From the IMG/VR virus record IMGVR_UViG_3300031758_000017, positions 48,553 to 112,552 of that record: a DNA stretch of 64,000 nt. One strand, 5' to 3'. The translations under genes and the position numbers were made by a program. Below, in pieces: positions 1 to 64,000 of the stretch. The notes below the pieces were generated by a model. That model saw only the letters and a program-made list of their open reading frames with translations, was not told the origin of the DNA and searched no databases. Origin of the DNA: a virus. Positions within the stretch are counted from its first letter, which is position 1. Every line of letters begins with the position of its first letter.

Positions 1-504
1 ATGTCATATAATTTCGAGAAAATATTGAGAGGGAAAAAATCTTCCCCAAAAGATACAAATGAAACTTCTGCAGATTCCTCAGGTTCATTTGAGGGAGCTC
101 TGAGCGGTCCATTAGTTAAAAGGAAAATAAAAAAGATTCATAATTTTGAAGAAGAATTAAGTGAAGTTACAGACTCTTCTTCTTCAGGACAATATGACAC
201 TTCTTATAGTGCTGGTAGGTCGAACCCATTAAAAATCAATGGTCCCAATAGTATCATGAACAGTCGAGCGGTAAAAGATAAAAATTTCCCAAAATGGGGA
301 GGTCCTGGTGGTGTTTATGTAAAGGTAAAAGAAAGATGTAAAAAATATCCTTACTGTAATCAGGGTGATATCAAAAGTTTAGATTTTTTTGAAGACCAAG
401 AATTGAAAGAATCCGTTTATAATGTATCAAAAAAATTAGGATTACCGTATTCTCAGGTCGAGAAAATTGTAATAAATGAAATAAATAAGATATTTATTAA
501 GTAA
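1..504 (+). CDS. Hypothetical protein with C-x6-C motif (possibly 5' partial)
   Basis: Function not recognised. The reading frame starts with ATG on the first base of the window, so the true start may lie upstream. Residues 15-100 are rich in Ser, Gly and Asn and look disordered. A short conserved-looking patch follows around residues 98-122 (KWGGPGGVYVKVKERC, then KKYPYC), with two cysteines six residues apart, then a helical tail ending VEKIVINEINKIF. Its stop codon directly abuts the ATG of the next gene, so the two are probably co-transcribed. The tail resembles the short helical peptides seen in the next gene. Confidence 0.6.
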   Translation: MSYNFEKILRGKKSSPKDTNETSADSSGSFEGALSGPLVKRKIKKIHNFEEELSEVTDSSSSGQYDTSYSAGRSNPLKINGPNSIMNSRAVKDKNFPKWGGPGGVYVKVKERCKKYPYCNQGDIKSLDFFEDQELKESVYNVSKKLGLPYSQVEKIVINEINKIFIK

Positions 505-1830
505 ATGAAAAAGAATATATCAAATATCATTTCGGAGTCATTATTTGACGAAGTAAAAAGAACCATATTAAAAGAAAATAAAAAATCTCAAGATATGTTT
601 CAAATTACTTGCGAGGGAGAACCCGTTGAAACATTTGAATCCGAAGAAATTGCAATGCAACATTTGGATATTTATAAAAAGAAACATCCTAAAAAGGAGT
701 TCATAATCGAAAAAGTAAAATATAATTCACCAACTGAAATGATTGATAAATTAGACCAGATGGGAGAAGAATTAGAAGAAAATAAAGAAACCACAAAAAT
801 GAAAAAAATTAAAGTATCGAGCATGGCAGAAGCCATTTTATCCGCTAAAGAAAAAGGTCTAAAAGAAATTAAATTTAACGGAAAAGTACATAATGTTGAA
901 GAATCATGGAAACAACTTGAAGAAGAGGAAGGTGTTTGTGATGAGTGTGGACAAGGTTATATGGAAGAAGAAACAAATGTGGAGGAATCAAGCGCGTTTG
1001 TTTTGGCTGCTGATAAAGCGAGAGATGCTGGTAAAAAAGAATTCGAATTCCCTAAAGGAAGTGGTAAAATGCATAAAGTAACAATCACTAAAGATATTGA
1101 TACAAATGAAGGTGAAATGGGTACGTGTAGTGAGTGTGGTTCACCCATGAATGAGGAAGGAATGTGTTCAGAGTGTGGTACTGGTATGTATGAATCTAAG
1201 AAATCGGTTCTTAGACTTACTGAAAGTGAAATGGTTTCTTTGATTAAAAAAATGGTAATTGATTCAAAAAAAAATCTAAGTGAGGCGGTACCCGGTATTG
1301 CGGTAACTAAGAAAGCTCAGAGTGGTTCTAAAAAAGAAAATGACGACGCAATTAAAGATGTTCAGAAAAAACTGAAAAAAGCATCAACATTTGATGGTAA
1401 TGATAATCCTGAGTTTCCAAAACAAGTTGGTAAAGGTGAAAAAATGGCGGTAAACCCAACTGAGAAACAAGAAGAGTATATTGATGATAATATGAAGGGT
1501 GGTACCCTTTTAGATTTAAATTATGATTTTGAACCATCAGAATCATTCAAAAAAAGATTAAAAATGGCATTAGAAGGTGACTCAAAAATGGGTAACTCAC
1601 AAAATGCTGCTAACGTTATAAAAACAAAAACAGGAGAGAGATTAAGTAAATCGGCTGAAAGAAAAAAAGAAAAAGAGAAAGACGCACCTGAAGCATTCCA
1701 TGGAGCAAGAGGAGTTCAACCTTTAAAAGTAAAGAGTGTGAATGAATCTAAAACTACAATGACTTCAATTGTGAATGAGGAAATCTCGAGAATGAAAAAA
1801 ATCATCGGATACAACGAAAGTACTCAGTAA
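505..1830 (+). CDS. Modular protein with CxxC knuckles and recurring phage peptide motifs
   Basis: Exact function unknown. The 441-residue protein is a string of short modules. The N-terminus (NIISESLFDEVKRTILKEN) and a central segment (VLRLTESEMVSLIKKMV) are amphipathic helices of a kind repeated in other proteins of this window. Two copies of a roughly 30-residue module (AKEKGLKEIKFNGKVHNV and ARDAGKKEFEFPKGSGKMHKV) are visible. Three zinc-knuckle-like pairs, CDECG, CSECG and CSECG, sit between residues 145 and 230. The C-terminus ends in an EEISRMKKIIGYNES tail. The protein is highly charged, without membrane segments. I suspect a virion-associated or prohead-processed protein because of repeated I/L-x-E sites, but that is inference. 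Confidence 0.65.
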   Translation: MKKNISNIISESLFDEVKRTILKENKKSQDMFQITCEGEPVETFESEEIAMQHLDIYKKKHPKKEFIIEKVKYNSPTEMIDKLDQMGEELEENKETTKMKKIKVSSMAEAILSAKEKGLKEIKFNGKVHNVEESWKQLEEEEGVCDECGQGYMEEETNVEESSAFVLAADKARDAGKKEFEFPKGSGKMHKVTITKDIDTNEGEMGTCSECGSPMNEEGMCSECGTGMYESKKSVLRLTESEMVSLIKKMVIDSKKNLSEAVPGIAVTKKAQSGSKKENDDAIKDVQKKLKKASTFDGNDNPEFPKQVGKGEKMAVNPTEKQEEYIDDNMKGGTLLDLNYDFEPSESFKKRLKMALEGDSKMGNSQNAANVIKTKTGERLSKSAERKKEKEKDAPEAFHGARGVQPLKVKSVNESKTTMTSIVNEEISRMKKIIGYNESTQ

Positions 1831-1871
1831 TCTTCTTTTTTTTGTTTTCTTTTATCCTTATATTTTAACAG

Positions 1872-2336
1872 ATGAGGATTATGGAAAATAGAGAAGAGTA
1901 TATTGAGTCAGATATTTCTGAAAAATACAAACATCAAATAGACATTTGGTATAGAACCTACAACATTAATAGGGATAAAATAATATTATTTTATGATTTC
2001 CTATCTTCTTTATATGATTTAGTAGACGAAACCTTTTTAGGTTCTGATGTACTTTATGACGAAATAGACCAACGAAACCATTTTAATTGGTGTTGGAATA
2101 AAATAATCACCAATTTTGATAAAGAAAAAATATTCTTCAAGGAGAAAGGAACCCACTATGAATATATGTGGAATTTTTTCTATGAGGCGTACTATTTTGT
2201 TAAATTGGAAGAAAAAGAAAATAGAATATCTGAATACTTTTACAAGTTATTTGATTTTAGATATCAAAAGTCAAGGTCCGAGTTGGACATTCTCACAGAA
2301 ATTTATAAATTATTCGAACAAAACTTGAAAAAGTAG
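1872..2336 (+). CDS. Hypothetical protein
   Basis: Function not recognised. A 154-residue soluble, mostly helical protein rich in Tyr, Phe, Asp and Glu, with no visible catalytic motif. Two start codons are possible, at 1872 and at 1881 (MENREEY); the latter lies further from a TATATTTT element at 1859-1866, which looks like a -7 promoter box, and is equally plausible. It is separated from the upstream gene by a short T-rich spacer. Confidence 0.6.
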   Translation: MRIMENREEYIESDISEKYKHQIDIWYRTYNINRDKIILFYDFLSSLYDLVDETFLGSDVLYDEIDQRNHFNWCWNKIITNFDKEKIFFKEKGTHYEYMWNFFYEAYYFVKLEEKENRISEYFYKLFDFRYQKSRSELDILTEIYKLFEQNLKK

Positions 2337-2355
2337 TTTATTTTCCGTATACTAT
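2325..2355 (+). promoter_or_regulatory. Promoter candidate for histone-like gene
   Basis: TTGAAA, 17 bases, then TATACTAT, which fits the -33/-7 pattern repeated across the window less perfectly than others. It precedes the ATG at 2372 and overlaps an inverted repeat. Confidence 0.4.
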
Positions 2356-2371
2356 ATATAAAAACGGAAAA
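2341..2371 (+). repeat. Inverted repeat at start of histone-like gene
   Basis: TTTTCCGT at 2341-2348 is the exact reverse complement of ACGGAAAA at 2364-2371, with a 15-base AT-rich loop. The right arm ends one base before the ATG at 2372, and the loop holds the promoter -7 element. It could be an operator or an mRNA hairpin near the start codon. Confidence 0.5.
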
Positions 2372-2554
2372 ATGGACACACTTAAACAAATCAAAGACTT
2401 GGTGGAAAAAATGTCTGTTGATACCACCAAGGTATTCGAAAAGGGTAATAGAAGTGCATCTATTCGAGCTAGAAAATATGCTCAAGAAATAAAAGAGTTA
2501 ATTCCTCTTTATAGAAAAGAACTATTACAAGAAATAAAAAAACATGATGATTAA
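2372..2554 (+). CDS. Histone H1-like (Hc1-type) DNA-binding protein
   Basis: A 60-residue Lys/Arg-rich helical protein. The order of features (KQIKDLVEKMSVDTTKVFEK, then GNRSASIRARKYAQEIKEL, then LYRKELLQEIKK) matches my memory of the Hc1/histone H1-like family common in Bacteroidetes, whose members read like short helical pairs joined by a GNK/RAAGTRARK turn. Members bind DNA without strong sequence preference and compact nucleoids. A phage copy could compact phage DNA or compete with the host protein. It overlaps the next gene by 11 bases. The family assignment is from pattern, not from a search. Confidence 0.7.
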   Translation: MDTLKQIKDLVEKMSVDTTKVFEKGNRSASIRARKYAQEIKELIPLYRKELLQEIKKHDD

Positions 2555-2726
2555 TTATATCTTTATTTTTTTGATGGTATTGAGTACCATTTACGTACTA
2601 AGGTTCTGTGTTGAATTTTTGATAAAATTCTTCTCAGAACAACCCTCAATATTAAAGTTGACCAAAATAGAATCTGTTTTGTTTTATCTTGCGGTTTCTT
2701 ACATAATAACATTTTTAATAATATAA
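2544..2726 (+). CDS. Small membrane protein
   Basis: A 60-residue protein with two hydrophobic helices (about residues 3-25 and 44-60) joined by a short polar loop, predicted to sit in the inner membrane. Two adjacent ATG codons (2544 and 2547) can serve as start; both overlap the end of the histone-like gene, which suggests coupled translation. Function unknown. Confidence 0.55.
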   Translation: MMINYIFIFLMVLSTIYVLRFCVEFLIKFFSEQPSILKLTKIESVLFYLAVSYIITFLII

Positions 2727-2730
2727 TTTA

Positions 2731-3186
2731 GTGTTTGACAATATAAGACATTTAAGACCATATTTTTTCTCTTTGAGAGAAATAGACAATAACGTAAGTT
2801 TAGACATTAAACTTCCTGTTACTTGGAAAATCGAATCAATAATTTCTCAATACAAATCTATCAAATATAAGATACAAGATAAAAATGAGAAATTTACTTT
2901 GGTTTCATTAATCAGTAATGCAACCGCTGATGGTTATGATGTTGTTTTTTCTTGTGCAAAAGAAATAATAACCATGAATAAAGAAATGGAAGAGAAACAA
3001 AGACTCTTACAACAAAAGATTAAAGAGTTAGAAGTTTTGTTTCAACACCAGACACTTGATAAGTTAAAAGAAATATCATTTATTGAGGATGCAAGACAAG
3101 AGAATACAACAGGGATTAAATTGGTTGAATCGGGAAGTGGAGAGGGACTCCAAGGAGATACAATCCCACAAGAATCAAATGATTGA
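2731..3186 (+). CDS. Hypothetical coiled-coil protein, GTG start
   Basis: A 151-residue protein starting with GTG five bases after the preceding stop; no ATG gives a sensible alternative. The N-terminal 80 residues are a mixed alpha/beta region, and residues 85-115 (MNKEMEEKQRLLQQKIKELE) form a clear coiled coil. The C-terminal tail is Gly/Glu-rich. The gene overlaps the next one through ATGATTGA. Function not recognised. Confidence 0.6.
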   Translation: MFDNIRHLRPYFFSLREIDNNVSLDIKLPVTWKIESIISQYKSIKYKIQDKNEKFTLVSLISNATADGYDVVFSCAKEIITMNKEMEEKQRLLQQKIKELEVLFQHQTLDKLKEISFIEDARQENTTGIKLVESGSGEGLQGDTIPQESND

Positions 3187-3295
3187 GGAAATCAAAAAAT
3201 TGGATAAAACCAAAATGTTTGAGACCCCTAAAAAAGAAAAACTTTCTTTTTTTAAAAGACTTTCTATAATTTTTGGATATGGAAAAAAAAGGTGA
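3179..3295 (+). CDS. Small basic protein
   Basis: A 38-residue Lys-rich peptide. I chose the ATG at 3179, which overlaps the stop of the upstream gene, over an in-frame ATG at 3083 that would lie deep inside the upstream gene. The C-terminal part (FFKRLSIIFGYGKKR) is an amphipathic or weakly membrane-seeking helix. Its stop overlaps the next gene. Function unknown. Confidence 0.45.
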   Translation: MIEEIKKLDKTKMFETPKKEKLSFFKRLSIIFGYGKKR

Positions 3296-3512
3296 CTTGA
3301 TAAATCAATTGGCAATAATATCAGATTTAATTGAAAAAATTAATTTGGATACTAAATCGTGCACATTGGTTATTGAGTTAGAAAACGAAAAGTTTCTACA
3401 AACTTTTGATTATATCTCAAAAAAACAAAATAGTCGAATGGTTAAACCCGACAAAACTTTTACAATTAAAATTGGTCAGGTGGATATCATCTTTAATAAG
3501 AGTAGTGTCTAA
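3279..3512 (+). CDS. Hypothetical protein
   Basis: A 77-residue protein starting at ATG 3279, inside the end of the preceding small gene. It looks like an N-terminal helix followed by several beta strands (TCTLVIELENEKFLQTF, then KTFTIKIGQVDIIF). No known motif. It ends 20 bases inside the 3' end of the convergent minus-strand gene, so the two transcripts collide here without a spacer. Confidence 0.55.
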   Translation: MEKKGDLINQLAIISDLIEKINLDTKSCTLVIELENEKFLQTFDYISKKQNSRMVKPDKTFTIKIGQVDIIFNKSSV

Positions 3513-4131
3513 ATAATTCTGATTTTTTAAATCCTTTGGATTCAAGTAGTTGATATAACAATTTTCTTTGTGCGGTTGACACGTCTTTTATGAATATGAA
3601 ATTACCTTTCTTCTTTTTTAGAACGTCCTCTCTTATCAATTCAAACAACCTTTTAGCGTCACGGATGTTCTTATTTCCAAACAACAGTATATTATCATCG
3701 TTTTGAACAAATAGTTTATTATTCAATGTGAATATTTGACCTATTTCATTTATAGATGTTATTTGTTCTAACAATTCATGATATCTAATTCTTTCCTTCT
3801 TTTGAAAATCGTATATTAGTTCTTCTTTCCAATAAGGAATTATCTCTTTGATTCTGAATTTATCATCTTCGTACTTAGCCTCAATCAATCTCCCCAAACT
3901 ATCCTTGACAAATGTTTTAGTCGCCCACCTATTGTTAGGAAAAATTAACGCAAGTTCATAAACTACTTCGTTGTTTCTTTTTCTGTTTTGTGTTTTTACA
4001 AATCTTGGTTTTTTCTCTGTCTTATATTCATGCCAATACTCGTACACAGTTGTCCTTTTTTGACACCTGTATAGAATTTTAACTCTTTTCTTGTTACAAA
4101 AGAGAACTACAAAGTATTTTCCATTTTTCAT
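3493..4131 (-). CDS. Conserved-looking phage protein, basic N-terminus
   Basis: A 212-residue soluble protein whose first 60 residues are rich in Lys, Arg and aromatics (KYFVVLFCNKKRVKILYR). A helical, charged C-terminal half follows (RDAKRLFELIREDVLKKKK). The pattern suggests a small beta-rich domain that may bind nucleic acid, but I do not recognise the family. Its start overlaps the stop of the gene upstream on the same strand (4128-4292) by four bases in the ATGA arrangement. Confidence 0.6.
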   Translation of the reverse strand: MKNGKYFVVLFCNKKRVKILYRCQKRTTVYEYWHEYKTEKKPRFVKTQNRKRNNEVVYELALIFPNNRWATKTFVKDSLGRLIEAKYEDDKFRIKEIIPYWKEELIYDFQKKERIRYHELLEQITSINEIGQIFTLNNKLFVQNDDNILLFGNKNIRDAKRLFELIREDVLKKKKGNFIFIKDVSTAQRKLLYQLLESKGFKKSELFRHYSY

Positions 4132-4292
4132 AGAAAGTTTTTAACAAAGGAGTAGATTCCGTAAACCGCGAAAACACTCCAAATAATAAAAGCACCATAC
4201 ATCACCTTTTCTGTCTTTTGTGCTAATCTTTCCAATGACTCCTTTGTTGGAGGAGCCATTTCTTTCTTCTGTTTACAATTAGAACATCCCAT
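4128..4292 (-). CDS. Small single-span membrane protein with MGCxxC start
   Basis: A 54-residue protein beginning MGCSNCKQKKE, with a charged stretch, then one transmembrane helix at the C-terminus (VMYGAFIIWSVFAVYGIYSF). The longer in-frame extension up to 4409 is rejected because it runs across the divergent gene at 4330 and the ATG at 4292 gives a clean start. The two N-terminal cysteines resemble those of another small protein at 19894. Function unknown. Confidence 0.6.
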   Translation of the reverse strand: MGCSNCKQKKEMAPPTKESLERLAQKTEKVMYGAFIIWSVFAVYGIYSFVKNFL

Positions 4293-4329
4293 AATACAAA
4301 AAATAAGTAATAAATAAGTATTTATCAAT

Positions 4330-4497
4330 ATGAAATTGATTGAATTGTTGGAAGACATGGTGGTTGAAAAATGGTCAATGAAATATAAAAAGACCATAGA
4401 TTGTAGCAATCCAAAAGGTTTTTCTCAAAAAGCCCACTGCGCCGCGAGAAGAAAAAGACAGAAAGGTGGAAAGACCAAATCTCAGCCGGTAAAATAA
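4330..4497 (+). CDS. Small basic protein with Cys/His motif
   Basis: A 55-residue protein, too short for many gene callers. After an acidic helix (LIELLEDMVVEKW) it carries a block reading TIDCSNPKGFSQKAHCAARR and ends in a Lys/Arg-rich tail. I recall near-identical blocks in proteins of uncultured marine phages, but cannot cite a characterised one. The single Cys-x10-His-Cys arrangement could bind a metal. It is divergently transcribed from the 4128-4292 gene, with only 37 bases between the two starts. Confidence 0.6.
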   Translation: MKLIELLEDMVVEKWSMKYKKTIDCSNPKGFSQKAHCAARRKRQKGGKTKSQPVK

Positions 4498-4518
4498 AAG
4501 TGCGCACTGATTTCCATT

Positions 4519-4551
4519 TTTGAAAAAAGTTTCTTATATTTTTATAGTTAG
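4519..4551 (+). promoter_or_regulatory. Promoter candidate for D12 methylase operon
   Basis: TTTGAA, 18 bases, then TATAGTTAG. It lies about 30 bases before the ATG at 4583. A second -7-like TATATTTT lies at 4535-4542, so the exact element is uncertain. Confidence 0.45.
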
Positions 4552-4582
4552 AGGACTAATAACGCAAAATATAAAATTATAA

Positions 4583-5473
4583 ATGATATCTTACATTGGA
4601 GGAAAAGCTAGAATAGGTAAGTGGATTGTTCCGTTCATACCTAATGATATTGAAACCTACGTGGAGGGGTTTTCGGGTATGTTTTGGGTCTTTTTTAATA
4701 TGGACCTAAAGAAATACCCCAATCTCAAAACAGTCGTTTACAATGACTTTAATCGATTGAACGCAAACCTTTTTAAATGTGCTAAACATTACGATAGGTT
4801 ATGGGATGAACTCGCGAAATACCCATGTCAACAATTAGGTGTGGAAAACACCCCACCTGAATATGAACAAATGTTCCGTACATACCAAAAAGAAGTATTC
4901 AACGAAGAATTAGTCATTGGGGATGAGCCCAATTTTGATGTTGCCGCAAAATACGTTTACGTATTAACTCAAGTTTTCTCAGGTTCCAAACCCGAAACTT
5001 CTAGTTATACTGATTACAAGGGTAAGTACAGATGTAAGGTGTTAATCTTTATGGACAAACTCAAACATCCTGAATATAGAGCACATTTAGATAGAATCAC
5101 GTTTGTCGAAAACATGGATTTCCAAAAAGTTGTTGAAAAGTATGATTCGCCAAAAACATATTTTTACATGGACCCCCCTTATTGGAAAACAGAAAATTAT
5201 TATTCAAATCATGATTTTGATAGTAATGACCATGAAAGGTTGGCAAACACATTAAAGGGTATACAAGGTAAATTTAGTTTATCTTATTATGAGTTTAAAC
5301 AACTTCATGATTGGTTCCCCGAAAATGGTGTTGGTATTGGTAAAAATGGACAACTTTTGATGTTTCAACCAACTGGTTACAAATGGGCTAAAGAAACTTT
5401 CAAAAAGGCGGCTGCCGCTAAAAAAGACGGAACACAAAACGAAGGTATTGAATTACTGATTATGAATTATTAA
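4583..5473 (+). CDS. DNA adenine N6-methyltransferase, D12 class (Dam-like)
   Basis: Transfers a methyl group from S-adenosylmethionine to N6 of adenine in DNA. The 296-residue protein has the D12 arrangement: an N-terminal MISYIGGKARIGKWI block, the SAM-binding motif YVEGFSGMFWVFF near residue 31, and the catalytic DPPY at residues 197-200. In most family members the SAM motif contains consecutive glycines (FxGGG); here it is FSGMF, so this is a divergent branch. A matching restriction enzyme is not visible nearby, so it is probably an orphan methylase that protects phage DNA or marks it. It starts a run of plus-strand genes to 7448. Confidence 0.88.
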   Translation: MISYIGGKARIGKWIVPFIPNDIETYVEGFSGMFWVFFNMDLKKYPNLKTVVYNDFNRLNANLFKCAKHYDRLWDELAKYPCQQLGVENTPPEYEQMFRTYQKEVFNEELVIGDEPNFDVAAKYVYVLTQVFSGSKPETSSYTDYKGKYRCKVLIFMDKLKHPEYRAHLDRITFVENMDFQKVVEKYDSPKTYFYMDPPYWKTENYYSNHDFDSNDHERLANTLKGIQGKFSLSYYEFKQLHDWFPENGVGIGKNGQLLMFQPTGYKWAKETFKKAAAAKKDGTQNEGIELLIMNY

Positions 5474-5475
5474 AA

Positions 5476-5766
5476 ATGGATTTTTCTCCTGAAAGTTTGA
5501 TATATTTGCAAACAATTAAAAATTACTTTGAAAGTAATGAGGAAGCGAGAAAATATTTTTTATCAAACTTGAACGAAGATGAGTTTTATAATAGTATTTT
5601 AAAAGTCGCTGAAAATAATTTTAGAAAAACAGGTGAACCTCAATTAACACAGGAACAACTTGAATTTCTAAGAGTATCTTTGATGATTTTTAAAAAAGTA
5701 GAAGATAGTGAATTTAATGGAATTTACTTTTATGAATCAACGGATTTAAAATTTTATTACAAATAG
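5476..5766 (+). CDS. Hypothetical protein
   Basis: A 96-residue acidic, mostly helical protein starting two bases after the methylase stop. It contains regularly spaced Leu/Phe and Asn/Glu residues and no cysteine. No family recognised. Tight spacing with both neighbours suggests it is expressed with the methylase and the AAA+ ATPase. Confidence 0.6.
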   Translation: MDFSPESLIYLQTIKNYFESNEEARKYFLSNLNEDEFYNSILKVAENNFRKTGEPQLTQEQLEFLRVSLMIFKKVEDSEFNGIYFYESTDLKFYYK

Positions 5767-5767
5767 A

Positions 5768-6835
5768 ATGAGAAAAACACCAGACCAATATTTTATTTAT
5801 GAAACATCGTATGGTACCGACGTACCAACGAATCAATTGTATCTTCACACCTTTGATGAAATACCATCTGTTTATAAGACGGAGAAGGTGTATACATCAG
5901 ATGTAATGGATTATTTCATATCAGATGGATATAGACCTATATGTGAATTAAATTCAACCTCTAAAAGAAGAGTACATAAACCAAATACAGAAATTTTTCT
6001 TCTTAATGATAATAATAAAACTGCAATATTATTAAAATCAAAATATGAAAAAGAAGAATTATTATTTGAGTTAGAATTTTATTACACATTATCTCATGGT
6101 ATATTTGATACAAATTTTGATTTGAAAAAAATATCAGGATTTGAGTTTGAATTAAAAAAGAGTGGTATTAGTTTAGTAAAATCTGAACATGGTCATATGG
6201 ACACCGAGGAATATGAATTAAATGTACCTGATGTTGACATAAAATTAAATTACGGTGATAAGTTTGTAAAACTACACGATACTATTGTCACTCGACTGAA
6301 CAAGAAAAATGATAAAGGTATTGTGTTATTTCATGGAGACCCCGGCACGGGCAAAACTTCGTATATAAAGTACCTTACAAGATTGATTGTCGATAAAGAG
6401 ATACTATTTATTCCACCATCTATGGCCGAATCTCTTTCAGAACCCTCAATTATTCCATTCTTGATGGAACATAAAAACTCTATTCTGATTATTGAAGATG
6501 CCGAGAAAGTAATTTCAGATAGAGAATTAAACGGTTCTTCTGTTGGTGTTTCTAATATATTAAACATAACAGATGGTATTCTTGGGGATTGTTTGAATAT
6601 TCAAATCGTTGCTACCTTCAATATGAAAAAAGAAAAAATTGACCAAGCCCTACTGAGAAAGGGTAGATTAATTTGTGAACATAAATTTGAACCTCTAAGT
6701 GTTGAAGAATCTAACAAATTATTAAAACACTTAGGTAAGAAAAAAACAGTTGATAAACCAACTACACTTGCGGATATTTATAATATCGATGAAGACGTGG
6801 TTCGAGTTGAAAATAAAAAACAAATAGGATTTTAA
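5768..6835 (+). CDS. AAA+ family ATPase (BCS1/FtsH-like core)
   Basis: A 355-residue protein with an approximately 170-residue unknown N-terminal region and a C-terminal AAA+ module. Walker A is GDPGTGKTS at residues 190-198, Walker B is SILIIEDAEKVI, and a sensor-1 region (IVATFNMKKEKIDQALLRKG) and an arginine-finger-like RKGR follow. The order matches classical AAA proteins that remodel other proteins using ATP. The N-terminal part probably recognises the client; phages carry similar single AAA proteins of unknown role. It begins one base after the preceding stop. Confidence 0.85.
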   Translation: MRKTPDQYFIYETSYGTDVPTNQLYLHTFDEIPSVYKTEKVYTSDVMDYFISDGYRPICELNSTSKRRVHKPNTEIFLLNDNNKTAILLKSKYEKEELLFELEFYYTLSHGIFDTNFDLKKISGFEFELKKSGISLVKSEHGHMDTEEYELNVPDVDIKLNYGDKFVKLHDTIVTRLNKKNDKGIVLFHGDPGTGKTSYIKYLTRLIVDKEILFIPPSMAESLSEPSIIPFLMEHKNSILIIEDAEKVISDRELNGSSVGVSNILNITDGILGDCLNIQIVATFNMKKEKIDQALLRKGRLICEHKFEPLSVEESNKLLKHLGKKKTVDKPTTLADIYNIDEDVVRVENKKQIGF

Positions 6836-6847
6836 AATTAAAGAAAA

Positions 6848-7153
6848 ATGGAATTAGTAACAGTTGAAAAACTAAATGAAATGAAACAAAACGGTGAGAA
6901 AGTTCTTGCCGACTTTTACGCTGAATGGTGTGGACCATGTAAAATGTTATTACCAAAATTAGATTTACTACAACACGAATACCCTGATGTTAAATTCGTC
7001 AAGGTTAATGTTGATTCTGAAATGTCAGGTTCTCAAGAATATGGGGTACGTTCAGTACCAACGGTAATGATATTTAATGGTAATAACGAAGTATCAAGAA
7101 CATCAGGTGTTAGACCCGATTCTTTTTACAAAGAAATATTAAACACTTTATAA
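6848..7153 (+). CDS. Thioredoxin
   Basis: A 101-residue single-domain thioredoxin with the active site WCGPC at residues 27-31, the cis-proline region SVPTVMIF and the usual beta-alpha-beta order. It reduces disulphides and could supply electrons to a ribonucleotide reductase elsewhere in the genome. It lies directly before a glutaredoxin-like gene, the two forming a redox pair at the end of this operon. Confidence 0.93.
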   Translation: MELVTVEKLNEMKQNGEKVLADFYAEWCGPCKMLLPKLDLLQHEYPDVKFVKVNVDSEMSGSQEYGVRSVPTVMIFNGNNEVSRTSGVRPDSFYKEILNTL

Positions 7154-7154
7154 T

Positions 7155-7448
7155 ATGGCGAATGAATTACTTCTATTTACACTTGAGGGTTGTGGAGGTT
7201 GTAAAAGATTAAAAGAGAGACTCCAAAAAGAATCATTACCTTACCGAGAAGTTGAAGTTGGTAAGAATAAAGAGATTTGGAATAAAGTAATTGAACAAAC
7301 GGGTAATGAATATTTACCCGCCTTTTACATTAAAAAAGACGACACTGGTAAAGGACCCTTTTTTTGTCCCGAAAAAGATTTTAATGGGGACGACGAGGCG
7401 TTAGCAATTATATTAAAATACATTGAAAAAAAAGAAGGGGGTCAATAA
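7155..7448 (+). CDS. Glutaredoxin-like protein with CGGC active site
   Basis: A 97-residue protein of the thioredoxin fold. The active-site motif is CGGC (residues 13-16) instead of the classical CPYC, following a beta strand LLLFTLEG. The region EYLPAFYIKKDDTGKG fits the cis-proline loop. Likely a thiol-disulphide oxidoreductase that works alongside the adjacent thioredoxin. It is the last plus-strand gene before the convergent glycan operon and ends inside a bidirectional terminator. Confidence 0.82.
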   Translation: MANELLLFTLEGCGGCKRLKERLQKESLPYREVEVGKNKEIWNKVIEQTGNEYLPAFYIKKDDTGKGPFFCPEKDFNGDDEALAIILKYIEKKEGGQ

Positions 7449-7459
7449 CCCCCTTTTTT
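7437..7459. terminator. Bidirectional rho-independent terminator
   Basis: GGGGG and CCCCC flank a TCAATAA loop, with an A-run on the left and six T on the right, so the hairpin works in both directions. It closes the plus-strand redox genes and the 12-kb minus-strand glycan operon. Confidence 0.85.
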
Positions 7460-8519
7460 ATTTAACTAAACTATTAATCCATTTATAGGTTTTTTCCATT
7501 CCATAGAACAGAGGTTCACTAACAACCCAACCTATTTTTTCGTGGTATAATTTATTGTCTGAATTTCTTCCCCTCACACCAACAGGACATTTATATCCAT
7601 ACTTCTGTTTAAATTCTTCCCCACCAATATTTCTGATATAAATTTCTTTACCTGAAATATCTATAGCCATTTGAGCCAAATCATTAATTGTTACTTTCTC
7701 TTCAGAACCAATGTTTACAGGACCCAAAAAAGAGTCTTGTCTCATTAGTCTTAAAACCGCTTCAACACATTCATCCACATATAAGAATGAACGAGTCTGT
7801 TGACCATCACCCCAAACTTCAATTTCTCCACCGTCTAACATTTCGGCAACTTTTCTACACATAGCTGCTGGTGCTTTTTCTTTACCACCTTTCCACGTAC
7901 CATATGGACCAAATATGTTATGAAATCTAGCAATTCGAACATCCAAACCGTGATTTCTGTGAAAAGCCAAGTACAACCTTTCCGAAAAAAGTTTTTCCCA
8001 ACCATATTCTGAATCAGGATTCGCGGGATATGCTGATGATTCTTCACAATTTGGGTTGTTAGGGTCTAATTGATTGTGTTCAGGATACATACATGCCGAT
8101 GATGAATAAAAAATCTTCTTAACTTTTGTCTTCACTGATTCATTTACAACATTTAAATTTATCATTGCAGAATTGTGCATAACATTCGCGTCATTTTCAC
8201 CAGTGAAGATGTAACCAGCACCACCCATATCGGCAGCTAATTGATAAACCTCATCAAATGGGACCTCAGTTGAATATGGTTGTTTGTAATAATTAAACGG
8301 TAATATCGTACCATTTAATTCTTCTAATCTCATTACTGATGATACGTTTTTTGGGTCCGTAAGGTCATATATTAAGAATTCGTCACAAAAGTCTTTCTCA
8401 TCAAAATATTCGTGTCTTTTTATATCAACTACTCTTACGTAGTTTCCTTCATTTTTTAATCTTTTTGCTAGGTGACCACCAATAAATCCGCCACCACCCA
8501 ATACTAATACTCGTTTCAT
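7458..8519 (-). CDS. GDP-mannose 3,5-epimerase-like NAD-dependent epimerase
   Basis: Extended short-chain dehydrogenase that, in the plant family, turns GDP-D-mannose into GDP-L-galactose. The 353-residue protein has the NAD-binding GGGGFIGG at residues 8-15, SSACMYP with Cys143, the catalytic pair Tyr172/Lys176 (YGWEK), then FHNIFGPYGTWKGGKEKAPA, QTRSFLYVDEC and a VRGRNSDN tail. These follow GDP-mannose 3,5-epimerase block by block, including the diagnostic Cys and GGKEKAPAA lysines. An insertion at about residues 60-85 is unusual. It is the last gene of the glycan operon and likely supplies an unusual sugar nucleotide to the transferases upstream. Confidence 0.88.
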   Translation of the reverse strand: MKRVLVLGGGGFIGGHLAKRLKNEGNYVRVVDIKRHEYFDEKDFCDEFLIYDLTDPKNVSSVMRLEELNGTILPFNYYKQPYSTEVPFDEVYQLAADMGGAGYIFTGENDANVMHNSAMINLNVVNESVKTKVKKIFYSSSACMYPEHNQLDPNNPNCEESSAYPANPDSEYGWEKLFSERLYLAFHRNHGLDVRIARFHNIFGPYGTWKGGKEKAPAAMCRKVAEMLDGGEIEVWGDGQQTRSFLYVDECVEAVLRLMRQDSFLGPVNIGSEEKVTINDLAQMAIDISGKEIYIRNIGGEEFKQKYGYKCPVGVRGRNSDNKLYHEKIGWVVSEPLFYGMEKTYKWINSLVK

Positions 8520-9133
8520 TTTATTTTTTTAAAAAATCCCTCACCAAAATTATTACCCCACCAAAATTGTTCAACACAGGTAAACCCATGATGTGTCATC
8601 CAATTGTTTATTTCATCAAAGTGTGGACAACCTTTATATAATTCGGCTCTGTTTATTTCTACAATAACGTAGTCAATGTTGATTAATGTATTCACGGAAC
8701 CTTTGAGAACCTCTAATTCAAAACCTTGAACATCGATATTCATCATGTTGTATTTTGAAAAATCGTAATTTAAATCATCCAATCTATCCATTTCAACTTC
8801 TTCTACAGAATCAAAAACGATATGAGGAAATTGAACAGAATGTAATTTCGGTTCTAATATTGAGGATGACATACCTTTATTAAAGGATTCTACAAACATA
8901 GAAACTTTTCTCTTTTCATTACCTAACGCCAGTTTAACTAAAATTGCGTCATCATCTATTTTTTCTTTTAAGGTCTCAAAATTAGACGATAGAGGTTCAA
9001 AGTATATTCTGTTTGAAATACCCAATTCCTTATAAACTTCATCTTCTTGACCAAAATGTGCACCAACGTGAATCACACCATGGATATTAACATTATGATT
9101 AATCATAAATGTCTTTAGCTCTATATTATTCAT
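8516..9133 (-). CDS. FkbM-family methyltransferase
   Basis: A 205-residue SAM-dependent methyltransferase. The SAM-binding motif GVIHVGAHFGQE is near residue 19, followed by IYFEPLSSNFETLK, and the family-typical NIDVQGFELEVLKGS block lies in the second half. FkbM enzymes usually O-methylate sugars or sugar-linked hydroxyls. It overlaps both neighbours by four bases and is one of two FkbM genes in this operon, so methyl caps are likely part of the glycan made here. Confidence 0.88.
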   Translation of the reverse strand: MNNIELKTFMINHNVNIHGVIHVGAHFGQEDEVYKELGISNRIYFEPLSSNFETLKEKIDDDAILVKLALGNEKRKVSMFVESFNKGMSSSILEPKLHSVQFPHIVFDSVEEVEMDRLDDLNYDFSKYNMMNIDVQGFELEVLKGSVNTLINIDYVIVEINRAELYKGCPHFDEINNWMTHHGFTCVEQFWWGNNFGEGFFKKIK

Positions 9134-9897
9134 TCTCTATCCTCTTTATATTTGTCTTTATTATACAATAAATCCCTGTGTTTTTCAAGTATTTTTGCTG
9201 CGTTTACGTAAACTAAATTATTATGTAATGATTGATTTTTTTGTCTAGTGGTCCCCCATCCAGGTTCGGAAATATAATCTATCGTATATAAACCTGACAC
9301 TTTTCCGAGTTCTTTGAATGCTCTCATGGACATATCCATATCATCATAATTTTGGGGTGAAAAATATTCGTCTAAAAAATTTAATTTGACCACGTCATTA
9401 TAGTTGTACATTAGTGGACCTCTGTTACCATATTCTCTAGCATAAAAAATATCTCTTGATGAGTTATCTTTATGTGCAATATCGATGTAATTTATTTGTT
9501 TTGTTTGTTCATTATAGATGTTATTGTGAGCAACAAAAGATGTTACAGCGAACACATCACTATATTTTATGAACGGTTCCAACATCCTCTTATCAAAATC
9601 TTTTTCTGTGACAACCATATCATCTTGGATTAAGACCACATAATCATTTATAACAGACTTTAGACCAATATTATTTGCTTTGGTTTCAAAAACATTGTCG
9701 GCATACAGGTAATCAATTTTTTTATTACTAACTCTCTTTAAATTGTCACGAACAATACCTTCACTATTATCTGTACAACCATCAAAAACTATTACAATCT
9801 GGTCATTCAGTTCTGATAAATTATTTACCAAGTTACTCACCACTTGGTTCATTAAGAATTCCTTGTTGTGAATTGTCAATACTACTGATGTTTTCAT
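9130..9897 (-). CDS. Glycosyltransferase family 2
   Basis: A 255-residue GT-A fold transferase starting MKTSVVLTIHNKEF; I chose ATG 9897, which overlaps the previous stop (ATGA), over an ATG 30 bases upstream. The nucleotide-binding VVLTIHNKEFLMNQ strand, IVIVFDGCTDNSEG and the metal-binding VVLIQDDMVV (QDD) follow in family-2 order. It transfers a sugar from an activated nucleotide donor; acceptor and sugar cannot be read from the sequence. Confidence 0.85.
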   Translation of the reverse strand: MKTSVVLTIHNKEFLMNQVVSNLVNNLSELNDQIVIVFDGCTDNSEGIVRDNLKRVSNKKIDYLYADNVFETKANNIGLKSVINDYVVLIQDDMVVTEKDFDKRMLEPFIKYSDVFAVTSFVAHNNIYNEQTKQINYIDIAHKDNSSRDIFYAREYGNRGPLMYNYNDVVKLNFLDEYFSPQNYDDMDMSMRAFKELGKVSGLYTIDYISEPGWGTTRQKNQSLHNNLVYVNAAKILEKHRDLLYNKDKYKEDRE

Positions 9898-10655
9898 TTT
9901 AAAAGATATTTTGATAATTCTATACAATCACCTTTTCTATCAAACAGGTGGTCAACATAATTATACGTTTCAATCACGTTATAATTTTCTTTGTGAAAAA
10001 TCCAATTATTTGCCGTTTGCTCACAACAATGATAAATCTTCGAGTCTGTATCAGTCACATCTGAAATGTCTACCGATATCATATCTTCCATAATTTTTTT
10101 TGCTTGGTGAATATTGTAATCCGCGGGCAACCCAAAAATACCTAAATTATAAATTTTAAAATCTAAATCATTTGTAACCTGTTTACATATTTTTATTTCA
10201 CCCCATCTCGGGTCACCATTCCTAACGATTCTTTCATACTTCCAAACCATAATAGAATTATCATCAATTTGTGGTAATTCCGAATGAAAAAATAAATCAT
10301 TATCGATTTTTACAGTGTACTCAGTTTCTGATTTTGCATAATTAATAAAATCATTTAAAACTGTAAAACTATAATTAAGACTTTCATTGTATTTGGTAAG
10401 TTGTTCCGTGTAATCAATATAAATAATTCTGTCTTGGTCAATGTTATACTTGTTCATTTTTTCTTTCATACCCTCAACATCATCAGTATAAAGATGTAAA
10501 ATACTTTTTCTATTCTTATCAATAAATGAAGCATAAGATGCTGATGAATAATCAGATATAAACTCTTTATTTTTGTAGACATCAAACGCCCATTTCCGAC
10601 CGATTTGGGACATTTTATTTAAGTCATAATTATAATTTAATGCAATAAATTTCAT
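9894..10655 (-). CDS. Putative glycosyltransferase, GT-A-like
   Basis: A 253-residue protein with no strong family signature. An internal YTVKIDNDLFF segment fits the DxD metal-binding strand of GT-A enzymes, and its place in an operon of transferases supports the call. Three Cys/His near the C-terminus (KIYHCCEQTANNW) resemble an acceptor-site loop. Four-base overlaps with both neighbours indicate coupled translation. Confidence 0.62.
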   Translation of the reverse strand: MKFIALNYNYDLNKMSQIGRKWAFDVYKNKEFISDYSSASYASFIDKNRKSILHLYTDDVEGMKEKMNKYNIDQDRIIYIDYTEQLTKYNESLNYSFTVLNDFINYAKSETEYTVKIDNDLFFHSELPQIDDNSIMVWKYERIVRNGDPRWGEIKICKQVTNDLDFKIYNLGIFGLPADYNIHQAKKIMEDMISVDISDVTDTDSKIYHCCEQTANNWIFHKENYNVIETYNYVDHLFDRKGDCIELSKYLLK

Positions 10656-11326
10656 GGTATATATACGTTGTATTTTATTCTATAATCGAGACAATAATCA
10701 AATTTTAAATTATGTTTCACAACCAAGTTAGTTAATATACTTTGGTCATTTCTATGGAATTGCCAATTTGGAAAATTCTCACCAATTTGATTTGGTTCAT
10801 TGTCAACTATCTGTTTAATACTACAATACTTAAAATAATCGTGAACAAATTCCATCATTTGTTTGGTTTTTTTAATGATGATAAATCCTGCTTCCATCTG
10901 TGGTGTTTCATGAAACTTTTCTTCATCACAATCCATCAAGATAAAACAGTCTCTTTTTGTACATATTTTTTGAGGCCAACGATTTCCATTCCAATTTGTA
11001 AAATAATAATCATTATCTTTCAAATAATTTGCAATCGTATTATAATCAACATCAACTAAATCACCGGCATCGGTATAAATTAATGCATCCCCATCTTCTA
11101 ATTCATTCAAAATATCTAAAATAATTTTTGGTTTCCACAACCAAAATCCATCACCCGTTTCACAATCTAATATTTCTTTATGGTTTTCATAAAAAATACC
11201 TTTCTTAACATCTTCAGATTTAAATCCTCGGATATCATTGAAACCACGTGAATTATAATATCCGATTAATTTTTGAACGGTGTTACTAAATTTATTGTTG
11301 GTGTAAAAAGATAGAACAATTTTCAT
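10652..11326 (-). CDS. Putative glycosyltransferase with DxGD motif
   Basis: A 224-residue protein. GFWLWKPKIILDIL followed by DALIYTDAGDLVD is the arrangement I know from small bacterial and viral GT-A proteins, in which TDAGD would hold the metal and nucleotide sugar. A conserved-looking FHRNDQSILTNL block near the C-terminus supports this. The exact sugar is unknown. It ends by overlapping the next gene downstream on this strand. Confidence 0.72.
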   Translation of the reverse strand: MKIVLSFYTNNKFSNTVQKLIGYYNSRGFNDIRGFKSEDVKKGIFYENHKEILDCETGDGFWLWKPKIILDILNELEDGDALIYTDAGDLVDVDYNTIANYLKDNDYYFTNWNGNRWPQKICTKRDCFILMDCDEEKFHETPQMEAGFIIIKKTKQMMEFVHDYFKYCSIKQIVDNEPNQIGENFPNWQFHRNDQSILTNLVVKHNLKFDYCLDYRIKYNVYIP

Positions 11327-11328
11327 TA

Positions 11329-12030
11329 TTAATGTATCCCCCGAACATTTACGTTTATTTCATATTCATTTATTAATGGAGAGAGTTCATTAGGGTATTC
11401 AGATAAATTCCATTTACCTCTAACTAAAGCCGTTGCTATATATGGATAAACAGAACTATCAAAATGATTCAACCCCCTTTTGTTTTCACCATCGTAATGA
11501 TATAAACCTTTGATGTTGTTTTCTATCATAAAATTTCTATATGTTTCATTCTCTAACCACATATTATTTTTGGTACCTTTCATGATTTTAATGTAATCAT
11601 CTTTTTTCCAAATAGTTGGTTGCATAGAAAATATATCTTTATTGTCGGATTCTATTTCATATAAGGTCTCATAAATTTTTTTATCTTTAACAGACCCCGA
11701 TTTTAACAATCTAATGAACGAATATTCTTGGTTATCATGTAAAAAATCGAGGTAATTAAAAATTTTATCATGACTGACATTGTTATAAAGAATAAAGTCT
11801 TCTTGTAAGTATATAAAATAGTCATATGGTATTGAAGATAAACACTTTAACCATGATTCATAATAAGGTTCTTGATTTTCATATAAAAAACAAATTTGCT
11901 CGGGTATCATTACATCTGTAATAAAATACATCGGTAAGTTTGTGTACTTTTTTTGTTCTAACAAGAACATATCCAAAATATCTGAACATTTTGAATTTGT
12001 ATAAGTAACGTAACAAATTTTATTATCCAT
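11329..12030 (-). CDS. Putative glycosyltransferase
   Basis: A 233-residue protein with the segment DYFIYLQEDFILYNNV, an acidic metal-site strand typical of GT-A enzymes, and QPTIWKKDDYIKIMKG further on. The N-terminus (ICYVTYTNSKCSDIL) is a plausible first Rossmann-like strand. I cannot assign a numbered family. Located between a FkbM methylase and another transferase, it overlaps the upstream gene by eight bases. Confidence 0.65.
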   Translation of the reverse strand: MDNKICYVTYTNSKCSDILDMFLLEQKKYTNLPMYFITDVMIPEQICFLYENQEPYYESWLKCLSSIPYDYFIYLQEDFILYNNVSHDKIFNYLDFLHDNQEYSFIRLLKSGSVKDKKIYETLYEIESDNKDIFSMQPTIWKKDDYIKIMKGTKNNMWLENETYRNFMIENNIKGLYHYDGENKRGLNHFDSSVYPYIATALVRGKWNLSEYPNELSPLINEYEINVNVRGIH

Positions 12031-12757
12031 AAGGTGTTAAATTTTTGTTGATATAAACCACATCCATTTCTGTGTTTGAAGATTCTGGCGACTCGTCTAT
12101 TGGTATAAACCTATTTAGTTTTTCATCTAGTTCAGATTTACTTGTAGAACCACGATATAATTCCTGTAACCCTACTTCGGTGGTTATTATTTTTACATCA
12201 TTTAAATATTCTTTTAGAGAGTCTAATACGATATTTTCTGCACCTTGAACATCCATCCAAATCAAATCAACACTTTTAATATCATTTTCTTTTAACCAAT
12301 CACTAAGAACAATACAGTCAACCTCAGTTTCCTTTTGGGCCCACTGAGATGAACGCCAGTGGTTTGTTGTCTGTAATAAAGAACTGGCACCCACATTTCC
12401 ATTATAAACTTCGTAAAATTTAGTTTTACCGTTGTAATTGTTTATTGCGTATTGGTAAACTTTTATGTTATTAATTTTCTCAACGTTCTTAACTGTAAAT
12501 TCGTAGTTTTCTTTTACTGGTTCAAACGCATATATTTTAGCATGTGGAAACCATCTATTTAACTCTAAACTTTGGCAACCATCTCTTGACCCAATATCTA
12601 ATATTGTGTTGACATCATTAAAGTCAATTTTATCTTTTATAACATTAATCATTTTTGTTGTCCATAATGGACATCTACCATTCAAATCGGTAAAGGCACC
12701 CCTATTTAATTCATCTTGAGTAAATGCGTCGTCAATAAATTTTGAATTATCTATCAT
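12023..12757 (-). CDS. FkbM-family methyltransferase (second copy)
   Basis: A 244-residue SAM-dependent methyltransferase. Motif I is NTILDIGSRDGCQS near residue 49, motif II AKIYAFEPVKENYE, and the family block DLIWMDVQGAENIVLDSL lies around residue 165. It differs clearly from the FkbM protein at 8516, so this is not a recent duplication. Likely O-methylates a sugar in the glycan built by this operon. Confidence 0.88.
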   Translation of the reverse strand: MIDNSKFIDDAFTQDELNRGAFTDLNGRCPLWTTKMINVIKDKIDFNDVNTILDIGSRDGCQSLELNRWFPHAKIYAFEPVKENYEFTVKNVEKINNIKVYQYAINNYNGKTKFYEVYNGNVGASSLLQTTNHWRSSQWAQKETEVDCIVLSDWLKENDIKSVDLIWMDVQGAENIVLDSLKEYLNDVKIITTEVGLQELYRGSTSKSELDEKLNRFIPIDESPESSNTEMDVVYINKNLTPYG

Positions 12758-12768
12758 TTTTATAATTT

Positions 12769-13359
12769 TTAAATCACCACCATACTATAACATGGTGCGT
12801 CTTTATATGTGGACAAATTAATATTTCGTTTTAACCAAAAAATTTCATTATCATTACTTAATTCGCCACCCATAAAGTTTATATTTTTATAGTTAAGTGA
12901 TATTATATTTTCCGTGATTATTTTTTCCGAATACTCATCGTGTATGGTAGATACATTCCAAATATCAAACACCGTATCTATTTCACCCTCCACAAAATAA
13001 TCAACAAAATATTTTCCTTCATTATGCCAAGTCAAAAAATTTACACACTCTTTTTTAAATGTGGAAACTAATCTATTTGCATTAGATGGTAGTAAATCAC
13101 TTCTCCATTTAAGGACTCTGTTGTAACCTATTTCTTTGGCTTTCATTATTCCATTCAAAGTTGATATTTTTTGTAGTGCTATATTTTGTACACCCCTATC
13201 GTGTGGAATACTGTTGAATAAGACAACATCATTAGTATCGTATTTTGATTCTTCACCTTGCCATGTTGACCAAATCAAATCATAACCAGTCCAAGCGTTT
13301 TTTAATTCTTTAACGTAGTCTGAAGGTCCTTGTACTATGACACAAAAATCATTATTCAT
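12769..13359 (-). CDS. WavE-like lipopolysaccharide synthesis protein
   Basis: A 196-residue protein that begins with CVIVQGPSDYVKELKNAW and contains NIALQKISTLNGIMKAKE and VLKWRSDLLP, the order I associate with the WavE family of lipopolysaccharide-core transferases (VQGP, N-x-Q, K-x-RSD). WavE proteins add sugars to the outer core in some Gram-negative bacteria. Here it would be another transferase in the phage glycan route. Confidence 0.7.
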   Translation of the reverse strand: MNNDFCVIVQGPSDYVKELKNAWTGYDLIWSTWQGEESKYDTNDVVLFNSIPHDRGVQNIALQKISTLNGIMKAKEIGYNRVLKWRSDLLPSNANRLVSTFKKECVNFLTWHNEGKYFVDYFVEGEIDTVFDIWNVSTIHDEYSEKIITENIISLNYKNINFMGGELSNDNEIFWLKRNINLSTYKDAPCYSMVVI

Positions 13360-13365
13360 ACTGAA

Positions 13366-14085
13366 TTAAAATTTTGATATGTGATTATGATATTGTGACC
13401 CTTCATACATGTATGGTCTAGTTATTTTATTATGTATGAATACATCTAATGCGGAACCAAAATCAATATAAGTGTTATTACTATTATTTGTAAACATATG
13501 TTTTATGATAACAGCAGATGTTGGTCCACAACATACGATAAATAAAGTATCTTTATATTTTGAAGAAACATTGTATATTTTTTCTAAAAACGAATCTCTA
13601 TGTTCTTCCCAATAGTTTACACAATCATTAGGGAACGGTACAAATTCTGATACACTAAATGGTATGTTTTTTAAATCACAATTTTCATTACAAATTAAAA
13701 CAACATCTCGATTTATATTTCTTATTCTTGATATATTTTCTTTGTAATTTGCGTTAATCCATAGGTTAGCAAATGTAATGTTTGATTTATTTTGTATTCT
13801 ATCATATAAAAAATTATAGTCTCTAATACTATCAGTTTTGGAGGATATTGCAAAATAAAAATTTGGGTCGTTCAACCCTATACATTCATTTAAATCCACA
13901 CCTAATTTGGTTTGTCCCCCACTCGAAAACCATTTATCGTTTTGATACGCTTGTGTATTCTTTTCTATCGGTGAATTATTCATTAACATCACTTCACCAT
14001 CGGCATATCTAACAAAAGAAAAGTTAGTTCGACTATCTATCTTTTCCCAAAACGAATTAAAATCTTCAATATACTTTTCAATCAT
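13366..14085 (-). CDS. Putative GT-D-fold glycosyltransferase (DUF1792-like)
   Basis: A 239-residue protein with FSFVRYADGEVMLM near residue 24; an R-x-x-DGE motif of this kind marks the GT-D fold, in which the DxE pair replaces the DxD of GT-A enzymes. A later FIVCCGPTSAVIIKHMF strand-helix fits nucleotide binding, and YIDFGSALDVF follows as in DUF1792 proteins. The GT-D fold is known from streptococcal serine-rich adhesin glycosylation. Overlaps the upstream gene by eight bases. Confidence 0.68.
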   Translation of the reverse strand: MIEKYIEDFNSFWEKIDSRTNFSFVRYADGEVMLMNNSPIEKNTQAYQNDKWFSSGGQTKLGVDLNECIGLNDPNFYFAISSKTDSIRDYNFLYDRIQNKSNITFANLWINANYKENISRIRNINRDVVLICNENCDLKNIPFSVSEFVPFPNDCVNYWEEHRDSFLEKIYNVSSKYKDTLFIVCCGPTSAVIIKHMFTNNSNNTYIDFGSALDVFIHNKITRPYMYEGSQYHNHISKF

Positions 14086-14806
14086 TTAATATTGTCTTAA
14101 ATCCTTTATTTACATACCCACGGTAAACTTCACCCATTAAATTCATATTTGAATGATTTACGGAAATTGCGTTGGAATCAGTTCCATGTTCCCATGCATA
14201 TTCTGGTATACTACCCCACATTTCTCTATTTTCTTTAGGATGGGGAGGAACGTAAGTTCCGATATTTGCGTATTTCTGTAATGTATATGAAAAGTGCATA
14301 TCCTCACCAACTAATTTACTCTGATTGATTTCAGGTAATTCTCTCCAAAATATCGATAACCATTCTCTTTTAAAGAACCACGAGTGACCAACAATGTCGA
14401 CCTTTTCAATTTCTTCGTTAGGTTGGTCCCAACCGACTCTTGTTGCTGGCCAATAAGAGTTTTTTGTGTGAAATTTTACACCGATAGTTCCTAATAAACC
14501 TTCTTGAATTTTCATGGTGTTTAGACAGTTTTCTAACCATAGTTTACCCGGTATTGTGTCATCATCAAAAACACAAATATATTCTGTGTTGGCATTTAAA
14601 GCAAATGCAAATCTTGCCCACACACCTAAATTACTATTACAAGATGCGTGAATTAAATCTTTGGTTAGTCCCTCATCAAATTGAGAACCAGAATTTTGCC
14701 AAAATAAAATTGATTCGGGTTGGACACTTTGATTTCTAATTGATTCCAATTGTTTTTGGAGAACATGTGGTCTTTTATACCCATTTAATATTACCGTTAT
14801 ACTCAT
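14078..14806 (-). CDS. Glycosyltransferase family 2
   Basis: A 242-residue GT-A transferase: ITVILNGYKRPHVLQKQLES at the N-terminus, then YICVFDDDTIPGKLWLENCL with the DDD metal site, and a C-terminal VGHSWFFKREWL plus GEDMHFSY block typical of family-2 enzymes. It overlaps the wecB-like gene upstream by four bases. Confidence 0.85.
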   Translation of the reverse strand: MSITVILNGYKRPHVLQKQLESIRNQSVQPESILFWQNSGSQFDEGLTKDLIHASCNSNLGVWARFAFALNANTEYICVFDDDTIPGKLWLENCLNTMKIQEGLLGTIGVKFHTKNSYWPATRVGWDQPNEEIEKVDIVGHSWFFKREWLSIFWRELPEINQSKLVGEDMHFSYTLQKYANIGTYVPPHPKENREMWGSIPEYAWEHGTDSNAISVNHSNMNLMGEVYRGYVNKGFKTILND

Positions 14807-15795
14807 ACAATTTTTCTAAATATTTCAATGATTCTTTCACAAGAATTACCATCACCAAAAGGACAATCATATTCTGTTTGGAAATCGTTAATAATATCGT
14901 AAAAAATACCTTCTAAGTCAATGGGTTTTTTACATATAAAAGACGTTTTACCCAAGGACTCAGGTCTCTCAGTTTTTTCTCTACATACAATAACTTTCTT
15001 ATTTAGGAACGACGCCTCTTCTTGAACACCCCCACTATCTGAAATTAGTAATTTACAGGATTTGAATTCCTCAATAAATTTATCATGGGTTAATGGTTCA
15101 ATAACATCAACATGTGTCAATATATGTTTGTGTTTTATGACGTTTGGGTTTGGGTGTATTGGAAGAATGAATTTTAATTCAGGATTATTCTTTGCTAATC
15201 GATTGATAACATCAAACCACTCCGACATCATCTCATGATTCTCTCTTCTATGTAAAGTGATTAAGACTTTATTTTCGTATGTAATATTTTCTTTATTAAG
15301 ATTATCTAATACGGTATTGCCAACTACAAAATTTTTACCCTGAACTTTTTCATTTTCTAAGTTCATCTTGTTACTTTCTGTTGGGCAAAGATTATAGTTT
15401 GAAATTCTACTAATTAACTGCCGATACATTTCTTCGGGGTAAGGGTGATTGTAGTCATATGTCCGTAATCCCGCTTCTAAATGAATCACTTCTTTTTTAT
15501 GGTGTAATCCTATTAGGGATAATGAAAGAGCGGTTGCGGTGTCCCCTTGGATAAGTATATGTGTAACCCCTTCCAAAAATTCTTTTTTAAAATTTAAAAA
15601 TACGGATGACATAATACTATCCAATCTATTTTCACACGTATCATCAATGGATAATTTATAATCAAAATCACCCAATACAATATCTTTGTGTTGGGTAACA
15701 TATAAAATTTTATGGGGAATACTTTCCCCACACATTTCTATTAATTTTTTTATTTTAATATACTCAGGTCTTGTGCCGTAACAAAATAATATCAT
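14803..15795 (-). CDS. wecB: UDP-N-acetylglucosamine 2-epimerase (non-hydrolysing)
   Basis: Interconverts UDP-GlcNAc and UDP-ManNAc. The 330-residue protein retains all family landmarks: GTRPEYIK at the start, QGDTATAL with Asp85, HLEAGLRT with Glu107, PEEMYRQ at 120-126, LHRREN with His182 and SDSGGVQEE at 253-261. It is about 40 residues shorter than the typical bacterial enzyme, mainly by loop shortening. With the GDP-mannose epimerase at the other end of the operon, it shows the phage brings two sugar-nucleotide branches of its own. Confidence 0.93.
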   Translation of the reverse strand: MILFCYGTRPEYIKIKKLIEMCGESIPHKILYVTQHKDIVLGDFDYKLSIDDTCENRLDSIMSSVFLNFKKEFLEGVTHILIQGDTATALSLSLIGLHHKKEVIHLEAGLRTYDYNHPYPEEMYRQLISRISNYNLCPTESNKMNLENEKVQGKNFVVGNTVLDNLNKENITYENKVLITLHRRENHEMMSEWFDVINRLAKNNPELKFILPIHPNPNVIKHKHILTHVDVIEPLTHDKFIEEFKSCKLLISDSGGVQEEASFLNKKVIVCREKTERPESLGKTSFICKKPIDLEGIFYDIINDFQTEYDCPFGDGNSCERIIEIFRKIV

Positions 15796-16613
15796 ATATA
15801 AGTTGAAATGATTTCTAAATTTTTTAAAGTGTTAGTTTCTAAGAAATCAATTAATTCATCACCTGATAACCTATTAAACCATTCTTCTAAACTTGCACCA
15901 TAATTTTGTGTCGTTATTACTTCCAAACCTAAACATTTTGCCTCAACAACCAGTCTACAAAAAGTTTCTCTTGCTATCGGGAAAAACACAATACCTTTAC
16001 ATTTGGCCATATTACTTAAAAATTCAACTCTGTCTTTAGATTCTTTAAGAATATGGACCGGTAATTTATTTTCAGAACAATACTTCAGACTACCTTGGGT
16101 GTTCTTTATCCAATTATTTGTATAGTAAACAGAATATTTGTCGTTTTTAACATTGTTGGATTTATTTAAATTCCTCAATAATTCTAAGTCCTCATTTGAC
16201 CATATCGAACTATTCAGATTTATAAAATTAGCAACAACATCGTTTTTAAGATAAACGTTCATGTGGTCGGTTGTTTGAACAAATACCGCTTTTGCATTCC
16301 GGTAAAGAGAATAGTTGGTTCTTTCCTCAATCGGAATTATGTTGTCGGTATATCTCCATGGGTGTCTACTTGCACATATTTTATAATCGTTTTCAATAAT
16401 GACGTAGTTCAAATTTTGTATTTGATTAACCAAGTTTGGGTTCATCAAAGAAATATTTGATATAATATACAGGGCGTTGTAATCAAATGACTTGACTTGG
16501 TTTGAATATTCAAACTCAAGATTAAATCTATCAATTAAAACTTGATTCACCCATTCAGAACCACCGTGAGGTACTTCTTTAATGGTAAAATCCGATATAA
16601 GTATTTTCCTCAT
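15792..16613 (-). CDS. Putative GT-B glycosyltransferase (GT4-like)
   Basis: A 273-residue protein. The start MRKILISDFTIKEVPHGGSE has the glycine-rich N-terminal loop of GT-B enzymes, and the C-terminal IARETFCRLVVEAKCLGLEV corresponds to the donor-binding E-x7-E region of GT4. The intervening sequence is shorter than in full-length family members, so some loops are trimmed. It overlaps both neighbours by four bases. Confidence 0.75.
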   Translation of the reverse strand: MRKILISDFTIKEVPHGGSEWVNQVLIDRFNLEFEYSNQVKSFDYNALYIISNISLMNPNLVNQIQNLNYVIIENDYKICASRHPWRYTDNIIPIEERTNYSLYRNAKAVFVQTTDHMNVYLKNDVVANFINLNSSIWSNEDLELLRNLNKSNNVKNDKYSVYYTNNWIKNTQGSLKYCSENKLPVHILKESKDRVEFLSNMAKCKGIVFFPIARETFCRLVVEAKCLGLEVITTQNYGASLEEWFNRLSGDELIDFLETNTLKNLEIISTYI

Positions 16614-17332
16614 ATAACTTGATAATTTTCTTTTAACATGCTGTCCATGTAATTGAATGGTAAATTAAAATAATGTTCACCGAATTTATGTTGTTTATTG
16701 AACGATGACAATCTCTTTGCTCTTGAAATGTAAATGTTCTTCACGTAGTCTTTACCCAAGAATTTATAGTGAAGAAGTTTTATTTCCCGCTCATCCGAAA
16801 ATTTACCATCAACAGAATTAAAACTGTGACCACCAATGCCGTATTTTATATCTAAATCAGGATGAAAAATTATATTTTTACACATTGGTTCATACGTTTG
16901 TGAACCTGTTTTAATTTTTGTTGTAATGAATTCACCGTCGTATATTGGAAATTCAGTACTAACCATGTCGTGACCGTCTATTCTTGGGACGGTTATACCC
17001 ATTTCTTTGTACTCTTGAAGTTTATCCATAAGATTTTCATGGTATATAAACTCATCACAGTCACAAACTATAACCCAATCAACACCCTGACCTCTACTTC
17101 TTTTTTTATACTCTTCGGATTTAATGTTTACGTAATTAATTTCATTTATTTCATTACCACTATCCCATTTAATAACCTCAACTTTTGGGTACCTCTTATA
17201 AATCTCATCAGAGGAGTCCGTTGACATATTATCGTATATGAATATTTTTTCACAGATTGTACTATAGTAATCCAATGTGAATGGTAATATTTTTTCTTCA
17301 TTCCATGACAGTATATGTGCGTGTATCTTCAT
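16610..17332 (-). CDS. Glycosyltransferase, family 2/92-like
   Basis: A 240-residue transferase beginning IHAHILSWNEEKILPFTLDY, followed by FIYDNMSTDSSDEI and the metal site VDWVIVCDCDEFIY (DxD-E). This order (NEE, DN-S-D, DCDEF) fits the DUF23/GT92-related group placed near family 2. A His-rich C-terminal half (HYKFLGKDYVKN) is likely part of the acceptor site. Tightly packed between two GT-B-like genes. Confidence 0.8.
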   Translation of the reverse strand: MKIHAHILSWNEEKILPFTLDYYSTICEKIFIYDNMSTDSSDEIYKRYPKVEVIKWDSGNEINEINYVNIKSEEYKKRSRGQGVDWVIVCDCDEFIYHENLMDKLQEYKEMGITVPRIDGHDMVSTEFPIYDGEFITTKIKTGSQTYEPMCKNIIFHPDLDIKYGIGGHSFNSVDGKFSDEREIKLLHYKFLGKDYVKNIYISRAKRLSSFNKQHKFGEHYFNLPFNYMDSMLKENYQVI

Positions 17333-17333
17333 T

Positions 17334-18113
17334 TTAAAATATGTTTTTCCAAAGTGTTAATATCTCTTCGTTACTTAATTTAGAAACTTCATTCATAGTC
17401 TCTTCATTACCATAAAACTCTGTACCGGTTAAATAACATTCATCTTTAACCAAACAAGCAACCTCACCCTTTGATGAGTGATATACCTTACCAATCATAT
17501 CGTACATTTCTTGTTTATTGGTGGTGTGACCGTAATGAATTACTCTTGGATTCATTAAAGGTTTTACCAATTTGTCAAAATAGTTTTGGTCACCGATGTG
17601 ACCGAACAAATAGATTTTTTCACACCTGTCTTTTAATGCTCTTTGTATTGACACATGGGTCTGTTTTCTGTCTTCAATTGTACCAATAATTCCTGCAATA
17701 TTTCTTACCAGCTCTTTATTTGAAATAATTAAATTTTCTTTGATGTTTGGTATTATTACATAATCACCCCTGTAATCCGAGTGATATTTTCGATGCTCTT
17801 CATGTAAAAACACGCACAGGTCCCAATACTGTTTAATTTTACCAACAGGGAACCACCATTTTTCATGACAAGACAAAATAACTTTTTTAACAGGTGGTCT
17901 TTCCTGTAGTTGTAAAAAATGGGTAATTACAATATCATCAGATTCATACTTTAAATCTTTTTCAATGTTCCCTGATTTACATTTGTCTAAATGGTAATTC
18001 TGATTACCGTAAAATGTGCAATCAATACCATTTTCATTTAAGAAATTTGTTAAGTTTATAAAAAAAGTGGTAGAACCACCTTTTTCTGTAAATCCCGATA
18101 CAATTTTTATCAT
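17334..18113 (-). CDS. Putative GT-B glycosyltransferase
   Basis: A 259-residue protein. The N-terminal IVSGFTEKGGSTTFFINL has the glycine-rich loop of GT-B enzymes, and residues 135-160 (NIAGIIGTIEDRKQTHVSIQ) plus YLFGHIGDQNYF form the linker and donor-domain start. The usual E-x7-E motif is weak, so activity is inferred mainly from context and fold pattern. It overlaps the large upstream transferase gene by four bases. Confidence 0.65.
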   Translation of the reverse strand: MIKIVSGFTEKGGSTTFFINLTNFLNENGIDCTFYGNQNYHLDKCKSGNIEKDLKYESDDIVITHFLQLQERPPVKKVILSCHEKWWFPVGKIKQYWDLCVFLHEEHRKYHSDYRGDYVIIPNIKENLIISNKELVRNIAGIIGTIEDRKQTHVSIQRALKDRCEKIYLFGHIGDQNYFDKLVKPLMNPRVIHYGHTTNKQEMYDMIGKVYHSSKGEVACLVKDECYLTGTEFYGNEETMNEVSKLSNEEILTLWKNIF

Positions 18114-19567
18114 CTTAATTGTTTGATATTTTTTCTAATTTCAGGTGAGTTTATGTACTGACCTAAGACTTGTTTTAATTCAACATCAACCTTTTCAAAT
18201 TTTGATGCCATATCAATCATTACCACACTGTTTGTGTCAATGAATGTTTTACGTTTTTTAAGTAAAGTTTTCAACGCAAAATCTAAGTTATAAATTGATG
18301 TTTCTAAATTAATATCAAACCAATCAATCATTTTTAAATTTGTAGATGTAGTGGCAAAAAAGTCACTAATACTACCAAAATTGTTTGGAAAGTGTCCGTG
18401 TAAAATATTGAAAAAAGATGATTTGTTTTTAAAAATTAAATTGAACTGTTCGTTGTTTTGAACTATATCCAATCCATTTGAAAAAATTGTTCGGTCGTTT
18501 TCTAATACTGTAGGAAAGACGCACCCAAAAGTATTTTTTTCACTCTTAAATATTGAATACATACTTGAGAAAACGTCGTTCAATACGGTAACAGTATCAT
18601 TACTGAAAAATAACAAATCTGTTTTTGATTCCATAAACGATTCATCCCATTTCAGTACTGATAAGTTTTTATTTAATGTATCAAAAAAACCCTCGTAAAT
18701 TTTAATATTTTCAGATTCAAATTCTCTAATATTGTCTATATTGGTATCCGTCGAGATGAGTGAAATCTGTAAACTATCAAACACTGGTAATTTTTTTATG
18801 TTTTCAAAAAACTGAATTAAATTTTCATTATCGTTTGATGTTTGAACTATTAAATTAAATTTATCTTTAAACTGTTTTGGTTTGGTTATGTCATAATCAA
18901 TTTTTGGTGTTATATTAATTGGTAGGTTCTCTTTAAATTTTTCAATGTAAAATTCCCTATTCTTTTCCCAAGAATCATTGGTCATTCCGATTGATTTGTG
19001 AGTGATTCTTATGTTGTATATAACACCGATGTTTACCTCACTTAAGTGATTGCTAGTACAGAATACCATATCATAAAAATGAAAACCCGGTACTGACTCA
19101 TCAAAAGTGTGTTTTATTCTGTTTTTGTGGATTCCAATGAATAAACCATCCACTAAACAAACTTCGTGAATTGAATTTGGGATTCCATTTGCATATCTCG
19201 ATTCCCATTTTTTACCCTCATTTTCATGATTAACAATACCAACCATTTTGGTATTATCTGTCCACCACCTACCACTCTCATGAATATTGGTTGTACCGGC
19301 AACACCGAGAATCCCGTAGTCAGATTCTTCAAAATGTTTGACTAATTTTCTACCCCACGAAGTCGTATTAAAGTAAATGTCATCATGACAAAGTACGACA
19401 ATATCATGAATCGACTCTTGAATAATTTCATTGTAAGTTTGTGAAAGACTTTTTTCACCATTGTTTACTTTTTCAATAACTTGAACTTTGGGGTGTCCAC
19501 AAGTTTTTTTTAAATATTCTTGAAATTTTGGGTTGGACTCTCTTGTACTGTAACCTATTGTAATCAT
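18110..19567 (-). CDS. Large glycosyltransferase, GT2 N-terminal domain plus second domain
   Basis: At 485 residues the largest and first-transcribed gene of the glycan operon. The N-terminal half is a family-2-like domain: ITIGYSTRESNPKFQEYLKK, DIVVLCHDDIYFNTTSWGRK (HDD metal site) and GFHFYDMVFC. The C-terminal half, from about residue 235, begins another alternating strand-helix domain (NLIVQTSNDNENLIQFFENI) with FFSNDTVTVLNDVF, which looks like a second, degenerate transferase domain. A two-domain enzyme adding alternating sugars is possible. Confidence 0.8.
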   Translation of the reverse strand: MITIGYSTRESNPKFQEYLKKTCGHPKVQVIEKVNNGEKSLSQTYNEIIQESIHDIVVLCHDDIYFNTTSWGRKLVKHFEESDYGILGVAGTTNIHESGRWWTDNTKMVGIVNHENEGKKWESRYANGIPNSIHEVCLVDGLFIGIHKNRIKHTFDESVPGFHFYDMVFCTSNHLSEVNIGVIYNIRITHKSIGMTNDSWEKNREFYIEKFKENLPINITPKIDYDITKPKQFKDKFNLIVQTSNDNENLIQFFENIKKLPVFDSLQISLISTDTNIDNIREFESENIKIYEGFFDTLNKNLSVLKWDESFMESKTDLLFFSNDTVTVLNDVFSSMYSIFKSEKNTFGCVFPTVLENDRTIFSNGLDIVQNNEQFNLIFKNKSSFFNILHGHFPNNFGSISDFFATTSTNLKMIDWFDINLETSIYNLDFALKTLLKKRKTFIDTNSVVMIDMASKFEKVDVELKQVLGQYINSPEIRKNIKQLR

Positions 19568-19616
19568 TTTTTTGTTTTAAAATATTGATGATAATATAAG
19601 AAATAAAATTCACAAC

Positions 19617-19817
19617 TTAAAATTTGGAACCGTTTGGTGCAAGACCGTTGTGATTATCAATTTGTTTTCTAAAATCTTCTCTAGTGTTATATAGGTCAAG
19701 AGCTCGGTTTACTAATTTTTGTAGATTGATTGAACCATCTACACTTTTTATCTTAAATCTTTTATAAACATCATCTATGATGTTAACGCTGGTTAGTTTT
19801 GTTTGTTGTTTAGGCAT
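19617..19817 (-). CDS. Ribbon-helix-helix transcription factor (Arc/CopG type)
   Basis: A 66-residue protein. After a short basic tail, KLTSVNIIDDVYKRFKIKS forms the ribbon and first helix, and SINLQKLVNRALDLYN the second helix of a ribbon-helix-helix DNA-binding fold; such proteins act as dimers. I chose ATG 19817 because the longer frame lacks sense and crosses a perfect palindrome at 19826-19841, a likely self-operator. It lies just upstream of the glycan operon on the same strand and may control it. Confidence 0.78.
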   Translation of the reverse strand: MPKQQTKLTSVNIIDDVYKRFKIKSVDGSINLQKLVNRALDLYNTREDFRKQIDNHNGLAPNGSKF

Positions 19818-19825
19818 AATATAAG

Positions 19826-19841
19826 TATATAAATTTATATA
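19826..19841 (-). promoter_or_regulatory. Perfect palindrome, likely operator of RHH gene
   Basis: TATATAAATTTATATA is a 16-base perfect palindrome ending nine bases upstream of the start codon of the ribbon-helix-helix gene. Its position is right for an operator bound by that repressor. AT richness makes chance palindromes more likely here. Confidence 0.45.
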
Positions 19842-19854
19842 TATTATAAAAGAC

Positions 19855-19889
19855 AAAAAATATCGGACAATTTATTAGACTGTCCGATA
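19855..19889 (-). terminator. Rho-independent terminator
   Basis: TATCGGACA at 19861-19869 pairs with TGTCCGATA at 19881-19889 around an 11-base loop. On the minus strand the stem is followed by six T. It ends transcription of the MGCGCKK gene at 19894-20079 before the repressor gene. Confidence 0.85.
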
Positions 19890-19893
19890 CAAT

Positions 19894-20079
19894 TTATTGT
19901 CCTTCTGTGTTTTCTTCGTTAGTTTGATTGTTAATCTCCTCAACCTTTTTTATGATTTGGTCAAGTTGTTGTTCCATAATTGTAATCTCCTGTGGAGGTG
20001 TTGAACCACCTTCGGTTAGTTGAATGTTTACCGTTTGATTACTAACAGGTTGGTTTCTTTTTTTACATCCGCATCCCAT
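19894..20079 (-). CDS. Small protein with MGCGC start
   Basis: A 61-residue acidic protein starting MGCGCKKRNQPVSNQT. The CGC pair just after the initiator resembles the small membrane protein at 4128 (MGCSNC), but no membrane helix is present here; instead a coiled-coil-like tail (MEQQLDQIIKKVEEINNQ) follows. Possibly a metal- or thiol-linked peptide. It has its own terminator and is divergent from the methylase at 20167. Function unknown. Confidence 0.6.
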   Translation of the reverse strand: MGCGCKKRNQPVSNQTVNIQLTEGGSTPPQEITIMEQQLDQIIKKVEEINNQTNEENTEGQ

Positions 20080-20103
20080 GATTTTAAGTTTTTTTATAAA
20101 TAT

Positions 20104-20136
20104 TTTGGTTTATTGTTTTTTATTCGTTATCTTTTG
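20104..20136 (+). promoter_or_regulatory. Promoter candidate for N4/N6 methylase
   Basis: TTTGG, 19 bases, then TATCTTTTG, followed after 30 bases by the ATG at 20167. It matches the window-wide consensus except for one base in the -7 box. Confidence 0.5.
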
Positions 20137-20166
20137 TAATAATAATAAATAGAAAACAATTTGTCA

Positions 20167-21015
20167 ATGGAAATGAATAAAATTTATCAGGGTGACTGCT
20201 TAGAACTGTTTAAGGAGTTAAATGACGGTACTGTAGACCTCTTTGTTACGAGTCCACCGTACAATGTCGGTATTAGTTATGATGTGCACAAAGACGATGC
20301 TCCGATGGATGAGTATTTTGAGTGGTGTAAGAAATGGTTATCCGAAGTTTACCGTACATTAAAAGATGATGGTAGAATTGCCTTGAATATACCATATGAA
20401 ATAAACGTTAGAGAAAGAGGTGGGAGAATTTTCTTAGTATCTGAATATTGGCAGATGATGAAAGAGATTGGTTTTGGATTCTTTGGTGTTGTGGACTTAG
20501 AGGAGGATTCTCCACACCGTTCTAAAACAACCGCTTGGGGTTCTTGGATGTCACCATCATCACCATACATATACAATCCAAAAGAATGTGTAATTCTTGC
20601 ATATAAGAAAGATTACAAAAAGAAAGAAAAAGGTATATCTCAATGGTCTTATAATCAGATTGAGGTCGAAAACGAGGAAGGTAATTTTAAAAACAAAAGG
20701 GTTTATTCAGATAAAGACAAAAACGAATTCATGGAATTAGTCTTTGGTCAATGGAAATACTTCAACGACACAAAATCTTTAACTAAAGCCACATTCTCCA
20801 TGGACATCCCAATGAAAGCAATAAAAATACTTTCCTATCAAAATGACCTGATTGTTGATTGTTTTTCAGGAAGTGGAACCACCGCTTTGTCAGCTAAGAA
20901 GCTGAATAGAAATTATATTGGTTTTGAGTTATCAGAATCTTACACAAAGATATCTCAACAGAGATTGATTGATTATGATAACCAAAAGAAACAACTGGTA
21001 ATGTTTGAAGAATAA
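20167..21015 (+). CDS. DNA methyltransferase, N6-adenine/N4-cytosine (beta class)
   Basis: A 282-residue methylase of the N6_N4_Mtase family. The catalytic motif TSPPYNVG comes first and the SAM-binding FSGSGTTALSAKKLNRNYIG last, the circularly permuted order of the beta class; ends IGFELSESYTKISQQRL. It methylates DNA, either adenine N6 or cytosine N4; SPPY is more typical for N4-cytosine, but that cannot be decided by eye. The true start is ATG 20167 or 20173. No restriction partner nearby. Second methylase of the window besides the D12 enzyme at 4583. Confidence 0.9.
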   Translation: MEMNKIYQGDCLELFKELNDGTVDLFVTSPPYNVGISYDVHKDDAPMDEYFEWCKKWLSEVYRTLKDDGRIALNIPYEINVRERGGRIFLVSEYWQMMKEIGFGFFGVVDLEEDSPHRSKTTAWGSWMSPSSPYIYNPKECVILAYKKDYKKKEKGISQWSYNQIEVENEEGNFKNKRVYSDKDKNEFMELVFGQWKYFNDTKSLTKATFSMDIPMKAIKILSYQNDLIVDCFSGSGTTALSAKKLNRNYIGFELSESYTKISQQRLIDYDNQKKQLVMFEE

Positions 21016-21017
21016 AA

Positions 21018-21386
21018 TTAACGGACAGGATTCATAGGTGTTCCCAAATACATATTAACTCGGTCACCTTCTTTAAATTTATCAGTAACACCGGCGGGAA
21101 ACTCAATAACATGGTCACCTATGCCGGTGTATCTTTTTGGGTTCAATTCATTTTGACCAGCGGGTTCACAATTTCTATGTATTTTACTGATTCTATTTTT
21201 CAATACAAAAACAATATCCAAAGGTATTAAACAGTTTTTCATCCAAAAAGAATGGTGACCAACACCACCCATATTAAAAACCATACAACCATTTAAATTA
21301 TCTCTACCCATCATACCTTGACTAATTTCTTCAGGTTCGGATAGGTATTCCGCAGGGAACTTTGTATTATTAATAATCACTGACAT
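21018..21386 (-). CDS. DUF192 family protein
   Basis: A 122-residue protein of the DUF192 family. Landmarks are the ISQGMMGRDNLNGCMVFNM block, HHSFWMKNCLIPLDIVFV and HVIEFPAGVTDKFKEGD, all in family order. DUF192 proteins are small beta-rich, often envelope-associated proteins of unknown role; they occur in many phages. This copy lacks a signal peptide. The ATG at 21386 is preferred to one 27 bases upstream because the family starts there. It stands alone on the minus strand. Confidence 0.85.
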   Translation of the reverse strand: MSVIINNTKFPAEYLSEPEEISQGMMGRDNLNGCMVFNMGGVGHHSFWMKNCLIPLDIVFVLKNRISKIHRNCEPAGQNELNPKRYTGIGDHVIEFPAGVTDKFKEGDRVNMYLGTPMNPVR

Positions 21387-21399
21387 ATTTTTATAAATA

Positions 21400-21431
21400 T
21401 TTGACTTTATCATATTTGTTTACTATATTTT
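21400..21431 (+). promoter_or_regulatory. Promoter candidate, near-leaderless
   Basis: TTTGAC, 18 bases, then TATATTTT, only six bases before the ATG at 21438. The expected transcript start lies at or beside the start codon. Confidence 0.55.
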
Positions 21432-21437
21432 AATATC

Positions 21438-21683
21438 ATGAAAGGACTATTCAACGACCAATTAAATTTTGACAATAATGATGAATTGGAAATGGTTTTA
21501 GATAATTTAAACCCACAGATGGCAATTCAAATTATTGAAATGGGTTTACAACATGGTCATTATTCCGGTGTTTTTAACATGAGGGAAACACACACGTTAT
21601 ATAAAACAATTCAATACTTAAAAACATATGAATATAAGGACAATAATTTACGTACTGATGATTCTGACGGGAATCATAATTGA
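21438..21683 (+). CDS. Hypothetical protein
   Basis: An 81-residue acidic helical protein (LEMVLDNLNPQMAIQIIEMG) with His residues in the middle (GLQHGHYSGVF). The His-rich turn might bind a metal, but there is no known family. The promoter is almost directly at its ATG. Its 3' end overlaps the next small reading frame. Confidence 0.6.
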   Translation: MKGLFNDQLNFDNNDELEMVLDNLNPQMAIQIIEMGLQHGHYSGVFNMRETHTLYKTIQYLKTYEYKDNNLRTDDSDGNHN

Positions 21684-21804
21684 AAAATACGGAATGAACA
21701 CCAGTAATCCCGAGATTGAAAAATATTTTGGATTTGGTATAATTTCTCTTGGTTCATTCAATATAGTTTTAGATTATTTAAAAAAGAAAAAAAATGTCAA
21801 ATAA
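21658..21804 (+). CDS. Small membrane protein (overlapping)
   Basis: A 48-residue frame that begins inside the 3' end of the preceding gene and overlaps the start of the next by 11 bases, as usual in this genome. A hydrophobic stretch (FGFGIISLGSFNIVLDYL) ends in a Lys-rich tail, so it is probably a single-span membrane protein. Support is only positional. Confidence 0.45.
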   Translation: MILTGIIIEKYGMNTSNPEIEKYFGFGIISLGSFNIVLDYLKKKKNVK

Positions 21805-22003
21805 AGAAAAGAAATACATCACGGATTTTTTTGTAATAAGAAAGAAATACCATTGGTTTCTTTTACCAACTCCCATATTTTACTACCGTAAAGACACGTT
21901 TTTTGAAACCGGTGCAACCTCACCAAGCTGGGGTTTGGCTTTGAGATTCTTAATTTTTATGGTCGGTATTCAGATACAGAAAAACATATATTATAAAAAA
22001 TGA
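21794..22003 (+). CDS. Small membrane-associated protein
   Basis: A 69-residue protein with a basic N-terminus, aromatic-rich middle (HWFLLPTPIFYYRK) and one hydrophobic helix near the end (WGLALRFLIFMVGIQI). Its stop overlaps the ATG of the glutamine synthetase gene in the ATGA form, so both are probably made from the same transcript. Function unknown. Confidence 0.6.
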   Translation: MSNKEKKYITDFFVIRKKYHWFLLPTPIFYYRKDTFFETGATSPSWGLALRFLIFMVGIQIQKNIYYKK

Positions 22004-23124
22004 AAACAAAAGTAGAATACGTATGGCTTGATGGGTATTCCCCTGAGCCAAATCTCAGAAGTAAAATAAAAATTGTGGACCTACCGGCACCATTTGAATT
22101 GAAACACATCCCCAATTGGGGGTTTGACGGAAGCTCAACTAAACAAGCGGAAGGTAACTTTTCAGATTGTTATCTTAAGCCAGTAAAATTATATCATACA
22201 AATAGTTCACTTGATACAGTATATGTATTATGTGAGGTTTTAGATGGTAATAATGAAATTCATCCATCAAATCATAGAGCAAAAGTAGGTGAGGAAGATG
22301 TAAATTTTTGGGTTGGATTTGAACAGGAATATTTTATTCGTTCTTCACATAATAATCCAATTCTTGGATTTGAAAGAAATGGTATCATTGACGGTCAAGG
22401 AATTTATTATTGTGGTGTAGGTGGACATATTGTTGGTCGAAATATTTCTGATGAACATTTGAACATGTGTTTAAAATATGACATCAATGTGGAGGGAACC
22501 AATTCAGAGGTTGCATTAGGTCAATGGGAATACCAAATTTTTGCAACAGGTAAAATTGCCGCTTCTGATGATTTATGGATGAGTAGATATTTTTTACATA
22601 AAATTGCTGAGAAATATGGTCGTTCTATTGAGTTACATCCCAAACCGATGACCCACGGAGAATGGAACGGTTCAGGTTTACATACAAATTTCTCAAATCA
22701 AAAAATGAGAGAAGAGGGTGGTGAACAATACTTCAATGCAATTTTTAGGTCTTTTGAATCAAGAACACAAGAACATATTGACTCTTATGGTTCTGATAAC
22801 CATTTGAGATTAACAGGTCATTTTGAGACACAATCTATTGATAAATTTAGTTGGGGTGTCTCAGACAGAGGTGCATCTATCCGTGTACCAAAATCCGTTG
22901 GTGAGACATGGAAGGGTTATCTTGAAGACAGGAGACCAGCATCACACGCGGACCCATATAAAATCGTTAAAGTGATTAGTGATAGTTTATCATTAGCCGA
23001 AGAATTAAATAATGTTCATCACATGATGAATGTTGAAATAGACACCGAAAAAATTGTAAATAAATACGGTACACTTTCAGGGGAGGAACTCTTGGAAAGT
23101 TATCGAAAAGATGAAGAAGAATAA
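22000..23124 (+). CDS. Glutamine synthetase, class II (GSII type)
   Basis: Makes glutamine from glutamate, ammonia and ATP. The 374-residue protein has the GSII order: a beta-grasp N-terminus with NWGFDGSSTKQAEGNFSD, then FWVGFEQEYF, EGTNSEVALGQWEYQI, HGEWNGSGLHTNFS, WGVSDRGASIRVP and GYLEDRRPASHADPY, covering the glutamate- and metal-binding residues and the ATP site. The size fits the eukaryote-type class II enzyme instead of the 470-residue bacterial class I enzyme. A phage copy could steer nitrogen toward nucleotide synthesis. It overlaps the upstream small gene. Confidence 0.95.
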   Translation: MKTKVEYVWLDGYSPEPNLRSKIKIVDLPAPFELKHIPNWGFDGSSTKQAEGNFSDCYLKPVKLYHTNSSLDTVYVLCEVLDGNNEIHPSNHRAKVGEEDVNFWVGFEQEYFIRSSHNNPILGFERNGIIDGQGIYYCGVGGHIVGRNISDEHLNMCLKYDINVEGTNSEVALGQWEYQIFATGKIAASDDLWMSRYFLHKIAEKYGRSIELHPKPMTHGEWNGSGLHTNFSNQKMREEGGEQYFNAIFRSFESRTQEHIDSYGSDNHLRLTGHFETQSIDKFSWGVSDRGASIRVPKSVGETWKGYLEDRRPASHADPYKIVKVISDSLSLAEELNNVHHMMNVEIDTEKIVNKYGTLSGEELLESYRKDEEE

Positions 23125-23130
23125 AATACC

Positions 23131-23295
23131 ATGGGAAAAAAAGACAAAGAACATAGAAAAAAAGTTCAAGCTCGTAATCAAAGATTAAAGAGAGAAGAGT
23201 CCACATTGATGAATTTATTTAAGAAAATGCAAGAGACTAAAAATTCTGAATCAATAAATCAAGAATCGGAATCAAATAAAAATCAAGAAATATAA
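23131..23295 (+). CDS. Small basic helical protein
   Basis: A 54-residue peptide starting MGKKDKEHRKKVQARNQRLK, strongly basic at the N-terminus and Ser/Glu/Asn-rich at the end. The KVQARNQRLKREE stretch recalls short basic phage peptides I have seen in metagenomic phages; their role is unknown. It follows glutamine synthetase by six bases. Confidence 0.5.
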   Translation: MGKKDKEHRKKVQARNQRLKREESTLMNLFKKMQETKNSESINQESESNKNQEI

Positions 23296-23302
23296 ATTAA
23301 TT

Positions 23303-23473
23303 ATGGTAAGTCAACAAATTTTAGATACGTTCATTTATGAAACATTAAACGGACAATTTGGTGTGTCCGACCCAACAGAATTTGACCAAACTATTGGGGT
23401 TTTTGCAACTAAAATAGAAGCGGAAAACGCATTAAAAGAATACATTATTAGAGAACAAATAACTTTTGAGTAA
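23303..23473 (+). CDS. Hypothetical small protein
   Basis: A 56-residue acidic protein. Its C-terminal half (TKIEAENALKEYIIREQI) is a clear helix, and the N-terminal part likely forms two strands. The last base of its stop codon is the first base of the ATG of the thioesterase gene (TAATG). Function unknown. Confidence 0.5.
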   Translation: MVSQQILDTFIYETLNGQFGVSDPTEFDQTIGVFATKIEAENALKEYIIREQITFE

Positions 23474-23901
23474 TGGAATTTTTGAATTCACACCCCATAA
23501 AAAAGTCGGATTTAGGATTCCACGGAAATTTATTCGGTGGAAAACTTTTAGCGTGGATTGACGCGGCGGCTGCGGGATACTCCATGCAATTGTGTGATTC
23601 ACCAAGATTAGTTACCGTATCAATTGATAAATGTTTTTTTGAAAAACCAGCCAAAGAGGGTCAGTTGATTAAAATTTACGGGTCACCAAGTAAATTAGGG
23701 AATACTTCAGTTACCTTGTATATGGAAGCAAGAGCACATAATGTTTACACAGGTAACCAAATTGTCATCTTGAAAACAAACATAAGGTTTGTTAGGATTG
23801 ATGAAGAAGGTAATCCGGTACCAATTGGTGAAAAAGGTAGGAGTAGAATTCAAAAATTAATTGACATAAGAGATTCTGAACAAAACGATGTCAACCCTTA
23901 A
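23473..23901 (+). CDS. Hot-dog fold acyl-CoA thioesterase (YciA-like)
   Basis: Hydrolyses acyl-CoA thioesters. The 142-residue single hot-dog domain carries HGNLFGGKLLAWIDAAAAGY, the helix with the catalytic Asp, and VTVSIDKCFFEKPAKEGQLI, the second conserved strand, in the order of the acyl-CoA hydrolase (YciA/BACH) group. Such enzymes act as trimers of dimers in the cytosol. A phage copy is unusual and may alter the host's acyl-CoA pool or lipid synthesis during infection. Adjacent genes do not clarify its partner. Confidence 0.85.
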   Translation: MEFLNSHPIKKSDLGFHGNLFGGKLLAWIDAAAAGYSMQLCDSPRLVTVSIDKCFFEKPAKEGQLIKIYGSPSKLGNTSVTLYMEARAHNVYTGNQIVILKTNIRFVRIDEEGNPVPIGEKGRSRIQKLIDIRDSEQNDVNP

Positions 23902-24061
23902 AAGACAATATAAAATTTACATTAAACAAAATCCCAACTCAAATCTTTCTTATGAGGAATGGGAAAAAAATTTTTTGGAAAATTTGAAATTGGGTATGGA
24001 ATTAGGTGACGATTTTTCAGATTGGGACGTAACTTTAATGGACGGTTTGGAGGATGAATAA
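23888..24061 (+). CDS. Hypothetical small acidic protein
   Basis: A 57-residue protein overlapping the 3' end of the thioesterase gene by 14 bases and the next gene by eight. The N-terminus is basic (LKRQYKIYIKQNP), the rest acidic and helical (YEEWEKNFLENLKLGMEL), with DDFSDWDVTLMDGLEDE at the tail. Function not recognised. Confidence 0.55.
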   Translation: MSTLKRQYKIYIKQNPNSNLSYEEWEKNFLENLKLGMELGDDFSDWDVTLMDGLEDE

Positions 24062-24458
24062 AAAGAAACCTGATATTGTTGTTTGGGATGAAACAAATGG
24101 GTACGACGCTAATAGAAAGCATTATCCTACCAGTATCGGTTCGCCAAAATTTGAATTACCTAATGTGGGTCTCGTAAAAAAAGAGTCCTCAAAAAAAATG
24201 ATTGATGTCTTTAATCGTCAAAGAGAAGAAATCATTCAATCAATAGAAAAACTTCAAAGAGAGTATGTGGATTCAATAATGGTTTGGGAATCAAAAATTT
24301 CTTTTGACCCAATTGTTGGTGAAACATATTACTTATATAATTTTAATGGTGTAAATACATTATCATTATTATCACCAAAAGATTGGAATCGGGGTGACGA
24401 TTTTATTGGTGCTTTTACATTAAATTCAGATAGAAAATGGGTTAGAAATGAAAGGTAA
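24054..24458 (+). CDS. DUF2452 family protein
   Basis: A 134-residue protein. The N-terminal KKPDIVVWDETNGYDANR, the PTSIGSPKFELPNV stretch, a helix FNRQREEIIQSIEKLQ, then FDPIVGETYYLYNFNG and a final DFIGAFTLNSDRKW match my memory of the DUF2452 family, present in Bacteroidetes and some eukaryotes. Role unknown. It overlaps both neighbours, so it is expressed with the thioesterase and the HAD protein. Confidence 0.7.
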   Translation: MNKKKPDIVVWDETNGYDANRKHYPTSIGSPKFELPNVGLVKKESSKKMIDVFNRQREEIIQSIEKLQREYVDSIMVWESKISFDPIVGETYYLYNFNGVNTLSLLSPKDWNRGDDFIGAFTLNSDRKWVRNER

Positions 24459-25062
24459 ATTAATATATCAAAAAAAATCTGACGAACTTATTAACAGTGT
24501 CGAAGGATGGTTTATTGTTTCTGAAGATTCATCAAAGAATTTTGAAGCATCAAAAGAAACTTTAGAAAAAATAAAAAGCGGAAAATATGATGTAAAAGAC
24601 GGTGATGAAGTCGAGTATGTTTTAAAAACAAATTGTCAAGTAATGTACGATGATATTTTTCATAGTACAATTGCTGACATCATAATAACGCAAAAAATGG
24701 TTAGTCGGGTTTTTCTGATTGATATTGATGGGACAATTTGTGACGACATTAAAAATGAAGATTCACATCTTTATCCGACAGCTAACCATTACCCAAACGC
24801 GTTGGGTATCATCAACAAATGGTACGATGAGGGAAATGTAATTACATTTTTTACCGCTCGTGAAAGTAAAGACCGTGAAGTAACCGAAACATGGTTAAAA
24901 GAAAAAGGTTTTAAATATCACGGATTGGTTATGGACAAACCAAGAATCAAAGATGACCAAGAATATGTGTGGATTGATAATAGAAAAGTCAGAGCGATTA
25001 CGTATCTTGGAACGTGGTCTGAATTAAAAGAAGTAGACGCAAAAATTCAAACATTTGAGTAA
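24448..25062 (+). CDS. HAD-superfamily hydrolase with extra N-terminal domain
   Basis: A 204-residue protein of two parts. Residues 1-84 form an unknown acidic domain (LIYQKKSDELINSVEGWFIV). Residues 85-204 are a HAD phosphatase domain: motif I FLIDIDGTICDD with the nucleophile Asp92 and Asp94, motif II VITFFTARESK, and motif III/IV VWIDNRKVRAI. An internal ATG at 24698 could start the HAD domain alone. It lies next to thymidylate synthase, so a nucleotide-phosphatase role is tempting but unproven. Confidence 0.78.
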   Translation: MKGKLIYQKKSDELINSVEGWFIVSEDSSKNFEASKETLEKIKSGKYDVKDGDEVEYVLKTNCQVMYDDIFHSTIADIIITQKMVSRVFLIDIDGTICDDIKNEDSHLYPTANHYPNALGIINKWYDEGNVITFFTARESKDREVTETWLKEKGFKYHGLVMDKPRIKDDQEYVWIDNRKVRAITYLGTWSELKEVDAKIQTFE

Positions 25063-26387
25063 TGAACAAATTAGATAAACAATACACAGACTTACTCCAA
25101 ACTATTATAGATTATGGGGTAGAAAAGAAAGACCGTACAGGTACAGGAACCAAATCTATTTTTGGTTATACAATCCGTCATAAAATGTCCGATGGGTTTC
25201 CATTACTTACAACCAAGAAAATGGCGTGGAAGACGATGGTAACCGAATTGTTATGGTTCCTTCGTGGTGATACAAACATCAAGTTCCTTGTTGATAACAA
25301 TTGTCATATTTGGGATGGTGATGCGTATAAGAACTATCTAATTGAAGATGCCAAAATCTTACCTAATATGTCAAAAGAAAAAATGTTAGAGTTAGGATTT
25401 CGATTAACAAAAGAAGAATTCATCAACAAAATAAAAACCGATGATGAGTTTGCTAAGAAGTGGGGTGACCTCGGACCTGTGTATGGTAAGCAATGGAGAA
25501 GATGGGGTAGAAAGAATGTGACTAATTACGACTTAAAGGATGTAAAAGGTTCTGACCAACACAGAGTACTAAAAGCAATTGAAATCGGTGAAGATGTTAC
25601 CAAGTATGGTGTCAAAATAGAATACCAAAACAATTCAATAGACCAAATCACAAACCTAATCAACGACCTTAAAACAAATCCAGACTCAAGACGATTAATG
25701 GTCAATGCTTGGAATGTTGGAGAGCTGGACCAAATGGTTCTTCCACCTTGTCATTATGGATTTCAAGTTTATACGAGAGAGTTGAGTTTAGATGAAAGGA
25801 TTAATTATTATAACTCAACAAAAGACCCTTTAAATCAAAGTAGTGATTATCACGATGTTCACATGGATAGTTTAAGAGTTCCTAAACGAGCAATCTCTTT
25901 AATGTGGAATCAACGCTCAGTAGACACATTCTTAGGTCTACCATTCAATATTGCTTCTTACGGTTTGTTACTTGAGATTATTGCTAAAGAAGTAAATATG
26001 GTACCTGATGAGTTGATTGGTAATTTAGGTGATACTCATTTGTATAGTAACCATGTTGAACAAGCAAGAGAACAAATCGGTAGAAAGTATACACATGAAG
26101 AGAGAGAAGGTATGTTAAAAGAGGCGATGGGTCCTAATGGTTATAAAAGTGCGTTGAAAGACTTAGCACCATTTGGTGGAGGTATGTCTGAATATTATGA
26201 GATATATAAAATACCACGATACACAAGAGAACCTTATAAATTACCCAAACTAAAACATATGAAGACCGATGAATTTTATAAATCATTATCTGAAGACTCA
26301 TCTTTAATAACTCATTTGGAAAATAAGGATTTTCAAATCGAAAATTATCAATCACACCCATCGATTAAAGCACCCTTAAGTAATTAA
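25062..26387 (+). CDS. thyA: Thymidylate synthase with insertions
   Basis: Methylates dUMP to dTMP using methylenetetrahydrofolate. Core motifs are intact: KKDRTGTGTKSIFG, FPLLTTKKMAWKTMVTELLW, LGPVYGKQW, DSRRLMVNAWN, the catalytic LPPCHYGFQ with Cys230, LGLPFNIASY, GDTHLYSNH and the C-terminal SHPSIKAPL. At 441 residues it is far longer than the 264-residue E. coli enzyme; three insertions lie after IWDGDAYKNY, after WRRWG and after the QAREQI block. They read like ordinary protein, not like an intein. Its first base overlaps the HAD gene's stop. Confidence 0.95.
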   Translation: MNKLDKQYTDLLQTIIDYGVEKKDRTGTGTKSIFGYTIRHKMSDGFPLLTTKKMAWKTMVTELLWFLRGDTNIKFLVDNNCHIWDGDAYKNYLIEDAKILPNMSKEKMLELGFRLTKEEFINKIKTDDEFAKKWGDLGPVYGKQWRRWGRKNVTNYDLKDVKGSDQHRVLKAIEIGEDVTKYGVKIEYQNNSIDQITNLINDLKTNPDSRRLMVNAWNVGELDQMVLPPCHYGFQVYTRELSLDERINYYNSTKDPLNQSSDYHDVHMDSLRVPKRAISLMWNQRSVDTFLGLPFNIASYGLLLEIIAKEVNMVPDELIGNLGDTHLYSNHVEQAREQIGRKYTHEEREGMLKEAMGPNGYKSALKDLAPFGGGMSEYYEIYKIPRYTREPYKLPKLKHMKTDEFYKSLSEDSSLITHLENKDFQIENYQSHPSIKAPLSN

Positions 26388-26390
26388 ACT

Positions 26391-26546
26391 ATGAAAATAA
26401 GTATTGACAAAGTTGTATATCAATCTTATATTTTACCATATGTTAAAATAACATATAACAGTTGGTTAAATGGTGATTATGAATTAATAATTGGTTGGTT
26501 TAGTTATCAATTGGTTATTGGTTATACACCAAAACATAACAGATAA
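26391..26546 (+). CDS. Hypothetical small protein
   Basis: A 51-residue Tyr/Ile/Trp-rich peptide beginning three bases after thyA stops. It reads as alternating strands (DYELIIGWFSYQLVIGY) and may be a small beta protein or membrane-associated. No known family. Confidence 0.45.
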   Translation: MKISIDKVVYQSYILPYVKITYNSWLNGDYELIIGWFSYQLVIGYTPKHNR

Positions 26547-26559
26547 TTGAAAAATATAG

Positions 26560-26808
26560 ATGATTAAATTTTTAAAACTGCTATTGATGAAACTTAGGCG
26601 TTTAAATTCCCCAACAATAGTTGAACCAGTAAAATGGTCAGTAGAGGATTTTAATAAAGCCAAAAAATGGGCCCAATCAAGATTACACCCTTCTTATAAT
26701 GATAGAACAATATGGGACGTGGTTTATAGTGTAAGATATGATACTGCCGAAGTTCTTCACGAAATAAATAAGTTCATAGTTATAGAAAATAAAAATAAAA
26801 ACAAATAA
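26560..26808 (+). CDS. Hypothetical basic protein
   Basis: An 82-residue basic helical protein with a weakly hydrophobic start (MIKFLKLLLMKLRR), a Trp-rich middle (WSVEDFNKAKKWAQSRL) and a Lys/Asn tail. No recognised domain. Precedes the CxxCH lipoprotein with a four-base gap, suggesting co-transcription. Confidence 0.55.
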   Translation: MIKFLKLLLMKLRRLNSPTIVEPVKWSVEDFNKAKKWAQSRLHPSYNDRTIWDVVYSVRYDTAEVLHEINKFIVIENKNKNK

Positions 26809-26812
26809 AAAA

Positions 26813-28189
26813 ATGAAAATTACAAAAACACTATTATTAATTTTAGGATTGTTTACAATCGTATACTCATGTTCTGACACGAGTAAAACAATTAAACCAC
26901 AAGAGTTCCCAACGGACTTAGGTATTTCGGGATTCAATTTTCCTGAAGACTCTACGAAAATTTACGGATGGTTAGAGAATCAAGATACAACCAGTATTGT
27001 AAATCACGCGTGGGGTATTTGGGCTGGACTTACTCAACCAACAAAACAAAAATACAATGGTCAAACATTGTTGGTTTTTGAAACTTGGATGGGTGTTCAA
27101 GAACTATCTGCAATGTCTGCACAGGGTCAAGTTTCAAGTTCAATGGAAAAATCAAACAGAACTGAACTTAACATCCCGAAACAATTTGTACATGGTAAAC
27201 TTTTCGCGGGACAAAAGATTGACACAAACTTCACTGTGTTGGAAACAGTTTCTTATGACCCATCTGCGGCACATTTTGCAACATCAAACAAATTATTTAA
27301 TCAATCGTCATTGAACAAATATTTGGTAAAAGATGGAATTGGTGCGGTACCTGAATTTCCTAATACTTCAATCACCACCAAACCAACATATTATGCTGGT
27401 GTACCAAGTAAAAACGGTTTGATTAGAGTACCTGTTTGGGTATCACCAAATCCGGCCAAAGCGTATAGATATAATGAATGGCAACAATGGGTTTACGCCG
27501 ATGTTAATAATAAACAGGAACCGAATAAAAAGTTAGTACCTGTAACAACATCAAATCCCACAGAGGAACAAATTAAAGATGCGACCTGTAACGTAAATGA
27601 TTTTATTAATTATAAAATTGATAGAGTAGGTGCGGACTATCTCAATAGTCACCAAGACGTTGGAACTACACCAAGTAGACAATTTATCGAAGGTGACTAT
27701 GTGTTGTTGGTAGCCATGCACGTAACAACAAAAGAATTTAAAAATTGGACATGGCAAACTTATTTTTGGTGCCCTGACCCGTCTAACCCTCCTTCACCAA
27801 GTTCTAAATTTGAAGCAGGTCTTAGACCTAAAGAACTTAAAGGCGCCGCTTCACACTACGCAGTTAGTACAGCATACGCAATGGTTTGGCCGAATCAACC
27901 TGTGAGTGGCGGTTCTGACAACAACGCTAGACCGATACTTGCTTTCAATCCTTATTTAGAGGGTGGATTTGGTCCAAAAGTTTTCAGTTTACAAAACAAA
28001 TTCAGACCTGATTTTGTGTATGGAATGCAAACAAACTGTATGTCATGTCACGCATTGTCGACTATGACGGGTAAGAATGGATACACCACAAATCAATACA
28101 TTGATATGATGGACACATCGTTATTTAAGAATGATGTTAAATTAGATTTCACATGGTCAATTCAAGGTAACTTGAATTCTGATAAGTAA
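26813..28189 (+). CDS. Lipoprotein with a CxxCH heme-binding-like motif
   Basis: A 458-residue secreted protein. The signal peptide (ITKTLLLILGLFTIVYSC) ends in a lipobox with Cys20, so it should be lipid-anchored to the envelope. The large middle region is rich in Trp, Pro and Asn and looks like a beta-rich soluble domain (NHAWGIWAGLTQPTKQ). Near the C-terminus, TNCMSCHALSTM supplies one CxxCH motif, the covalent heme c site. A possible role is envelope redox or host-surface alteration, but only one heme site and no clear axial methionine are visible, so heme binding is uncertain. Confidence 0.7.
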   Translation: MKITKTLLLILGLFTIVYSCSDTSKTIKPQEFPTDLGISGFNFPEDSTKIYGWLENQDTTSIVNHAWGIWAGLTQPTKQKYNGQTLLVFETWMGVQELSAMSAQGQVSSSMEKSNRTELNIPKQFVHGKLFAGQKIDTNFTVLETVSYDPSAAHFATSNKLFNQSSLNKYLVKDGIGAVPEFPNTSITTKPTYYAGVPSKNGLIRVPVWVSPNPAKAYRYNEWQQWVYADVNNKQEPNKKLVPVTTSNPTEEQIKDATCNVNDFINYKIDRVGADYLNSHQDVGTTPSRQFIEGDYVLLVAMHVTTKEFKNWTWQTYFWCPDPSNPPSPSSKFEAGLRPKELKGAASHYAVSTAYAMVWPNQPVSGGSDNNARPILAFNPYLEGGFGPKVFSLQNKFRPDFVYGMQTNCMSCHALSTMTGKNGYTTNQYIDMMDTSLFKNDVKLDFTWSIQGNLNSDK

Positions 28190-28208
28190 TAACATAAAAT
28201 AACAACAA

Positions 28209-28520
28209 GTGAAGCTCCGTAAAATCGTAAAAGAATATAAAAATGCTACAACTTATGAGATATGGGAAGGAATTAGAGACAATTTTACTTTCGGTTTCAT
28301 CGGAGCGACACTTGTTGTTTTTATTGCAACAAGAACCGACTTTGCTGTTCTTATCGGTTATATTGTCTACTATTATTACATGGGTCGGATAGTTAATCGA
28401 CCAAAGTACGTTACAGATTTAGGTAAGTTGATAGTTTTCCCAATCCCTTCGGCATTGGGTGCGTTCACAGGGTATAAGTTATCTTATACTTTAATTGGGT
28501 TATTGGGGAGTATTTTTTAA
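28209..28520 (+). CDS. Membrane protein, GTG start
   Basis: A 103-residue protein with about three hydrophobic helices (FGFIGATLVVFIATRT, FAVLIGYIVYYYYMG, IPSALGAFTGYKLSYTLIGLL) after a basic amphipathic N-terminus. The start is GTG at 28209; no ATG upstream is in frame. Inner-membrane location likely, function unknown. Its stop overlaps the 3' end of the convergent minus-strand small gene by four bases. Confidence 0.6.
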   Translation: MKLRKIVKEYKNATTYEIWEGIRDNFTFGFIGATLVVFIATRTDFAVLIGYIVYYYYMGRIVNRPKYVTDLGKLIVFPIPSALGAFTGYKLSYTLIGLLGSIF

Positions 28521-28669
28521 TTAGTTCTCCTACCCTGTCCACGGTAGTTTTTCTCACTTTTATCGTGTTTATTAAAAGATTTTTTAGCTTTACCTAATCT
28601 TCTTTTACCAAAATTCACCTTTATAGATGCGTTTGATGATTTACCTTTTGAACTTTTTCCTGCTGCCAT
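28517..28669 (-). CDS. Small highly basic protein with YRGQGR tail
   Basis: A 50-residue Lys/Ser/Arg-rich protein starting MAAGKSSKGKSSNASIK and ending KNYRGQGRRTN. The KSFNKHDKSEKNYRGQGR block is one I recall from small basic proteins of marine phages. It most likely binds nucleic acid through charge; no characterised homologue is known to me. It is the only minus-strand gene for 5 kb. Confidence 0.6.
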   Translation of the reverse strand: MAAGKSSKGKSSNASIKVNFGKRRLGKAKKSFNKHDKSEKNYRGQGRRTN

Positions 28670-28692
28670 GTTAATAATTTTATAAAAATAAA

Positions 28693-28723
28693 TATGGATA
28701 TCATTAAAAAAGTGGTATATTTG
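28693..28723 (+). promoter_or_regulatory. Promoter candidate for PcfJ-like gene
   Basis: TATGGA, 17 bases, then a perfect TATATTTG, 15 bases before the ATG at 28739. Confidence 0.55.
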
Positions 28724-28738
28724 TAAAAAATATCAAAA

Positions 28739-30574
28739 ATGCAACTCATCAAACAAAGATTTTCTTATTTCAGAATAGATTTAGTTAGGGATAATTGTAT
28801 GTTGTCTGAAGATAGACCAATACCAATTGTTGTATCTGATGGTAAAGAACTGGATGATGATTTTTTATTTACTGAACAGGTTAAGACACTTGAGCCCGTT
28901 GTAAATAGGGATACCAAATTTGAAACCATAAAATTGGAACCAAGACCATCAAAGGGTGCGAGGACAAAATATTTTTATGGTGAAAAAGAAAAAGAATACG
29001 TTTCTTTCATAAAATTGACAAAAGAACCTTGTTACACAACAAGTGAAAAACATTTAAAAAGACATTATGGGAATCCTTTCTCATCAATACAAATTGTAAC
29101 ATTTGAAAGAACAATAGAACTTAGAGAAGGTAAACTTTACATAAGGTGTTACAAGAATACCAGATATCGTGATTTTAATTGGAAATATTTCCGTAAATCT
29201 TCCAAGGTAATGACGTTAACAATTGATTTACAGAAGGGAGATTTTACGATTGGGGATATGAATTTTGGAAAGATAAAATCCAAAAGATTTAGAAAAAATT
29301 CATTTACTACGTTAGAAATCTTGTTGGGTTCAAACAGTCTTTTCAATTTAAAAAAAGAGTTTAGTAACAATCTTAAAATCGCTAAGGAATTTGATGACAC
29401 ATTTAATGAACACGAATTTGTAAATGTTATTAAAAATCACATTCCAAACTTACCTACTAACGTTGGAAACTTATTTGATAAACATTTTTTTATAACTAGT
29501 TTTATTGAATTCTTTGCGGAAAAGAAAAAAATAAAAACACCAAACGACTTTGTACCACTTATTAAAATACATTACCCAACTGAAAAATACCTTAAAAAGA
29601 ATCAGAGAAAATTAATGCAATCTATTTTGGATAGTTACGGAATAAATTCAAAATTTACCTTGAAACTTTTCCATGAAAATCCAAAATTAAATTTACAAGA
29701 GTTTTCATGTATGTGTGATTTACTTGGAAAGGATTATCCAAAATACCTCGGTTCTTTGAAAAGTGAATGTTTTAATCTTTTTATGGTAGATAATGGTAAT
29801 GCACATTCTATGGTACCGCTTGAATTGAGAGGTGCTAAAAATCACCACCGACACCTGTTTATTGATAATGTTGATAGGGAAAATATCATTAAAATTTTAA
29901 ATTCCCTGATTCCCAAACCGGCAGGAGACCATTCAGTATCGTCGGTTACTCGAGGTATATACACTTTGATAAAAGACCACTTCGATATGATTGAAAAGAT
30001 TCGTGAATTTGACCCTAACATAAAAATGAGGGCAACAAATTACACGGACTTTCATACAGAGCACATTGAACTATCCAAGACATGTTCATTAATCAAAAAG
30101 GGTTGGTCAATCGAATATCAATATGACAACAGAATGGTGAGATTAGTGGAGGAACAAATAAAGACTCGATTTGAGAACGACAATCATATTTTTTCTCCTG
30201 TGATATTAAAGAGAGAAGAAGAATATTCGGAAGAGGGTACATTTATGCACCACTGTGTTGCCAGTTACGCAAACAAAGAATCATCAATGATAATTTCATT
30301 GAGGACCAACGGTGGTTCAGATAGAGTAACATGTGAGTTTAACAAAAAAACAGGTGACTGTATTCAGGAGAGACATTTTTGTAATAAGTTACCACCTGAG
30401 TATTTTGGTGAATCATTAGAAATATTAAAACAAAGAGTTAGAAAATTTGCGTCACAAAGATTATTGAACCACATTGATATTAAAAAGGTGAAAGTTAAAA
30501 TAAATGGGAAGGAAGTCAACCAAAGAGAACCTGATTTATTTGAACAACTGATGAATGGTGACATAGAGTTTTAA
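28739..30574 (+). CDS. PcfJ-like protein
   Basis: A 611-residue protein. The first 450 residues are charged and mixed alpha/beta without a clear family. The C-terminal part carries the PcfJ signature: EEGTFMHHCVASYANKES with Cys506, then MIISLRTNGGSDRVTCEF and GDCIQERHFCNKLPPE. PcfJ-like proteins occur in conjugative plasmids and phages; their activity is not established. A shorter relative follows directly at 30598, so the pair arose by duplication or works together. Driven by a well-formed promoter. Confidence 0.75.
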   Translation: MQLIKQRFSYFRIDLVRDNCMLSEDRPIPIVVSDGKELDDDFLFTEQVKTLEPVVNRDTKFETIKLEPRPSKGARTKYFYGEKEKEYVSFIKLTKEPCYTTSEKHLKRHYGNPFSSIQIVTFERTIELREGKLYIRCYKNTRYRDFNWKYFRKSSKVMTLTIDLQKGDFTIGDMNFGKIKSKRFRKNSFTTLEILLGSNSLFNLKKEFSNNLKIAKEFDDTFNEHEFVNVIKNHIPNLPTNVGNLFDKHFFITSFIEFFAEKKKIKTPNDFVPLIKIHYPTEKYLKKNQRKLMQSILDSYGINSKFTLKLFHENPKLNLQEFSCMCDLLGKDYPKYLGSLKSECFNLFMVDNGNAHSMVPLELRGAKNHHRHLFIDNVDRENIIKILNSLIPKPAGDHSVSSVTRGIYTLIKDHFDMIEKIREFDPNIKMRATNYTDFHTEHIELSKTCSLIKKGWSIEYQYDNRMVRLVEEQIKTRFENDNHIFSPVILKREEEYSEEGTFMHHCVASYANKESSMIISLRTNGGSDRVTCEFNKKTGDCIQERHFCNKLPPEYFGESLEILKQRVRKFASQRLLNHIDIKKVKVKINGKEVNQREPDLFEQLMNGDIEF

Positions 30575-30595
30575 TACTACATAATTAAATTTAGT

Positions 30596-30616
30596 CCATG
30601 TATATTTTATACATGG
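30596..30616 (+). repeat. Perfect inverted repeat spanning the start codon
   Basis: CCATGTATA at 30596-30604 and TATACATGG at 30608-30616 are exact reverse complements around a three-base loop. Each arm contains an in-frame ATG (30598 and 30613), so a nine-pair hairpin would hide both possible start codons of the second PcfJ-like gene. Confidence 0.6.
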
Positions 30617-32001
30617 ATTTGTTACTTAGACATTATCAAAACAAAAAATCCAAAACGAACAATTCGGTTTCGATTTGTGAATTACAGTTGTATCAATATG
30701 ATAGTTTGATACACTATATCGCGGATTTTTCTTTCGATTATTTACGATACGGAATAAAAAACATCCTTACCATCCATCACGGGTTCACGGTTAATTTAAA
30801 AAACGGGGACATAAATACTTACTACCAATTATCAAACTATTCAGTGAGTGAAGGTGATAAAGGTAGAAGTAAAAATAATAGAAAGAAGAATAATTTTGAT
30901 TCAATACTTGCACTAATAGAAAACGGCATGTACAAGGGTGAAAAGAGAAAAGATTATTGGGGTAAAAGGTATAATAAATCAATTCAGGACATTATTAATA
31001 TTTTAATATCCAAAATACAATCTGAGTCAAATTTTAATATTGAAAAGAATTATCAAGAGAAATGCTATATTAATCCACTATATGATTTGTTAGTTGATTT
31101 TCATTTATCAAAGAAAAATATAAAATACCATGATACTGTTTACACCACAATTCAACAAGAGTATCCACAGAAAAAATGGTTAAAATTAAATGATAATAAA
31201 TTTTTACCTTCTATTTTAGATTCGTATGGAATTAAATCAAAGTACTTGATTGCTGAATTAAATAAACCACAAAACTTTGATGTGAATATTAAAAGTCTAA
31301 GCTTTCTATGTAAACTTTTTGGTGATGGTTACGTTGATTATTTAAGACAAACTAAGTGGCACGACATTGTAAAACGTAATTCTAATTTCAGAAAATTCCA
31401 CACTTTGAAAAATGATAAAGAAAAATCCATGATGGTCAAGGTTATTAATGATTGGGAAACCACAAACCTATATAAAGATAATTTTGTTGAGTTGGTGAAC
31501 AAATTAATGAATCTTCGAGAATTCATAGAATCCAAAAATATCCCCTGTAAATTTAATGCGAGCGATTCCGACTCTGTAGAATTACTTTTAAATAAATTTG
31601 AAAACATAAAAAATCATTTTAAAAGGGGTTACAAAACAAGATATTCATTTAATGAGGAGTTCATAAATGAAATAGAATCTGACATTATAATTGACAATAA
31701 AGTTTTTCAAACCAAAATACTCAAAACCGAAGAGGATTTTTTCACTGAAGGATTTATGATGAAAAATTGTATGTCTAAACAATTCAGCAAAGGTGTGGTC
31801 TATATCTATCTTTCCATGAAATGTAATCGAACAAAGATTAATTTAGAATATAAAAAAGGTAGTTTGATAATGTCTTTTGGTAAGGCCAATAGTCCTGTTG
31901 AGTCTTATTTCAATCCCGCAATAAATGAAATATCAAAAAAAATGATGAAATATTCCAATATGACATGGACTAAAGAAAAATATGAATATATTTCAAAATA
32001 A
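30598..32001 (+). CDS. Divergent PcfJ-like protein, tandem partner
   Basis: A 467-residue protein (462 if ATG 30613 is used). The C-terminal third aligns by eye with the upstream PcfJ-like protein: EEDFFTEGFMMKNCMSKQF matches its EEGTFMHHCV region with Cys391 kept but the preceding His pair replaced by Lys-Asn; VVYIYLSMKCNRTKINLEY corresponds to the following strands. The middle parts share an LDSYGIKSKYLI versus LDSYGINSKFTL stretch, confirming common origin. The substituted residues may mean loss or change of activity. Confidence 0.7.
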   Translation: MYILYMDLLLRHYQNKKSKTNNSVSICELQLYQYDSLIHYIADFSFDYLRYGIKNILTIHHGFTVNLKNGDINTYYQLSNYSVSEGDKGRSKNNRKKNNFDSILALIENGMYKGEKRKDYWGKRYNKSIQDIINILISKIQSESNFNIEKNYQEKCYINPLYDLLVDFHLSKKNIKYHDTVYTTIQQEYPQKKWLKLNDNKFLPSILDSYGIKSKYLIAELNKPQNFDVNIKSLSFLCKLFGDGYVDYLRQTKWHDIVKRNSNFRKFHTLKNDKEKSMMVKVINDWETTNLYKDNFVELVNKLMNLREFIESKNIPCKFNASDSDSVELLLNKFENIKNHFKRGYKTRYSFNEEFINEIESDIIIDNKVFQTKILKTEEDFFTEGFMMKNCMSKQFSKGVVYIYLSMKCNRTKINLEYKKGSLIMSFGKANSPVESYFNPAINEISKKMMKYSNMTWTKEKYEYISK

Positions 32002-32013
32002 TTTTAGGATTTT

Positions 32014-32045
32014 TTTGGAAATCAAATTTTTCTTTTCTATATTTG
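32014..32045 (+). promoter_or_regulatory. Promoter, strong consensus match
   Basis: TTTGGA, 18 bases, TATATTTG: exact match to the window consensus. It lies 20 bases before the ATG at 32066. Confidence 0.7.
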
Positions 32046-32065
32046 GTTGGTAAAACCCCTTAATC

Positions 32066-32230
32066 ATGGAACCAAAAGAATCAAAATCTAATTCTCACTT
32101 CAATATAAGTTTGGCCAAGTCAGGTTTGAGAATCGTGGCTTGTTATTTCTTATTTTTTACCAATTTAGAAACTGCGGCAATTTTATTTTTTGTGGCGGAG
32201 ATACTCGGTATCGCGGAAGAAATCTTTTAA
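32066..32230 (+). CDS. Small membrane protein
   Basis: A 54-residue protein with a polar N-terminus (MEPKESKSNSHFNISLAKS) and two hydrophobic segments (IVACYFLFFTNL, AAILFFVAEILGIAEEIF). The LAKSGLRI and AEILGIAEE blocks remind me of small membrane proteins in Bacteroidetes genomes. Role unknown. Expressed from a strong promoter. Confidence 0.6.
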   Translation: MEPKESKSNSHFNISLAKSGLRIVACYFLFFTNLETAAILFFVAEILGIAEEIF

Positions 32231-32242
32231 ATTGTATTAACC

Positions 32243-32515
32243 ATGAAATTCATTCAAGATATCAAATTTTATTTGGTACTCACCATGTTGTTTGCCATCT
32301 CTATGGGTATTCTTCTCCAAAAATCCATACATAGAGAAAATAAATTAAAAACGGAACTATCAAGAACCAAACAGGAAATGGATAGTTTACAAACCTATCT
32401 ATTTTTATTTGAAACTGAATATAATAGGTTCGCGATGGCGTATGATATGTTCTATGAAAGAAACCCAAAAGCTGCCGAAGAATTTGACCACATATTATCA
32501 AATGAGACAGAATAA
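32243..32515 (+). CDS. Membrane-anchored coiled-coil protein
   Basis: A 90-residue protein with one N-terminal transmembrane helix (FYLVLTMLFAISMGILL) followed by a coiled coil (HRENKLKTELSRTKQEMDSL). This topology resembles inner-membrane spanin subunits or other lysis helpers, but there is no partner outer-membrane lipoprotein directly adjacent. It overlaps the next gene by 14 bases. Confidence 0.6.
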   Translation: MKFIQDIKFYLVLTMLFAISMGILLQKSIHRENKLKTELSRTKQEMDSLQTYLFLFETEYNRFAMAYDMFYERNPKAAEEFDHILSNETE

Positions 32516-32876
32516 GACAAAACAAAAAGTCGAACCACAAAAAGAAGAAGAGATGATAGTTGTTGACCCATCAAATGAAAACAATCAGGATATTGGTATT
32601 AGTGGTGAATGGATTAATATTAGAAAATCAACAATAATCACCCTAAATGATTATTTGGTAGTTCAACACGATGAGGGACCAGTTTCTTTACGAGTTGAAA
32701 TAAAGGCAGACTTTAATACTATACCACCTGAATACCATGAAATATTTTTAAATGTTTTATCTTCAAGATATCAAGGAAGAGTAAATTTTGGGGACAATCC
32801 GTTCTCAAAATGTAAACCAATCCAAAAGAGAAAATGGTATCAATTTTGGAGGTCAAAATATTTTGTCGGACCTTAA
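32502..32876 (+). CDS. Hypothetical protein
   Basis: A 124-residue protein. ATG 32502 (MRQNKTKQKVEPQKEEE) is chosen over an in-frame ATG at 32409 that would run through the preceding gene. After a charged, disordered N-terminus comes a likely beta-rich domain (STIITLNDYLVVQHDEG, SLRVEIKADFNTIPPE) and a basic end (PIQKRKWYQFWRSKYF). Function unknown. Confidence 0.55.
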   Translation: MRQNKTKQKVEPQKEEEMIVVDPSNENNQDIGISGEWINIRKSTIITLNDYLVVQHDEGPVSLRVEIKADFNTIPPEYHEIFLNVLSSRYQGRVNFGDNPFSKCKPIQKRKWYQFWRSKYFVGP

Positions 32877-32887
32877 TATTTATTTTC

Positions 32888-33034
32888 ATGAAAAGTCCAA
32901 AAGAAATTAATAATCAGGTCATTAAAGAAGATAACCCAATTGTAAATGATGAAATAATTCAGGAGAATTATGAATCAGATAATGATTATACTTGGGACGA
33001 TAATAAACAACATACCGAACAAAATTTCTACTAA
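32888..33034 (+). CDS. Hypothetical small acidic protein
   Basis: A 48-residue Asn/Asp/Glu-rich peptide (MKSPKEINNQVIKEDNP) without secondary-structure markers, probably disordered. ATG 32888 is preferred to an upstream ATG that overlaps the previous gene. Its end overlaps the convergent gene at 33031 by four bases. Confidence 0.45.
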   Translation: MKSPKEINNQVIKEDNPIVNDEIIQENYESDNDYTWDDNKQHTEQNFY

Positions 33035-33498
33035 AACCAAGGAGGTACATCTCTATTTTTCCATGTTGTGAATTTTGATTTTGCACCCCTGTAGTAGTTT
33101 CTGTAAGATTCAATCACACAATCTGTTTTATACTCTATTGGCATTGCTTTTGGTGGTGTAGTCAAACCTTTGTCACAAATTTTTAATTTATTTGTGACAC
33201 ACCACTCAATAACTTCTTGAGATTTATGACGTTTACCATAACGGTAAGTGTACTCTTTACAAAGTTCTAAACCCAATTCACAGAGTATTAGATAGTTTGT
33301 CAAGGATTCTCTTACCCATATTGAACACGGGTGATTTTTATGTGACAACTTGTACGGTACTTGACCGGTTACTTGTTCGGTCATGTGATGAGCCCCACAC
33401 AAAAGTTGTGCAGTTTCCAATATCATTTTCACAACGTGTTTGTCGCAATGATATTCGGCACATTTTTTTACATCTTTATCAAGAAAGAATATATTCAC
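33031..33498 (-). CDS. Conserved phage protein with HCDKHVVKMILE motif
   Basis: A 155-residue protein I recognise as a widespread phage family without an established function. Landmarks: CAEYHCDKHVVKMILETAQL, YKLSHKNHPCSIWVRES, EYTYRYGKRHKSQEVIEW and the final SYRNYYRGAKSKFTTWKNRD. The His/Cys-rich N-terminus could bind a metal, and the domain may act on DNA, but that is inference. It stands alone on the minus strand between two plus-strand groups. Confidence 0.75.
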   Translation of the reverse strand: MNIFFLDKDVKKCAEYHCDKHVVKMILETAQLLCGAHHMTEQVTGQVPYKLSHKNHPCSIWVRESLTNYLILCELGLELCKEYTYRYGKRHKSQEVIEWCVTNKLKICDKGLTTPPKAMPIEYKTDCVIESYRNYYRGAKSKFTTWKNRDVPPWF

Positions 33499-33556
33499 AA
33501 GTCAAATATAGTGATAATTTGAAAAAAAATAGTTATATTTACTAAAAAATCTTAAA

Positions 33557-34243
33557 ATGATGCGTATTTCAAATTCATTAATTGAAGGTGAAGTGAGAGA
33601 AATAAAACCTTTCATATTTGCTGTTATCGTTAAAAACCAATATGATAGGTCTAGCTTGTTTTGTAGATACCAAGAATTTTACGAATCTCCATACCCACAG
33701 ATTAGAGGTAAGTTTTTCACTTTAGAACAATACATGAAGTTGTACATTGATACAAATAAAAAACCTCATTTTACGTATCCAAGCGATTGGACTGGTTATA
33801 ATATACCCTCGAAAGTTCTTTTAGAGGCAAAAAATACGTTTGGTTTACCTCGAACCCAATATGATTATACTATGTATGAAATTATTGAATACTGTGAAAG
33901 AGAGTGTAGAATAAAGAATCGTGGTGAACAACATTCTTGGTATCTTATCGGCGCTGATAAAGTAAAAAGTGGTGTAATGAATCATGAAATAGCTCACGGA
34001 TTTTATTATACAAACCCACAATACAAAGTTGAGGTCGATTATTTAATTGGAGATATTAATCATAGAGATTATGAACATTTGAAAAAAGTTTTAATTAAAG
34101 GTGGATATTCTGACGACAAAACGATTATTGATGACGAGATTCAAGCATACATGTCAACAGGTAAACATCATGAATGGAAAGATTCTGTCTATGAAAAATA
34201 TTCGTCAGACTTTATTAAAATATTTAAAAGATTCAATAAATGA
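33557..34243 (+). CDS. HExxH-motif protein, putative metalloprotease-like
   Basis: A 228-residue protein. VMNHEIAHGFYYTNPQYK near residue 140 contains HExxH, the zinc-binding motif of metallopeptidases. The upstream part is rich in Tyr and Arg (YTMYEIIEYCERECRIKNRG), and a downstream Glu/Asp region (DDEIQAYMSTGKHHEW) could give a third ligand. I recall this phage family but not a tested activity. A TATATTTA element at 33534-33541 might be a promoter box. Overlaps the HAD gene by four bases. Confidence 0.65.
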   Translation: MMRISNSLIEGEVREIKPFIFAVIVKNQYDRSSLFCRYQEFYESPYPQIRGKFFTLEQYMKLYIDTNKKPHFTYPSDWTGYNIPSKVLLEAKNTFGLPRTQYDYTMYEIIEYCERECRIKNRGEQHSWYLIGADKVKSGVMNHEIAHGFYYTNPQYKVEVDYLIGDINHRDYEHLKKVLIKGGYSDDKTIIDDEIQAYMSTGKHHEWKDSVYEKYSSDFIKIFKRFNK

Positions 34244-34812
34244 AAGTTATATTTTTAGACCACGACGGTGTAATTTGTTTGTCGTCAGAATGGGGTGGTC
34301 GATTCAAGAAACAAGAAAAATGGGGTGGTCGTAAATTATCTATGACAACATCAGAAATGCCACTAGAATACCGATTTGATAATTTCAATCAAAAAGCGGT
34401 TAAGGTATTAAACCAAATCATCGAAAAAACAGGTGCGGAAATTGTAACGTCATCTGATTGGAAGAGGTGGGCAAATCTCGAAGAAATGGGTGAATACTAC
34501 GAATCAAAAGGTATCTCTAAAAAACCAATCGCTCTCACACCTAATTTAGGTCAGTGTAATTGGTATAATGATAAAGTATGGGTTTGGTCACCGAGATGGG
34601 ATTTGGAGATGACTCGCGTTATCGAGATTAAACAATTTTTACACGACCACCCTGAAGTTACTCATTGGGTTTCTGTTGATGATTTGGATATGGGTAAAAA
34701 TGGAGAGGACTGGAAAGATTGGGGTTTAGATAATTTTGTATTAACTCCATCATCTACTTTAGGTATCAAACAATCTGGTATAAAACAAAAGATTATCGAT
34801 TACCTTACTTAA
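34240..34812 (+). CDS. HAD-like phosphatase (RNA-repair HAD_SAK type)
   Basis: A 190-residue HAD-fold protein. Motif I is VIFLDHDGVICL with the two catalytic aspartates, motif II AEIVTSSDWKRWANL, and THWVSVDDLDMG near residue 145 fits the C-terminal acidic motif. IVTSSDWKRW is typical of the HAD group found in Swiss Army Knife RNA-repair proteins and phage nucleotide phosphatases. The substrate may be a nucleotide or an RNA end. Coupled to the HExxH gene. Confidence 0.78.
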   Translation: MKVIFLDHDGVICLSSEWGGRFKKQEKWGGRKLSMTTSEMPLEYRFDNFNQKAVKVLNQIIEKTGAEIVTSSDWKRWANLEEMGEYYESKGISKKPIALTPNLGQCNWYNDKVWVWSPRWDLEMTRVIEIKQFLHDHPEVTHWVSVDDLDMGKNGEDWKDWGLDNFVLTPSSTLGIKQSGIKQKIIDYLT

Positions 34813-34863
34813 TTACACCGTTTCTAAACGTAGGGATATTTATTTAAGTATAGAATTGTTTTA

Positions 34864-36192
34864 ATGAAAAAACCCACACTACAAGAAGAATTACAACGAA
34901 TCCATGAAATTACCTACGGTAAATCAATGGTAAATGAAAATTTTATCGATGATTTATTGGGTAAAATTGGGTTAGGTAAAAAAGACGAAAAAAAAATAGA
35001 CGACCCCAAAAAGGCGGACTTAGTTTCACCTGACGTTGCAGAATTTTATAAGACATTAGAAGATACCGCAGCTCAGGGTGGGTTATCAGAACAACCAAGA
35101 GGTTCTATGGAATATCAAAAAGGTGTCGAAACTATGCAAATTGGTTTAATACTCTTGGGTTATGAGTTACCTAAATTTGGTGTTGATGGTTTATTTGGTC
35201 CTGAAACCGCAAGTGCTGTTAGAAAATTCAAATCAGATAATTCTGTAATCAAAGAAAGTGCCGATTCATTAAGAGATAAATTAGATGATTTAGGTTACAC
35301 CGAAAAAGGTAATGAGTTAACCAGTGGTGGTTCTATTAATGACAAACTCACAGATATTGTTAGTCAAATTCTTGACAAGTACAGTCAAAGTAATCCTGAT
35401 GTTGAGGTTACCATAACCGCAGGTAACGATAAATTCCACCATAATTTAAATTACGTAAGTCAACACACCAAAGGAAATGCAATTGATTTGGTTTTAAATC
35501 CATATAATTCAAAAAACGCTTCCGATTTTATAAAATTACTCAACTCAACAAAAAGTAGTGATGGTAATTTTTCATACATAGATGAATACACCAATCCAAC
35601 CAAAGCCGCAACTGGTGGTCATTTTCATTTACAATATGGTGGTAAATCATCTTCTAGTAGTGGTACTTCTGAAAATGCCACACCTGAAATGTTAAATAAG
35701 TTATTGGAATTATTAAAAGCTAAAGGTGTTAAATCCGAAGAGTTAAAACAATACCTTGACCAAGCGGCTAAAAATTCACAAATCAATGTTGACGGTTTAA
35801 CGGACATCAATTTTTATAAAAAACTACTTGAAAATTTAGGTGCACCCGAAAGTGAGGAAAACTTAAAATTCTTATACGCTTGGAGACAGTCAGAAGGTTC
35901 GGGTGGAAAATATAATCCATTTAATACCACATGGGATTTACCGGGTTCCACTAACGCAAATAGTGTTGGTGTTAAAAATTACAAATCTTTAGAAGACGGT
36001 ATGAAAGCAACCATCAAAACATTGAGAAATGGTCTTTATACTTGTATTGTTGATGGTTTGGTAAATGATATTGGTGCTGCGGAAATTGCTAAGTGTGAAT
36101 CACTTAAGACTTGGGGTACTGGTACTTTGGTTGCCAAAGTTGTAGATGGTTACGAAAGAGGTGCCAGTCCAAAAATCAAATCTTTAGCGTAA
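34864..36192 (+). CDS. Three-domain peptidoglycan hydrolase (endolysin or virion lysin)
   Basis: A 442-residue protein. Domain 1 (about 90-135) is a peptidoglycan-binding domain, FGVDGLFGPETASAVRKFK. Domain 2 (about 145-260) is an M15-type peptidase: S199-x-H201-x-x-G204-x-A206-x-D208, exactly the SxHxxGxAxD site, plus the HFH pair at 253-255. Domain 3 (about 330-430) is a lysozyme/transglycosylase-like domain with WRQSEGSGGKYNPFNTTWDL. The N-terminus has no signal peptide; instead TLQEELQRIHEITYGKSMVNE resembles peptides of other proteins here. It could be injected from the virion or act as the lysis enzyme. Confidence 0.88.
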   Translation: MKKPTLQEELQRIHEITYGKSMVNENFIDDLLGKIGLGKKDEKKIDDPKKADLVSPDVAEFYKTLEDTAAQGGLSEQPRGSMEYQKGVETMQIGLILLGYELPKFGVDGLFGPETASAVRKFKSDNSVIKESADSLRDKLDDLGYTEKGNELTSGGSINDKLTDIVSQILDKYSQSNPDVEVTITAGNDKFHHNLNYVSQHTKGNAIDLVLNPYNSKNASDFIKLLNSTKSSDGNFSYIDEYTNPTKAATGGHFHLQYGGKSSSSSGTSENATPEMLNKLLELLKAKGVKSEELKQYLDQAAKNSQINVDGLTDINFYKKLLENLGAPESEENLKFLYAWRQSEGSGGKYNPFNTTWDLPGSTNANSVGVKNYKSLEDGMKATIKTLRNGLYTCIVDGLVNDIGAAEIAKCESLKTWGTGTLVAKVVDGYERGASPKIKSLA

Positions 36193-36247
36193 AAAATTAA
36201 TTTTACTTTTTCTTTTTCTTTCATATCTTTTCATAAAACAAAAAGTT

Positions 36248-36472
36248 ATGGCAAAAGATACCTGTGTAATTTGTGGTGTTGAGACACCATATGAATTTGA
36301 AACTCATATTGATTTGAGATACGGTTACGTTGAGGGATTAGGTCAATTGTGTGAGAAATGTAATCGTTCCGATGAGACTAAAAACTTATGTGTTCCAATT
36401 GATTTAATTAGGGATACACCAAACGATATGGAATTGGGTGAAAAAGTCAGAAGATTGTCCGATAAGTATTAA
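36248..36472 (+). CDS. Small zinc-ribbon-like protein
   Basis: A 74-residue protein with two CxxC pairs: DTCVICGVETPYEF near residue 6 and GQLCEKCNRSDE around residue 35, spaced for a zinc ribbon or treble-clef fold. The rest is acidic. Such proteins often bind nucleic acids or partner proteins. No specific family seen. Confidence 0.65.
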   Translation: MAKDTCVICGVETPYEFETHIDLRYGYVEGLGQLCEKCNRSDETKNLCVPIDLIRDTPNDMELGEKVRRLSDKY

Positions 36473-36515
36473 CAATTCTGTTTTTGGTTGTATTTATATG
36501 TAAAGAATTATTTCT

Positions 36516-37709
36516 ATGGATAAATTAACCGAAAAATATTTAAGACGTATCATTTCTGAATCTTATATCTCTGATGTGGAGGAAATGGCATACAAACAAA
36601 AGGGTGTCAGGGATGACAAAGGTAAACTAGTAAAATATAAACCTTTCTTCAAAGAAGATAATGACACAGATATCCCTGATTATTGGATTGCAAACCCCAC
36701 CTTACAAGAGGGTGGTGAGATATTAGTGGTACCATTAGATTGTCAGGAACTTGAAGCGTTTAAAAATGCAAACAAAGAATTCTTAGAAAAAATCAAAGAA
36801 CTCCACAATTTAGAACCACAATTAGCCGCTTGTAAGAGAGGAAAGTACCATAGACCTATTGAAAAATATGTTGAGGGTGGATATAAACCCACAGGTGACA
36901 CATATAAAGAACAAGAAACAATTAAGAGAAGACTATTCACAATCATTGCAAATACTTTTGAAGACGAATCGTTTGTTCAAGAACTTAACAAAAGAAGTAT
37001 TCCTGCTGTGGTTGCTAGAGATAGAAAGAATGTCGACCAATATGGTAAATTTACAAATCAATTAATTGAATACTCAACACATAACTATAATGCTTACCCA
37101 ACAGTAAGGGATTTTTTATTATCGGCAGTGGCTCGAGTTCAGGGTAAAGATACTGATGAAATGAAAACATTTTATATGGCTCGTCAGTACAATAAAAATT
37201 ACAATAACTGGAGAGCAGACAAAAAAATGTTGAAACAATATGCTGGTAAAACACCAAAATATATGTTAGACGCATATGGTCTTGAGGAAAAAAACATAGA
37301 CGTTACAGTTAGAATGGATTTTGAACTTAAAGGAGAATTAATTGGTGAAAATAGTTTTGCGTGGACCGCTAGAGCTCAAACCAAGTTAGGTAAAAAACTT
37401 GAAAGCGAAAGTGGATTAAAAGGTGGGTTTCTCGATGATAAATTAATTCAATCATCTGCAACCGCACAACTTAGACCTGGAACAACATTCAATGATAATT
37501 ATACGGTAATGAACGATAAACAAGTTGTGGATGCGTTAATGGAAGTTATTAATGATTTAAAAACACAGATTTTATCATTAAATCCAAAAGACAATCTTAA
37601 AAGCGCAACAGTAAAAAGATACCAAGTTGGGGGTCCAAACCAAAATGAACTTAACGAATCAATAAAAAATAAATTGGTGAGTCGAATAGTTCAAAAAGTG
37701 GTCAAATAA
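36516..37709 (+). CDS. Hypothetical protein with targeting-like N- and C-terminal peptides
   Basis: Function of the core unknown. The 397-residue protein starts MDKLTEKYLRRIISES, an amphipathic helix with two I/L-x-E sites, and ends NESIKNKLVSRIVQKVVK, both resembling the short modules in the 505, 34864 and 40273 proteins. The core is mixed alpha/beta and basic, with a C-terminal half that reads like a beta-sandwich (MDFELKGELIGENSFAWTAR). I suspect a virion-internal or prohead-processed protein. A terminator follows immediately. Confidence 0.6.
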   Translation: MDKLTEKYLRRIISESYISDVEEMAYKQKGVRDDKGKLVKYKPFFKEDNDTDIPDYWIANPTLQEGGEILVVPLDCQELEAFKNANKEFLEKIKELHNLEPQLAACKRGKYHRPIEKYVEGGYKPTGDTYKEQETIKRRLFTIIANTFEDESFVQELNKRSIPAVVARDRKNVDQYGKFTNQLIEYSTHNYNAYPTVRDFLLSAVARVQGKDTDEMKTFYMARQYNKNYNNWRADKKMLKQYAGKTPKYMLDAYGLEEKNIDVTVRMDFELKGELIGENSFAWTARAQTKLGKKLESESGLKGGFLDDKLIQSSATAQLRPGTTFNDNYTVMNDKQVVDALMEVINDLKTQILSLNPKDNLKSATVKRYQVGGPNQNELNESIKNKLVSRIVQKVVK

Positions 37710-37724
37710 ATTAAAACCAAATTA

Positions 37725-37751
37725 AATCCCGAGAAATCGGGATTTTTTTTT
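37725..37751 (+). terminator. Rho-independent terminator
   Basis: AATCCCGA pairs with TCGGGATT around a GAAA loop, followed by a run of nine to ten T. It ends the transcript of the 36516 gene. Confidence 0.9.
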
Positions 37752-37757
37752 GCAATA

Positions 37758-37790
37758 TTTTGGTATATCCAAAATTATTTCATATATTTG
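37758..37790 (+). promoter_or_regulatory. Promoter, strong consensus match
   Basis: TTTTGG, 19 bases, TATATTTG, located directly after a terminator and 18 bases before the ATG at 37809. Confidence 0.7.
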
Positions 37791-37808
37791 GCCCATATTA
37801 ATTTTAAA

Positions 37809-38315
37809 ATGGGTACAAATTATTATCGTATACCGACCGCAGAGGAAATGGAGTCACGTAAATCACGTCTCCAAAGAGATATAGAAAAGATGACAATGTC
37901 ACCTAGTGATATTGAACGTGGATTTCCCTTTATTGACCCATTTAAAGAATCTTGGGAGATAGTTAGCCCTTGGGACATATTCAGAGATGGTACATCAATT
38001 CATTTAGGTAAAAGAAGTGGTGGGTGGAAGTTTTGTTGGAATTTTCATAATAATAAACATTATTCAAATAAAGAAGAACTACTTTCATTTATTCGTTCAG
38101 GAAGAATTGTGGATGAATATGGTGAAGAATGGAATGTTGAAGAGTTTATCACCATGGCTCTTGAGTGGGGTCAACCAGATGGTTGGGTTGTAAATGAAGA
38201 ATACAGGAGAGACCAAAGGTCGAAAGGCCACGGAATGTTTTGGATGGACAACGAAAAATATGATGATTTAATAATCGATGGACTTCGTGTGAGTACATCA
38301 GTTGATTTTAGTTAA
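37809..38315 (+). CDS. Conserved phage protein of the MGTNYY type
   Basis: A 168-residue protein that starts MGTNYYRIP. I recognise the combination MGTNYY at the start and SIHLGKRSGGWKFCWNF in the middle from many phages of different hosts; its function is not established. ATG 37809 is chosen over an upstream TTG that lies within the promoter. It overlaps the ORF of the phosphoesterase that follows only if that one starts at a non-ATG codon. Confidence 0.75.
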   Translation: MGTNYYRIPTAEEMESRKSRLQRDIEKMTMSPSDIERGFPFIDPFKESWEIVSPWDIFRDGTSIHLGKRSGGWKFCWNFHNNKHYSNKEELLSFIRSGRIVDEYGEEWNVEEFITMALEWGQPDGWVVNEEYRRDQRSKGHGMFWMDNEKYDDLIIDGLRVSTSVDFS

Positions 38316-38316
38316 T

Positions 38317-38973
38317 ATGTTAAGAATAGATAACAATAGAAAAGTTTGGATAACGTCTGACACGCATTACTCACATACTAATATATGTAGAGGAATTACT
38401 AATTGGAGAATGCCTGACGGTAGTATTCCCGTTAATCAAACGAGAGACTTCGCAACTCTTGATAAGATGAACGCCGCGATTGTAAACAACATCAATGAGG
38501 TTGTTGGACAGGATGATGTTTTGATTCACTTGGGTGATTGGTCATTCGGTGGGTTTGATAATATAGCGGAATTCAGACATAGAATCGTTTGTCAAGAGAT
38601 TCACATCCTATTGGGTAACCATGACCATCACATTGAAAGAAACCGTGAGAATTGTCAGAGTTTATTTACCAGTGTAAGTCATTACAATAGACTTGAATAC
38701 CAAGGGCATTCATTCGAGATGTTACATTATCCTATCAGTTCGTGGAACAATCTGAGAAAGGGTAGAATCCATTTACACGGACACTGTCATTTACCTAACC
38801 ACTTAAAAGTTAGTGGTGGGAGAAGAATGGATGTTGGTATGGATGGACACCCTGAGTTCAGACCATATGACTTTGTACATGAGGTTTTAAATCCAATGTT
38901 GAAGGTTCCGATTGGTTCTGAATTGGGGGATATAGACCATCACAATGACGACATGAAAAATGTTGTAGGTTAA
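38317..38973 (+). CDS. Calcineurin-like metallophosphoesterase
   Basis: A 218-residue enzyme with all metal-binding blocks in order: SDTHYSHTNI (DxH), HLGDWSFGG (GD), LLGNHDHHIE (GNH), MLHYPISSW (H) and HLHGHCHLPN (GHxH). It hydrolyses phosphodiesters or phosphomonoesters; the natural substrate is unknown. I start at ATG 38317, directly after the previous stop. Second enzyme of its kind besides the LpxH-like one at 53443. Confidence 0.85.
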   Translation: MLRIDNNRKVWITSDTHYSHTNICRGITNWRMPDGSIPVNQTRDFATLDKMNAAIVNNINEVVGQDDVLIHLGDWSFGGFDNIAEFRHRIVCQEIHILLGNHDHHIERNRENCQSLFTSVSHYNRLEYQGHSFEMLHYPISSWNNLRKGRIHLHGHCHLPNHLKVSGGRRMDVGMDGHPEFRPYDFVHEVLNPMLKVPIGSELGDIDHHNDDMKNVVG

Positions 38974-39011
38974 ATTTTTTACTTTAAAAAATATTTCATA
39001 TAATTTAATTA

Positions 39012-39356
39012 ATGAACATGTTAAACAAAATCTTCACCAATATTATAAAATCCAAAACAACGATTACCTTTTTGGTATTTTTCTTCATTGGAATTTCTTA
39101 TCAATTTTTAATCTTTCCTGGATTAACCGTTGCAAATACGATAATCAACATAATCTCAGCGATTTTTTCGGTGGGTACGGCAATGTTTGCGGTTTTTTAT
39201 ATTAGGTTTATGTACTTTAATGATGAACCTTTTGAACTCTTCACACCGGACCCAAATAAAACACCTGAGACGGAATTGGATTATAATCCAAAGAAAGTTA
39301 CCAAAAAAGAAAGAAAATCTAAAACAACAATTAAAATTAAAAAACAAACTAAATAA
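39012..39356 (+). CDS. Membrane protein with charged C-terminal tail
   Basis: A 114-residue protein with two transmembrane helices (TITFLVFFFIGISYQFL and IISAIFSVGTAMFAVFYI) and a long Lys-rich cytoplasmic tail (KKVTKKERKSKTTIKIKK). Four bases separate it from the SPFH gene, so the two membrane proteins are probably made together. Function unknown. Confidence 0.65.
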   Translation: MNMLNKIFTNIIKSKTTITFLVFFFIGISYQFLIFPGLTVANTIINIISAIFSVGTAMFAVFYIRFMYFNDEPFELFTPDPNKTPETELDYNPKKVTKKERKSKTTIKIKKQTK

Positions 39357-39359
39357 ATT

Positions 39360-40211
39360 ATGGAACCATTTTTGAAACGATTAATTTTCGGAATTTTAGG
39401 ATTCATTATCCTAACCTTATTGTTTTTCTCTTGTGAGAGAATTGACGCCGGTCACGTCGGTGTAAAAGTAAATCTATATGGTGATGGAAAGGGTGTTGAT
39501 GATGTCACCGAATGTACAGGTATGGTATTCTACAACCCCTTCACAACAAAGATTTATGAATTCCCAACCTATATTCAACACAAAGAGTATAAGAAAACTG
39601 AGGAATCTGATAATTCATTTGTTGTAAACTCAAAAGACGGTTCTGAGTTTCAAGTATCCCCAATTATGAACTATTCGGTTCAAAGAGAAAAAGTACCCAC
39701 AATATTTTCAAAGTATCGTAGGTCATTACCTGAAATTGAGGAGGGATTTTTAAAGACCGCAGTATATGACGCGTTTCGTTTAGCAACAAATAAGTACACT
39801 GCTGATGAACTAATCTCGAATAGGGCGGTGTTTGAAGTTGAGGTTCGTAAACTATTGGAAAGTCAACTTTTAAAAGAAGGGTTTGTGATAAACCAATTCA
39901 CCTCAAATTTGATTTACCCTGAGACATTTAAGAAGTCCATTGAAGCCAAGAACAATGCGGTCCAAGCAGCGTTAAGGGCGGAAAATGAGGTAAAAACTGC
40001 GGAAGCTCAAGCCAAGATTAAAATTGCAACCGCCAATGGTAATGCTCAAGCAATGTTGACCGCGGCTAAAGCGGAATCCGAAGCCAATCGGATGAAACAA
40101 CAAACAATTACACCTTTACTCCTACAACTTGAATGGATTAATAAATGGAATGGGAAGTTACCCGAAACCATGTTAGGTGACAAAAATAATACGATGATAG
40201 GTATTAAATAA
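39360..40211 (+). CDS. SPFH-domain (prohibitin-like) membrane protein
   Basis: A 283-residue protein with an N-terminal hydrophobic helix (IFGILGFIILTLLFFSC, also a possible lipobox) followed by an SPFH/Band 7 domain (HVGVKVNLYGDGKGVDDV, GSEFQVSPIMNYSVQ) and a long helical region rich in Ala, Glu and Lys (KNNAVQAALRAENEVKTAEA). The sequence reads like the prohibitin-type proteins of Bacteroidetes. SPFH proteins form large membrane rings that scaffold proteases or define membrane patches. A phage copy may reorganise the host membrane. Confidence 0.87.
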   Translation: MEPFLKRLIFGILGFIILTLLFFSCERIDAGHVGVKVNLYGDGKGVDDVTECTGMVFYNPFTTKIYEFPTYIQHKEYKKTEESDNSFVVNSKDGSEFQVSPIMNYSVQREKVPTIFSKYRRSLPEIEEGFLKTAVYDAFRLATNKYTADELISNRAVFEVEVRKLLESQLLKEGFVINQFTSNLIYPETFKKSIEAKNNAVQAALRAENEVKTAEAQAKIKIATANGNAQAMLTAAKAESEANRMKQQTITPLLLQLEWINKWNGKLPETMLGDKNNTMIGIK

Positions 40212-40215
40212 AAAG

Positions 40216-40239
40216 AACCCCTCGAAAGAGGGGTTTTTT
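40216..40239 (+). terminator. Rho-independent terminator
   Basis: CCCCTC pairs with GAGGGG around GAAA, followed by six T, directly after the SPFH gene's stop. Confidence 0.9.
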
Positions 40240-40272
40240 GTTTACATACGATATTTATAGATAAAAGAAAAA

Positions 40273-40506
40273 ATGAAAAAAGTAGTTAAATTATCAATCA
40301 AAGATTTAGAAAATATTGTAAAAAGAACAATCAACGAAGCTGAGTTTGATGATTTCGATACTCAAGCACAGCCCGAGGAATTACCAGGTGCTCAGGAGTA
40401 CGAAGATGAACAAGAATTAAAAAGAACTGTGGCTATTGGTAAAGGTGACGATGGAAAAATATACGTAACTGATGTTGAAACCGGTGAAATAATTGCAACC
40501 AAGTAA
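40273..40506 (+). CDS. Small protein with recurring LSxxDLxxIVKRxI peptide
   Basis: A 77-residue protein whose first 25 residues (VVKLSIKDLENIVKRTINEA) closely match the central peptide of the 505 protein (VLRLTESEMVSLIKKMV). I recall similar peptides (LTESDL..IVKRV) in many uncultured marine phages. An acidic linker and a short C-terminal beta region (KIYVTDVETGEIIATK) follow. INE at the end of the first helix is of the I-x-E type cut by T4-like prohead proteases. Confidence 0.6.
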   Translation: MKKVVKLSIKDLENIVKRTINEAEFDDFDTQAQPEELPGAQEYEDEQELKRTVAIGKGDDGKIYVTDVETGEIIATK

Positions 40507-40507
40507 A

Positions 40508-41008
40508 TTATTGGTCCTTAACTTTTTTCTTCAAGTTCCTTATCATCCCAATTAATTTCTCATCCCTTTTATTATTAATAATAGTGGTGGTGTTAGATGA
40601 TTCAGGAAGCATCGCCATCACTCTTACGGAACTATCATCATTAATATTATAGGTTTTACGAGACATTGAGTTTACTACTCTTGTCTCGTTTTTCATTTTA
40701 TTGGTATAGTTTTCAATATCACTTATAATAGTTAATATCTCATTTTCCCTTTTAACCATTTCATTGGTACACTCTCTTTGATTTTCTATTACTTGGTTGT
40801 TTAACTCATCAATTCTATTGTTTAGTTGTACAATCTGATTGTTTTGGGATTCTATCCTTAATTTCAGTTCTTCGTCATTATATGTTAAAGACTCAGTGAT
40901 TTTGGGTCCAACCGAGATAATTATAATTGAAAATAACAAAATTGACAGAGCAACAATTCTTTGTCTCTGTGTGAATTTTGATAATATTTCAGATATATAC
41001 TTAAACAT
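40508..41008 (-). CDS. Membrane-anchored coiled-coil protein
   Basis: A 166-residue protein: basic N-terminus, one transmembrane helix (IVALSILLFSIIIISVG), then a long coiled coil (QNNQIVQLNNRIDELNNQV) and a basic C-terminal end (KLIGMIRNLKKKVKDQ). This matches the inner-membrane spanin layout, but also that of many other structural membrane proteins. It converges with the 40273 gene, ending one base after its stop. Confidence 0.6.
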   Translation of the reverse strand: MFKYISEILSKFTQRQRIVALSILLFSIIIISVGPKITESLTYNDEELKLRIESQNNQIVQLNNRIDELNNQVIENQRECTNEMVKRENEILTIISDIENYTNKMKNETRVVNSMSRKTYNINDDSSVRVMAMLPESSNTTTIINNKRDEKLIGMIRNLKKKVKDQ

Positions 41009-41034
41009 ATAATAATAAATATTTCATAATTAAA

Positions 41035-41373
41035 ATGGCAAACAAAAAAGGATTAAATACTCGAGTAATTACTGTTTTTCATCCAGACACTGACGAGGAA
41101 TTTGAATTATTCGTAACCTATGAATACATAAATAAAGATGATTCAGATGAAGATGATAATTTATTTATGGATAACAATGAGGTTGATATTAAATCATATG
41201 AACCAAACAACGAAGTTGATGAATTACCAACTTGGTTAACAGAAGATATGGTCTACGAGGCCTTGTACGCTGAATTGGAGATAGATGAATTCGAGGGGGA
41301 AGAACTCACAGAAGAAGAGGAAGACACCTACTACAATGATTTTGTTGAGGATTCTGACAATGATGATTATTAA
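41035..41373 (+). CDS. Hypothetical very acidic protein
   Basis: A 112-residue protein in which more than a third of residues are Asp or Glu (DDSDEDDNLFMDNN, EEDTYYNDFVEDSDNDDY). Only the first 30 residues look folded (TRVITVFHPDTDEEFELFV). It could mimic DNA, as several acidic anti-restriction or anti-host phage proteins do, but nothing specific supports this. Confidence 0.6.
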   Translation: MANKKGLNTRVITVFHPDTDEEFELFVTYEYINKDDSDEDDNLFMDNNEVDIKSYEPNNEVDELPTWLTEDMVYEALYAELEIDEFEGEELTEEEEDTYYNDFVEDSDNDDY

Positions 41374-41437
41374 AATTACTCTTTAAAATTTTTTATTTTA
41401 AAAATTTATTCTTATACTTGTCATAGAAGTATTTCAA

Positions 41438-41917
41438 ATGACAAAGTATACTATTTTTTGTGATTTAGATGGGGTCTTAATAGATTTCAACCAAGGTTAT
41501 AAAGACCTTACTGGTATTGATTTGAACAAAGACGAACATCGTAACGACTCACAATTTTGGGCACCAATAGAAAAGGCGGGATATGATTTTTGGGTCAATT
41601 TGAAATGGATTGAACCTGACGGTCACATTTTGTGGGAACACATTTCCAAGTATAATCCAACCCTTTTATCTGCACCATCAAGACAAGTTGAATCCCGTAT
41701 TGGGAAAATGGAATGGGTAAACAGGGAGTTACCCGGTGTTGCTTTAATATTAAGAAGTGCTAAACATAAAAAAGATTTCGCGGCTCCATACACAATATTA
41801 ATCGACGATAGGAAAGATACTATAGACGGTTGGAATGAAAACGGTGGTGAAGGTATTCTTCATACTTCCGCGGAAGAAACAATCAAAATATTAAAAGAAA
41901 AATATAATTTACACTAA
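41438..41917 (+). CDS. 5'(3')-deoxyribonucleotidase-like HAD phosphatase
   Basis: A 159-residue HAD protein. Motif I is TIFCDLDGVLIDFNQGY (nucleophile DLDG), then LLSAPSRQVESRIGKMEWV (motif II and substrate loop), and TILIDDRKDTIDGW (motif IV). The layout fits the NT5C group that removes phosphate from deoxynucleoside monophosphates, which phages use to adjust nucleotide pools. A TATACTTG at 41413-41420 may be its -7 box. Its stop overlaps the next ATG (TAATG). Confidence 0.82.
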   Translation: MTKYTIFCDLDGVLIDFNQGYKDLTGIDLNKDEHRNDSQFWAPIEKAGYDFWVNLKWIEPDGHILWEHISKYNPTLLSAPSRQVESRIGKMEWVNRELPGVALILRSAKHKKDFAAPYTILIDDRKDTIDGWNENGGEGILHTSAEETIKILKEKYNLH

Positions 41918-42108
41918 TGGCAGAAAATAGTTCGTCATCAGGAGGAGTGGGATTCTTCGGTCTGATGTTTTTAATTTTTATGACACTTAAACTTACTGGT
42001 GTTATTGATTGGTCGTGGTGGTGGGTGACCGCACCACTATGGGGTGGGTTTGCCCTCATCTTTATTGTCATCATGATTGTTGTAGTTGTAAAAGCACTTG
42101 ACCGATGA
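41917..42108 (+). CDS. Small membrane protein
   Basis: A 63-residue protein with a Ser/Gly-rich start, two hydrophobic helices (FFGLMFLIFMTLKLTGV, WWVTAPLWGGFALIFIVIM) and a WSWWWV aromatic belt. Likely an inner-membrane protein; a holin role is possible from size and topology but not supported by context. Overlaps the exonuclease gene by four bases. Confidence 0.6.
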   Translation: MAENSSSSGGVGFFGLMFLIFMTLKLTGVIDWSWWWVTAPLWGGFALIFIVIMIVVVVKALDR

Positions 42109-42773
42109 TATATGTATCAATAGACATTGAGACTTCAGGTCTCGAACCGTTAAACAATAGTGTGTTGTCTTTTGGTGCTATCATAGAAGACACCACTAAT
42201 AAATTACCATACGAGAAATTACCAAAGTTTAACGCCATCGTACTTCAAAACCAAATTACCGGTTCACCGAGAGCGATTTCCATGAACAAAGAAATCATAT
42301 CATTAATTGGTGAATATAAAGAAGGTAACGAAGAGGATAGGGCAAACTTGGAACATCATAGTGATTATGTATTTTTGGAAGAAAATGAACTGGCACAAAA
42401 ATTCTATGACTTTTTATTCTTAAATGGTATCTACCCAAATTCATCATTTCTAAATAATCATGTTAGAAATGTCAATGGAACAATGATACCGGCTTTTAAC
42501 AATCACACACCATCACTTACAATTAATGTTGCCGGTAAAAATTTTGGAACCTTTGATAAATTGTTCTTGGAAGAATTACCGTGGTGGAAAAAACTCATAA
42601 AAATCAGACAAAGAATTATTGACCCTTCCGTTTTGTATTGTATATGGGATGAGGATAACGCAATTCCAAGTCTTAAAAAATGTAAAGAACGTGCTGGAAT
42701 TGACGGAGAAGTCGCTCACACCGCTCTTGAGGACGCTTGGGACGTGGTTCAAATGTTACGTAAATTTTATTAA
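42105..42773 (+). CDS. DEDDh 3'-5' exonuclease (DnaQ-like)
   Basis: A 222-residue exonuclease. Exo I is YVSIDIETSGLEPL (first Asp-Glu pair), Exo II probably TINVAGKNFGTFDKLFLE with its Asp, and Exo III AHTALEDAWDVVQM (His and Asp of DEDDh). Such enzymes digest DNA or RNA 3' ends, proofread or degrade oligonucleotides. The central insertion with an acidic HHSDYVFLEENEL region is unusual. Coupled to the upstream small membrane protein. Confidence 0.85.
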   Translation: MIYVSIDIETSGLEPLNNSVLSFGAIIEDTTNKLPYEKLPKFNAIVLQNQITGSPRAISMNKEIISLIGEYKEGNEEDRANLEHHSDYVFLEENELAQKFYDFLFLNGIYPNSSFLNNHVRNVNGTMIPAFNNHTPSLTINVAGKNFGTFDKLFLEELPWWKKLIKIRQRIIDPSVLYCIWDEDNAIPSLKKCKERAGIDGEVAHTALEDAWDVVQMLRKFY

Positions 42774-42792
42774 TAAACTAAATTAAAACAAT

Positions 42793-43833
42793 ATGTCACG
42801 AATCAAAGAACTAAAACAAAATCCTGACAACAACATAAATATGGTTGATGTCTTTCAAATCTTTTGCCCTGAGGGTAAATCTAAGTACATCGAATTTTTA
42901 ATTCGACTTTCAAAAAACACGAAACATTTAGACATGTACGTCAATGAAGTTCGTGAGAATCTAAAAAGAGAATTTGGAATTACAGATGACCACTTTAAAG
43001 GAATGACCCCATTTCAAATTTTTAGCTCTTACAGATTTTTGGAACAGAGTTTTAATTTTTCAGATTTAAAAACATTCCAAAAATTTTGTGATTACAATGA
43101 AAGAGGATTGATTCAAGATAATGACTTATCTAAATTTAAATCTTTTGACGATGTAATGACGGCGACTAGTCTCGCTGAGATTAAAGCTTTCGAGAAAGAT
43201 TTGGAAAAACAAATTCACACATTGTTCACTTCAGATGAGTGGATTGTTTTAAGACCTTTAACGTTTTACGCCTCAAAGAAATATGGGTCATCAACAAAAT
43301 GGTGTACGTCGTCTGAGAATAACCCGGATTATTTCCTAAGATACTCCAAAAGAGGTATCCTTATTTATGTGATTAATAAATTAACAGGATTAAAAGTTGG
43401 TTGCTTTAAATCACTCGACTCAGACCCTGAATTTTCTTTTTGGAATCAAATTGATTCTCGTATCGATTCATTAGAAAGTGGTTTACCTGATTTTATATTG
43501 GGTGTCATTAAAAATGAAGTTAGTGAAAACCCAGTAACCAACAACTCTTTGTTGACTGAAGAAGATAGAATCAAAGAGGATGTGTTACTGAAAGAGTTTA
43601 CCAAAATGGAGGTACTACCAGAACCAACGGATATGGAATCCCCAATGGGTGAAGCTGATATGGATATGAGAAATGTGGATATAAGAGAAGAGAGAGAATG
43701 GGTAGTTGAACGTGATGTTGAAGCGGTTGTGGAAGAAAGGGCGTACGAGACAAGTGGAATGATGTCGGAAGGACCGAGAGAAATCTTACGAGGAACCTAT
43801 GACAATGAAAATGCCACCTTGAGGAGAATTTAA
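42793..43833 (+). CDS. Conserved phage protein with TKWCTS motif
   Basis: A 346-residue protein. KKYGSSTKWCTSSENNPDYF with Cys171, followed by ILIYVINKLTGLKVGCF, is a motif I know from several phage hypothetical proteins; a Cys after Trp and a following strand pair resembles the core of the PcfJ-like proteins at 28739 and 30598. The N-terminal 120 residues are helical; the C-terminal 90 are Glu/Met/Arg-rich and probably disordered. Followed by a terminator. Confidence 0.65.
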   Translation: MSRIKELKQNPDNNINMVDVFQIFCPEGKSKYIEFLIRLSKNTKHLDMYVNEVRENLKREFGITDDHFKGMTPFQIFSSYRFLEQSFNFSDLKTFQKFCDYNERGLIQDNDLSKFKSFDDVMTATSLAEIKAFEKDLEKQIHTLFTSDEWIVLRPLTFYASKKYGSSTKWCTSSENNPDYFLRYSKRGILIYVINKLTGLKVGCFKSLDSDPEFSFWNQIDSRIDSLESGLPDFILGVIKNEVSENPVTNNSLLTEEDRIKEDVLLKEFTKMEVLPEPTDMESPMGEADMDMRNVDIREEREWVVERDVEAVVEERAYETSGMMSEGPREILRGTYDNENATLRRI

Positions 43834-43858
43834 TTACAATCAAATCTAAATTTGTAAG

Positions 43859-43884
43859 GAGGGATTTCGGTCCCTCTTTTTTTT
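43859..43884 (+). terminator. Rho-independent terminator
   Basis: GAGGGA pairs with TCCCTC around TTTCGG, followed by eight T, 26 bases after the stop of the 42793 gene. Confidence 0.9.
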
Positions 43885-43893
43885 GAAAAAAAA

Positions 43894-43925
43894 TTTGGAT
43901 ATCTCAAATACTAGTAATATATTTG
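43894..43925 (+). promoter_or_regulatory. Promoter, exact consensus match
   Basis: TTTGGA, 18 bases, TATATTTG, starting 10 bases after a terminator and 17 bases before the ATG at 43943. Confidence 0.75.
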
Positions 43926-43942
43926 TATGTAAATCATAAAAA

Positions 43943-44410
43943 ATGAAAAAATTCTTAATGATATTTTGTATGCTGTTGATGAACAACACATGGGCACAAG
44001 GGTTAAGAGTACCCCAAAGAATATTCAATTATGGATTATCTTATGGTCCTAGAGGTAATTCATCATATTATTCCGCGGGTTACGAATTCTCCAAAGAAAA
44101 AACAAATGCCTTTATTGGAATTGGTTATGGTAAATTGATGGCCGAATTAAATTTATTTAACCCCAATACTTTAACAATCAATGGTAGACCTGAAGAAATT
44201 TATGTTGTTTTAAATTACGTTTACACAAATAAAGATTATAAATGGTTAATTTTAACAGGTGGGGCGGGTTTATCTGTTGATGGTGGTAATCAAATTATAT
44301 TGAAGACCGCTGCAAATTTGAAATTATCATATCCCTTGTACTTAACTTTAAGTTTTTATCAAACCGATAAACCTCAGTTTATGATTGGGGGTAGGTTGTT
44401 TATTTTTTGA
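43943..44410 (+). CDS. Secreted protein, probable small outer-membrane barrel
   Basis: A 155-residue protein with a signal peptide (MKKFLMIFCMLLMNNTWAQ, cleavage after AQ). The mature part alternates Tyr, Gly and hydrophobic residues (SSYYSAGYEFSKEKTNAFIG, IYVVLNYVYTNKDYKWLIL) and ends LFIF with a terminal phenylalanine, as in outer-membrane beta-barrels. A phage-made outer-membrane protein could block superinfection. First gene after a strong promoter, followed by methylglyoxal synthase. Confidence 0.72.
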   Translation: MKKFLMIFCMLLMNNTWAQGLRVPQRIFNYGLSYGPRGNSSYYSAGYEFSKEKTNAFIGIGYGKLMAELNLFNPNTLTINGRPEEIYVVLNYVYTNKDYKWLILTGGAGLSVDGGNQIILKTAANLKLSYPLYLTLSFYQTDKPQFMIGGRLFIF

Positions 44411-44412
44411 TT

Positions 44413-44787
44413 ATGAAAATAGCACTCATAGCACACGACGGTAAGAAGGCGGACATGGTTGCCTTTGTAATGAAACGATTAGATTTTTTTAATCGAACCG
44501 ATGTTGATATTGTTGCAACGGGTACGACAGGTAAAAGAATAATGTTTGCTGGTGTTACAAAGGTTGAACAAGTCAATTCAGGACCAATGGGTGGAGACGC
44601 GGAAATTGCTGCAATGGTCTCGAGAAAAGAAATCGATGCGGTTATATTTTTTAGGGACCCATTGGATAAACACCCGCACGAACCTGATGTACAAATGTTA
44701 ATGAGGGTTTGTGATGTGCACGAAGTGGCATTAGCTACAAACTACTCAAGTGCAAGAATGGTCGTGGACCATTTTACGAAAAGTTAA
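44413..44787 (+). CDS. mgsA: Methylglyoxal synthase
   Basis: Converts dihydroxyacetone phosphate to methylglyoxal and phosphate, a bypass of lower glycolysis. The 124-residue protein keeps the family order: IALIAHDGKKADMV (His8, Lys11), VATGTTGKRI (phosphate loop), NSGPMGGDAEIA with catalytic Asp62, FFRDPLDKHPHEPDV and a final LATNYSSARMVV. ATG 44413 is used, with the previous stop just before it. A phage copy is remarkable: it would free phosphate and change host metabolism, or produce the toxic aldehyde. Confidence 0.92.
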   Translation: MKIALIAHDGKKADMVAFVMKRLDFFNRTDVDIVATGTTGKRIMFAGVTKVEQVNSGPMGGDAEIAAMVSRKEIDAVIFFRDPLDKHPHEPDVQMLMRVCDVHEVALATNYSSARMVVDHFTKS

Positions 44788-44828
44788 ATTTTGGAACAAT
44801 AATTGTCTAACACTCAAACACTAAAATT

Positions 44829-45395
44829 ATGTTTTACAAATATGATAACTCTCTACTCCTTTGGAAAAAGGATTGGAAAAAAGTAAAAATCGCGTTGTCG
44901 GTTGTAATTGTTTTGGTAATCTCTTCATTTATTTTAGGTCGTTTTATACGGTTTAAAAGTTTGGACAGTTACGAAAAAGAATTAATCGTAATTTCATTAG
45001 AAAAAGAAAAAAATAAATTTTCAGAGGATAAGTTTGTATCAGAACTAAAAAGATTAAACGTTAAATTTCCACATATTGTTATGGCTCAAGCCATTGCTGA
45101 GACGGGACATTACAAAAGTCAAGTTTTCAAGGAAAATAATAATCTGTTTGGTATGAAACAGGCGACAGTTAGAATCAACACCGCCAAAGGAACTCAAAAC
45201 GGTCACGCGTTTTATGATAACTGGTACCAATCTGTTTATGATTATGCGTTTTACCAATGCCGATACCTTGGTCAGATTAATACTGAAAATGAATACTATT
45301 TGTATTTATCAAATACCTACGCCGAAGCGGGTGAAGGGTATGTTAAATTATTGAAAGACATAATTCAAACTGAAAAATTAAAAGAAAAATTTTAA
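44829..45395 (+). CDS. Membrane-anchored glucosaminidase
   Basis: A 188-residue protein: N-terminal transmembrane helix (VVIVLVISSFILGRFI), then a glucosaminidase domain with VMAQAIAETGHYKSQVF (catalytic Glu), NNNLFGMKQATVR and YAFYQCRYLGQI. It cleaves glycan chains of peptidoglycan. The uncleaved helix would leave the enzyme facing the periplasm while tethered to the inner membrane, as in signal-anchor-release endolysins. Together with the 34864 protein it gives the phage two peptidoglycan-cleaving enzymes. Confidence 0.87.
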   Translation: MFYKYDNSLLLWKKDWKKVKIALSVVIVLVISSFILGRFIRFKSLDSYEKELIVISLEKEKNKFSEDKFVSELKRLNVKFPHIVMAQAIAETGHYKSQVFKENNNLFGMKQATVRINTAKGTQNGHAFYDNWYQSVYDYAFYQCRYLGQINTENEYYLYLSNTYAEAGEGYVKLLKDIIQTEKLKEKF

Positions 45396-45397
45396 TC

Positions 45398-45754
45398 ATG
45401 GATATAAAACAAGTCAGGATTCTTTTGGCGTTTATAACGGTCATAATTTTCACTGGTATTCTTCATTTTAATAAAGAAAAGATACATAACTATATTACAG
45501 ATGAAAATATAGTTGAGGAAGAAATAAGTGAGGAAGTTATACCAAGGAGCGAAAAAGAGTGGTATCCTGTACCGGTAGTATCCTGTGAAGAAATATTCCA
45601 AAATCAATATCATATAACATTTGAAAATGGTGTCACAATACTAACCAATAAACCCGCCAAAATTGGTGATACCACAAAATGTTGGATAAATGGGTGGTAT
45701 AATTCCAAAATAGATGAGTCCTTAGACTCGTTGACATTTGAAAATCCATATTAA
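45398..45754 (+). CDS. Single-span membrane protein with soluble domain
   Basis: A 118-residue protein with one N-terminal helix (ILLAFITVIIFTGILHF) and a periplasmic acidic/beta region (YHITFENGVTILTNKPAK, TKCWINGWYNSK with two Cys in all). It starts two bases after the glucosaminidase stop, so a role in lysis or envelope control is possible. Terminator follows. Confidence 0.6.
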   Translation: MDIKQVRILLAFITVIIFTGILHFNKEKIHNYITDENIVEEEISEEVIPRSEKEWYPVPVVSCEEIFQNQYHITFENGVTILTNKPAKIGDTTKCWINGWYNSKIDESLDSLTFENPY

Positions 45755-45757
45755 TTT

Positions 45758-45782
45758 AATCCCCGAAAGGGGATTTTTTTTT
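45758..45782 (+). terminator. Rho-independent terminator
   Basis: AATCCCC pairs with GGGGATT around GAAA, then nine T. It ends the operon with methylglyoxal synthase and glucosaminidase. Confidence 0.92.
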
Positions 45783-45789
45783 ATTAATT

Positions 45790-45822
45790 TTTGGAAATAC
45801 GATTTCTTTTTATTATATTTTG
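45790..45822 (+). promoter_or_regulatory. Promoter for aminotransferase/helicase operon
   Basis: TTTGGA, 18 bases, TATATTTTG, eight bases after a terminator and 32 bases before the ATG at 45855. Confidence 0.7.
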
Positions 45823-45854
45823 TTAGTGGTAAGTACAGACTAACTTAGAATATA

Positions 45855-46964
45855 ATGAAAGTAAATATATCGAATGCAACCTTCTCTTCGATAGTAGGGA
45901 TTGGTCAGAAAGTTAAAAGGGCGGCAAAAGAATCAGGTAATTCATATCTCGAATTAAATAGAGGTGTAAACGCTGTTACGGAAATCGATTTGACGGGAGT
46001 TATGAAACAAATTGATTTTAACTCAAAAGAGTTTCAAGTATATGCACCTAACTTGGGTATTGAAACATTTAGACATTCTATCGTTTCAGAATATTTTCCT
46101 TCATTTGCAAATTCACCTAATTTCATCAATAATATTGCAATCACACCAGGTGGTATGCCTGCGTTAGATTTGGTTATCCAATTATTAAATGTAGAAAATA
46201 TTTATTTCCCAAAATTTTATTGGGGTTCTTATTCTAAAATGGCAACAATTAGACAAAAGTCTTTTTCATTTTATGAATCATTAGAATCTTTAGAAGCATC
46301 CAATTTTAGTGAATCATCTTGTATTTTTATTTGTGACCCAAATAATCCTACAGGTGTAAAAATAGATGACAACATTCTTTTCAGAAAGATTTATGAGATA
46401 TCGATGACAGGTGCGATTATAATATTTGATTCACCATACCGTAAGTTATTTTATGAAGATGATTTCTTTGATAAAGTTGCCCATCTTGATAATGTTATTA
46501 TCACCGAATCTTTTTCAAAATGGGTAGGTTTATCGGGTTTAAGAATGGGTTTCATTTTTTGTAAGGACAAGGATTTTAATTCAGAATTAAACATTCGTTT
46601 ACTTTATGAATTCAATGCCGTATGTTCCCCATCTCAAATGATTATTGAGAAAGTTTTAACCACACCCGAAGGAAGAAGTTCATTAGAACAATTTAAAAAT
46701 ATAACAACTAATAATATCTTTAAGAATGTAAATTACCTAAAAGAGAAAAACCTACTGGTTGAAGAAATTTACCAAGGTGGTCAACCATTAGGTATCTTCG
46801 CGGTTATAAATAAATCGGAAGATTACTTATTTCAACATAGAATCGGTGCTGTTGGTCTTGATAAGTTTGTTTATCACGATAAGGACTTATGGTCATCATA
46901 TTCTAGAATCTGCGTGTCAGTTGAGCACGAATTATTTAAAAAATATTTACTAAACATAAAATAA
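45855..46964 (+). CDS. PLP-dependent aminotransferase, class I/II
   Basis: A 369-residue fold-type I enzyme. ITPGGMPALDLVIQLL forms the phosphate-binding turn, CIFICDPNNPTGVKI the cofactor-ring strand, AIIIFDSPYRKLFYE the Asp-x-x-Tyr pair, and ESFSKWVGLSGLRMGF holds the Schiff-base Lys222. A YSRICVSVEHE block near the C-terminus provides the substrate-carboxylate arginine. It most likely moves amino groups between amino and keto acids; substrate unknown. Phage aminotransferases of this class usually serve sugar or amino-acid routes. First gene of an operon that continues with a helicase. Confidence 0.88.
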   Translation: MKVNISNATFSSIVGIGQKVKRAAKESGNSYLELNRGVNAVTEIDLTGVMKQIDFNSKEFQVYAPNLGIETFRHSIVSEYFPSFANSPNFINNIAITPGGMPALDLVIQLLNVENIYFPKFYWGSYSKMATIRQKSFSFYESLESLEASNFSESSCIFICDPNNPTGVKIDDNILFRKIYEISMTGAIIIFDSPYRKLFYEDDFFDKVAHLDNVIITESFSKWVGLSGLRMGFIFCKDKDFNSELNIRLLYEFNAVCSPSQMIIEKVLTTPEGRSSLEQFKNITTNNIFKNVNYLKEKNLLVEEIYQGGQPLGIFAVINKSEDYLFQHRIGAVGLDKFVYHDKDLWSSYSRICVSVEHELFKKYLLNIK

Positions 46965-46970
46965 ATAAAA

Positions 46971-47189
46971 ATGCAAACATTAATTTTTAACACAACAACA
47001 AAAGAAGTTAAGCTTTACGAAGGTCCAAAAGAATCTTCAAAATTATTAGAAATGATTACAGATGCACCAACTGTTAGAATAAGTGACAGTGGTTACTATG
47101 AAGTCATGAAGAAATTGGATGGAGATGAAAAAAATATTCCTGTTTTAAGAGTACCAATTTCAAATACAAACATGTTTATCGAAAAGTAA
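46971..47189 (+). CDS. Hypothetical small protein
   Basis: A 72-residue mixed alpha/beta protein (LIFNTTTKEVKLYEGPKESS, ISDSGYYEVMKKLDGDEK) between the aminotransferase and the helicase, with gaps of six and one base. Small partner or regulator of the helicase is possible but unproven. Confidence 0.6.
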   Translation: MQTLIFNTTTKEVKLYEGPKESSKLLEMITDAPTVRISDSGYYEVMKKLDGDEKNIPVLRVPISNTNMFIEK

Positions 47190-47190
47190 T

Positions 47191-49104
47191 ATGTCTAAAT
47201 TTACACCCAGCAAATATCAAAAAGATATTTTCAATTTTATTTTAAAAGATACTCGAAACGCAGTAGTTTCTGCTGTTGCTGGTAGTGGTAAAACGACGAC
47301 ACTATTAAAAGCTTTGGACTTAATACCTGATGATAAATCAGTATTGTTTTTGGCATTCAATGTTAGTATACGAGATGAATTAAAAAGAAGGATTCCCGAA
47401 AATAAGAACATTGATGTCAAAACGGTCCATGGTTTCGGTTACACAATCATGAGGAATAACTATGATTGTGGTGTTGACGAAAAAAGTTTAAAGTATCGAA
47501 ATCTTTTTTGGGACATCATTAATTTTTACAGTGGTGAAAAACCCGATAGTTTAGACAAATACGGATTCAACGAAGAACAAAACAAGTACATTCAAGGCAT
47601 CCATGATTCTGTTCAAGGTGAGAATATTGACAGGTATAAATTTGTTACCGATGTTGTAACTCTGTGTAATTTATCGAGACAACATTTAGTAAATTTTGAT
47701 ATCAAACCAATTGGTGTTGGTGAGATAAATAAAATTGCAGAGTTTCATTCTGTGAACAATCAAGATGGTGAATCCACTGCCGCATGGTATCTGTCTAAAT
47801 TGGGTATGTCTTATCTAAAGGTTCTCGATTATACCGACATGATTTCTTTACCAATCATTTTGAACCATTCGGGAGATAATTACGATTTTGTTTTTATAGA
47901 CGAATGTCAAGATTTGAATTCTTGTCACCGTTTATTGATGCAAAAAGCAATGAAACCTGATGGTGGTAGATTCATTGCTGTAGGTGACCCTAAACAAGCG
48001 ATATATGGTTTTGCAGGTGCTGACCATGAGTCATATCAAAAATTGAAAGAACTACCAAACACGGTTGAATTACCATTGTCTTTTACATATAGAGTCTCGC
48101 CTGAGATTTTAAATTTGGTTCGACACATAAATCCAGCAATCATTGCTCATTCTAAAAATAGGTCAGGTAGAGTAATTGAAAACTTCTCCTATAAAGATAT
48201 TATGGATGGGGACATGGTTTTGTGTAGAAATACATTTCCGGTTGTCTCATTGTGTATCAAATTATTAAGTGAAGGTAAAAAATCTTATATAATTGGTTCT
48301 GATATTGGTAAGTCTTTGAAAACCATGATACTTTCTTGCAACAAGAAGAATGAAGAATATAACATGACAAACGTAATATGTTGTCTTCTTAAGGACAAAG
48401 AAAAGTTGATTGAAAAAACAATGACAAATCACACAATGAAAAGAAGTGAAGCGTTAGAGGATAACCAAGTAATTCTATTTGGTGAAAAGATACAAGTAAT
48501 AGAAGCGTTATCCCACGGGATAGATGACCCCGCAATTGTTGTAAAGAAAATCGATGATATCTTTTCAGATGATAAAAAAAGTGGAATATGCTTGAGTAAC
48601 GTACATAAATCTAAAGGTCTTGAATCAGAAAGGGTTTTTATTATCCACCCAGAATTATTTCCATCGAAATTTGCAACCTTACCATGGCAAATTGAACAAG
48701 AAAAAAATTTAGAATACGTTGCTTACACAAGAGCCAAAACCACTTTAGGATTTGTAACCGACTTTGATGCATTTGTTAACCACAAATCAAGGGACATTGA
48801 CGAATCCAAATTAAAGGTGAGTAAATTTGTCGGTAGTCCTGGTATGAAAATTTATTTTGAACTAACTGTTACCGATATTAGAACCGTGAATGGTCTTTAT
48901 GGGCCAACAACTGTCTATGATTTGGTTGACAAAAATGGTAACATATTTTCTAAATTTGGTGAAATTAATACTGAATACCTAACAACTAATTTACATAAGA
49001 GCGTTTCAATTAATTCAAAGGTGTCTTTTTACGGCATAATAAAGGAACACTCAGAATTTAGGGGAAACAAGGTTACTAAATTGGGTAAGATATCTCAGTA
49101 CTAA
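47191..49104 (+). CDS. UvrD/Rep-like superfamily 1 DNA helicase
   Basis: A 637-residue helicase. Walker A is VAGSGKTT with Lys34, motif Ia SVLFLAFNVSIRDELKR, motif II FVFIDECQDLN (DECQ box), motif III FIAVGDPKQAIYGFAG, motif IV region LPLSFTYRVSPEIL, motif V VHKSKGLESERV and motif VI EYVAYTRAKTTLG. All seven motifs are present, so it should unwind DNA 3' to 5' using ATP. The last 110 residues form an extra beta-rich domain (TVTDIRTVNGLYGPTTVYDL) not typical of UvrD. Confidence 0.93.
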   Translation: MSKFTPSKYQKDIFNFILKDTRNAVVSAVAGSGKTTTLLKALDLIPDDKSVLFLAFNVSIRDELKRRIPENKNIDVKTVHGFGYTIMRNNYDCGVDEKSLKYRNLFWDIINFYSGEKPDSLDKYGFNEEQNKYIQGIHDSVQGENIDRYKFVTDVVTLCNLSRQHLVNFDIKPIGVGEINKIAEFHSVNNQDGESTAAWYLSKLGMSYLKVLDYTDMISLPIILNHSGDNYDFVFIDECQDLNSCHRLLMQKAMKPDGGRFIAVGDPKQAIYGFAGADHESYQKLKELPNTVELPLSFTYRVSPEILNLVRHINPAIIAHSKNRSGRVIENFSYKDIMDGDMVLCRNTFPVVSLCIKLLSEGKKSYIIGSDIGKSLKTMILSCNKKNEEYNMTNVICCLLKDKEKLIEKTMTNHTMKRSEALEDNQVILFGEKIQVIEALSHGIDDPAIVVKKIDDIFSDDKKSGICLSNVHKSKGLESERVFIIHPELFPSKFATLPWQIEQEKNLEYVAYTRAKTTLGFVTDFDAFVNHKSRDIDESKLKVSKFVGSPGMKIYFELTVTDIRTVNGLYGPTTVYDLVDKNGNIFSKFGEINTEYLTTNLHKSVSINSKVSFYGIIKEHSEFRGNKVTKLGKISQY

Positions 49105-49105
49105 A

Positions 49106-49136
49106 TTGACATTTTAAAAATTATTAATTATATTTG
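49106..49136 (+). promoter_or_regulatory. Promoter candidate, near-leaderless
   Basis: TTGACA, 17 bases, TATATTTG, with only four bases between the -7 box and the ATG at 49141. The expected transcript start falls at or inside the start codon. Confidence 0.65.
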
Positions 49137-49140
49137 AATC

Positions 49141-49626
49141 ATGGGATGTGATATTCATGTGTATTTGGAAAAATACACTTCAGTAAATGGTGAAAATAAA
49201 TGGGTCAATGTTGACCATTGGCAAATAAATCCACATTTTGGAATGAACGATTCCGAAAGGGAGTACGACCACGTTGCTTTTTATTGGGGAAGAAATTATG
49301 ATTTATTCTCAATTCTTGCGGAGGTCAGAGGTTCAATGGACCCGATTGCGGACCCAAGGGGTTTACCTGAGGATGTGACTGAGACAACAAGAAAGGAATA
49401 TGAAAGAGGTGATATGGTCCATACAGCTTCTTACTACACCTTAAAAGAACTCAAAGATTATCTGTACAATAATTCAGATAATGAAGAAATCGTTGAGAAC
49501 TTAAAATATTTTGTTGACTCTATGGACAATAGGTTTAAAGAAGAATTTTGGATAACAAATGATGACCAAAAGAGGTATACGATTAAAGAGAATGGTTTTA
49601 GAGTTGTCTTTTGGTTTGACAACTAA
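49141..49626 (+). CDS. Conserved protein of the MGCDIH type
   Basis: A 161-residue protein starting MGCDIHVYLEKY. MGCDIH followed by an aromatic-rich region (VAFYWGRNYDLFSILAEVRG) and SYYTLKELKDYL is a combination I know from phage and bacterial hypothetical proteins. Function not established. It is probably translated from a leaderless mRNA. Confidence 0.75.
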   Translation: MGCDIHVYLEKYTSVNGENKWVNVDHWQINPHFGMNDSEREYDHVAFYWGRNYDLFSILAEVRGSMDPIADPRGLPEDVTETTRKEYERGDMVHTASYYTLKELKDYLYNNSDNEEIVENLKYFVDSMDNRFKEEFWITNDDQKRYTIKENGFRVVFWFDN

Positions 49627-49634
49627 TTCTAATA

Positions 49635-49859
49635 ATGATAACAACAACCACAAAAGATTATTATGAATGTGTGAGATGTGGTATTAACACCTCATTCGAA
49701 TATAGAATTTGTCCATGTAACAGAAAACCATGTGATGCGATAAAAAAAGGAATTATTACAATCACAAAAAATATTACACTGGATGATGATAATTTTAAAG
49801 CCGACGGTAGGGACAGGAATGATGATATAGGACAAATGTTGGCATCATGGAATGTTTAA
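49635..49859 (+). CDS. Small cysteine-rich protein
   Basis: A 74-residue protein with five cysteines (YECVRCGINTSFE, RICPCNRKPCD) that could form a zinc ribbon, and an acidic tail. Its second half has no recognisable fold. It lies nine bases after the MGCDIH gene, probably on the same mRNA. Confidence 0.6.
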   Translation: MITTTTKDYYECVRCGINTSFEYRICPCNRKPCDAIKKGIITITKNITLDDDNFKADGRDRNDDIGQMLASWNV

Positions 49860-49862
49860 AAT

Positions 49863-50117
49863 ATGGAAGAAAAATTATATAGTGCAGCAAAAGACTTCGT
49901 AAAGAGGTATGGACAAGATGATGTTAGTGAACACATCATCAACATCATTGTATCGGTAATGAGAACAAGAGATGGGGTTGGACCCATTGGGGGTAGTTTC
50001 GTTCAATCTGTTGTGAATAACGATTTGTGTGGTGCGGTAGTTAGGGCCGACAATGAATGTTTAAAACACATCAAGTTAATCGCTCTTTCAAGAAACAATT
50101 GTTTCTGTGAAGATTAA
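49863..50117 (+). CDS. Conserved small phage protein
   Basis: An 84-residue helical protein whose middle GPIGGSFVQSVVNNDLCGAV and following AVVRADNECLKHIKLIALS match a short family I recall in diverse phages. Unknown function. Last gene of the set starting at 49141. Confidence 0.65.
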   Translation: MEEKLYSAAKDFVKRYGQDDVSEHIINIIVSVMRTRDGVGPIGGSFVQSVVNNDLCGAVVRADNECLKHIKLIALSRNNCFCED

Positions 50118-50118
50118 T

Positions 50119-50149
50119 TTTGTTTTATCAAAAAAATCATTTATATTTA
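50119..50149 (+). promoter_or_regulatory. Promoter candidate, near-leaderless
   Basis: TTTGTT, 17 bases, TATATTTA, four bases before the ATG at 50154; like the one at 49106, it implies a leaderless or nearly leaderless mRNA. Confidence 0.55.
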
Positions 50150-50153
50150 GAAT

Positions 50154-50408
50154 ATGAAAAATCTAACATTTGTAATTTTTTTGGGTCTAATATTAATGTC
50201 TTGCAAGTACAAGACACAATATACTGACACTAAAATCCCATGTATTGTTGATTCTGTTGAATATCATGGAATTGGTTGTGACAATACTTTACAAACAACT
50301 CCATATTGGAAATTGTATCTAAAAAACCCCGAAATGAAAATAACATCGTACAGGTCATATGAAAAAGGTGATACTGTGTATGTAATCGAAAGAAAAATAA
50401 AAAAATAA
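50154..50408 (+). CDS. Small lipoprotein
   Basis: An 84-residue protein with a lipoprotein signal (LTFVIFLGLILMSC, lipobox Cys17) and a mature part with strands (IPCIVDSVEYHGIGCD, WKLYLKNPEMKIT). It should be anchored in the envelope. Possible superinfection exclusion or spanin subunit; no direct evidence. Confidence 0.7.
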   Translation: MKNLTFVIFLGLILMSCKYKTQYTDTKIPCIVDSVEYHGIGCDNTLQTTPYWKLYLKNPEMKITSYRSYEKGDTVYVIERKIKK

Positions 50409-50411
50409 AAT

Positions 50412-51284
50412 ATGATTAATAGAATTTTTACTCCTGAATGGAAACTATGGATTTGGTCTAATATTGTGAATGGATATGATAGAGAGTCCATTTTTAATGT
50501 TTTACTTAATAATGGATTTGATTACAATTTAATTAAAAGAGAACTTGAAATTGAACCAACTAACGCGTTAATTTGGCAAAGACAATATTCACAGGAAAAC
50601 CTTAATCAACCTTACGAAGTTGAACTTTATCCGTTCAATAAATCTCTATGTGATAACCCAAGAGCTTATAGAGTTGAAAATAATTTAGTTGAAATTTATC
50701 ATTACCCTGAATTATTAACATTAATTGAATGTGATGATTTGATATCGATTACAGACAAAAAATTAAACTCACAGAAAAAATCTAAGGACTTGCAATCACC
50801 CATGATTCATAAGTTAGATAAAAAGTCTGAGATTTATAAAACAGTAAATGAGAGAATCAATTCTGTTATTGGTATTCGAGATTCATTTGGTGAAGATGTT
50901 TTTATTCAAAAAATAACACCCGAATTCAATTATGAGGAAAAATACGATTTTCTACTACCTAATCAAATATCGGAGGACAAATTGTTTACAAACATGGGTA
51001 ATAGATTGTGGAGTGTCCAAATATCATTGAATAACATTACTGAGGGTGGACATCTAACTTTTAATTCAATTGAAAGAAGTGTAAAACCTGTAAAAGGAGA
51101 TGGAGTAATTTGGAAAAATTTATACCATGATTTTCAACTAAACCCTTACACCAAACATACACATTTTAAAACAACCGAAGGCGATAAATACGTTTTGTTT
51201 AAGTATTATAGAATGGCTGACGGTAGTCAAGTTGTAAAAGAAGGACAACAAGAAATTGAAATTCAATTAGATGAGATTAAGTAG
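50412..51284 (+). CDS. 2-oxoglutarate/Fe(II) oxygenase-like (prolyl-hydroxylase type) protein
   Basis: A 290-residue protein. The second half has the double-stranded beta-helix signature: GGHLTFNSIERSVKPVKGDG, VIWKNLYHDF, HTHFKTTEGDKYVLFKYYR. In the prolyl-4-hydroxylase family the first iron pair is HxD; the matching region here reads EEKYDFLLP, with Lys where His is expected, so the iron site may be altered. The distal His (KHTHF) and the Lys/Arg for 2-oxoglutarate remain. It may hydroxylate a protein or glycan. The N-terminal 110 residues are unrecognised. Confidence 0.72.
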   Translation: MINRIFTPEWKLWIWSNIVNGYDRESIFNVLLNNGFDYNLIKRELEIEPTNALIWQRQYSQENLNQPYEVELYPFNKSLCDNPRAYRVENNLVEIYHYPELLTLIECDDLISITDKKLNSQKKSKDLQSPMIHKLDKKSEIYKTVNERINSVIGIRDSFGEDVFIQKITPEFNYEEKYDFLLPNQISEDKLFTNMGNRLWSVQISLNNITEGGHLTFNSIERSVKPVKGDGVIWKNLYHDFQLNPYTKHTHFKTTEGDKYVLFKYYRMADGSQVVKEGQQEIEIQLDEIK

Positions 51285-51498
51285 TATTATTTTATTTGTT
51301 TTACTCGTCACATCATGTTCTGAACCAAACACAAAACAAGTTGTAAACGATAGGAATAACCCCCAAACTATTAAACTTAGTAATCAATCCGAATACAGAG
51401 TTTTTGAATGGGAACATAAGGGACATACTTATCTCATAATCGATAGAAGTCATGGTTCAGGAATCACACACGCAGGACATTGTCCCTGTGGAAAATAA
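51271..51498 (+). CDS. Small lipoprotein with His/Cys-rich tail
   Basis: A 75-residue protein with a lipobox (LSSIILFVLLVTSC) and a C-terminal block YLIIDRSHGSGITHAGHCPC that has three His and two Cys, probably metal-binding. I recall this tail in Bacteroidetes small secreted proteins. It overlaps the oxygenase gene by 14 bases. Confidence 0.68.
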   Translation: MRLSSIILFVLLVTSCSEPNTKQVVNDRNNPQTIKLSNQSEYRVFEWEHKGHTYLIIDRSHGSGITHAGHCPCGK

Positions 51499-51589
51499 AC
51501 TTACTTCTGAACAAGAAGAGATTTTATGGTGGGAACACTATGAGAAAATGTATTTAACCAGCGAAGATGGGGAATCTGAATTTTCATGA
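51452..51589 (+). CDS. Small acidic overlapping ORF
   Basis: A 45-residue frame starting at ATG 51452 inside the preceding lipoprotein gene and overlapping the next gene by 23 bases. The sequence is acidic and Trp-containing (TSEQEEILWWEHYEKMYLT). It fills an otherwise gene-free stretch of about 70 bases in a genome with few gaps, which is the main support. Confidence 0.4.
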   Translation: MVQESHTQDIVPVENKLTSEQEEILWWEHYEKMYLTSEDGESEFS

Positions 51590-52106
51590 AGATATAAAAA
51601 TCGGTCAAACTAATGAACAAGTAGTCATTGATGTATTTGAAAGAGAATACAATGCTATTTGTGTTGGGAAGAGTGAAAAAGAAAATGGTAATTTAAAAGA
51701 GTTCGATTTAATATTCAATTTCCCAACTAAAACCCATGTGGTTGCAGAAGTCAAGACAGAAGACAAATGGGTACAACCCGGTAGAACATTACCAAACGGT
51801 GCCTATTTTCCCGGTATAGATACTGGTAACCTATGTATTGAATTTAGGATGCACGGTAAGGACAGTGGAATAATGGTAACCAAATCAGATTTGTGGGTAA
51901 TAGTTTTTATGAACATCAAAGAGATTTGGGTGATTAAAACTAATAAATTAAGAAAATTAATTTCAGAAAATAATTTCAAAGTAAAGATAGGTGGTGACGA
52001 GGTTTATGCTGGAACTAACGTATTGATTCCTGAAGAGAAAAGGTCACATATGTATTTGATTCCAAGAAAAAACTTTGAGTCTCATTTTACAGTTTTAAAA
52101 TACTAA
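51567..52106 (+). CDS. PD-(D/E)xK-like nuclease candidate
   Basis: A 179-residue protein. LKEFDLIFNFPTKTHVVAEV followed by KTEDKW gives D-x(n)-E-x-K, the spacing of the restriction-like nuclease core, and an N-terminal helix with Glu (TNEQVVIDVFEREYNA) fits. It might be a Holliday-junction resolvase or a host-DNA cutter. Without alignment the assignment stays moderate. Converges with the Nudix gene, overlapping it by four bases. Confidence 0.62.
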   Translation: MGNLNFHEDIKIGQTNEQVVIDVFEREYNAICVGKSEKENGNLKEFDLIFNFPTKTHVVAEVKTEDKWVQPGRTLPNGAYFPGIDTGNLCIEFRMHGKDSGIMVTKSDLWVIVFMNIKEIWVIKTNKLRKLISENNFKVKIGGDEVYAGTNVLIPEEKRSHMYLIPRKNFESHFTVLKY

Positions 52107-52519
52107 CCAAATCTTTCTCTCACGAAATCTTGCATTATCTTACCCATAATGTTTGCAAAATTTAATTCAGATAACTCACTTTGAGTTACAAATCTAAGAT
52201 ACTGACCCTCATTTAGTGGAATTTCTTCAATAGGTTTGTCAATCACACCGTGAAATATATATTTAATATTTGGGGACACATCACCCTCAATACAGACATA
52301 CTTCTTCCAAAAAGAAAATCTAACTAAACTGCTCGAGTCAGTTTCAATTTCTTCTATCATTTCTCTTTTCAACGCTTCTAATGGTGTTTCTCTTTTTTCA
52401 ACGTGACCACCTATAAGGTCCCAATGATTTGGAAAGGGGATATCTGGGTTGTTGTCTCTTAAATACACCAAGTATTTACCTTCAGGGTTTTGAAGAATGA
52501 TTTGAGATATTTGTATCAT
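52103..52519 (-). CDS. Nudix hydrolase
   Basis: A 138-residue protein with a full Nudix box: GGHVEKRETPLEALKREMIE followed by EI, matching G-x5-E-x7-R-E-U-x-E-E. It hydrolyses nucleoside diphosphates linked to another group, for example to clean oxidised nucleotides, recycle NAD or decap RNA. It sits on the minus strand between two plus-strand groups. Confidence 0.92.
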   Translation of the reverse strand: MIQISQIILQNPEGKYLVYLRDNNPDIPFPNHWDLIGGHVEKRETPLEALKREMIEEIETDSSSLVRFSFWKKYVCIEGDVSPNIKYIFHGVIDKPIEEIPLNEGQYLRFVTQSELSELNFANIMGKIMQDFVRERFG

Positions 52520-52557
52520 AATTTTGATTTATAAAGATAAATATTTATACTTTACGT

Positions 52558-52737
52558 ATGAAAATAGTTTTATTAACATTTGGTATATTGTTTCTAATTG
52601 TAACCTGGTTGTTTGCAACTGCAACAACCATAAACGGAGAGCACAATCGAACAGCATTTAAAATTAAATCATTATTTTATTGGGTTGCTGTGACCTCATC
52701 ATTTTGTTTGGGGTATATGATTGCCTCAAAATTTTAA
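52558..52737 (+). CDS. Small membrane protein
   Basis: A 59-residue protein with two transmembrane helices (LLTFGILFLIVTWLFATA, YWVAVTSSFCLGYMIA) and a charged loop between them. Function unknown; divergent from the Nudix gene. Confidence 0.6.
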   Translation: MKIVLLTFGILFLIVTWLFATATTINGEHNRTAFKIKSLFYWVAVTSSFCLGYMIASKF

Positions 52738-52748
52738 ATCGACAATAA

Positions 52749-52952
52749 ATGAACAACGCAGAAACTCACGAATTTTATGGATGGATGGCTTTTAATGAAG
52801 GATTCTTTCACGAGTGGAGAGATGAGGTTGCGAACAGACTTTTAAAATTAAGTCCCCATGAGTGTGCTAGAGATGATTTTAGGGCGAATTTGTCAATTGA
52901 GGTTTTTAACGAAATGACTAAACGCAAAAATAATCTTGAGTTAGGGGAATAA
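52749..52952 (+). CDS. Hypothetical protein
   Basis: A 67-residue helical protein rich in Glu, Phe and Trp (YGWMAFNEGFFHEWRDEVAN). It directly abuts the next gene, with no base between stop and start, so expression is likely coupled. No family recognised. Confidence 0.55.
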   Translation: MNNAETHEFYGWMAFNEGFFHEWRDEVANRLLKLSPHECARDDFRANLSIEVFNEMTKRKNNLELGE

Positions 52953-53417
52953 ATGGTGGATATGACTTTTTTAGAAAAAATAAAAGTAGTTGTTGATAGA
53001 AGATATAATTCCGAATTGTTAAAAAGGCACGACGGTGATTTCTTTTGTAATAAATGGTGGTGCTTTAAAGTCAAAGTAGAGACAATACCAATGTCCGAAA
53101 TTAAAACAAGAGTAAAATCAATTCATTTAAAACCAATACATAAACAAATTGAATTAGATATAATAGAAAGAGGGTTTGATTATAATAAGGGTCACATCTA
53201 TCTAACAAACAAAAATTATATTTTTGATGGTTATCATAGGTACTTTATTTTAAAAAGACATTTTGACGATTCACTATTAATTACCGTTTATAGGTTGACA
53301 AATGTCAGTAGCGGATTCACATATGCATTTAAAATGTCTATTATACATTTGTTTGTAAAAATTTATAGATTTTTGTTTAAAAGAGATAAAGGACAAATCA
53401 TAGAAATAAATTTGTAA
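52953..53417 (+). CDS. ParB/sulfiredoxin-fold-like protein
   Basis: A 154-residue protein. IPMSEIKTRVKSIHLKPIHK followed by IIERGFDYNKGHIYLTNKNY and IFDGYHRYFILKRH is the arrangement of the ParB N-terminal (sulfiredoxin-like) domain, where DGxHRxxA/L is the nucleotide- and metal-binding motif. The C-terminal 40 residues are hydrophobic and basic (IIHLFVKIYRFLFKRDK), perhaps a membrane-binding helix. Phages use such domains in DNA binding or as nucleases. Confidence 0.7.
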   Translation: MVDMTFLEKIKVVVDRRYNSELLKRHDGDFFCNKWWCFKVKVETIPMSEIKTRVKSIHLKPIHKQIELDIIERGFDYNKGHIYLTNKNYIFDGYHRYFILKRHFDDSLLITVYRLTNVSSGFTYAFKMSIIHLFVKIYRFLFKRDKGQIIEINL

Positions 53418-53442
53418 TCATTTAATTGAGATAATTATAGAT

Positions 53443-54138
53443 ATGAAAATAGATGCACTTTTTATTTCAGATGTTCACCTTGGTACTAAGGGTAGTAATT
53501 CTGAAATGGTGCTTGAAGTCCTAAAAAAATATGAACCAACTTATTTGTTTTTAGTTGGTGATATCATAGATGGTTGGATGTTACAGAGGAAGTTCAGATG
53601 GAAACAAAACGACACCAATGTGATAAGAAAAATATTATCACATTCCAAAAGAGGTACTCAAGTAATTTATGTTACTGGTAATCATGATGAATTTTTAAGA
53701 CAATATACGGACTTATCTTTTGGTAACATTGAAATTTGTAATGAATACAAATATGGTAATGTATTTATTACCCATGGAGACCTTTATGATGGTGTGGTTA
53801 AGTTAAAATGGTTAGGTATTTTAGGTTCCATTGGTTACGATATTGCGATTTCTATAGATAGGACTCTAAAAAAATTTGGACATAAGAGGTCCCTTTCTAA
53901 ATTTTTAAAGGACAGTGTTAAAGAGGCTGTTAAATTTATTACGAGTTTTGAGGTAGAACTGGTTAGACAGGCAAAAAAAAGAGAGTGTGACACTGTGATA
54001 TGTGGTCACATACACAATCCTGAAGATAAAATTATTGAGGGTGTGAGGTATTTAAATTGTGGGGATTGGATAGAAAACAATACTTACATAATACATCATA
54101 ACGGGGATTTTAAACTTCAGAGATATGCCACTTTATAA
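53443..54138 (+). CDS. LpxH-like metallophosphoesterase
   Basis: A 231-residue protein that follows the UDP-2,3-diacylglucosamine pyrophosphatase family: FISDVHLGTKGSNSEMVLE, LVGDIIDGWMLQRKF, VTGNHDEFLRQY, FITHGDLYDGVV and VICGHIHNPEDK. Members of this group cleave a pyrophosphate during lipid A synthesis or act on related compounds. Next to a glycosyltransferase that overlaps it by 14 bases, it suggests the phage adjusts host lipopolysaccharide. Confidence 0.85.
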   Translation: MKIDALFISDVHLGTKGSNSEMVLEVLKKYEPTYLFLVGDIIDGWMLQRKFRWKQNDTNVIRKILSHSKRGTQVIYVTGNHDEFLRQYTDLSFGNIEICNEYKYGNVFITHGDLYDGVVKLKWLGILGSIGYDIAISIDRTLKKFGHKRSLSKFLKDSVKEAVKFITSFEVELVRQAKKRECDTVICGHIHNPEDKIIEGVRYLNCGDWIENNTYIIHHNGDFKLQRYATL

Positions 54139-54862
54139 ACCAACAAAAATAAAAAACAAACTAACCATTGTAATTCCATGTTACAATGAAGACAAGTATA
54201 TTAAGAAGACTCTCGACTCAATACACAAACAAGTTTTAATTGATGGTACAAGAGTAATCATTGCTGATAACCATTCAACAGACCGAACAAGGGCGATTAT
54301 CAATAATATGTCTATGATGTACTCTGATAGACTTAAGATAGAAATGATTGACGGTGGTAAAGTTGGTGAAGCAAGAAATTTAGGGAGTGATTTGGTTAAT
54401 ACTGAATATGTTTTATTTGTGGATGCTGACATCCAATTCTTCAATTCAATTACAATTCACGACTGTATTGAGGAAATGATTTTGGAAGATTTGGATTTGA
54501 TGACATGTAAAATAAAATCAACATCTAAAAATTGGAAGTCCAAATTGGTATTCGTTTGTTTTAATTCCGTTAATAATATTATTAGTAAATTCAGTCCATT
54601 CGCTGTTGGTACCTTTTTCTTGACAAAAACTGATAAATTTAGAGAATTAGGTAAATTTAATGAGGAATACCAACACAGTGAAGACTATGGTTTAAGTAGG
54701 AAATACAATTCAAAAAAGTTTAAAATATCCGAACATTACGTTGGTCAAGATGACCGTAGATTCAAGAAAATGGGGTATTTGGGAATGATTAAACTAATCA
54801 TTAAGTCCTTTTTGAATAGGGAAAACGAAGAATATTTCAAAAAAGATATTGGTTATTGGTGA
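54125..54862 (+). CDS. Glycosyltransferase family 2
   Basis: A 245-residue GT-A transferase: KLTIVIPCYNEDKYIKKTLD, VIIADNHSTDRTRAI, GEARNLGSDLVNTEYVLFVD with the DADIQF metal site, and YQHSEDYGLSRKYNSKKF near the acceptor site. All are in standard family-2 order. It belongs to the LpxH-like unit, separate from the large glycan operon. Confidence 0.9.
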   Translation: MPLYKPTKIKNKLTIVIPCYNEDKYIKKTLDSIHKQVLIDGTRVIIADNHSTDRTRAIINNMSMMYSDRLKIEMIDGGKVGEARNLGSDLVNTEYVLFVDADIQFFNSITIHDCIEEMILEDLDLMTCKIKSTSKNWKSKLVFVCFNSVNNIISKFSPFAVGTFFLTKTDKFRELGKFNEEYQHSEDYGLSRKYNSKKFKISEHYVGQDDRRFKKMGYLGMIKLIIKSFLNRENEEYFKKDIGYW

Positions 54863-54875
54863 TTTCAAAAAAAAT

Positions 54876-54906
54876 TTTGAAATTTAAAATATTCTTCTTA
54901 ATATTG
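54876..54906 (+). promoter_or_regulatory. Promoter candidate, near-leaderless
   Basis: TTTGAA, 17 bases, TAATATTG, four bases before the ATG at 54911. Confidence 0.5.
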
Positions 54907-54910
54907 ACTC

Positions 54911-54982
54911 ATGATTGTACTTTTATTATTTATCATTTGCATACTTTTGTATGCAATCAATGAAAACATCCGAAAAAAATAA
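54911..54982 (+). CDS. Single-span membrane micropeptide
   Basis: A 23-residue peptide: one hydrophobic helix (MIVLLLFIICILLYAI) and a charged end. It is supported by a promoter whose -7 box is four bases upstream and by similar micropeptides nearby (56420, 56789, 57038, 59060). Function unknown. Confidence 0.5.
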   Translation: MIVLLLFIICILLYAINENIRKK

Positions 54983-54988
54983 ATCACT

Positions 54989-55297
54989 ATGCTTCACACC
55001 AACATTGAGGTATACGAGTATTTACAACCACACTACAAGTGGAATTTAGTATCTATTGCATTCTGTGATAGAATGTTGATGGTGTTGATTTCAAAAGGTT
55101 GTAGTGATAAGGAGATATTAGATTTAAAAAAATACCTAAACAAAAATCAGTTCTATGAATATGAAGAAACTAATCTATACTACCGTTTAAAAAGTAGGTC
55201 GGGTGAATTTGTAGAACCTCCAATATTTGACAGGGAGAATGGTGAAGTTAGGGTTGAGATGGCGAAAAGATTTATCGGTAGAACACAACAATTTTAA
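54989..55297 (+). CDS. Hypothetical protein
   Basis: A 102-residue protein, mostly helical and charged (IFDRENGEVRVEMAKRFIGR). Starts six bases after the micropeptide. No recognised family. Confidence 0.6.
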   Translation: MLHTNIEVYEYLQPHYKWNLVSIAFCDRMLMVLISKGCSDKEILDLKKYLNKNQFYEYEETNLYYRLKSRSGEFVEPPIFDRENGEVRVEMAKRFIGRTQQF

Positions 55298-55309
55298 TAT
55301 TATCTTTGT

Positions 55310-55606
55310 ATGGTGGTACACAAAAAAGTCAAAGAAGCATACCAAGAATATATCAAGTGGTATGATAACTTAGGTATAAATAGGGAATACCTGAGAGAAG
55401 TAAAAATCAAGAGTCTTACTGAATTTGCACAAAGGATAATCAATGATTATGAACTTTGGTATATGTTCGGTGAGGATTGTACCTTACCACTGTCACTTTT
55501 GGAAAGACAAGAAATATTCAAGGAAAGACATCCAAGTTCATGGGATATTTTATCTCATAAACATTATGATGATTTTTTAATACCAACAGTAAAATTAATA
55601 AGATAA
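55310..55606 (+). CDS. Hypothetical protein
   Basis: A 98-residue basic helical protein (KKVKEAYQEYIKWYDNLGIN) with a Trp/His-containing end (HPSSWDILSHKHYDDFLIP). No motif recognised. Part of a plus-strand run of small genes. Confidence 0.6.
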   Translation: MVVHKKVKEAYQEYIKWYDNLGINREYLREVKIKSLTEFAQRIINDYELWYMFGEDCTLPLSLLERQEIFKERHPSSWDILSHKHYDDFLIPTVKLIR

Positions 55607-55608
55607 AC

Positions 55609-56193
55609 ATGAAGTATACGCTAAAAACTTATGGATGGAGCGCCGAGTTTATCGGTAAAAAACTCACTGACGAACAGGTTGAACAAATTGAACTCTTAAA
55701 AGAAGAAAAAGAGTACGATGAACTTTGGGAAACTAGATTTGACTTGGAAAGTTTAGATATTGACATTTACGATGGTGACATCTTTCACGTAAACAAAGCA
55801 TTGGATAACCAAACAATGACCTTTGAACTTGAAGATGAAAATGGTAACAACGTACTATCTTTTGGTATTGAAGATATTCAAACAATCTCTTCAGTGAATG
55901 AGGATTGGGATGATTATATTTCACACCGAGCATTCCCAATGGAAAAGGGTGAAAATATCTATGTGAGTGTTGACGAAAACAAAGGTGGTATTTGGGAATA
56001 TGAAATTGAATCTGAAACGGTTCCAACCATTGAAGATTTTACCTACTGTCACGGTTCTGTCGACTTTCCTGATGGGGACTGGGATTACATCGATAGAATA
56101 TTTTTTAAGGGTGAATCCATGGAACCCTCTGATTTTTTGGACAACTGGGGTAAATCCTCTCAGGTAGACATTTTTAAATTTGAAGAAAACTAG
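55609..56193 (+). CDS. Hypothetical acidic protein
   Basis: A 194-residue acidic protein with beta-rich character (FELEDENGNNVLSFGIEDI). Repeated DGD and DWDD stretches could bind divalent metal. No known family. It overlaps the next gene by 14 bases. Confidence 0.6.
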   Translation: MKYTLKTYGWSAEFIGKKLTDEQVEQIELLKEEKEYDELWETRFDLESLDIDIYDGDIFHVNKALDNQTMTFELEDENGNNVLSFGIEDIQTISSVNEDWDDYISHRAFPMEKGENIYVSVDENKGGIWEYEIESETVPTIEDFTYCHGSVDFPDGDWDYIDRIFFKGESMEPSDFLDNWGKSSQVDIFKFEEN

Positions 56194-56368
56194 TTCACCT
56201 TGTAAGGAATGTCCATGGGTTGTCAGAAATAATAATAATGACACCATCATCCATTTTTCTAAACGAATGGGTAAATCACACGCTTGTCATATGGTTCAAA
56301 AAAACATATGGGACGTTTCCAAAGACAATATTTGTGAAGGTAGTAAAAGACACTTCAAAAAAAATTAA
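56180..56368 (+). CDS. Small cysteine/histidine protein (CKECPW type)
   Basis: A 62-residue basic protein. SPCKECPWVVRNN at the start and HACHMVQKNIW in the middle place four Cys/His as a likely zinc site; I recall this CxxCPW family from small phage proteins. Function unknown. Confidence 0.65.
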   Translation: MKKTSSPCKECPWVVRNNNNDTIIHFSKRMGKSHACHMVQKNIWDVSKDNICEGSKRHFKKN

Positions 56369-56374
56369 AATATT

Positions 56375-56405
56375 TTTGCATATTAAAAAATATACATTAT
56401 ATTTG
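56375..56405 (+). promoter_or_regulatory. Promoter upstream of micropeptide and ncRNA
   Basis: TTTGCA, 17 bases, TATATTTG. It lies 15 bases before the ATG at 56420 and would also transcribe the structured RNA region to the terminator at 56734. Confidence 0.65.
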
Positions 56406-56419
56406 TATCAAAATTAATT

Positions 56420-56527
56420 ATGACAGTTATTTTAGTATACATAGGATTCTCTCTTTGGTTTCTCGCTGGTTACAAAGTAGGGGAATATAGAACAAGAAAA
56501 GAATATCTAAAGAAACGTTCCGATTAA
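56420..56527 (+). CDS. Single-span membrane micropeptide
   Basis: A 35-residue protein with one hydrophobic helix (VILVYIGFSLWFLAGYKVG) and a basic end (EYRTRKEYLKKRSD). It starts shortly after a good promoter and ends directly at the structured RNA candidate. Function unknown. Confidence 0.5.
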   Translation: MTVILVYIGFSLWFLAGYKVGEYRTRKEYLKKRSD

Positions 56528-56734
56528 TCATCGGATAGTGTGCCTCACATGATGAGAAACGGTGTGATAACCGTAGAGGACTGATAATAAGACAACGTCT
56601 TATTCGGACTGACTATCCGCGGGGAATACCAAAAGGGTGATAAAGAACAACGTGCCCCTGTAAGTCTATTCCTAACCCGGCAACGGGGACAACCATAACA
56701 CCTGAAAGTTGGATAAATTAGGGTGTTTTTTTTT
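56528..56734 (+). ncRNA. Candidate structured non-coding RNA with own terminator
   Basis: No convincing open reading frame covers this 200-base stretch, but it is full of complementary arms. Helix 1: 56532-56539 with 56612-56619 (8 pairs, CGGATAGT/ACTATCCG) encloses three hairpins: CCTC 56543-56546 with GAGG 56576-56579; ACGGT 56559-56563 with ACCGT 56570-56574; AATAAGAC 56586-56593 with GTCTTATT 56597-56604 (8 pairs, AAC loop). Downstream: GGGG 56621-56624 with CCCC 56655-56658, or alternatively GGAATA 56623-56628 with TATTCC 56667-56672; and CCCG 56676-56679 with CGGG 56684-56687 closing a GCAA tetraloop. A terminator stem ends it. It matches no RNA class I know. Confidence 0.75.
56697..56734 (+). 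terminator. Rho-independent terminator of the structured RNA
   Basis: AACACC at 56697-56702 pairs with GGTGTT at 56722-56727 around a 19-base loop, followed by a run of nine T (56726-56734). Confidence 0.75.
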
Positions 56735-56742
56735 GTGATTTT

Positions 56743-56773
56743 TTTGGATTTCACAAAAAAATTTTTATATTTG
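56743..56773 (+). promoter_or_regulatory. Promoter, exact consensus match
   Basis: TTTGGA, 17 bases, TATATTTG, right after the terminator of the RNA and 15 bases before the ATG at 56789. Confidence 0.75.
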
Positions 56774-56788
56774 AAGAAAAATGTGATT

Positions 56789-56875
56789 ATGGAAAGATAT
56801 CCCTTTTGGTTGAACAACTTGGTGTACTTCTTAGCAGGTATAGGATTTGGATTTTTAATCTTTATGTATCTATGA
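56789..56875 (+). CDS. Single-span membrane micropeptide
   Basis: A 28-residue peptide with one hydrophobic helix (NNLVYFLAGIGFGFLIFMYL). Under a strong promoter and overlapping the next gene by four bases (ATGA), which supports its being real. Function unknown. Confidence 0.5.
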   Translation: MERYPFWLNNLVYFLAGIGFGFLIFMYL

Positions 56876-57072
56876 ACACATTTTATATAGGTCAACGGGT
56901 TTTATACAAACAAATGGACTGTGTTGTGACTAATGCATCCATTGCTCGTGGAAAAAAGTATGAAGTTTCTCCTGTTGGTCGTAATCAATACTTCATCGTG
57001 GGGTATTGGGAGATTGAAACACCTAAAACTACATACAATGGACAACCAAGGAAAGAGGAAGGAACAAATTGA
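56872..57072 (+). CDS. Hypothetical small protein
   Basis: A 66-residue protein starting at ATG 56872; the longer frame upstream overlaps the micropeptide. It reads as several beta strands (TFYIGQRVLYKQMDCVVT, KKYEVSPVGRNQYFIVGYWE), like a small SH3-like barrel. No family recognised. Confidence 0.55.
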   Translation: MNTFYIGQRVLYKQMDCVVTNASIARGKKYEVSPVGRNQYFIVGYWEIETPKTTYNGQPRKEEGTN

Positions 57073-57151
57073 ATTTAGTGAAAAAATGGCTTTTTGGTCA
57101 TTAATTGGTATTATCGTAATTATTGTGACTTTGATAATACTTAATAGGTGA
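57038..57151 (+). CDS. Single-span membrane micropeptide
   Basis: A 37-residue peptide: charged N-terminus (MDNQGKRKEQIEFSEKM) and one helix (AFWSLIGIIVIIVTLIILN). ATG 57038 lies within the end of the previous gene. It belongs with the other micropeptides here. Confidence 0.45.
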   Translation: MDNQGKRKEQIEFSEKMAFWSLIGIIVIIVTLIILNR

Positions 57152-57165
57152 AGGAAAACCAAACT

Positions 57166-57426
57166 ATGAGAATATACAAATCAAACAACTTAGAGAAAGA
57201 AACTATGTGCACTGGTACAATTTACAAATTTAAAGACCGATGGTTCTTTAGATACATCTTAATGTTCGACGATGAATATACAGAAATACCTGTTAATGAG
57301 GAATCAATTCCAAAATCTAAATGGATGTCGGAATTTTACTCTTCAGGTGTAAGAGTAAACGCTCAAATTGTTACAAAACAAAGAGAGGATGGTAGTATGT
57401 TTGACGAAGCAATTCTTGCAGAATAA
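57166..57426 (+). CDS. Hypothetical protein
   Basis: An 86-residue protein rich in beta strands and charged residues (TMCTGTIYKFKDRWFFRYIL). The frame could also start at GTG 57148, overlapping the upstream stop as GTGA; the ATG at 57166 is preceded by AGGA. Function unknown. Confidence 0.58.
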   Translation: MRIYKSNNLEKETMCTGTIYKFKDRWFFRYILMFDDEYTEIPVNEESIPKSKWMSEFYSSGVRVNAQIVTKQREDGSMFDEAILAE

Positions 57427-57441
57427 AACTAATTTAATTAT

Positions 57442-57711
57442 ATGAAAACATTTAACGATTTAGAATTCGAACAAATCGATGAATCCCCATTTATGGTTGG
57501 TAAAAAGGTACGTACACAATTTGATAATGGATACGGGGTATCTGTCGTTTCTCACACATACTCCTACGGTGGTAAGGATGGTTTGTATGAACTTGCGGTC
57601 TTAGATAAAAATGGTGACCTCACCTACGAAACACCAATAACCAGCGATGTCCTTGGTTATTTAGAACCTGAACAAGTTACAGAGATTATGAAAAAAGTAC
57701 AGTCTCTGTAA
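57442..57711 (+). CDS. Hypothetical protein
   Basis: An 89-residue protein, probably a small beta-barrel (FMVGKKVRTQFDNGYGVSVV, then DGLYELAVLDKNGDLTYE). Its last base is the first of the next gene's ATG. No family recognised. Confidence 0.6.
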   Translation: MKTFNDLEFEQIDESPFMVGKKVRTQFDNGYGVSVVSHTYSYGGKDGLYELAVLDKNGDLTYETPITSDVLGYLEPEQVTEIMKKVQSL

Positions 57712-58358
57712 TGATAGATAATATAGAATTAGTTAAGTCATTACTCAACTTCGAAAACGAGGGTGACTTCTATATGCTCTACATTTTCAAACGAAAGAAA
57801 GACCAACCCGAAGGGGAGAGAGATAATCACCAATCGGTGAGAACAATTAAGACTTACTGTATTGAAAGTATCGAACATCTTGAACGTAGGTACGATGAGA
57901 TTAAACAACTGTGTGAGATGTTTAAGGCGAGGGCATACATCCACGTTCAAAAACAAAATCACTTTGATGTTTCATTGAATATGATGGTTGACCTCGCTCA
58001 ACGTATTCAGAATGGACAACATAATCAGAAAGGATTATTTGATAGCGTTGTTGGTCAGTTAAAGACACAGGAGAAACGTTGGATAGTGGATGTTGATGAT
58101 GTAAAAGAGATGAGTCCAATGATGGTTGCATTTATTGAATATGAATGTAAACCATTTACTGAAGTTGAATTTGATGAAGCCGGTGTTCCAATTGGTTACA
58201 AGGTGGGACCAAAGGTTGAGGCTGTAATCCCAACAAAGAACGGACACCACTTAATTACCAAAAAATTTGATGTGATGAAGTTTAAGGAGAGATACCCTGA
58301 ATTAGATATTCAAAAGAAAAACCCCACACTACTTTATTTACCAAATTCATTAGATTAA
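57711..58358 (+). CDS. Hypothetical protein, possibly primase/nucleotidyl-transfer related
   Basis: A 215-residue protein. KRKKDQPEGERDNHQSVRTI, then YCIESIEHLERRYDEIKQLC, KARAYIHVQKQNH, the acidic strand RWIVDVDDVKEM and PTKNGHHLITKKFD follow in an order that loosely recalls small archaeo-eukaryotic primase-like proteins (DxD strand, then sxH). I have seen this family in Bacteroidetes phages but know no tested activity. Moderate support only. Confidence 0.58.
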   Translation: MIDNIELVKSLLNFENEGDFYMLYIFKRKKDQPEGERDNHQSVRTIKTYCIESIEHLERRYDEIKQLCEMFKARAYIHVQKQNHFDVSLNMMVDLAQRIQNGQHNQKGLFDSVVGQLKTQEKRWIVDVDDVKEMSPMMVAFIEYECKPFTEVEFDEAGVPIGYKVGPKVEAVIPTKNGHHLITKKFDVMKFKERYPELDIQKKNPTLLYLPNSLD

Positions 58359-58359
58359 T

Positions 58360-59055
58360 ATGATAAAAGAAAATCCAAATTACGTAAGGTTCGTAGAATC
58401 TTGGTCGTCAAAAGATGATTGGAGAGACCCAATCATGAAACCTGTTTGTTATGAAAATGGGTGGGTAGTTTCAACCAACTCATACAAAGCGTTGTGGTTT
58501 CATGATGTCGACTACATTAATAATGAAAACATACATGACCACAGCAAAGGTAATGGTGTCAACGCCCAACCTGTCATGTTTGAGTTTCGTAAATTTTATG
58601 AAGGTGATTCAAAACCATTCGGGAGAATTAAAGTATCTGACCTTGAAAAAGTTTATGAAGACATCAAGATGATTCCTGAGTTTGACAAAAAATATAAGGA
58701 ATGTTATCAATGTGATGGACACGGGACTGTTGAGTGTAATTGTTGTGGACACGAAACCGAATGTGATGACTGTGATGGGGAAGGTAAGGTAGAATGTGGT
58801 GAAGAAGAAAATGGTGAGTACACTTATCCCAATAAACACTTCATTGTTGTTCACGGTGTTCATTTGTCATTATATGAGATGAGAGAACTCATCGATAATG
58901 TCAAGTTTATTGGTGTGGATGAATTGGAAGTTTATCCAACCGATAGTGATATTAAATCGTTATTTGGTATTCCAAATGAAAAAATGTATATTTTGATTAT
59001 GGGTAATATGACTAACGATGTCGAAAAAACCTACAAAGTAAGAGTTAATTGTTAA
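58360..59055 (+). CDS. Protein with DnaJ-type zinc fingers
   Basis: A 231-residue protein. The middle holds CYQCDGHGTVECNCCGHE and CDDCDGEGKVECG, CxxCxGxG repeats as in the DnaJ central zinc domain, able to bind two zinc ions. The flanking parts lack the J domain. The C-terminal region (HFIVVHGVHLSLYEMRELID) is mixed alpha/beta. It might act as a protein-folding or assembly helper, or bind DNA. Confidence 0.75.
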   Translation: MIKENPNYVRFVESWSSKDDWRDPIMKPVCYENGWVVSTNSYKALWFHDVDYINNENIHDHSKGNGVNAQPVMFEFRKFYEGDSKPFGRIKVSDLEKVYEDIKMIPEFDKKYKECYQCDGHGTVECNCCGHETECDDCDGEGKVECGEEENGEYTYPNKHFIVVHGVHLSLYEMRELIDNVKFIGVDELEVYPTDSDIKSLFGIPNEKMYILIMGNMTNDVEKTYKVRVNC

Positions 59056-59059
59056 TATT

Positions 59060-59167
59060 ATGGAAAATTTACATCCAGTAGCACAAGTAGTTGGAATAAT
59101 CGTAATCGGTTTATGCGTTTGTATTGCGTTGTTATCACTATTCACAACTTATTTTGATAAAGAATAA
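59060..59167 (+). CDS. Single-span membrane micropeptide
   Basis: A 35-residue peptide: MENLHPVAQVVGIIVIGLCV and a second hydrophobic part ending in DKE. It sits four bases after the preceding gene and 18 before the ABC-type membrane protein. Function unknown. Confidence 0.5.
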   Translation: MENLHPVAQVVGIIVIGLCVCIALLSLFTTYFDKE

Positions 59168-59185
59168 AATAAATCTCATTTCACT

Positions 59186-60028
59186 TTGCGGTACGTTTAT
59201 AAAATTATTGAAAAATATAAGAGGTCATTATTATTAATATACTTCTACATCTTTATTGCACAAATCATTTTCTTGGTTGAACCCTATGTGTTGGGTAAAT
59301 CAATAGATGGTTTATTGAATAAGGAGTATTATTGGATTGGGGTTTTTCTTTTAATAGAATCTCTCTCCAATTTTTTCATTTATAAACGTATGGTATTTGA
59401 CACCAAGATTTACACATCTATCTACAATGATATTGTGTTTAACTATTTGGATAGTTCAGAGGATTCGGATGTCTCAACGAGGTTGGGTAGAACGGATTTA
59501 GCACATAGTATTGTGGATTTCTTGGAACACCACATACACTATTATATAATGTCAATACTTTCCATAATTGGAACATTGTTTTTTATATTCATGTCCCACG
59601 TGGTTACTGGTTTTATTGTATTGTTATGTGCTCCGTTCATTTGTTTTATTGTATGGAAGTTCTACGGTAAGATTGCTCAGTCCACAAAAATTAGTCACAA
59701 CCAACACGAAAAGAAAATGGATGTGCTCAACACAAACGATAGAGGTTTGATTGATTCATTCTTTAAAAGGAGAAGAAGGATTTGGATTTCAGCATCCACC
59801 CTACAAGGAAAGAATTGGACTTCACTCAATATGGTAAAGACCATCTTCTTGGTTTTATCATTAATCATTTTCACTCACGAAAATGTGAAACTAACACAAG
59901 GTGAAGCCATTGCAATGTATTCTTATATAAATCAATTTTTGGTTTCCCTCTTATCCATCCCTGTGGGTATGGAAATGTTTACAAGAATGACCGATATAAT
60001 AAAAAGATTAAAAAATACAAATGAGTAA
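59186..60028 (+). CDS. ABC-exporter transmembrane domain without ATPase
   Basis: A 280-residue membrane protein. LLIYFYIFIAQIIFLVEPYV, LGKSIDGLL, the cytoplasmic region EDSDVSTRLGRTDLAHSIVD and further helices (VVTGFIVLLCAPFICFIVWK, TIFLVLSLIIFTH) give the layout of the six-helix ABC membrane domain. The frame ends before any Walker A or signature motif, and no ATP-binding cassette is encoded next to it. It starts at TTG 59186; no ATG is available nearby. It may pair with a host ATPase or act as a dominant-negative partner. Confidence 0.75.
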   Translation: MRYVYKIIEKYKRSLLLIYFYIFIAQIIFLVEPYVLGKSIDGLLNKEYYWIGVFLLIESLSNFFIYKRMVFDTKIYTSIYNDIVFNYLDSSEDSDVSTRLGRTDLAHSIVDFLEHHIHYYIMSILSIIGTLFFIFMSHVVTGFIVLLCAPFICFIVWKFYGKIAQSTKISHNQHEKKMDVLNTNDRGLIDSFFKRRRRIWISASTLQGKNWTSLNMVKTIFLVLSLIIFTHENVKLTQGEAIAMYSYINQFLVSLLSIPVGMEMFTRMTDIIKRLKNTNE

Positions 60029-60209
60029 CGAAAAACTAACACCGGTAAATTGGTTAATCACCAAACTTCAATTGGATACGAGGTATAGTGGAATTTATGA
60101 CGATATACTAAACGAAGCAAGAAAAATGGAAGATGACCATTATGAAAAACTGAAAGATTTTGATAATTGGAAAGATTGGAAAAACGGTATAGAAACTAAA
60201 TCAGAGTAA
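60021..60209 (+). CDS. Hypothetical small acidic protein
   Basis: A 62-residue helical protein (TPVNWLITKLQLDTRYSGIY). The TPVxWLIxKL start is one I recall from small proteins of Bacteroidetes phages. Overlaps the ABC-type gene by eight bases. Function unknown. Confidence 0.6.
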   Translation: MSNEKLTPVNWLITKLQLDTRYSGIYDDILNEARKMEDDHYEKLKDFDNWKDWKNGIETKSE

Positions 60210-60210
60210 T

Positions 60211-60390
60211 ATGTTTCATGATTTGATGGATGAACTTATGGCGGGGGAATTGGGTGTTGATGTAGAAACATACATTGATGTCATTGAAGATAAGTGCACA
60301 ATGGAAGAAGCCAAGTTTATTATTGATAACATCTTTCAAGAAAAAGATAAAGAGAAGGCCATAGAATTGTTTAACAGTAAATTAGAATAA
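60211..60390 (+). CDS. Hypothetical small acidic protein
   Basis: A 59-residue helical acidic protein (LMDELMAGELGVDVETYIDV, TMEEAKFIIDNIFQEKDKE), short of many gene callers' limits. The gap to both neighbours is a single base, typical of this operon. No family recognised. Confidence 0.55.
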   Translation: MFHDLMDELMAGELGVDVETYIDVIEDKCTMEEAKFIIDNIFQEKDKEKAIELFNSKLE

Positions 60391-60391
60391 T

Positions 60392-60613
60392 ATGTATAAA
60401 TCATTCAAACTAACAAAGAGATATAGTATTGCGTTTAATACTTTTCCTAAGTCGGCTAAAAGTATCGAGACCAAAATACCGGCATATCACACGGGGATTT
60501 GTAAATCAACCGATGAGATAAATGAATTTGATACATACTTTTTTGTTTTGGGTACTTTTAGAATAATGTGGTATGTTGAACACAAACACAAGTGTGGTGT
60601 AACCAATGGATAA
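60392..60613 (+). CDS. Hypothetical small protein
   Basis: A 73-residue protein with basic N-terminus (MYKSFKLTKRYSIAFNTF), aromatic middle (DTYFFVLGTFRIMWYVEHK) and a single Cys pair. Unknown function. Confidence 0.55.
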   Translation: MYKSFKLTKRYSIAFNTFPKSAKSIETKIPAYHTGICKSTDEINEFDTYFFVLGTFRIMWYVEHKHKCGVTNG

Positions 60614-60621
60614 AAATCAAT

Positions 60622-60810
60622 ATGGAAAAGATTATTACATTCGGTTGTCAGAAAAATGTTTTTGTATATAAGGAAGGTTGTGGGTTATTACCAAATCCTC
60701 CTTACAGAAAACACGAAACGGTGGAAATGGCAATCCAACATTTAAAAGAAAAAGGAATACAGGAACCAAAAGTAATAGAACATGACACAAAAAGAACAAG
60801 CATTAAATGA
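60622..60810 (+). CDS. Hypothetical small protein
   Basis: A 62-residue protein; ATG 60622 (MEKIITFGCQ) is preferred to an upstream ATG within the preceding gene. It contains two Cys and a helix (KHETVEMAIQHLKEKGIQE). Overlaps the next gene by 29 bases. Confidence 0.5.
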   Translation: MEKIITFGCQKNVFVYKEGCGLLPNPPYRKHETVEMAIQHLKEKGIQEPKVIEHDTKRTSIK

Positions 60811-61003
60811 CACCAAAAACCGATTCACAAATCTGTTGGATGGTTGTGTAAGGTCTGGTGTAAGTGTATCAGAAATCATTCGTTACTACGAATCAAGATT
60901 GAACAACCAACCAGTACCTGAAACCAAAAGGTCGTCGGGAATTGTAGATAATTTTATCGAGGACTATCTCAAACATATGGAGAACGAAGATGGAGGATTT
61001 TAA
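60782..61003 (+). CDS. Hypothetical small protein
   Basis: A 73-residue helical protein (QALNDTKNRFTNLLDGCVRS, VSEIIRYYESRLNN). It overlaps both neighbouring small genes. Function unknown. Confidence 0.55.
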   Translation: MTQKEQALNDTKNRFTNLLDGCVRSGVSVSEIIRYYESRLNNQPVPETKRSSGIVDNFIEDYLKHMENEDGGF

Positions 61004-61151
61004 ATTATTAAGGGGATATGCCGACCCGTTGGTAAGTTTAAGAATGACCATAGAAAGTTTAGCCAGAGTCATGGAGAATTACAATTACAGTTTGATTCAA
61101 TTGAACAACTCTTTAGAACAATTAAACAATACCTTACGAGAAAATAATTAA
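60990..61151 (+). CDS. Small coiled-coil protein
   Basis: A 53-residue helical peptide with a Leu/Asn heptad pattern (LIQLNNSLEQLNNTLREN) near its end, suggesting a coiled coil. Overlaps the previous gene by 14 bases. Followed by a strong promoter for the next transcript. Confidence 0.55.
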   Translation: MEDFKLLRGYADPLVSLRMTIESLARVMENYNYSLIQLNNSLEQLNNTLRENN

Positions 61152-61156
61152 GATTT

Positions 61157-61188
61157 TTTGGAATATTCAAATTAATTGGTTATTTTTG
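61157..61188 (+). promoter_or_regulatory. Promoter, consensus match
   Basis: TTTGGA, 18 bases, TATTTTTG, 16 bases before the ATG at 61205. Confidence 0.65.
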
Positions 61189-61204
61189 TTAAAAACAAAA
61201 GGAC

Positions 61205-61420
61205 ATGGCTATCATCACCATCTTAATATCAATAATGTACGGATTCTATATCTTAGTATCCCTATTGCGTAGAAGATGGAATGATTTTCTTTATGGGATA
61301 TGTCTTGGTTTACTTATCATTTCAAATATTCCAACCATTTCTTTCGTTATCAGTTTACTCGGTCTTATCATTTTACACAGGTACATAGAAGTAAGGGAAA
61401 AAAATACAAACGAATCATAA
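61205..61420 (+). CDS. Small membrane protein
   Basis: A 71-residue protein with two or three hydrophobic helices (IITILISIMYGFYILVSLL, LYGICLGLLIISNIPT, ISFVISLLGLIILHRY) separated by a basic RRRWND turn. First gene of the last plus-strand transcript of the window. Function unknown. Confidence 0.6.
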   Translation: MAIITILISIMYGFYILVSLLRRRWNDFLYGICLGLLIISNIPTISFVISLLGLIILHRYIEVREKNTNES

Positions 61421-61421
61421 T

Positions 61422-61613
61422 ATGCTTAAACACTATAACATAAAAGTTTTATTACAATCGGCAACCACACAGTATTGGGCTGAGTACACAATATACGATG
61501 TGGTTAAATTCGAGGTAGGTAGAAACCATTATTTTTTACAGACCGAGGATGGTGATGAGAACTATTTCCCCATAAACTTTTCAATCATCAAACAAATAGA
61601 AGACCACCGATAG
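61422..61613 (+). CDS. Hypothetical small protein
   Basis: A 63-residue beta-rich protein (YNIKVLLQSATTQYWAEYTI, VGRNHYFLQTEDGDENYF). No motif recognised. One base after the previous stop. Confidence 0.55.
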   Translation: MLKHYNIKVLLQSATTQYWAEYTIYDVVKFEVGRNHYFLQTEDGDENYFPINFSIIKQIEDHR

Positions 61614-62095
61614 TGGAAAATATTTTCAAAAAACGTCGTTATAGTGGAAAAAATTCCCGGTTCCGGTGCCCGAGGTTCATTTTAATGGAAAAAATAAATA
61701 ATATGGAACCACAAGATAAATGGGTATTCTTCAAAGACATTGATTGGGATTGTCCAAAGAACAATAAGTTTAATGTGGATACAAGGGATTTCCATGTGGG
61801 ATATCATTGGAATGATGAAGGACATCCTGATATTTCTACCATAAACAAATACCCACATTTCTTTTGGACCAAGGATGAACTAACCACATTACTGGAAAGA
61901 TACTACGAAGAATCTGGTGGTGAGGGTGAATGGAGGTATTTCTCATTGGAAACCTATCGCGATGGTTGGTATCTAAAGTACTTAAGAATATTCAGAACGG
62001 ATATGGGATTCATCATATGTGATTCTGAGAATAAAGCGTTGAAGAAAGATATATTAAACGGAAAGGTTTACCAAGAATTATTGCATCATCATTAA
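61613..62095 (+). CDS. Hypothetical protein, uncertain start
   Basis: A protein of 160 residues if GTG 61613 (overlapping the previous TAG by one base) is used, or 136 residues from ATG 61685 (MEKINN). The first 24 residues of the longer form are basic and odd (RYSGKNSRFRCPRF) and lie over a GC-rich patch, so the shorter form may be right. The body is rich in Trp, Asp and Tyr (DKWVFFKDIDWDCPKNNKF) and probably folded. No family recognised. Confidence 0.55.
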   Translation: MENIFKKRRYSGKNSRFRCPRFILMEKINNMEPQDKWVFFKDIDWDCPKNNKFNVDTRDFHVGYHWNDEGHPDISTINKYPHFFWTKDELTTLLERYYEESGGEGEWRYFSLETYRDGWYLKYLRIFRTDMGFIICDSENKALKKDILNGKVYQELLHHH

Positions 62096-62448
62096 TGGAT
62101 ACAATTAACTTTACATTGTTAAGGGGAATAACCTATAAAAATCACCGTGAAATTCTTCGCCGTGGTGATATGACTATTATATTAAGATTCTTTGAAGAGT
62201 CCCCTGATTTTCGATTTGATACCCACGTGGAAATATGTCATAATAACGGAACCCGTGTAATTGAGGAAGGTGAGACTTTTAAAAGAAACGGAAACAGGGA
62301 AGACTATGTTAATTTTGCTAAAAGGATATTGGATACATATGAATACGTGGAAGGTAACATAGAAAACATGTACGATTATATTCGTTTGTTTTTGGGTACA
62401 CTTTTAGTGATTAACGAATCGCTGGGGGAAATTAATGAAAATAACTAA
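62095..62448 (+). CDS. Hypothetical protein
   Basis: A 117-residue protein starting with the last base of the previous stop. Mixed alpha/beta (MTIILRFFEESPDFRFDTHV) with an acidic C-terminal helix. Unknown function. Confidence 0.58.
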   Translation: MDTINFTLLRGITYKNHREILRRGDMTIILRFFEESPDFRFDTHVEICHNNGTRVIEEGETFKRNGNREDYVNFAKRILDTYEYVEGNIENMYDYIRLFLGTLLVINESLGEINENN

Positions 62449-62478
62449 AAAACAATAACTGGGGTTCCAACTAATAAT

Positions 62479-62733
62479 ATGAATAACGAAATTACATATA
62501 GAGTAATAATAGATACAACCATAAAAGATGGAAGATGTATATATAATCTCTCAACTCCTACAGACCAACCTCAAATAACTTTAAATCAAATTACCAGTAT
62601 ACTATCAGGAGCACTATCTCTAAGTATAAGAGGTTCAGAAAATGAAGCACAAACAATGAGGGATGTAATAAATTACCTTAATGAAGAATTTGTTAGTATA
62701 GATTCATTTAAAGATATACATGTAAAGAAATGA
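62479..62733 (+). CDS. Hypothetical protein
   Basis: An 84-residue protein (ITYRVIIDTTIKDGRCIYNL, LNQITSILSGALSLSIRG) with a strand-strand-helix pattern. Overlaps the next gene by four bases. No family recognised. Confidence 0.58.
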   Translation: MNNEITYRVIIDTTIKDGRCIYNLSTPTDQPQITLNQITSILSGALSLSIRGSENEAQTMRDVINYLNEEFVSIDSFKDIHVKK

Positions 62734-63098
62734 AAGGAATACTGTATAAAGAAAATAATAATTGGATGGTAAGATGGTATGATGAAATAAACTCATCCAC
62801 CGATTCAACCCAAATTGGAATAATCCCATTACACCCTGGTGATGTAAAGAATCATGGTCATATACTAAAGGAATATACTATGGTTGATTTTGATATCATT
62901 CCTGTATTTGTGGAAAAGGAAGGTGAAGAATGTGTAAACGGGGAAGATGTTCCACACGCGAGGATTAAGAACACAGAGAACATTCTATATGGTTCTATAG
63001 AAGAATTGATTATTCGTTGGAATATTGATGGAACAAAAACCGCTGGTAGTCTCACAAGAGAAATAATGGATATAATAAAAAAACATATTACGTTATGA
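62730..63098 (+). CDS. Hypothetical protein
   Basis: A 122-residue protein of beta and helix segments (GILYKENNNWMVRWYDEI, VDFDIIPVFVEKEGEECV). It overlaps both neighbours by four bases (ATGA). Unknown function. Confidence 0.58.
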   Translation: MKGILYKENNNWMVRWYDEINSSTDSTQIGIIPLHPGDVKNHGHILKEYTMVDFDIIPVFVEKEGEECVNGEDVPHARIKNTENILYGSIEELIIRWNIDGTKTAGSLTREIMDIIKKHITL

Positions 63099-63346
63099 TT
63101 ACAGAACAGAATTTAATTGATTTGGGTTTTGAAAAGGTTGAAGGGAATCTTGAAGGACAAACAGAACCATGGTACTATTATAATTTGGATATAGATAATG
63201 TTAATCTAACTTCAGATGATAGTGACATGGTTAAAGATGAACACTGGAATGTTCATGTATGGGAATTGGATTTGGTTATTAATAATATGTCTAACCTAAA
63301 TGGTTTCATAAACATCATCACAAGAATAATAAGGGATAACAAATGA
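63095..63346 (+). CDS. Hypothetical acidic protein
   Basis: An 83-residue acidic protein with many Asn and Asp (YYNLDIDNVNLTSDDSDMV). It overlaps the previous gene by four bases and the next by four. Unknown function. Confidence 0.55.
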   Translation: MITEQNLIDLGFEKVEGNLEGQTEPWYYYNLDIDNVNLTSDDSDMVKDEHWNVHVWELDLVINNMSNLNGFINIITRIIRDNK

Positions 63347-63438
63347 AGTATATTAAAAAGTTAATGAACCACCTTTGGTGGTTAAAAAAACAGAAGGTAG
63401 AAAGTATGGTTTACTGCGGTAGACCCACATCGGTTTAA
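63343..63438 (+). CDS. Small basic peptide
   Basis: A 31-residue basic peptide (MKYIKKLMNHLWWLKKQKVE). Its ATG overlaps the stop of the preceding gene in the ATGA form, the only real support. Confidence 0.4.
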   Translation: MKYIKKLMNHLWWLKKQKVESMVYCGRPTSV

Positions 63439-63468
63439 ACAATTTGAAACCATAGTTGTTACATCTAT

Positions 63469-63678
63469 ATGAAAAAATTTATACTGTACAGACCACTCTC
63501 GGATATGGAATCTGATGGGGTTTATTTTGACGAATCGGTTAAGAAGAAACTGGTTGAAGAGAGAGAAAAACAGGTATGTCATTATAGTGGTTTACCCTCT
63601 GTTTGGATGTACAGTAGTGATAGGATTTTGACCCACGATACCCCTAATGTAATACAGAAAGAGTTAAAAAACCCTTGA
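63469..63678 (+). CDS. Hypothetical small protein
   Basis: A 69-residue basic protein (KKFILYRPLSDMESDGVYFD, VKKKLVEEREKQVCHYSG). No motif recognised. A gap of 30 bases separates it from the preceding peptide. Confidence 0.55.
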   Translation: MKKFILYRPLSDMESDGVYFDESVKKKLVEEREKQVCHYSGLPSVWMYSSDRILTHDTPNVIQKELKNP

Positions 63679-63741
63679 TTTTAACCCTGTAATCCAGACA
63701 TTTTTTGTCGTAAGGAATTTTTCTCAGATATATACGAATGT

Positions 63742-63876
63742 ATGACAAGAAATCCCGCTGGTCGTATTACAATCCATAAAAGTGGATTAAAGTGGGAAAT
63801 TGTGGGACATAGTAGGGGATTGACCCTTGTTCGAAATAAGAGTTATATTTTTATATTTTCAGAAAAACAGATGTAA
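63742..63876 (+). CDS. Small basic protein
   Basis: A 44-residue basic protein (MTRNPAGRITIHKSGLKWEI) reading as short beta strands. Last plus-strand frame before the convergent gene; its stop lies next to the terminator of the minus-strand gene. Too short for certainty. Confidence 0.45.
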   Translation: MTRNPAGRITIHKSGLKWEIVGHSRGLTLVRNKSYIFIFSEKQM

Positions 63877-63909
63877 ATAAAAAACCCCCAAGTGTCATAC
63901 AAGGGGGTT
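63877..63909 (-). terminator. Rho-independent terminator (minus strand)
   Basis: AACCCCC at 63883-63889 pairs with GGGGGTT at 63903-63909 around a 13-base loop. Reading the minus strand, the stem is followed by a T-run (complement of the A-run at 63879-63884). It sits 20 bases past the stop of the gene entering from the right edge. Confidence 0.8.
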
Positions 63910-63929
63910 AATGTATATACGTATATATG

Positions 63930-64000
63930 TCATACACGTCTCGTGTCGTCAATAAAAATTCTTACGTTGTGTTTCTCCCTGAACTTTTTTTCTAACTTAT
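63930..64000 (-). CDS. 3' end of a minus-strand gene (partial)
   Basis: An open frame on the minus strand enters from the right edge, reads KLEKKFREKHNVRIFIDDTR and a few more residues, and stops at 63930-63932 (TGA). The strong terminator just beyond supports its being a real gene. The fragment is basic with a short beta strand and is too short for a family assignment. Confidence 0.55.
   Translation of the reverse strand, partial: KLEKKFREKHNVRIFIDDTRRV

Follow-up and report, generated by a model that had tools for sequence, protein, structure and literature searches.

A gene-free stretch of about 200 bases near the end of the 64,000-nt window (the whole piece of viral DNA analysed here) raised the question of whether it encodes a structured RNA, how such an RNA is made and what it does for the phage. 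Sequence comparison indicated that the stretch is almost certainly a member of a genuine, apparently uncatalogued RNA family of phages. The RNA was common to many large phages and was mostly placed behind a tRNA gene. The window copy was about 220 nt long and the family ranged from about 175 to 250 nt, and comparison of homologues gave an architecture of seven short helices and three pseudoknots, in which the 5' core is highly conserved and the 3' part varies more. The earlier note had called the stretch strongly folded and placed its start at 56528. The folding energy of the window copy was -55.7 kcal/mol (z -0.98) and 35 of 200 shuffles folded equally well; because this is not above chance, the reality of the RNA rests on the comparison. 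The conserved RNA began about 13 bases further upstream, near 56515, within the end of a 35-aa ORF. The elements followed the order H1, H2, PK1, GATGAGAA, H3, H4, H5, PK2, PK3, H6 and H7:

56515–56734, plus strand: whole structured RNA, starting at the conserved ACG and ending with the T run (family alignments A2, A3, A6 and A9)
56519–56523 with 56531–56535, plus strand: helix H1, loop TTAATCA; inner fifth pair not counted
56538–56541 with 56547–56550, plus strand: helix H2, loop GCCTC; 100% of cells paired
56543–56546 (H2 loop) with 56576–56579 (behind H3), plus strand: pseudoknot PK1; 92.6% paired
56551–56558, plus strand: unpaired GATGAGAA linking H2 to H3; identical in all sampled copies, in part by construction, as the scan patterns required this block
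56559–56563 with 56570–56574, plus strand: helix H3, loop GTGATA (UGAU type); 95.9% paired
56586–56593 with 56597–56604, plus strand: helix H4; 95.6% of cells paired in 18 same-subtype relatives
56605–56608 with 56616–56619, plus strand: helix H5, loop CTGACTA; 87.3% paired in 18 relatives
56611–56614 (H5 loop) with 56663–56666, plus strand: pseudoknot PK2, just before UAUUCC
56667–56672 (one T bulged) with 56711–56715 (H7 loop), plus strand: pseudoknot PK3; 100% of cells paired
56676–56679 with 56684–56687, plus strand: helix H6, GCAA loop (GNRA type in the window copy); 93.4% paired
56697–56702 with 56722–56727, plus strand: helix H7, the terminator stem in the window copy; 99.0% paired
56726–56734, plus strand: run of nine T behind H7

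Homologues were collected by pattern scans of IMG/VR. The 5' motif GATGAGAAACNGNGTGATNNCNGT yielded 50 stretches in viral contigs, a looser 5' motif at least 119 rows and a 3' motif 64 stretches; repeats of the window phage are included in these numbers. The first short search pattern was too loose and was abandoned. The 3'-to-5' test was given 46 loci, only 29 of which had not been fetched by the 5' pattern and formed an independent test; all 29 also carried the 5' half on the same strand, and therefore the two halves form one RNA. The covariance model R1, built from the 5' part, found a copy in 100 of 100 and in 51 of 51 loci (35.7–92.1 bits), a recovery that was not independent since nearly all of these loci were pattern-fetched. 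Copies with the 3' domain of the window copy were designated as subtype A. Subtype B had the same 5' core and a different 3' part (its structure folded automatically only), and its loci mostly carried long tRNA arrays; a few copies (L225, L227 and L239) had a third kind of 3' part.

Covariation analysis was performed on 34 full-length homologues (alignment A3, the 34 of 76 matches with a recognised 3' end; row L232 was misaligned in H1). The structure paired 97.2% of 1088 cells, with 132 double-change cells versus 42.2 in shuffled and 4–10 in slid controls. Changes on both sides were present in 21 of 32 pairs, and the covariation score was reached by 0 of 500 shuffles. The number of pair types, one of five covariation measures, was not above shuffles (36 vs. 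37.6), and the same was concluded for the 18 same-subtype relatives (alignment A8, picked by subtype; 16 vs. 15.5). For the 5' core, 62 distinct rows had 98.8% of cells paired and 172 double-change cells versus 49.8 in shuffles, in an alignment that was fitted to the model and leans towards it. A further alignment (A6) held 29 of 74 sequences picked for similar H1 loop length. RNAalifold recovered H1–H3 in subtype B without prompting. The compensatory changes were thus strong and went beyond both shuffled and slid controls, as in a structured non-coding RNA, and indels of varied length in the middle of the RNA make it unlikely that the RNA itself encodes a conserved peptide.

Among the 34 full-length relatives, double changes were found in 2 of 4 pairs of H1 (97.8% of cells paired), 4 of 4 of PK1 and 4 of 5 of H3; on the 62 distinct rows, H1 and H3 reached 4 of 4 and 5 of 5. 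The corresponding counts were 2 of 4 for H2, 3 of 4 for H6 and 5 of 6 for H7, and in the 18 same-subtype relatives 3 of 8 for H4 and 3 of 4 for H5 (92.8% of cells paired for both helices together in the window subtype). The mean run of PK1 was 3.90, compared with 3.47 for re-dealt partners (largest of 500 shuffles, 3.69). For PK2, 45 of 52 rows were kept after removal of near-identical ones and 44 were used (one false start was dropped), giving a mean best run of 4.70 versus 4.25 in shuffles (largest of 300, 4.55); the hairpin scored was not H5 in several rows (e.g., L095, L233, L268 and L293), and the shuffles had the same best-of choice. PK3 is the least proven of the three pseudoknots, because only one of its five pairs varied (U-A in two sequences, U-G in three) and the other four were constant; L259 and L301 paired UAUUUC with GAAUA.

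Much of the structure proposed from the window sequence alone recurred in the family: the 5-pair hairpin 56559–56574 is H3, the 8-pair helix 56586–56593/56597–56604 is H4 and the GCAA-capped stem 56676–56687 is H6. The other proposed 8-pair helix, 56532–56539/56612–56619, was not a family pairing, as 56532–56535 (with 56531 here) closes H1, 56538–56541 opens H2 and 56616–56619 closes H5; it could be an alternative pairing in the window sequence. The TATTCC at 56667–56672 does form a pseudoknot, but its partner is GGATA at 56711–56715 in the H7 loop, while the partner first suggested, GGAATA at 56623–56628, was present in only a few relatives; that single pseudoknot also left out PK1 and PK2. 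The GGACTGA element was found at both 56578 and 56606 but was not conserved as a repeat, and the second copy carries a pseudoknot loop. A CAGC/GUUG pairing beside H7, noticed by eye, was dropped, since two relatives with GCUG have CAAC.

None of 4227 Rfam models (Rfam 15) reached the gathering cut-off over the RNA, and neither ARAGORN nor Rfam gave a tRNA or tmRNA over it in the window, so that it was not assigned to tRNA, tmRNA, RNase P, 6S or any riboswitch or ribozyme class. The region 56350–56900 searched at E 10 gave six matches, all scoring low and well short of the cut-off; four were on the opposite strand. No family matched the RNA in relatives (10 loci searched at gathering, another 10 at E 0.5); in these 20 loci, tRNA matches flanked the RNA and none covered it. 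Neither GOLLD nor ROOL was matched in the window (GOLLD at gathering), in 56350–56900 at E 10 or in the 20 loci. When the window copy and relatives were compared by BLASTn with 50,697 phage records, only short tRNA or chance pieces matched. The family was not found described in the open-licence literature, where a search with its conserved letters returned papers unrelated to phages by title. Covariation, the Rfam result and the distribution together support an undescribed structured non-coding phage RNA with its own terminator, as the earlier note had supposed. The three outcomes named there as refuting (no covariation, an Rfam hit to a known class, a conserved peptide) were checked, and the results spoke against each of them.

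A pattern scan of bacterial and archaeal genomes gave six matches, none with the H1/H2 context by eye; the homologue collection was taken without these six loci and without T4. The best match, in an archaeal MAG, scored 36.6 bits (the weakest accepted member, L366, scored 35.7) and was counted as chance, because it was chosen by pattern and lies antisense inside a 263-aa ORF, and because it missed 3 of 9 conserved H1-loop positions and several H2 positions.

ROOL is much larger than the RNA family described here, and tmRNA is a multi-pseudoknot RNA connected with tRNA. The likeness to tmRNA extends to these two features, and no tmRNA match was obtained in the window. GOLLD is described in passages of PMC12286853 and PMC6582537 as a phage and prophage RNA often located at tRNA islands, with its role unknown; many GOLLD RNAs are longer than 800 nt, and one assembles into a 14-mer cage. 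Binding of GOLLD to ribosomes in pull-downs is reported in a passage of PMC12286853, which also describes ROOL as a phage and prophage RNA, often near tRNA islands, with multiple pseudoknots. As far as these passages go, the present family resembles GOLLD in being a phage RNA with an elaborate fold, often near or inside tRNA arrays, with one part conserved and the other variable; it differs in being about 175–250 nt long with the conserved part at the 5' end. A GOLLD-like placement at phage tRNA arrays was found for most sampled relatives but not for the window copy. With ROOL, the family shares phage origin, the vicinity of tRNA islands and multiple pseudoknots, whereas ROOL forms cages and differs in size. 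As far as tested, no known tRNA-island RNA has the same fold. Orphan structured RNAs of phage tRNA islands are already known as a kind, which the family joins; judged from sequence, it shares the niche of GOLLD, ROOL and T4 RNA C and RNA D and is not detectably related to them.

The window copy lies in an IMG/VR virus record of 112,552 bases that holds no tRNA. A 288-kb record carries an identical neighbouring protein and RNA; there, the RNA is near 203 kb and 24 tRNA matches are at 0.6–5.6 kb. Because there is no tRNA near the RNA in either record, tRNA processing cannot make the ends of the window copy. Its surroundings included the following features:

56375–56405, plus strand: promoter-like site TTTG-N19-TATATTTG, by pattern, lying some 110 bases before the RNA and shared by homologue L095
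56420–56527, plus strand: leader ORF of 35 aa with a hydrophobic N half and a basic C end, overlapping H1
56743–56773, plus strand: second promoter-like site TTTG-N19-TATATTTG, by pattern, behind the RNA
56789–56875: reading frame of 28 aa downstream of the RNA

We take TTTG-N19-TATATTTG to be the Bacteroidota promoter type. The consensus promoters that had been proposed thus have counterparts of this type before and behind the RNA, but the nine matches in the window, versus 6.1 expected, were not significant. A scan for sigma-70-type sites found nothing better than 9-of-12 matches, and shuffles did as well. TTTG...TANNTTTG sites were located on the plus strand at 32014, 37759, 43894, 56375, 56743 and 61157, two of which bracket the RNA; this is perhaps the promoter type of the phage, with a total count not above chance. 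The T run behind H7 is likely an intrinsic terminator here, in agreement with the nine-T terminator first proposed; a simple terminator scan did not list it because the loop is longer than the scan allows. The 35-aa ORF had no Pfam match, and a similar ORF was readable by eye in L095.

Two relatives found via the neighbouring protein, the syntenic homologue L095 and the close relative L094, were compared with the window. In L094, the promoter-ORF-RNA segment was absent with both flanks intact, and its 73-kb record had no match to the RNA model; since the neighbours are retained, the segment behaves as a cassette. Searches with the neighbouring 215-aa protein returned 25 records, each below 60% identity, from Prevotella Lak, Cellulophaga and Tenacibaculum phages; these distant relatives make a Bacteroidota host likely. 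A glutamine synthetase gene was observed at 22000–23124 of the window (Pfam Gln-synt_C, E 3.6e-17, and Gln-synt_N). The model was searched at E 0.1 against 49 records (the window's own, 46 of an 80-locus set, L094 and L095; many are fragments), and seven matched, four strongly (65–85 bits) and three weakly (13–16 bits). The weak matches are probably chance, as unrelated genomes reach the same level. With four strong copies among 49 records, the RNA is not a core gene.

In most relatives, the context was different. The RNA started 0–4 bases behind an ARAGORN tRNA in 28 of 74 copies (76 minus L260 and L344). A T-arm ending 6–14 bases upstream was found in 57 of 87 copies and at 53 of 4350 random positions (1.2%), a count that includes tRNA-like elements missed by ARAGORN; this set was loosely filtered, taken without genome loci, T4 and copies less than 140 bases from a locus end, and includes two probable non-members (L096 and L196) and L260, a repeat of the window phage. 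tRNA genes lay within 2 kb in 51 of 74 copies (69%), modestly above the 52% of random positions in the same loci, and the precise abutment is the stronger evidence. All 418 counted tRNAs were on the same strand as the RNA, which says little because tRNAs of one array share a strand anyway. Behind the RNA, the next tRNA followed 3–6 bases after the end of H7 in nine copies (L229, L236, L259, L268, L281, L284, L288, L301 and L316). This sharp position between tRNA ends suggests that array copies are probably released by tRNA end-processing.

The same position could be read as that of a cis-acting element of the tRNA operon, a trailer or spacer serving maturation, exonuclease block or termination and having no role once released. 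The abutment on tRNA 3' ends fits such an element, and H7 followed by T resembles a terminator by eye in the window, L243, L245, L252 and L258. We nevertheless regard it as unlikely: the 5' core is conserved beyond the needs of a spacer, copies follow at least ten tRNA kinds, arrays hold many tRNAs with usually one RNA copy found, and solitary copies, with no tRNA in the record or locus, occur in the window and in L095.

We lean towards a stable, trans-acting phage RNA that is usually cut from tRNA transcripts. Array copies would be co-transcribed with the tRNAs and host tRNA-processing enzymes would make their ends, while transcription of the window copy would start at a promoter of its own and stop at its own terminator. 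Once released, the compact RNA might be stable and affect the translation machinery or tRNA metabolism in trans during infection, a tentative suggestion drawn from the company it keeps; it might bind, e.g., a ribosome, an enzyme handling tRNAs or a host defence that cuts them. Precedents are GOLLD and ROOL, phage RNAs that in the passages cited above often occur near tRNA islands, GOLLD being said to bind ribosomes.

The earlier suggestion of a sponge or antagonist can be made specific as a decoy of a host factor, e.g., a tRNA-cutting defence nuclease. Phage tRNA arrays are thought to replace tRNAs destroyed by the host, and the RNA is placed with such arrays; its sporadic presence is usual for counter-defence genes, and H1 often resembles an anticodon arm by eye, with five pairs and a 7-base loop. 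Subtype B and copies with a long H1 loop lack this likeness, and the decoy seems distinctly doubtful. The earlier note had also thought of a regulatory or catalytic RNA; no observation pointed to catalysis. A selfish or neutral passenger spreading between tRNA arrays would account for the clean presence and absence in the window and L094 and for the two copies in one related record and in L289, but it is very improbable, because long-term compensatory changes in the helices imply selection on the folded RNA and no gene for mobility was noted next to it. Divergent homology to T4 species 2 RNA (RNA D) was rejected as highly unlikely. T4 rnaD does share the AUGAGAA start and a 5-pair hairpin directly behind tRNA-Arg, and the family model gave its 5' end 18.7 bits (E 5e-5 in a 4-kb stretch). 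In that match, however, H1 is supplied by the tRNA and most of H2 is missing. The orthologues in JS10, VR5 and UP19 and the LTH01 relative read ACAAGAA or AUAAGAA, these four scored at most 4.5 bits at that place with filters off, chance matches reach 16–21 bits (a pattern-selected one 36.6), and a search of whole T4 gave nothing at E 1, a weak negative as its first pass skipped the 18.7-bit place.

A small family with a sharp consensus is added to the orphan RNAs of phage tRNA islands (T4 RNA C and RNA D, GOLLD and ROOL). Its three pseudoknots are testable, and at about 200 nt the RNA is well sized for probing, cryo-EM and pull-downs. Comparing variants that have tRNA neighbours with those that lack them is a natural test of cis versus trans action. 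The covariance model is ready for annotating unlabelled gaps in phage tRNA arrays.

tRNA-shaped elements of 55–150 nt were observed in L254, L259, L376, L384, L293 and other loci (e.g., L316:1032–1132, plus strand), up to four per locus and some immediately before the RNA; none was seen in the window. They had an AGTCAGG/CCTGACT acceptor and a T arm (both search criteria) and, by eye, mostly a Leu-like D arm, with a variable insert replacing the normal anticodon arm. Of 65 elements, 9 parsed as tRNAs, or 34 with introns allowed. They could be scaffolds, decoys or decaying tRNAs. That the RNA is a new class working with these neighbours as a joint RNA toolkit is a speculative and rather improbable idea; if true, the toolkit would be cut out by host tRNA-processing enzymes and would rewire or shield host translation during infection. 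A predicted phage-borne tmRNA (tag ANEYALAA) was found at L240:7072–7441, plus strand, 1.2 kb upstream of an RNA copy. L311:1141–1226 (plus strand) and L382:43–128 (minus strand) reached the Rfam score for selenocysteine tRNA (48.0 vs. 47 bits).

The T4 species 1 and 2 RNAs (RNA C and RNA D) are 139 and 119 nt long and lie behind tRNA-Arg in the T4 tRNA cluster; passages of PMC3014915 and PMC9697503 describe them as small stable RNAs whose roles are not known. The family resembles them in being small, presumably stable and usually encoded behind a tRNA; the AUGAGAA start shared with T4 rnaD is not kept by the rnaD orthologues. An unannotated RNA D relative was observed outside the T4 group, behind tRNA-Met in Escherichia phage LTH01 (Vequintavirinae; L359, about 1203–1306, plus strand), with BLASTn covering its first 57 bases (E 7e-9) and the rest aligned by eye. 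RNA C relatives with no RNA D beside them were located behind tRNA-Trp in Enterobacter phage AS6 (L356:1201–1354, plus strand) and Salmonella phage Melville (L358:1425–1575, plus strand); the AS6 annotation has a hypothetical protein there, on the opposite strand.
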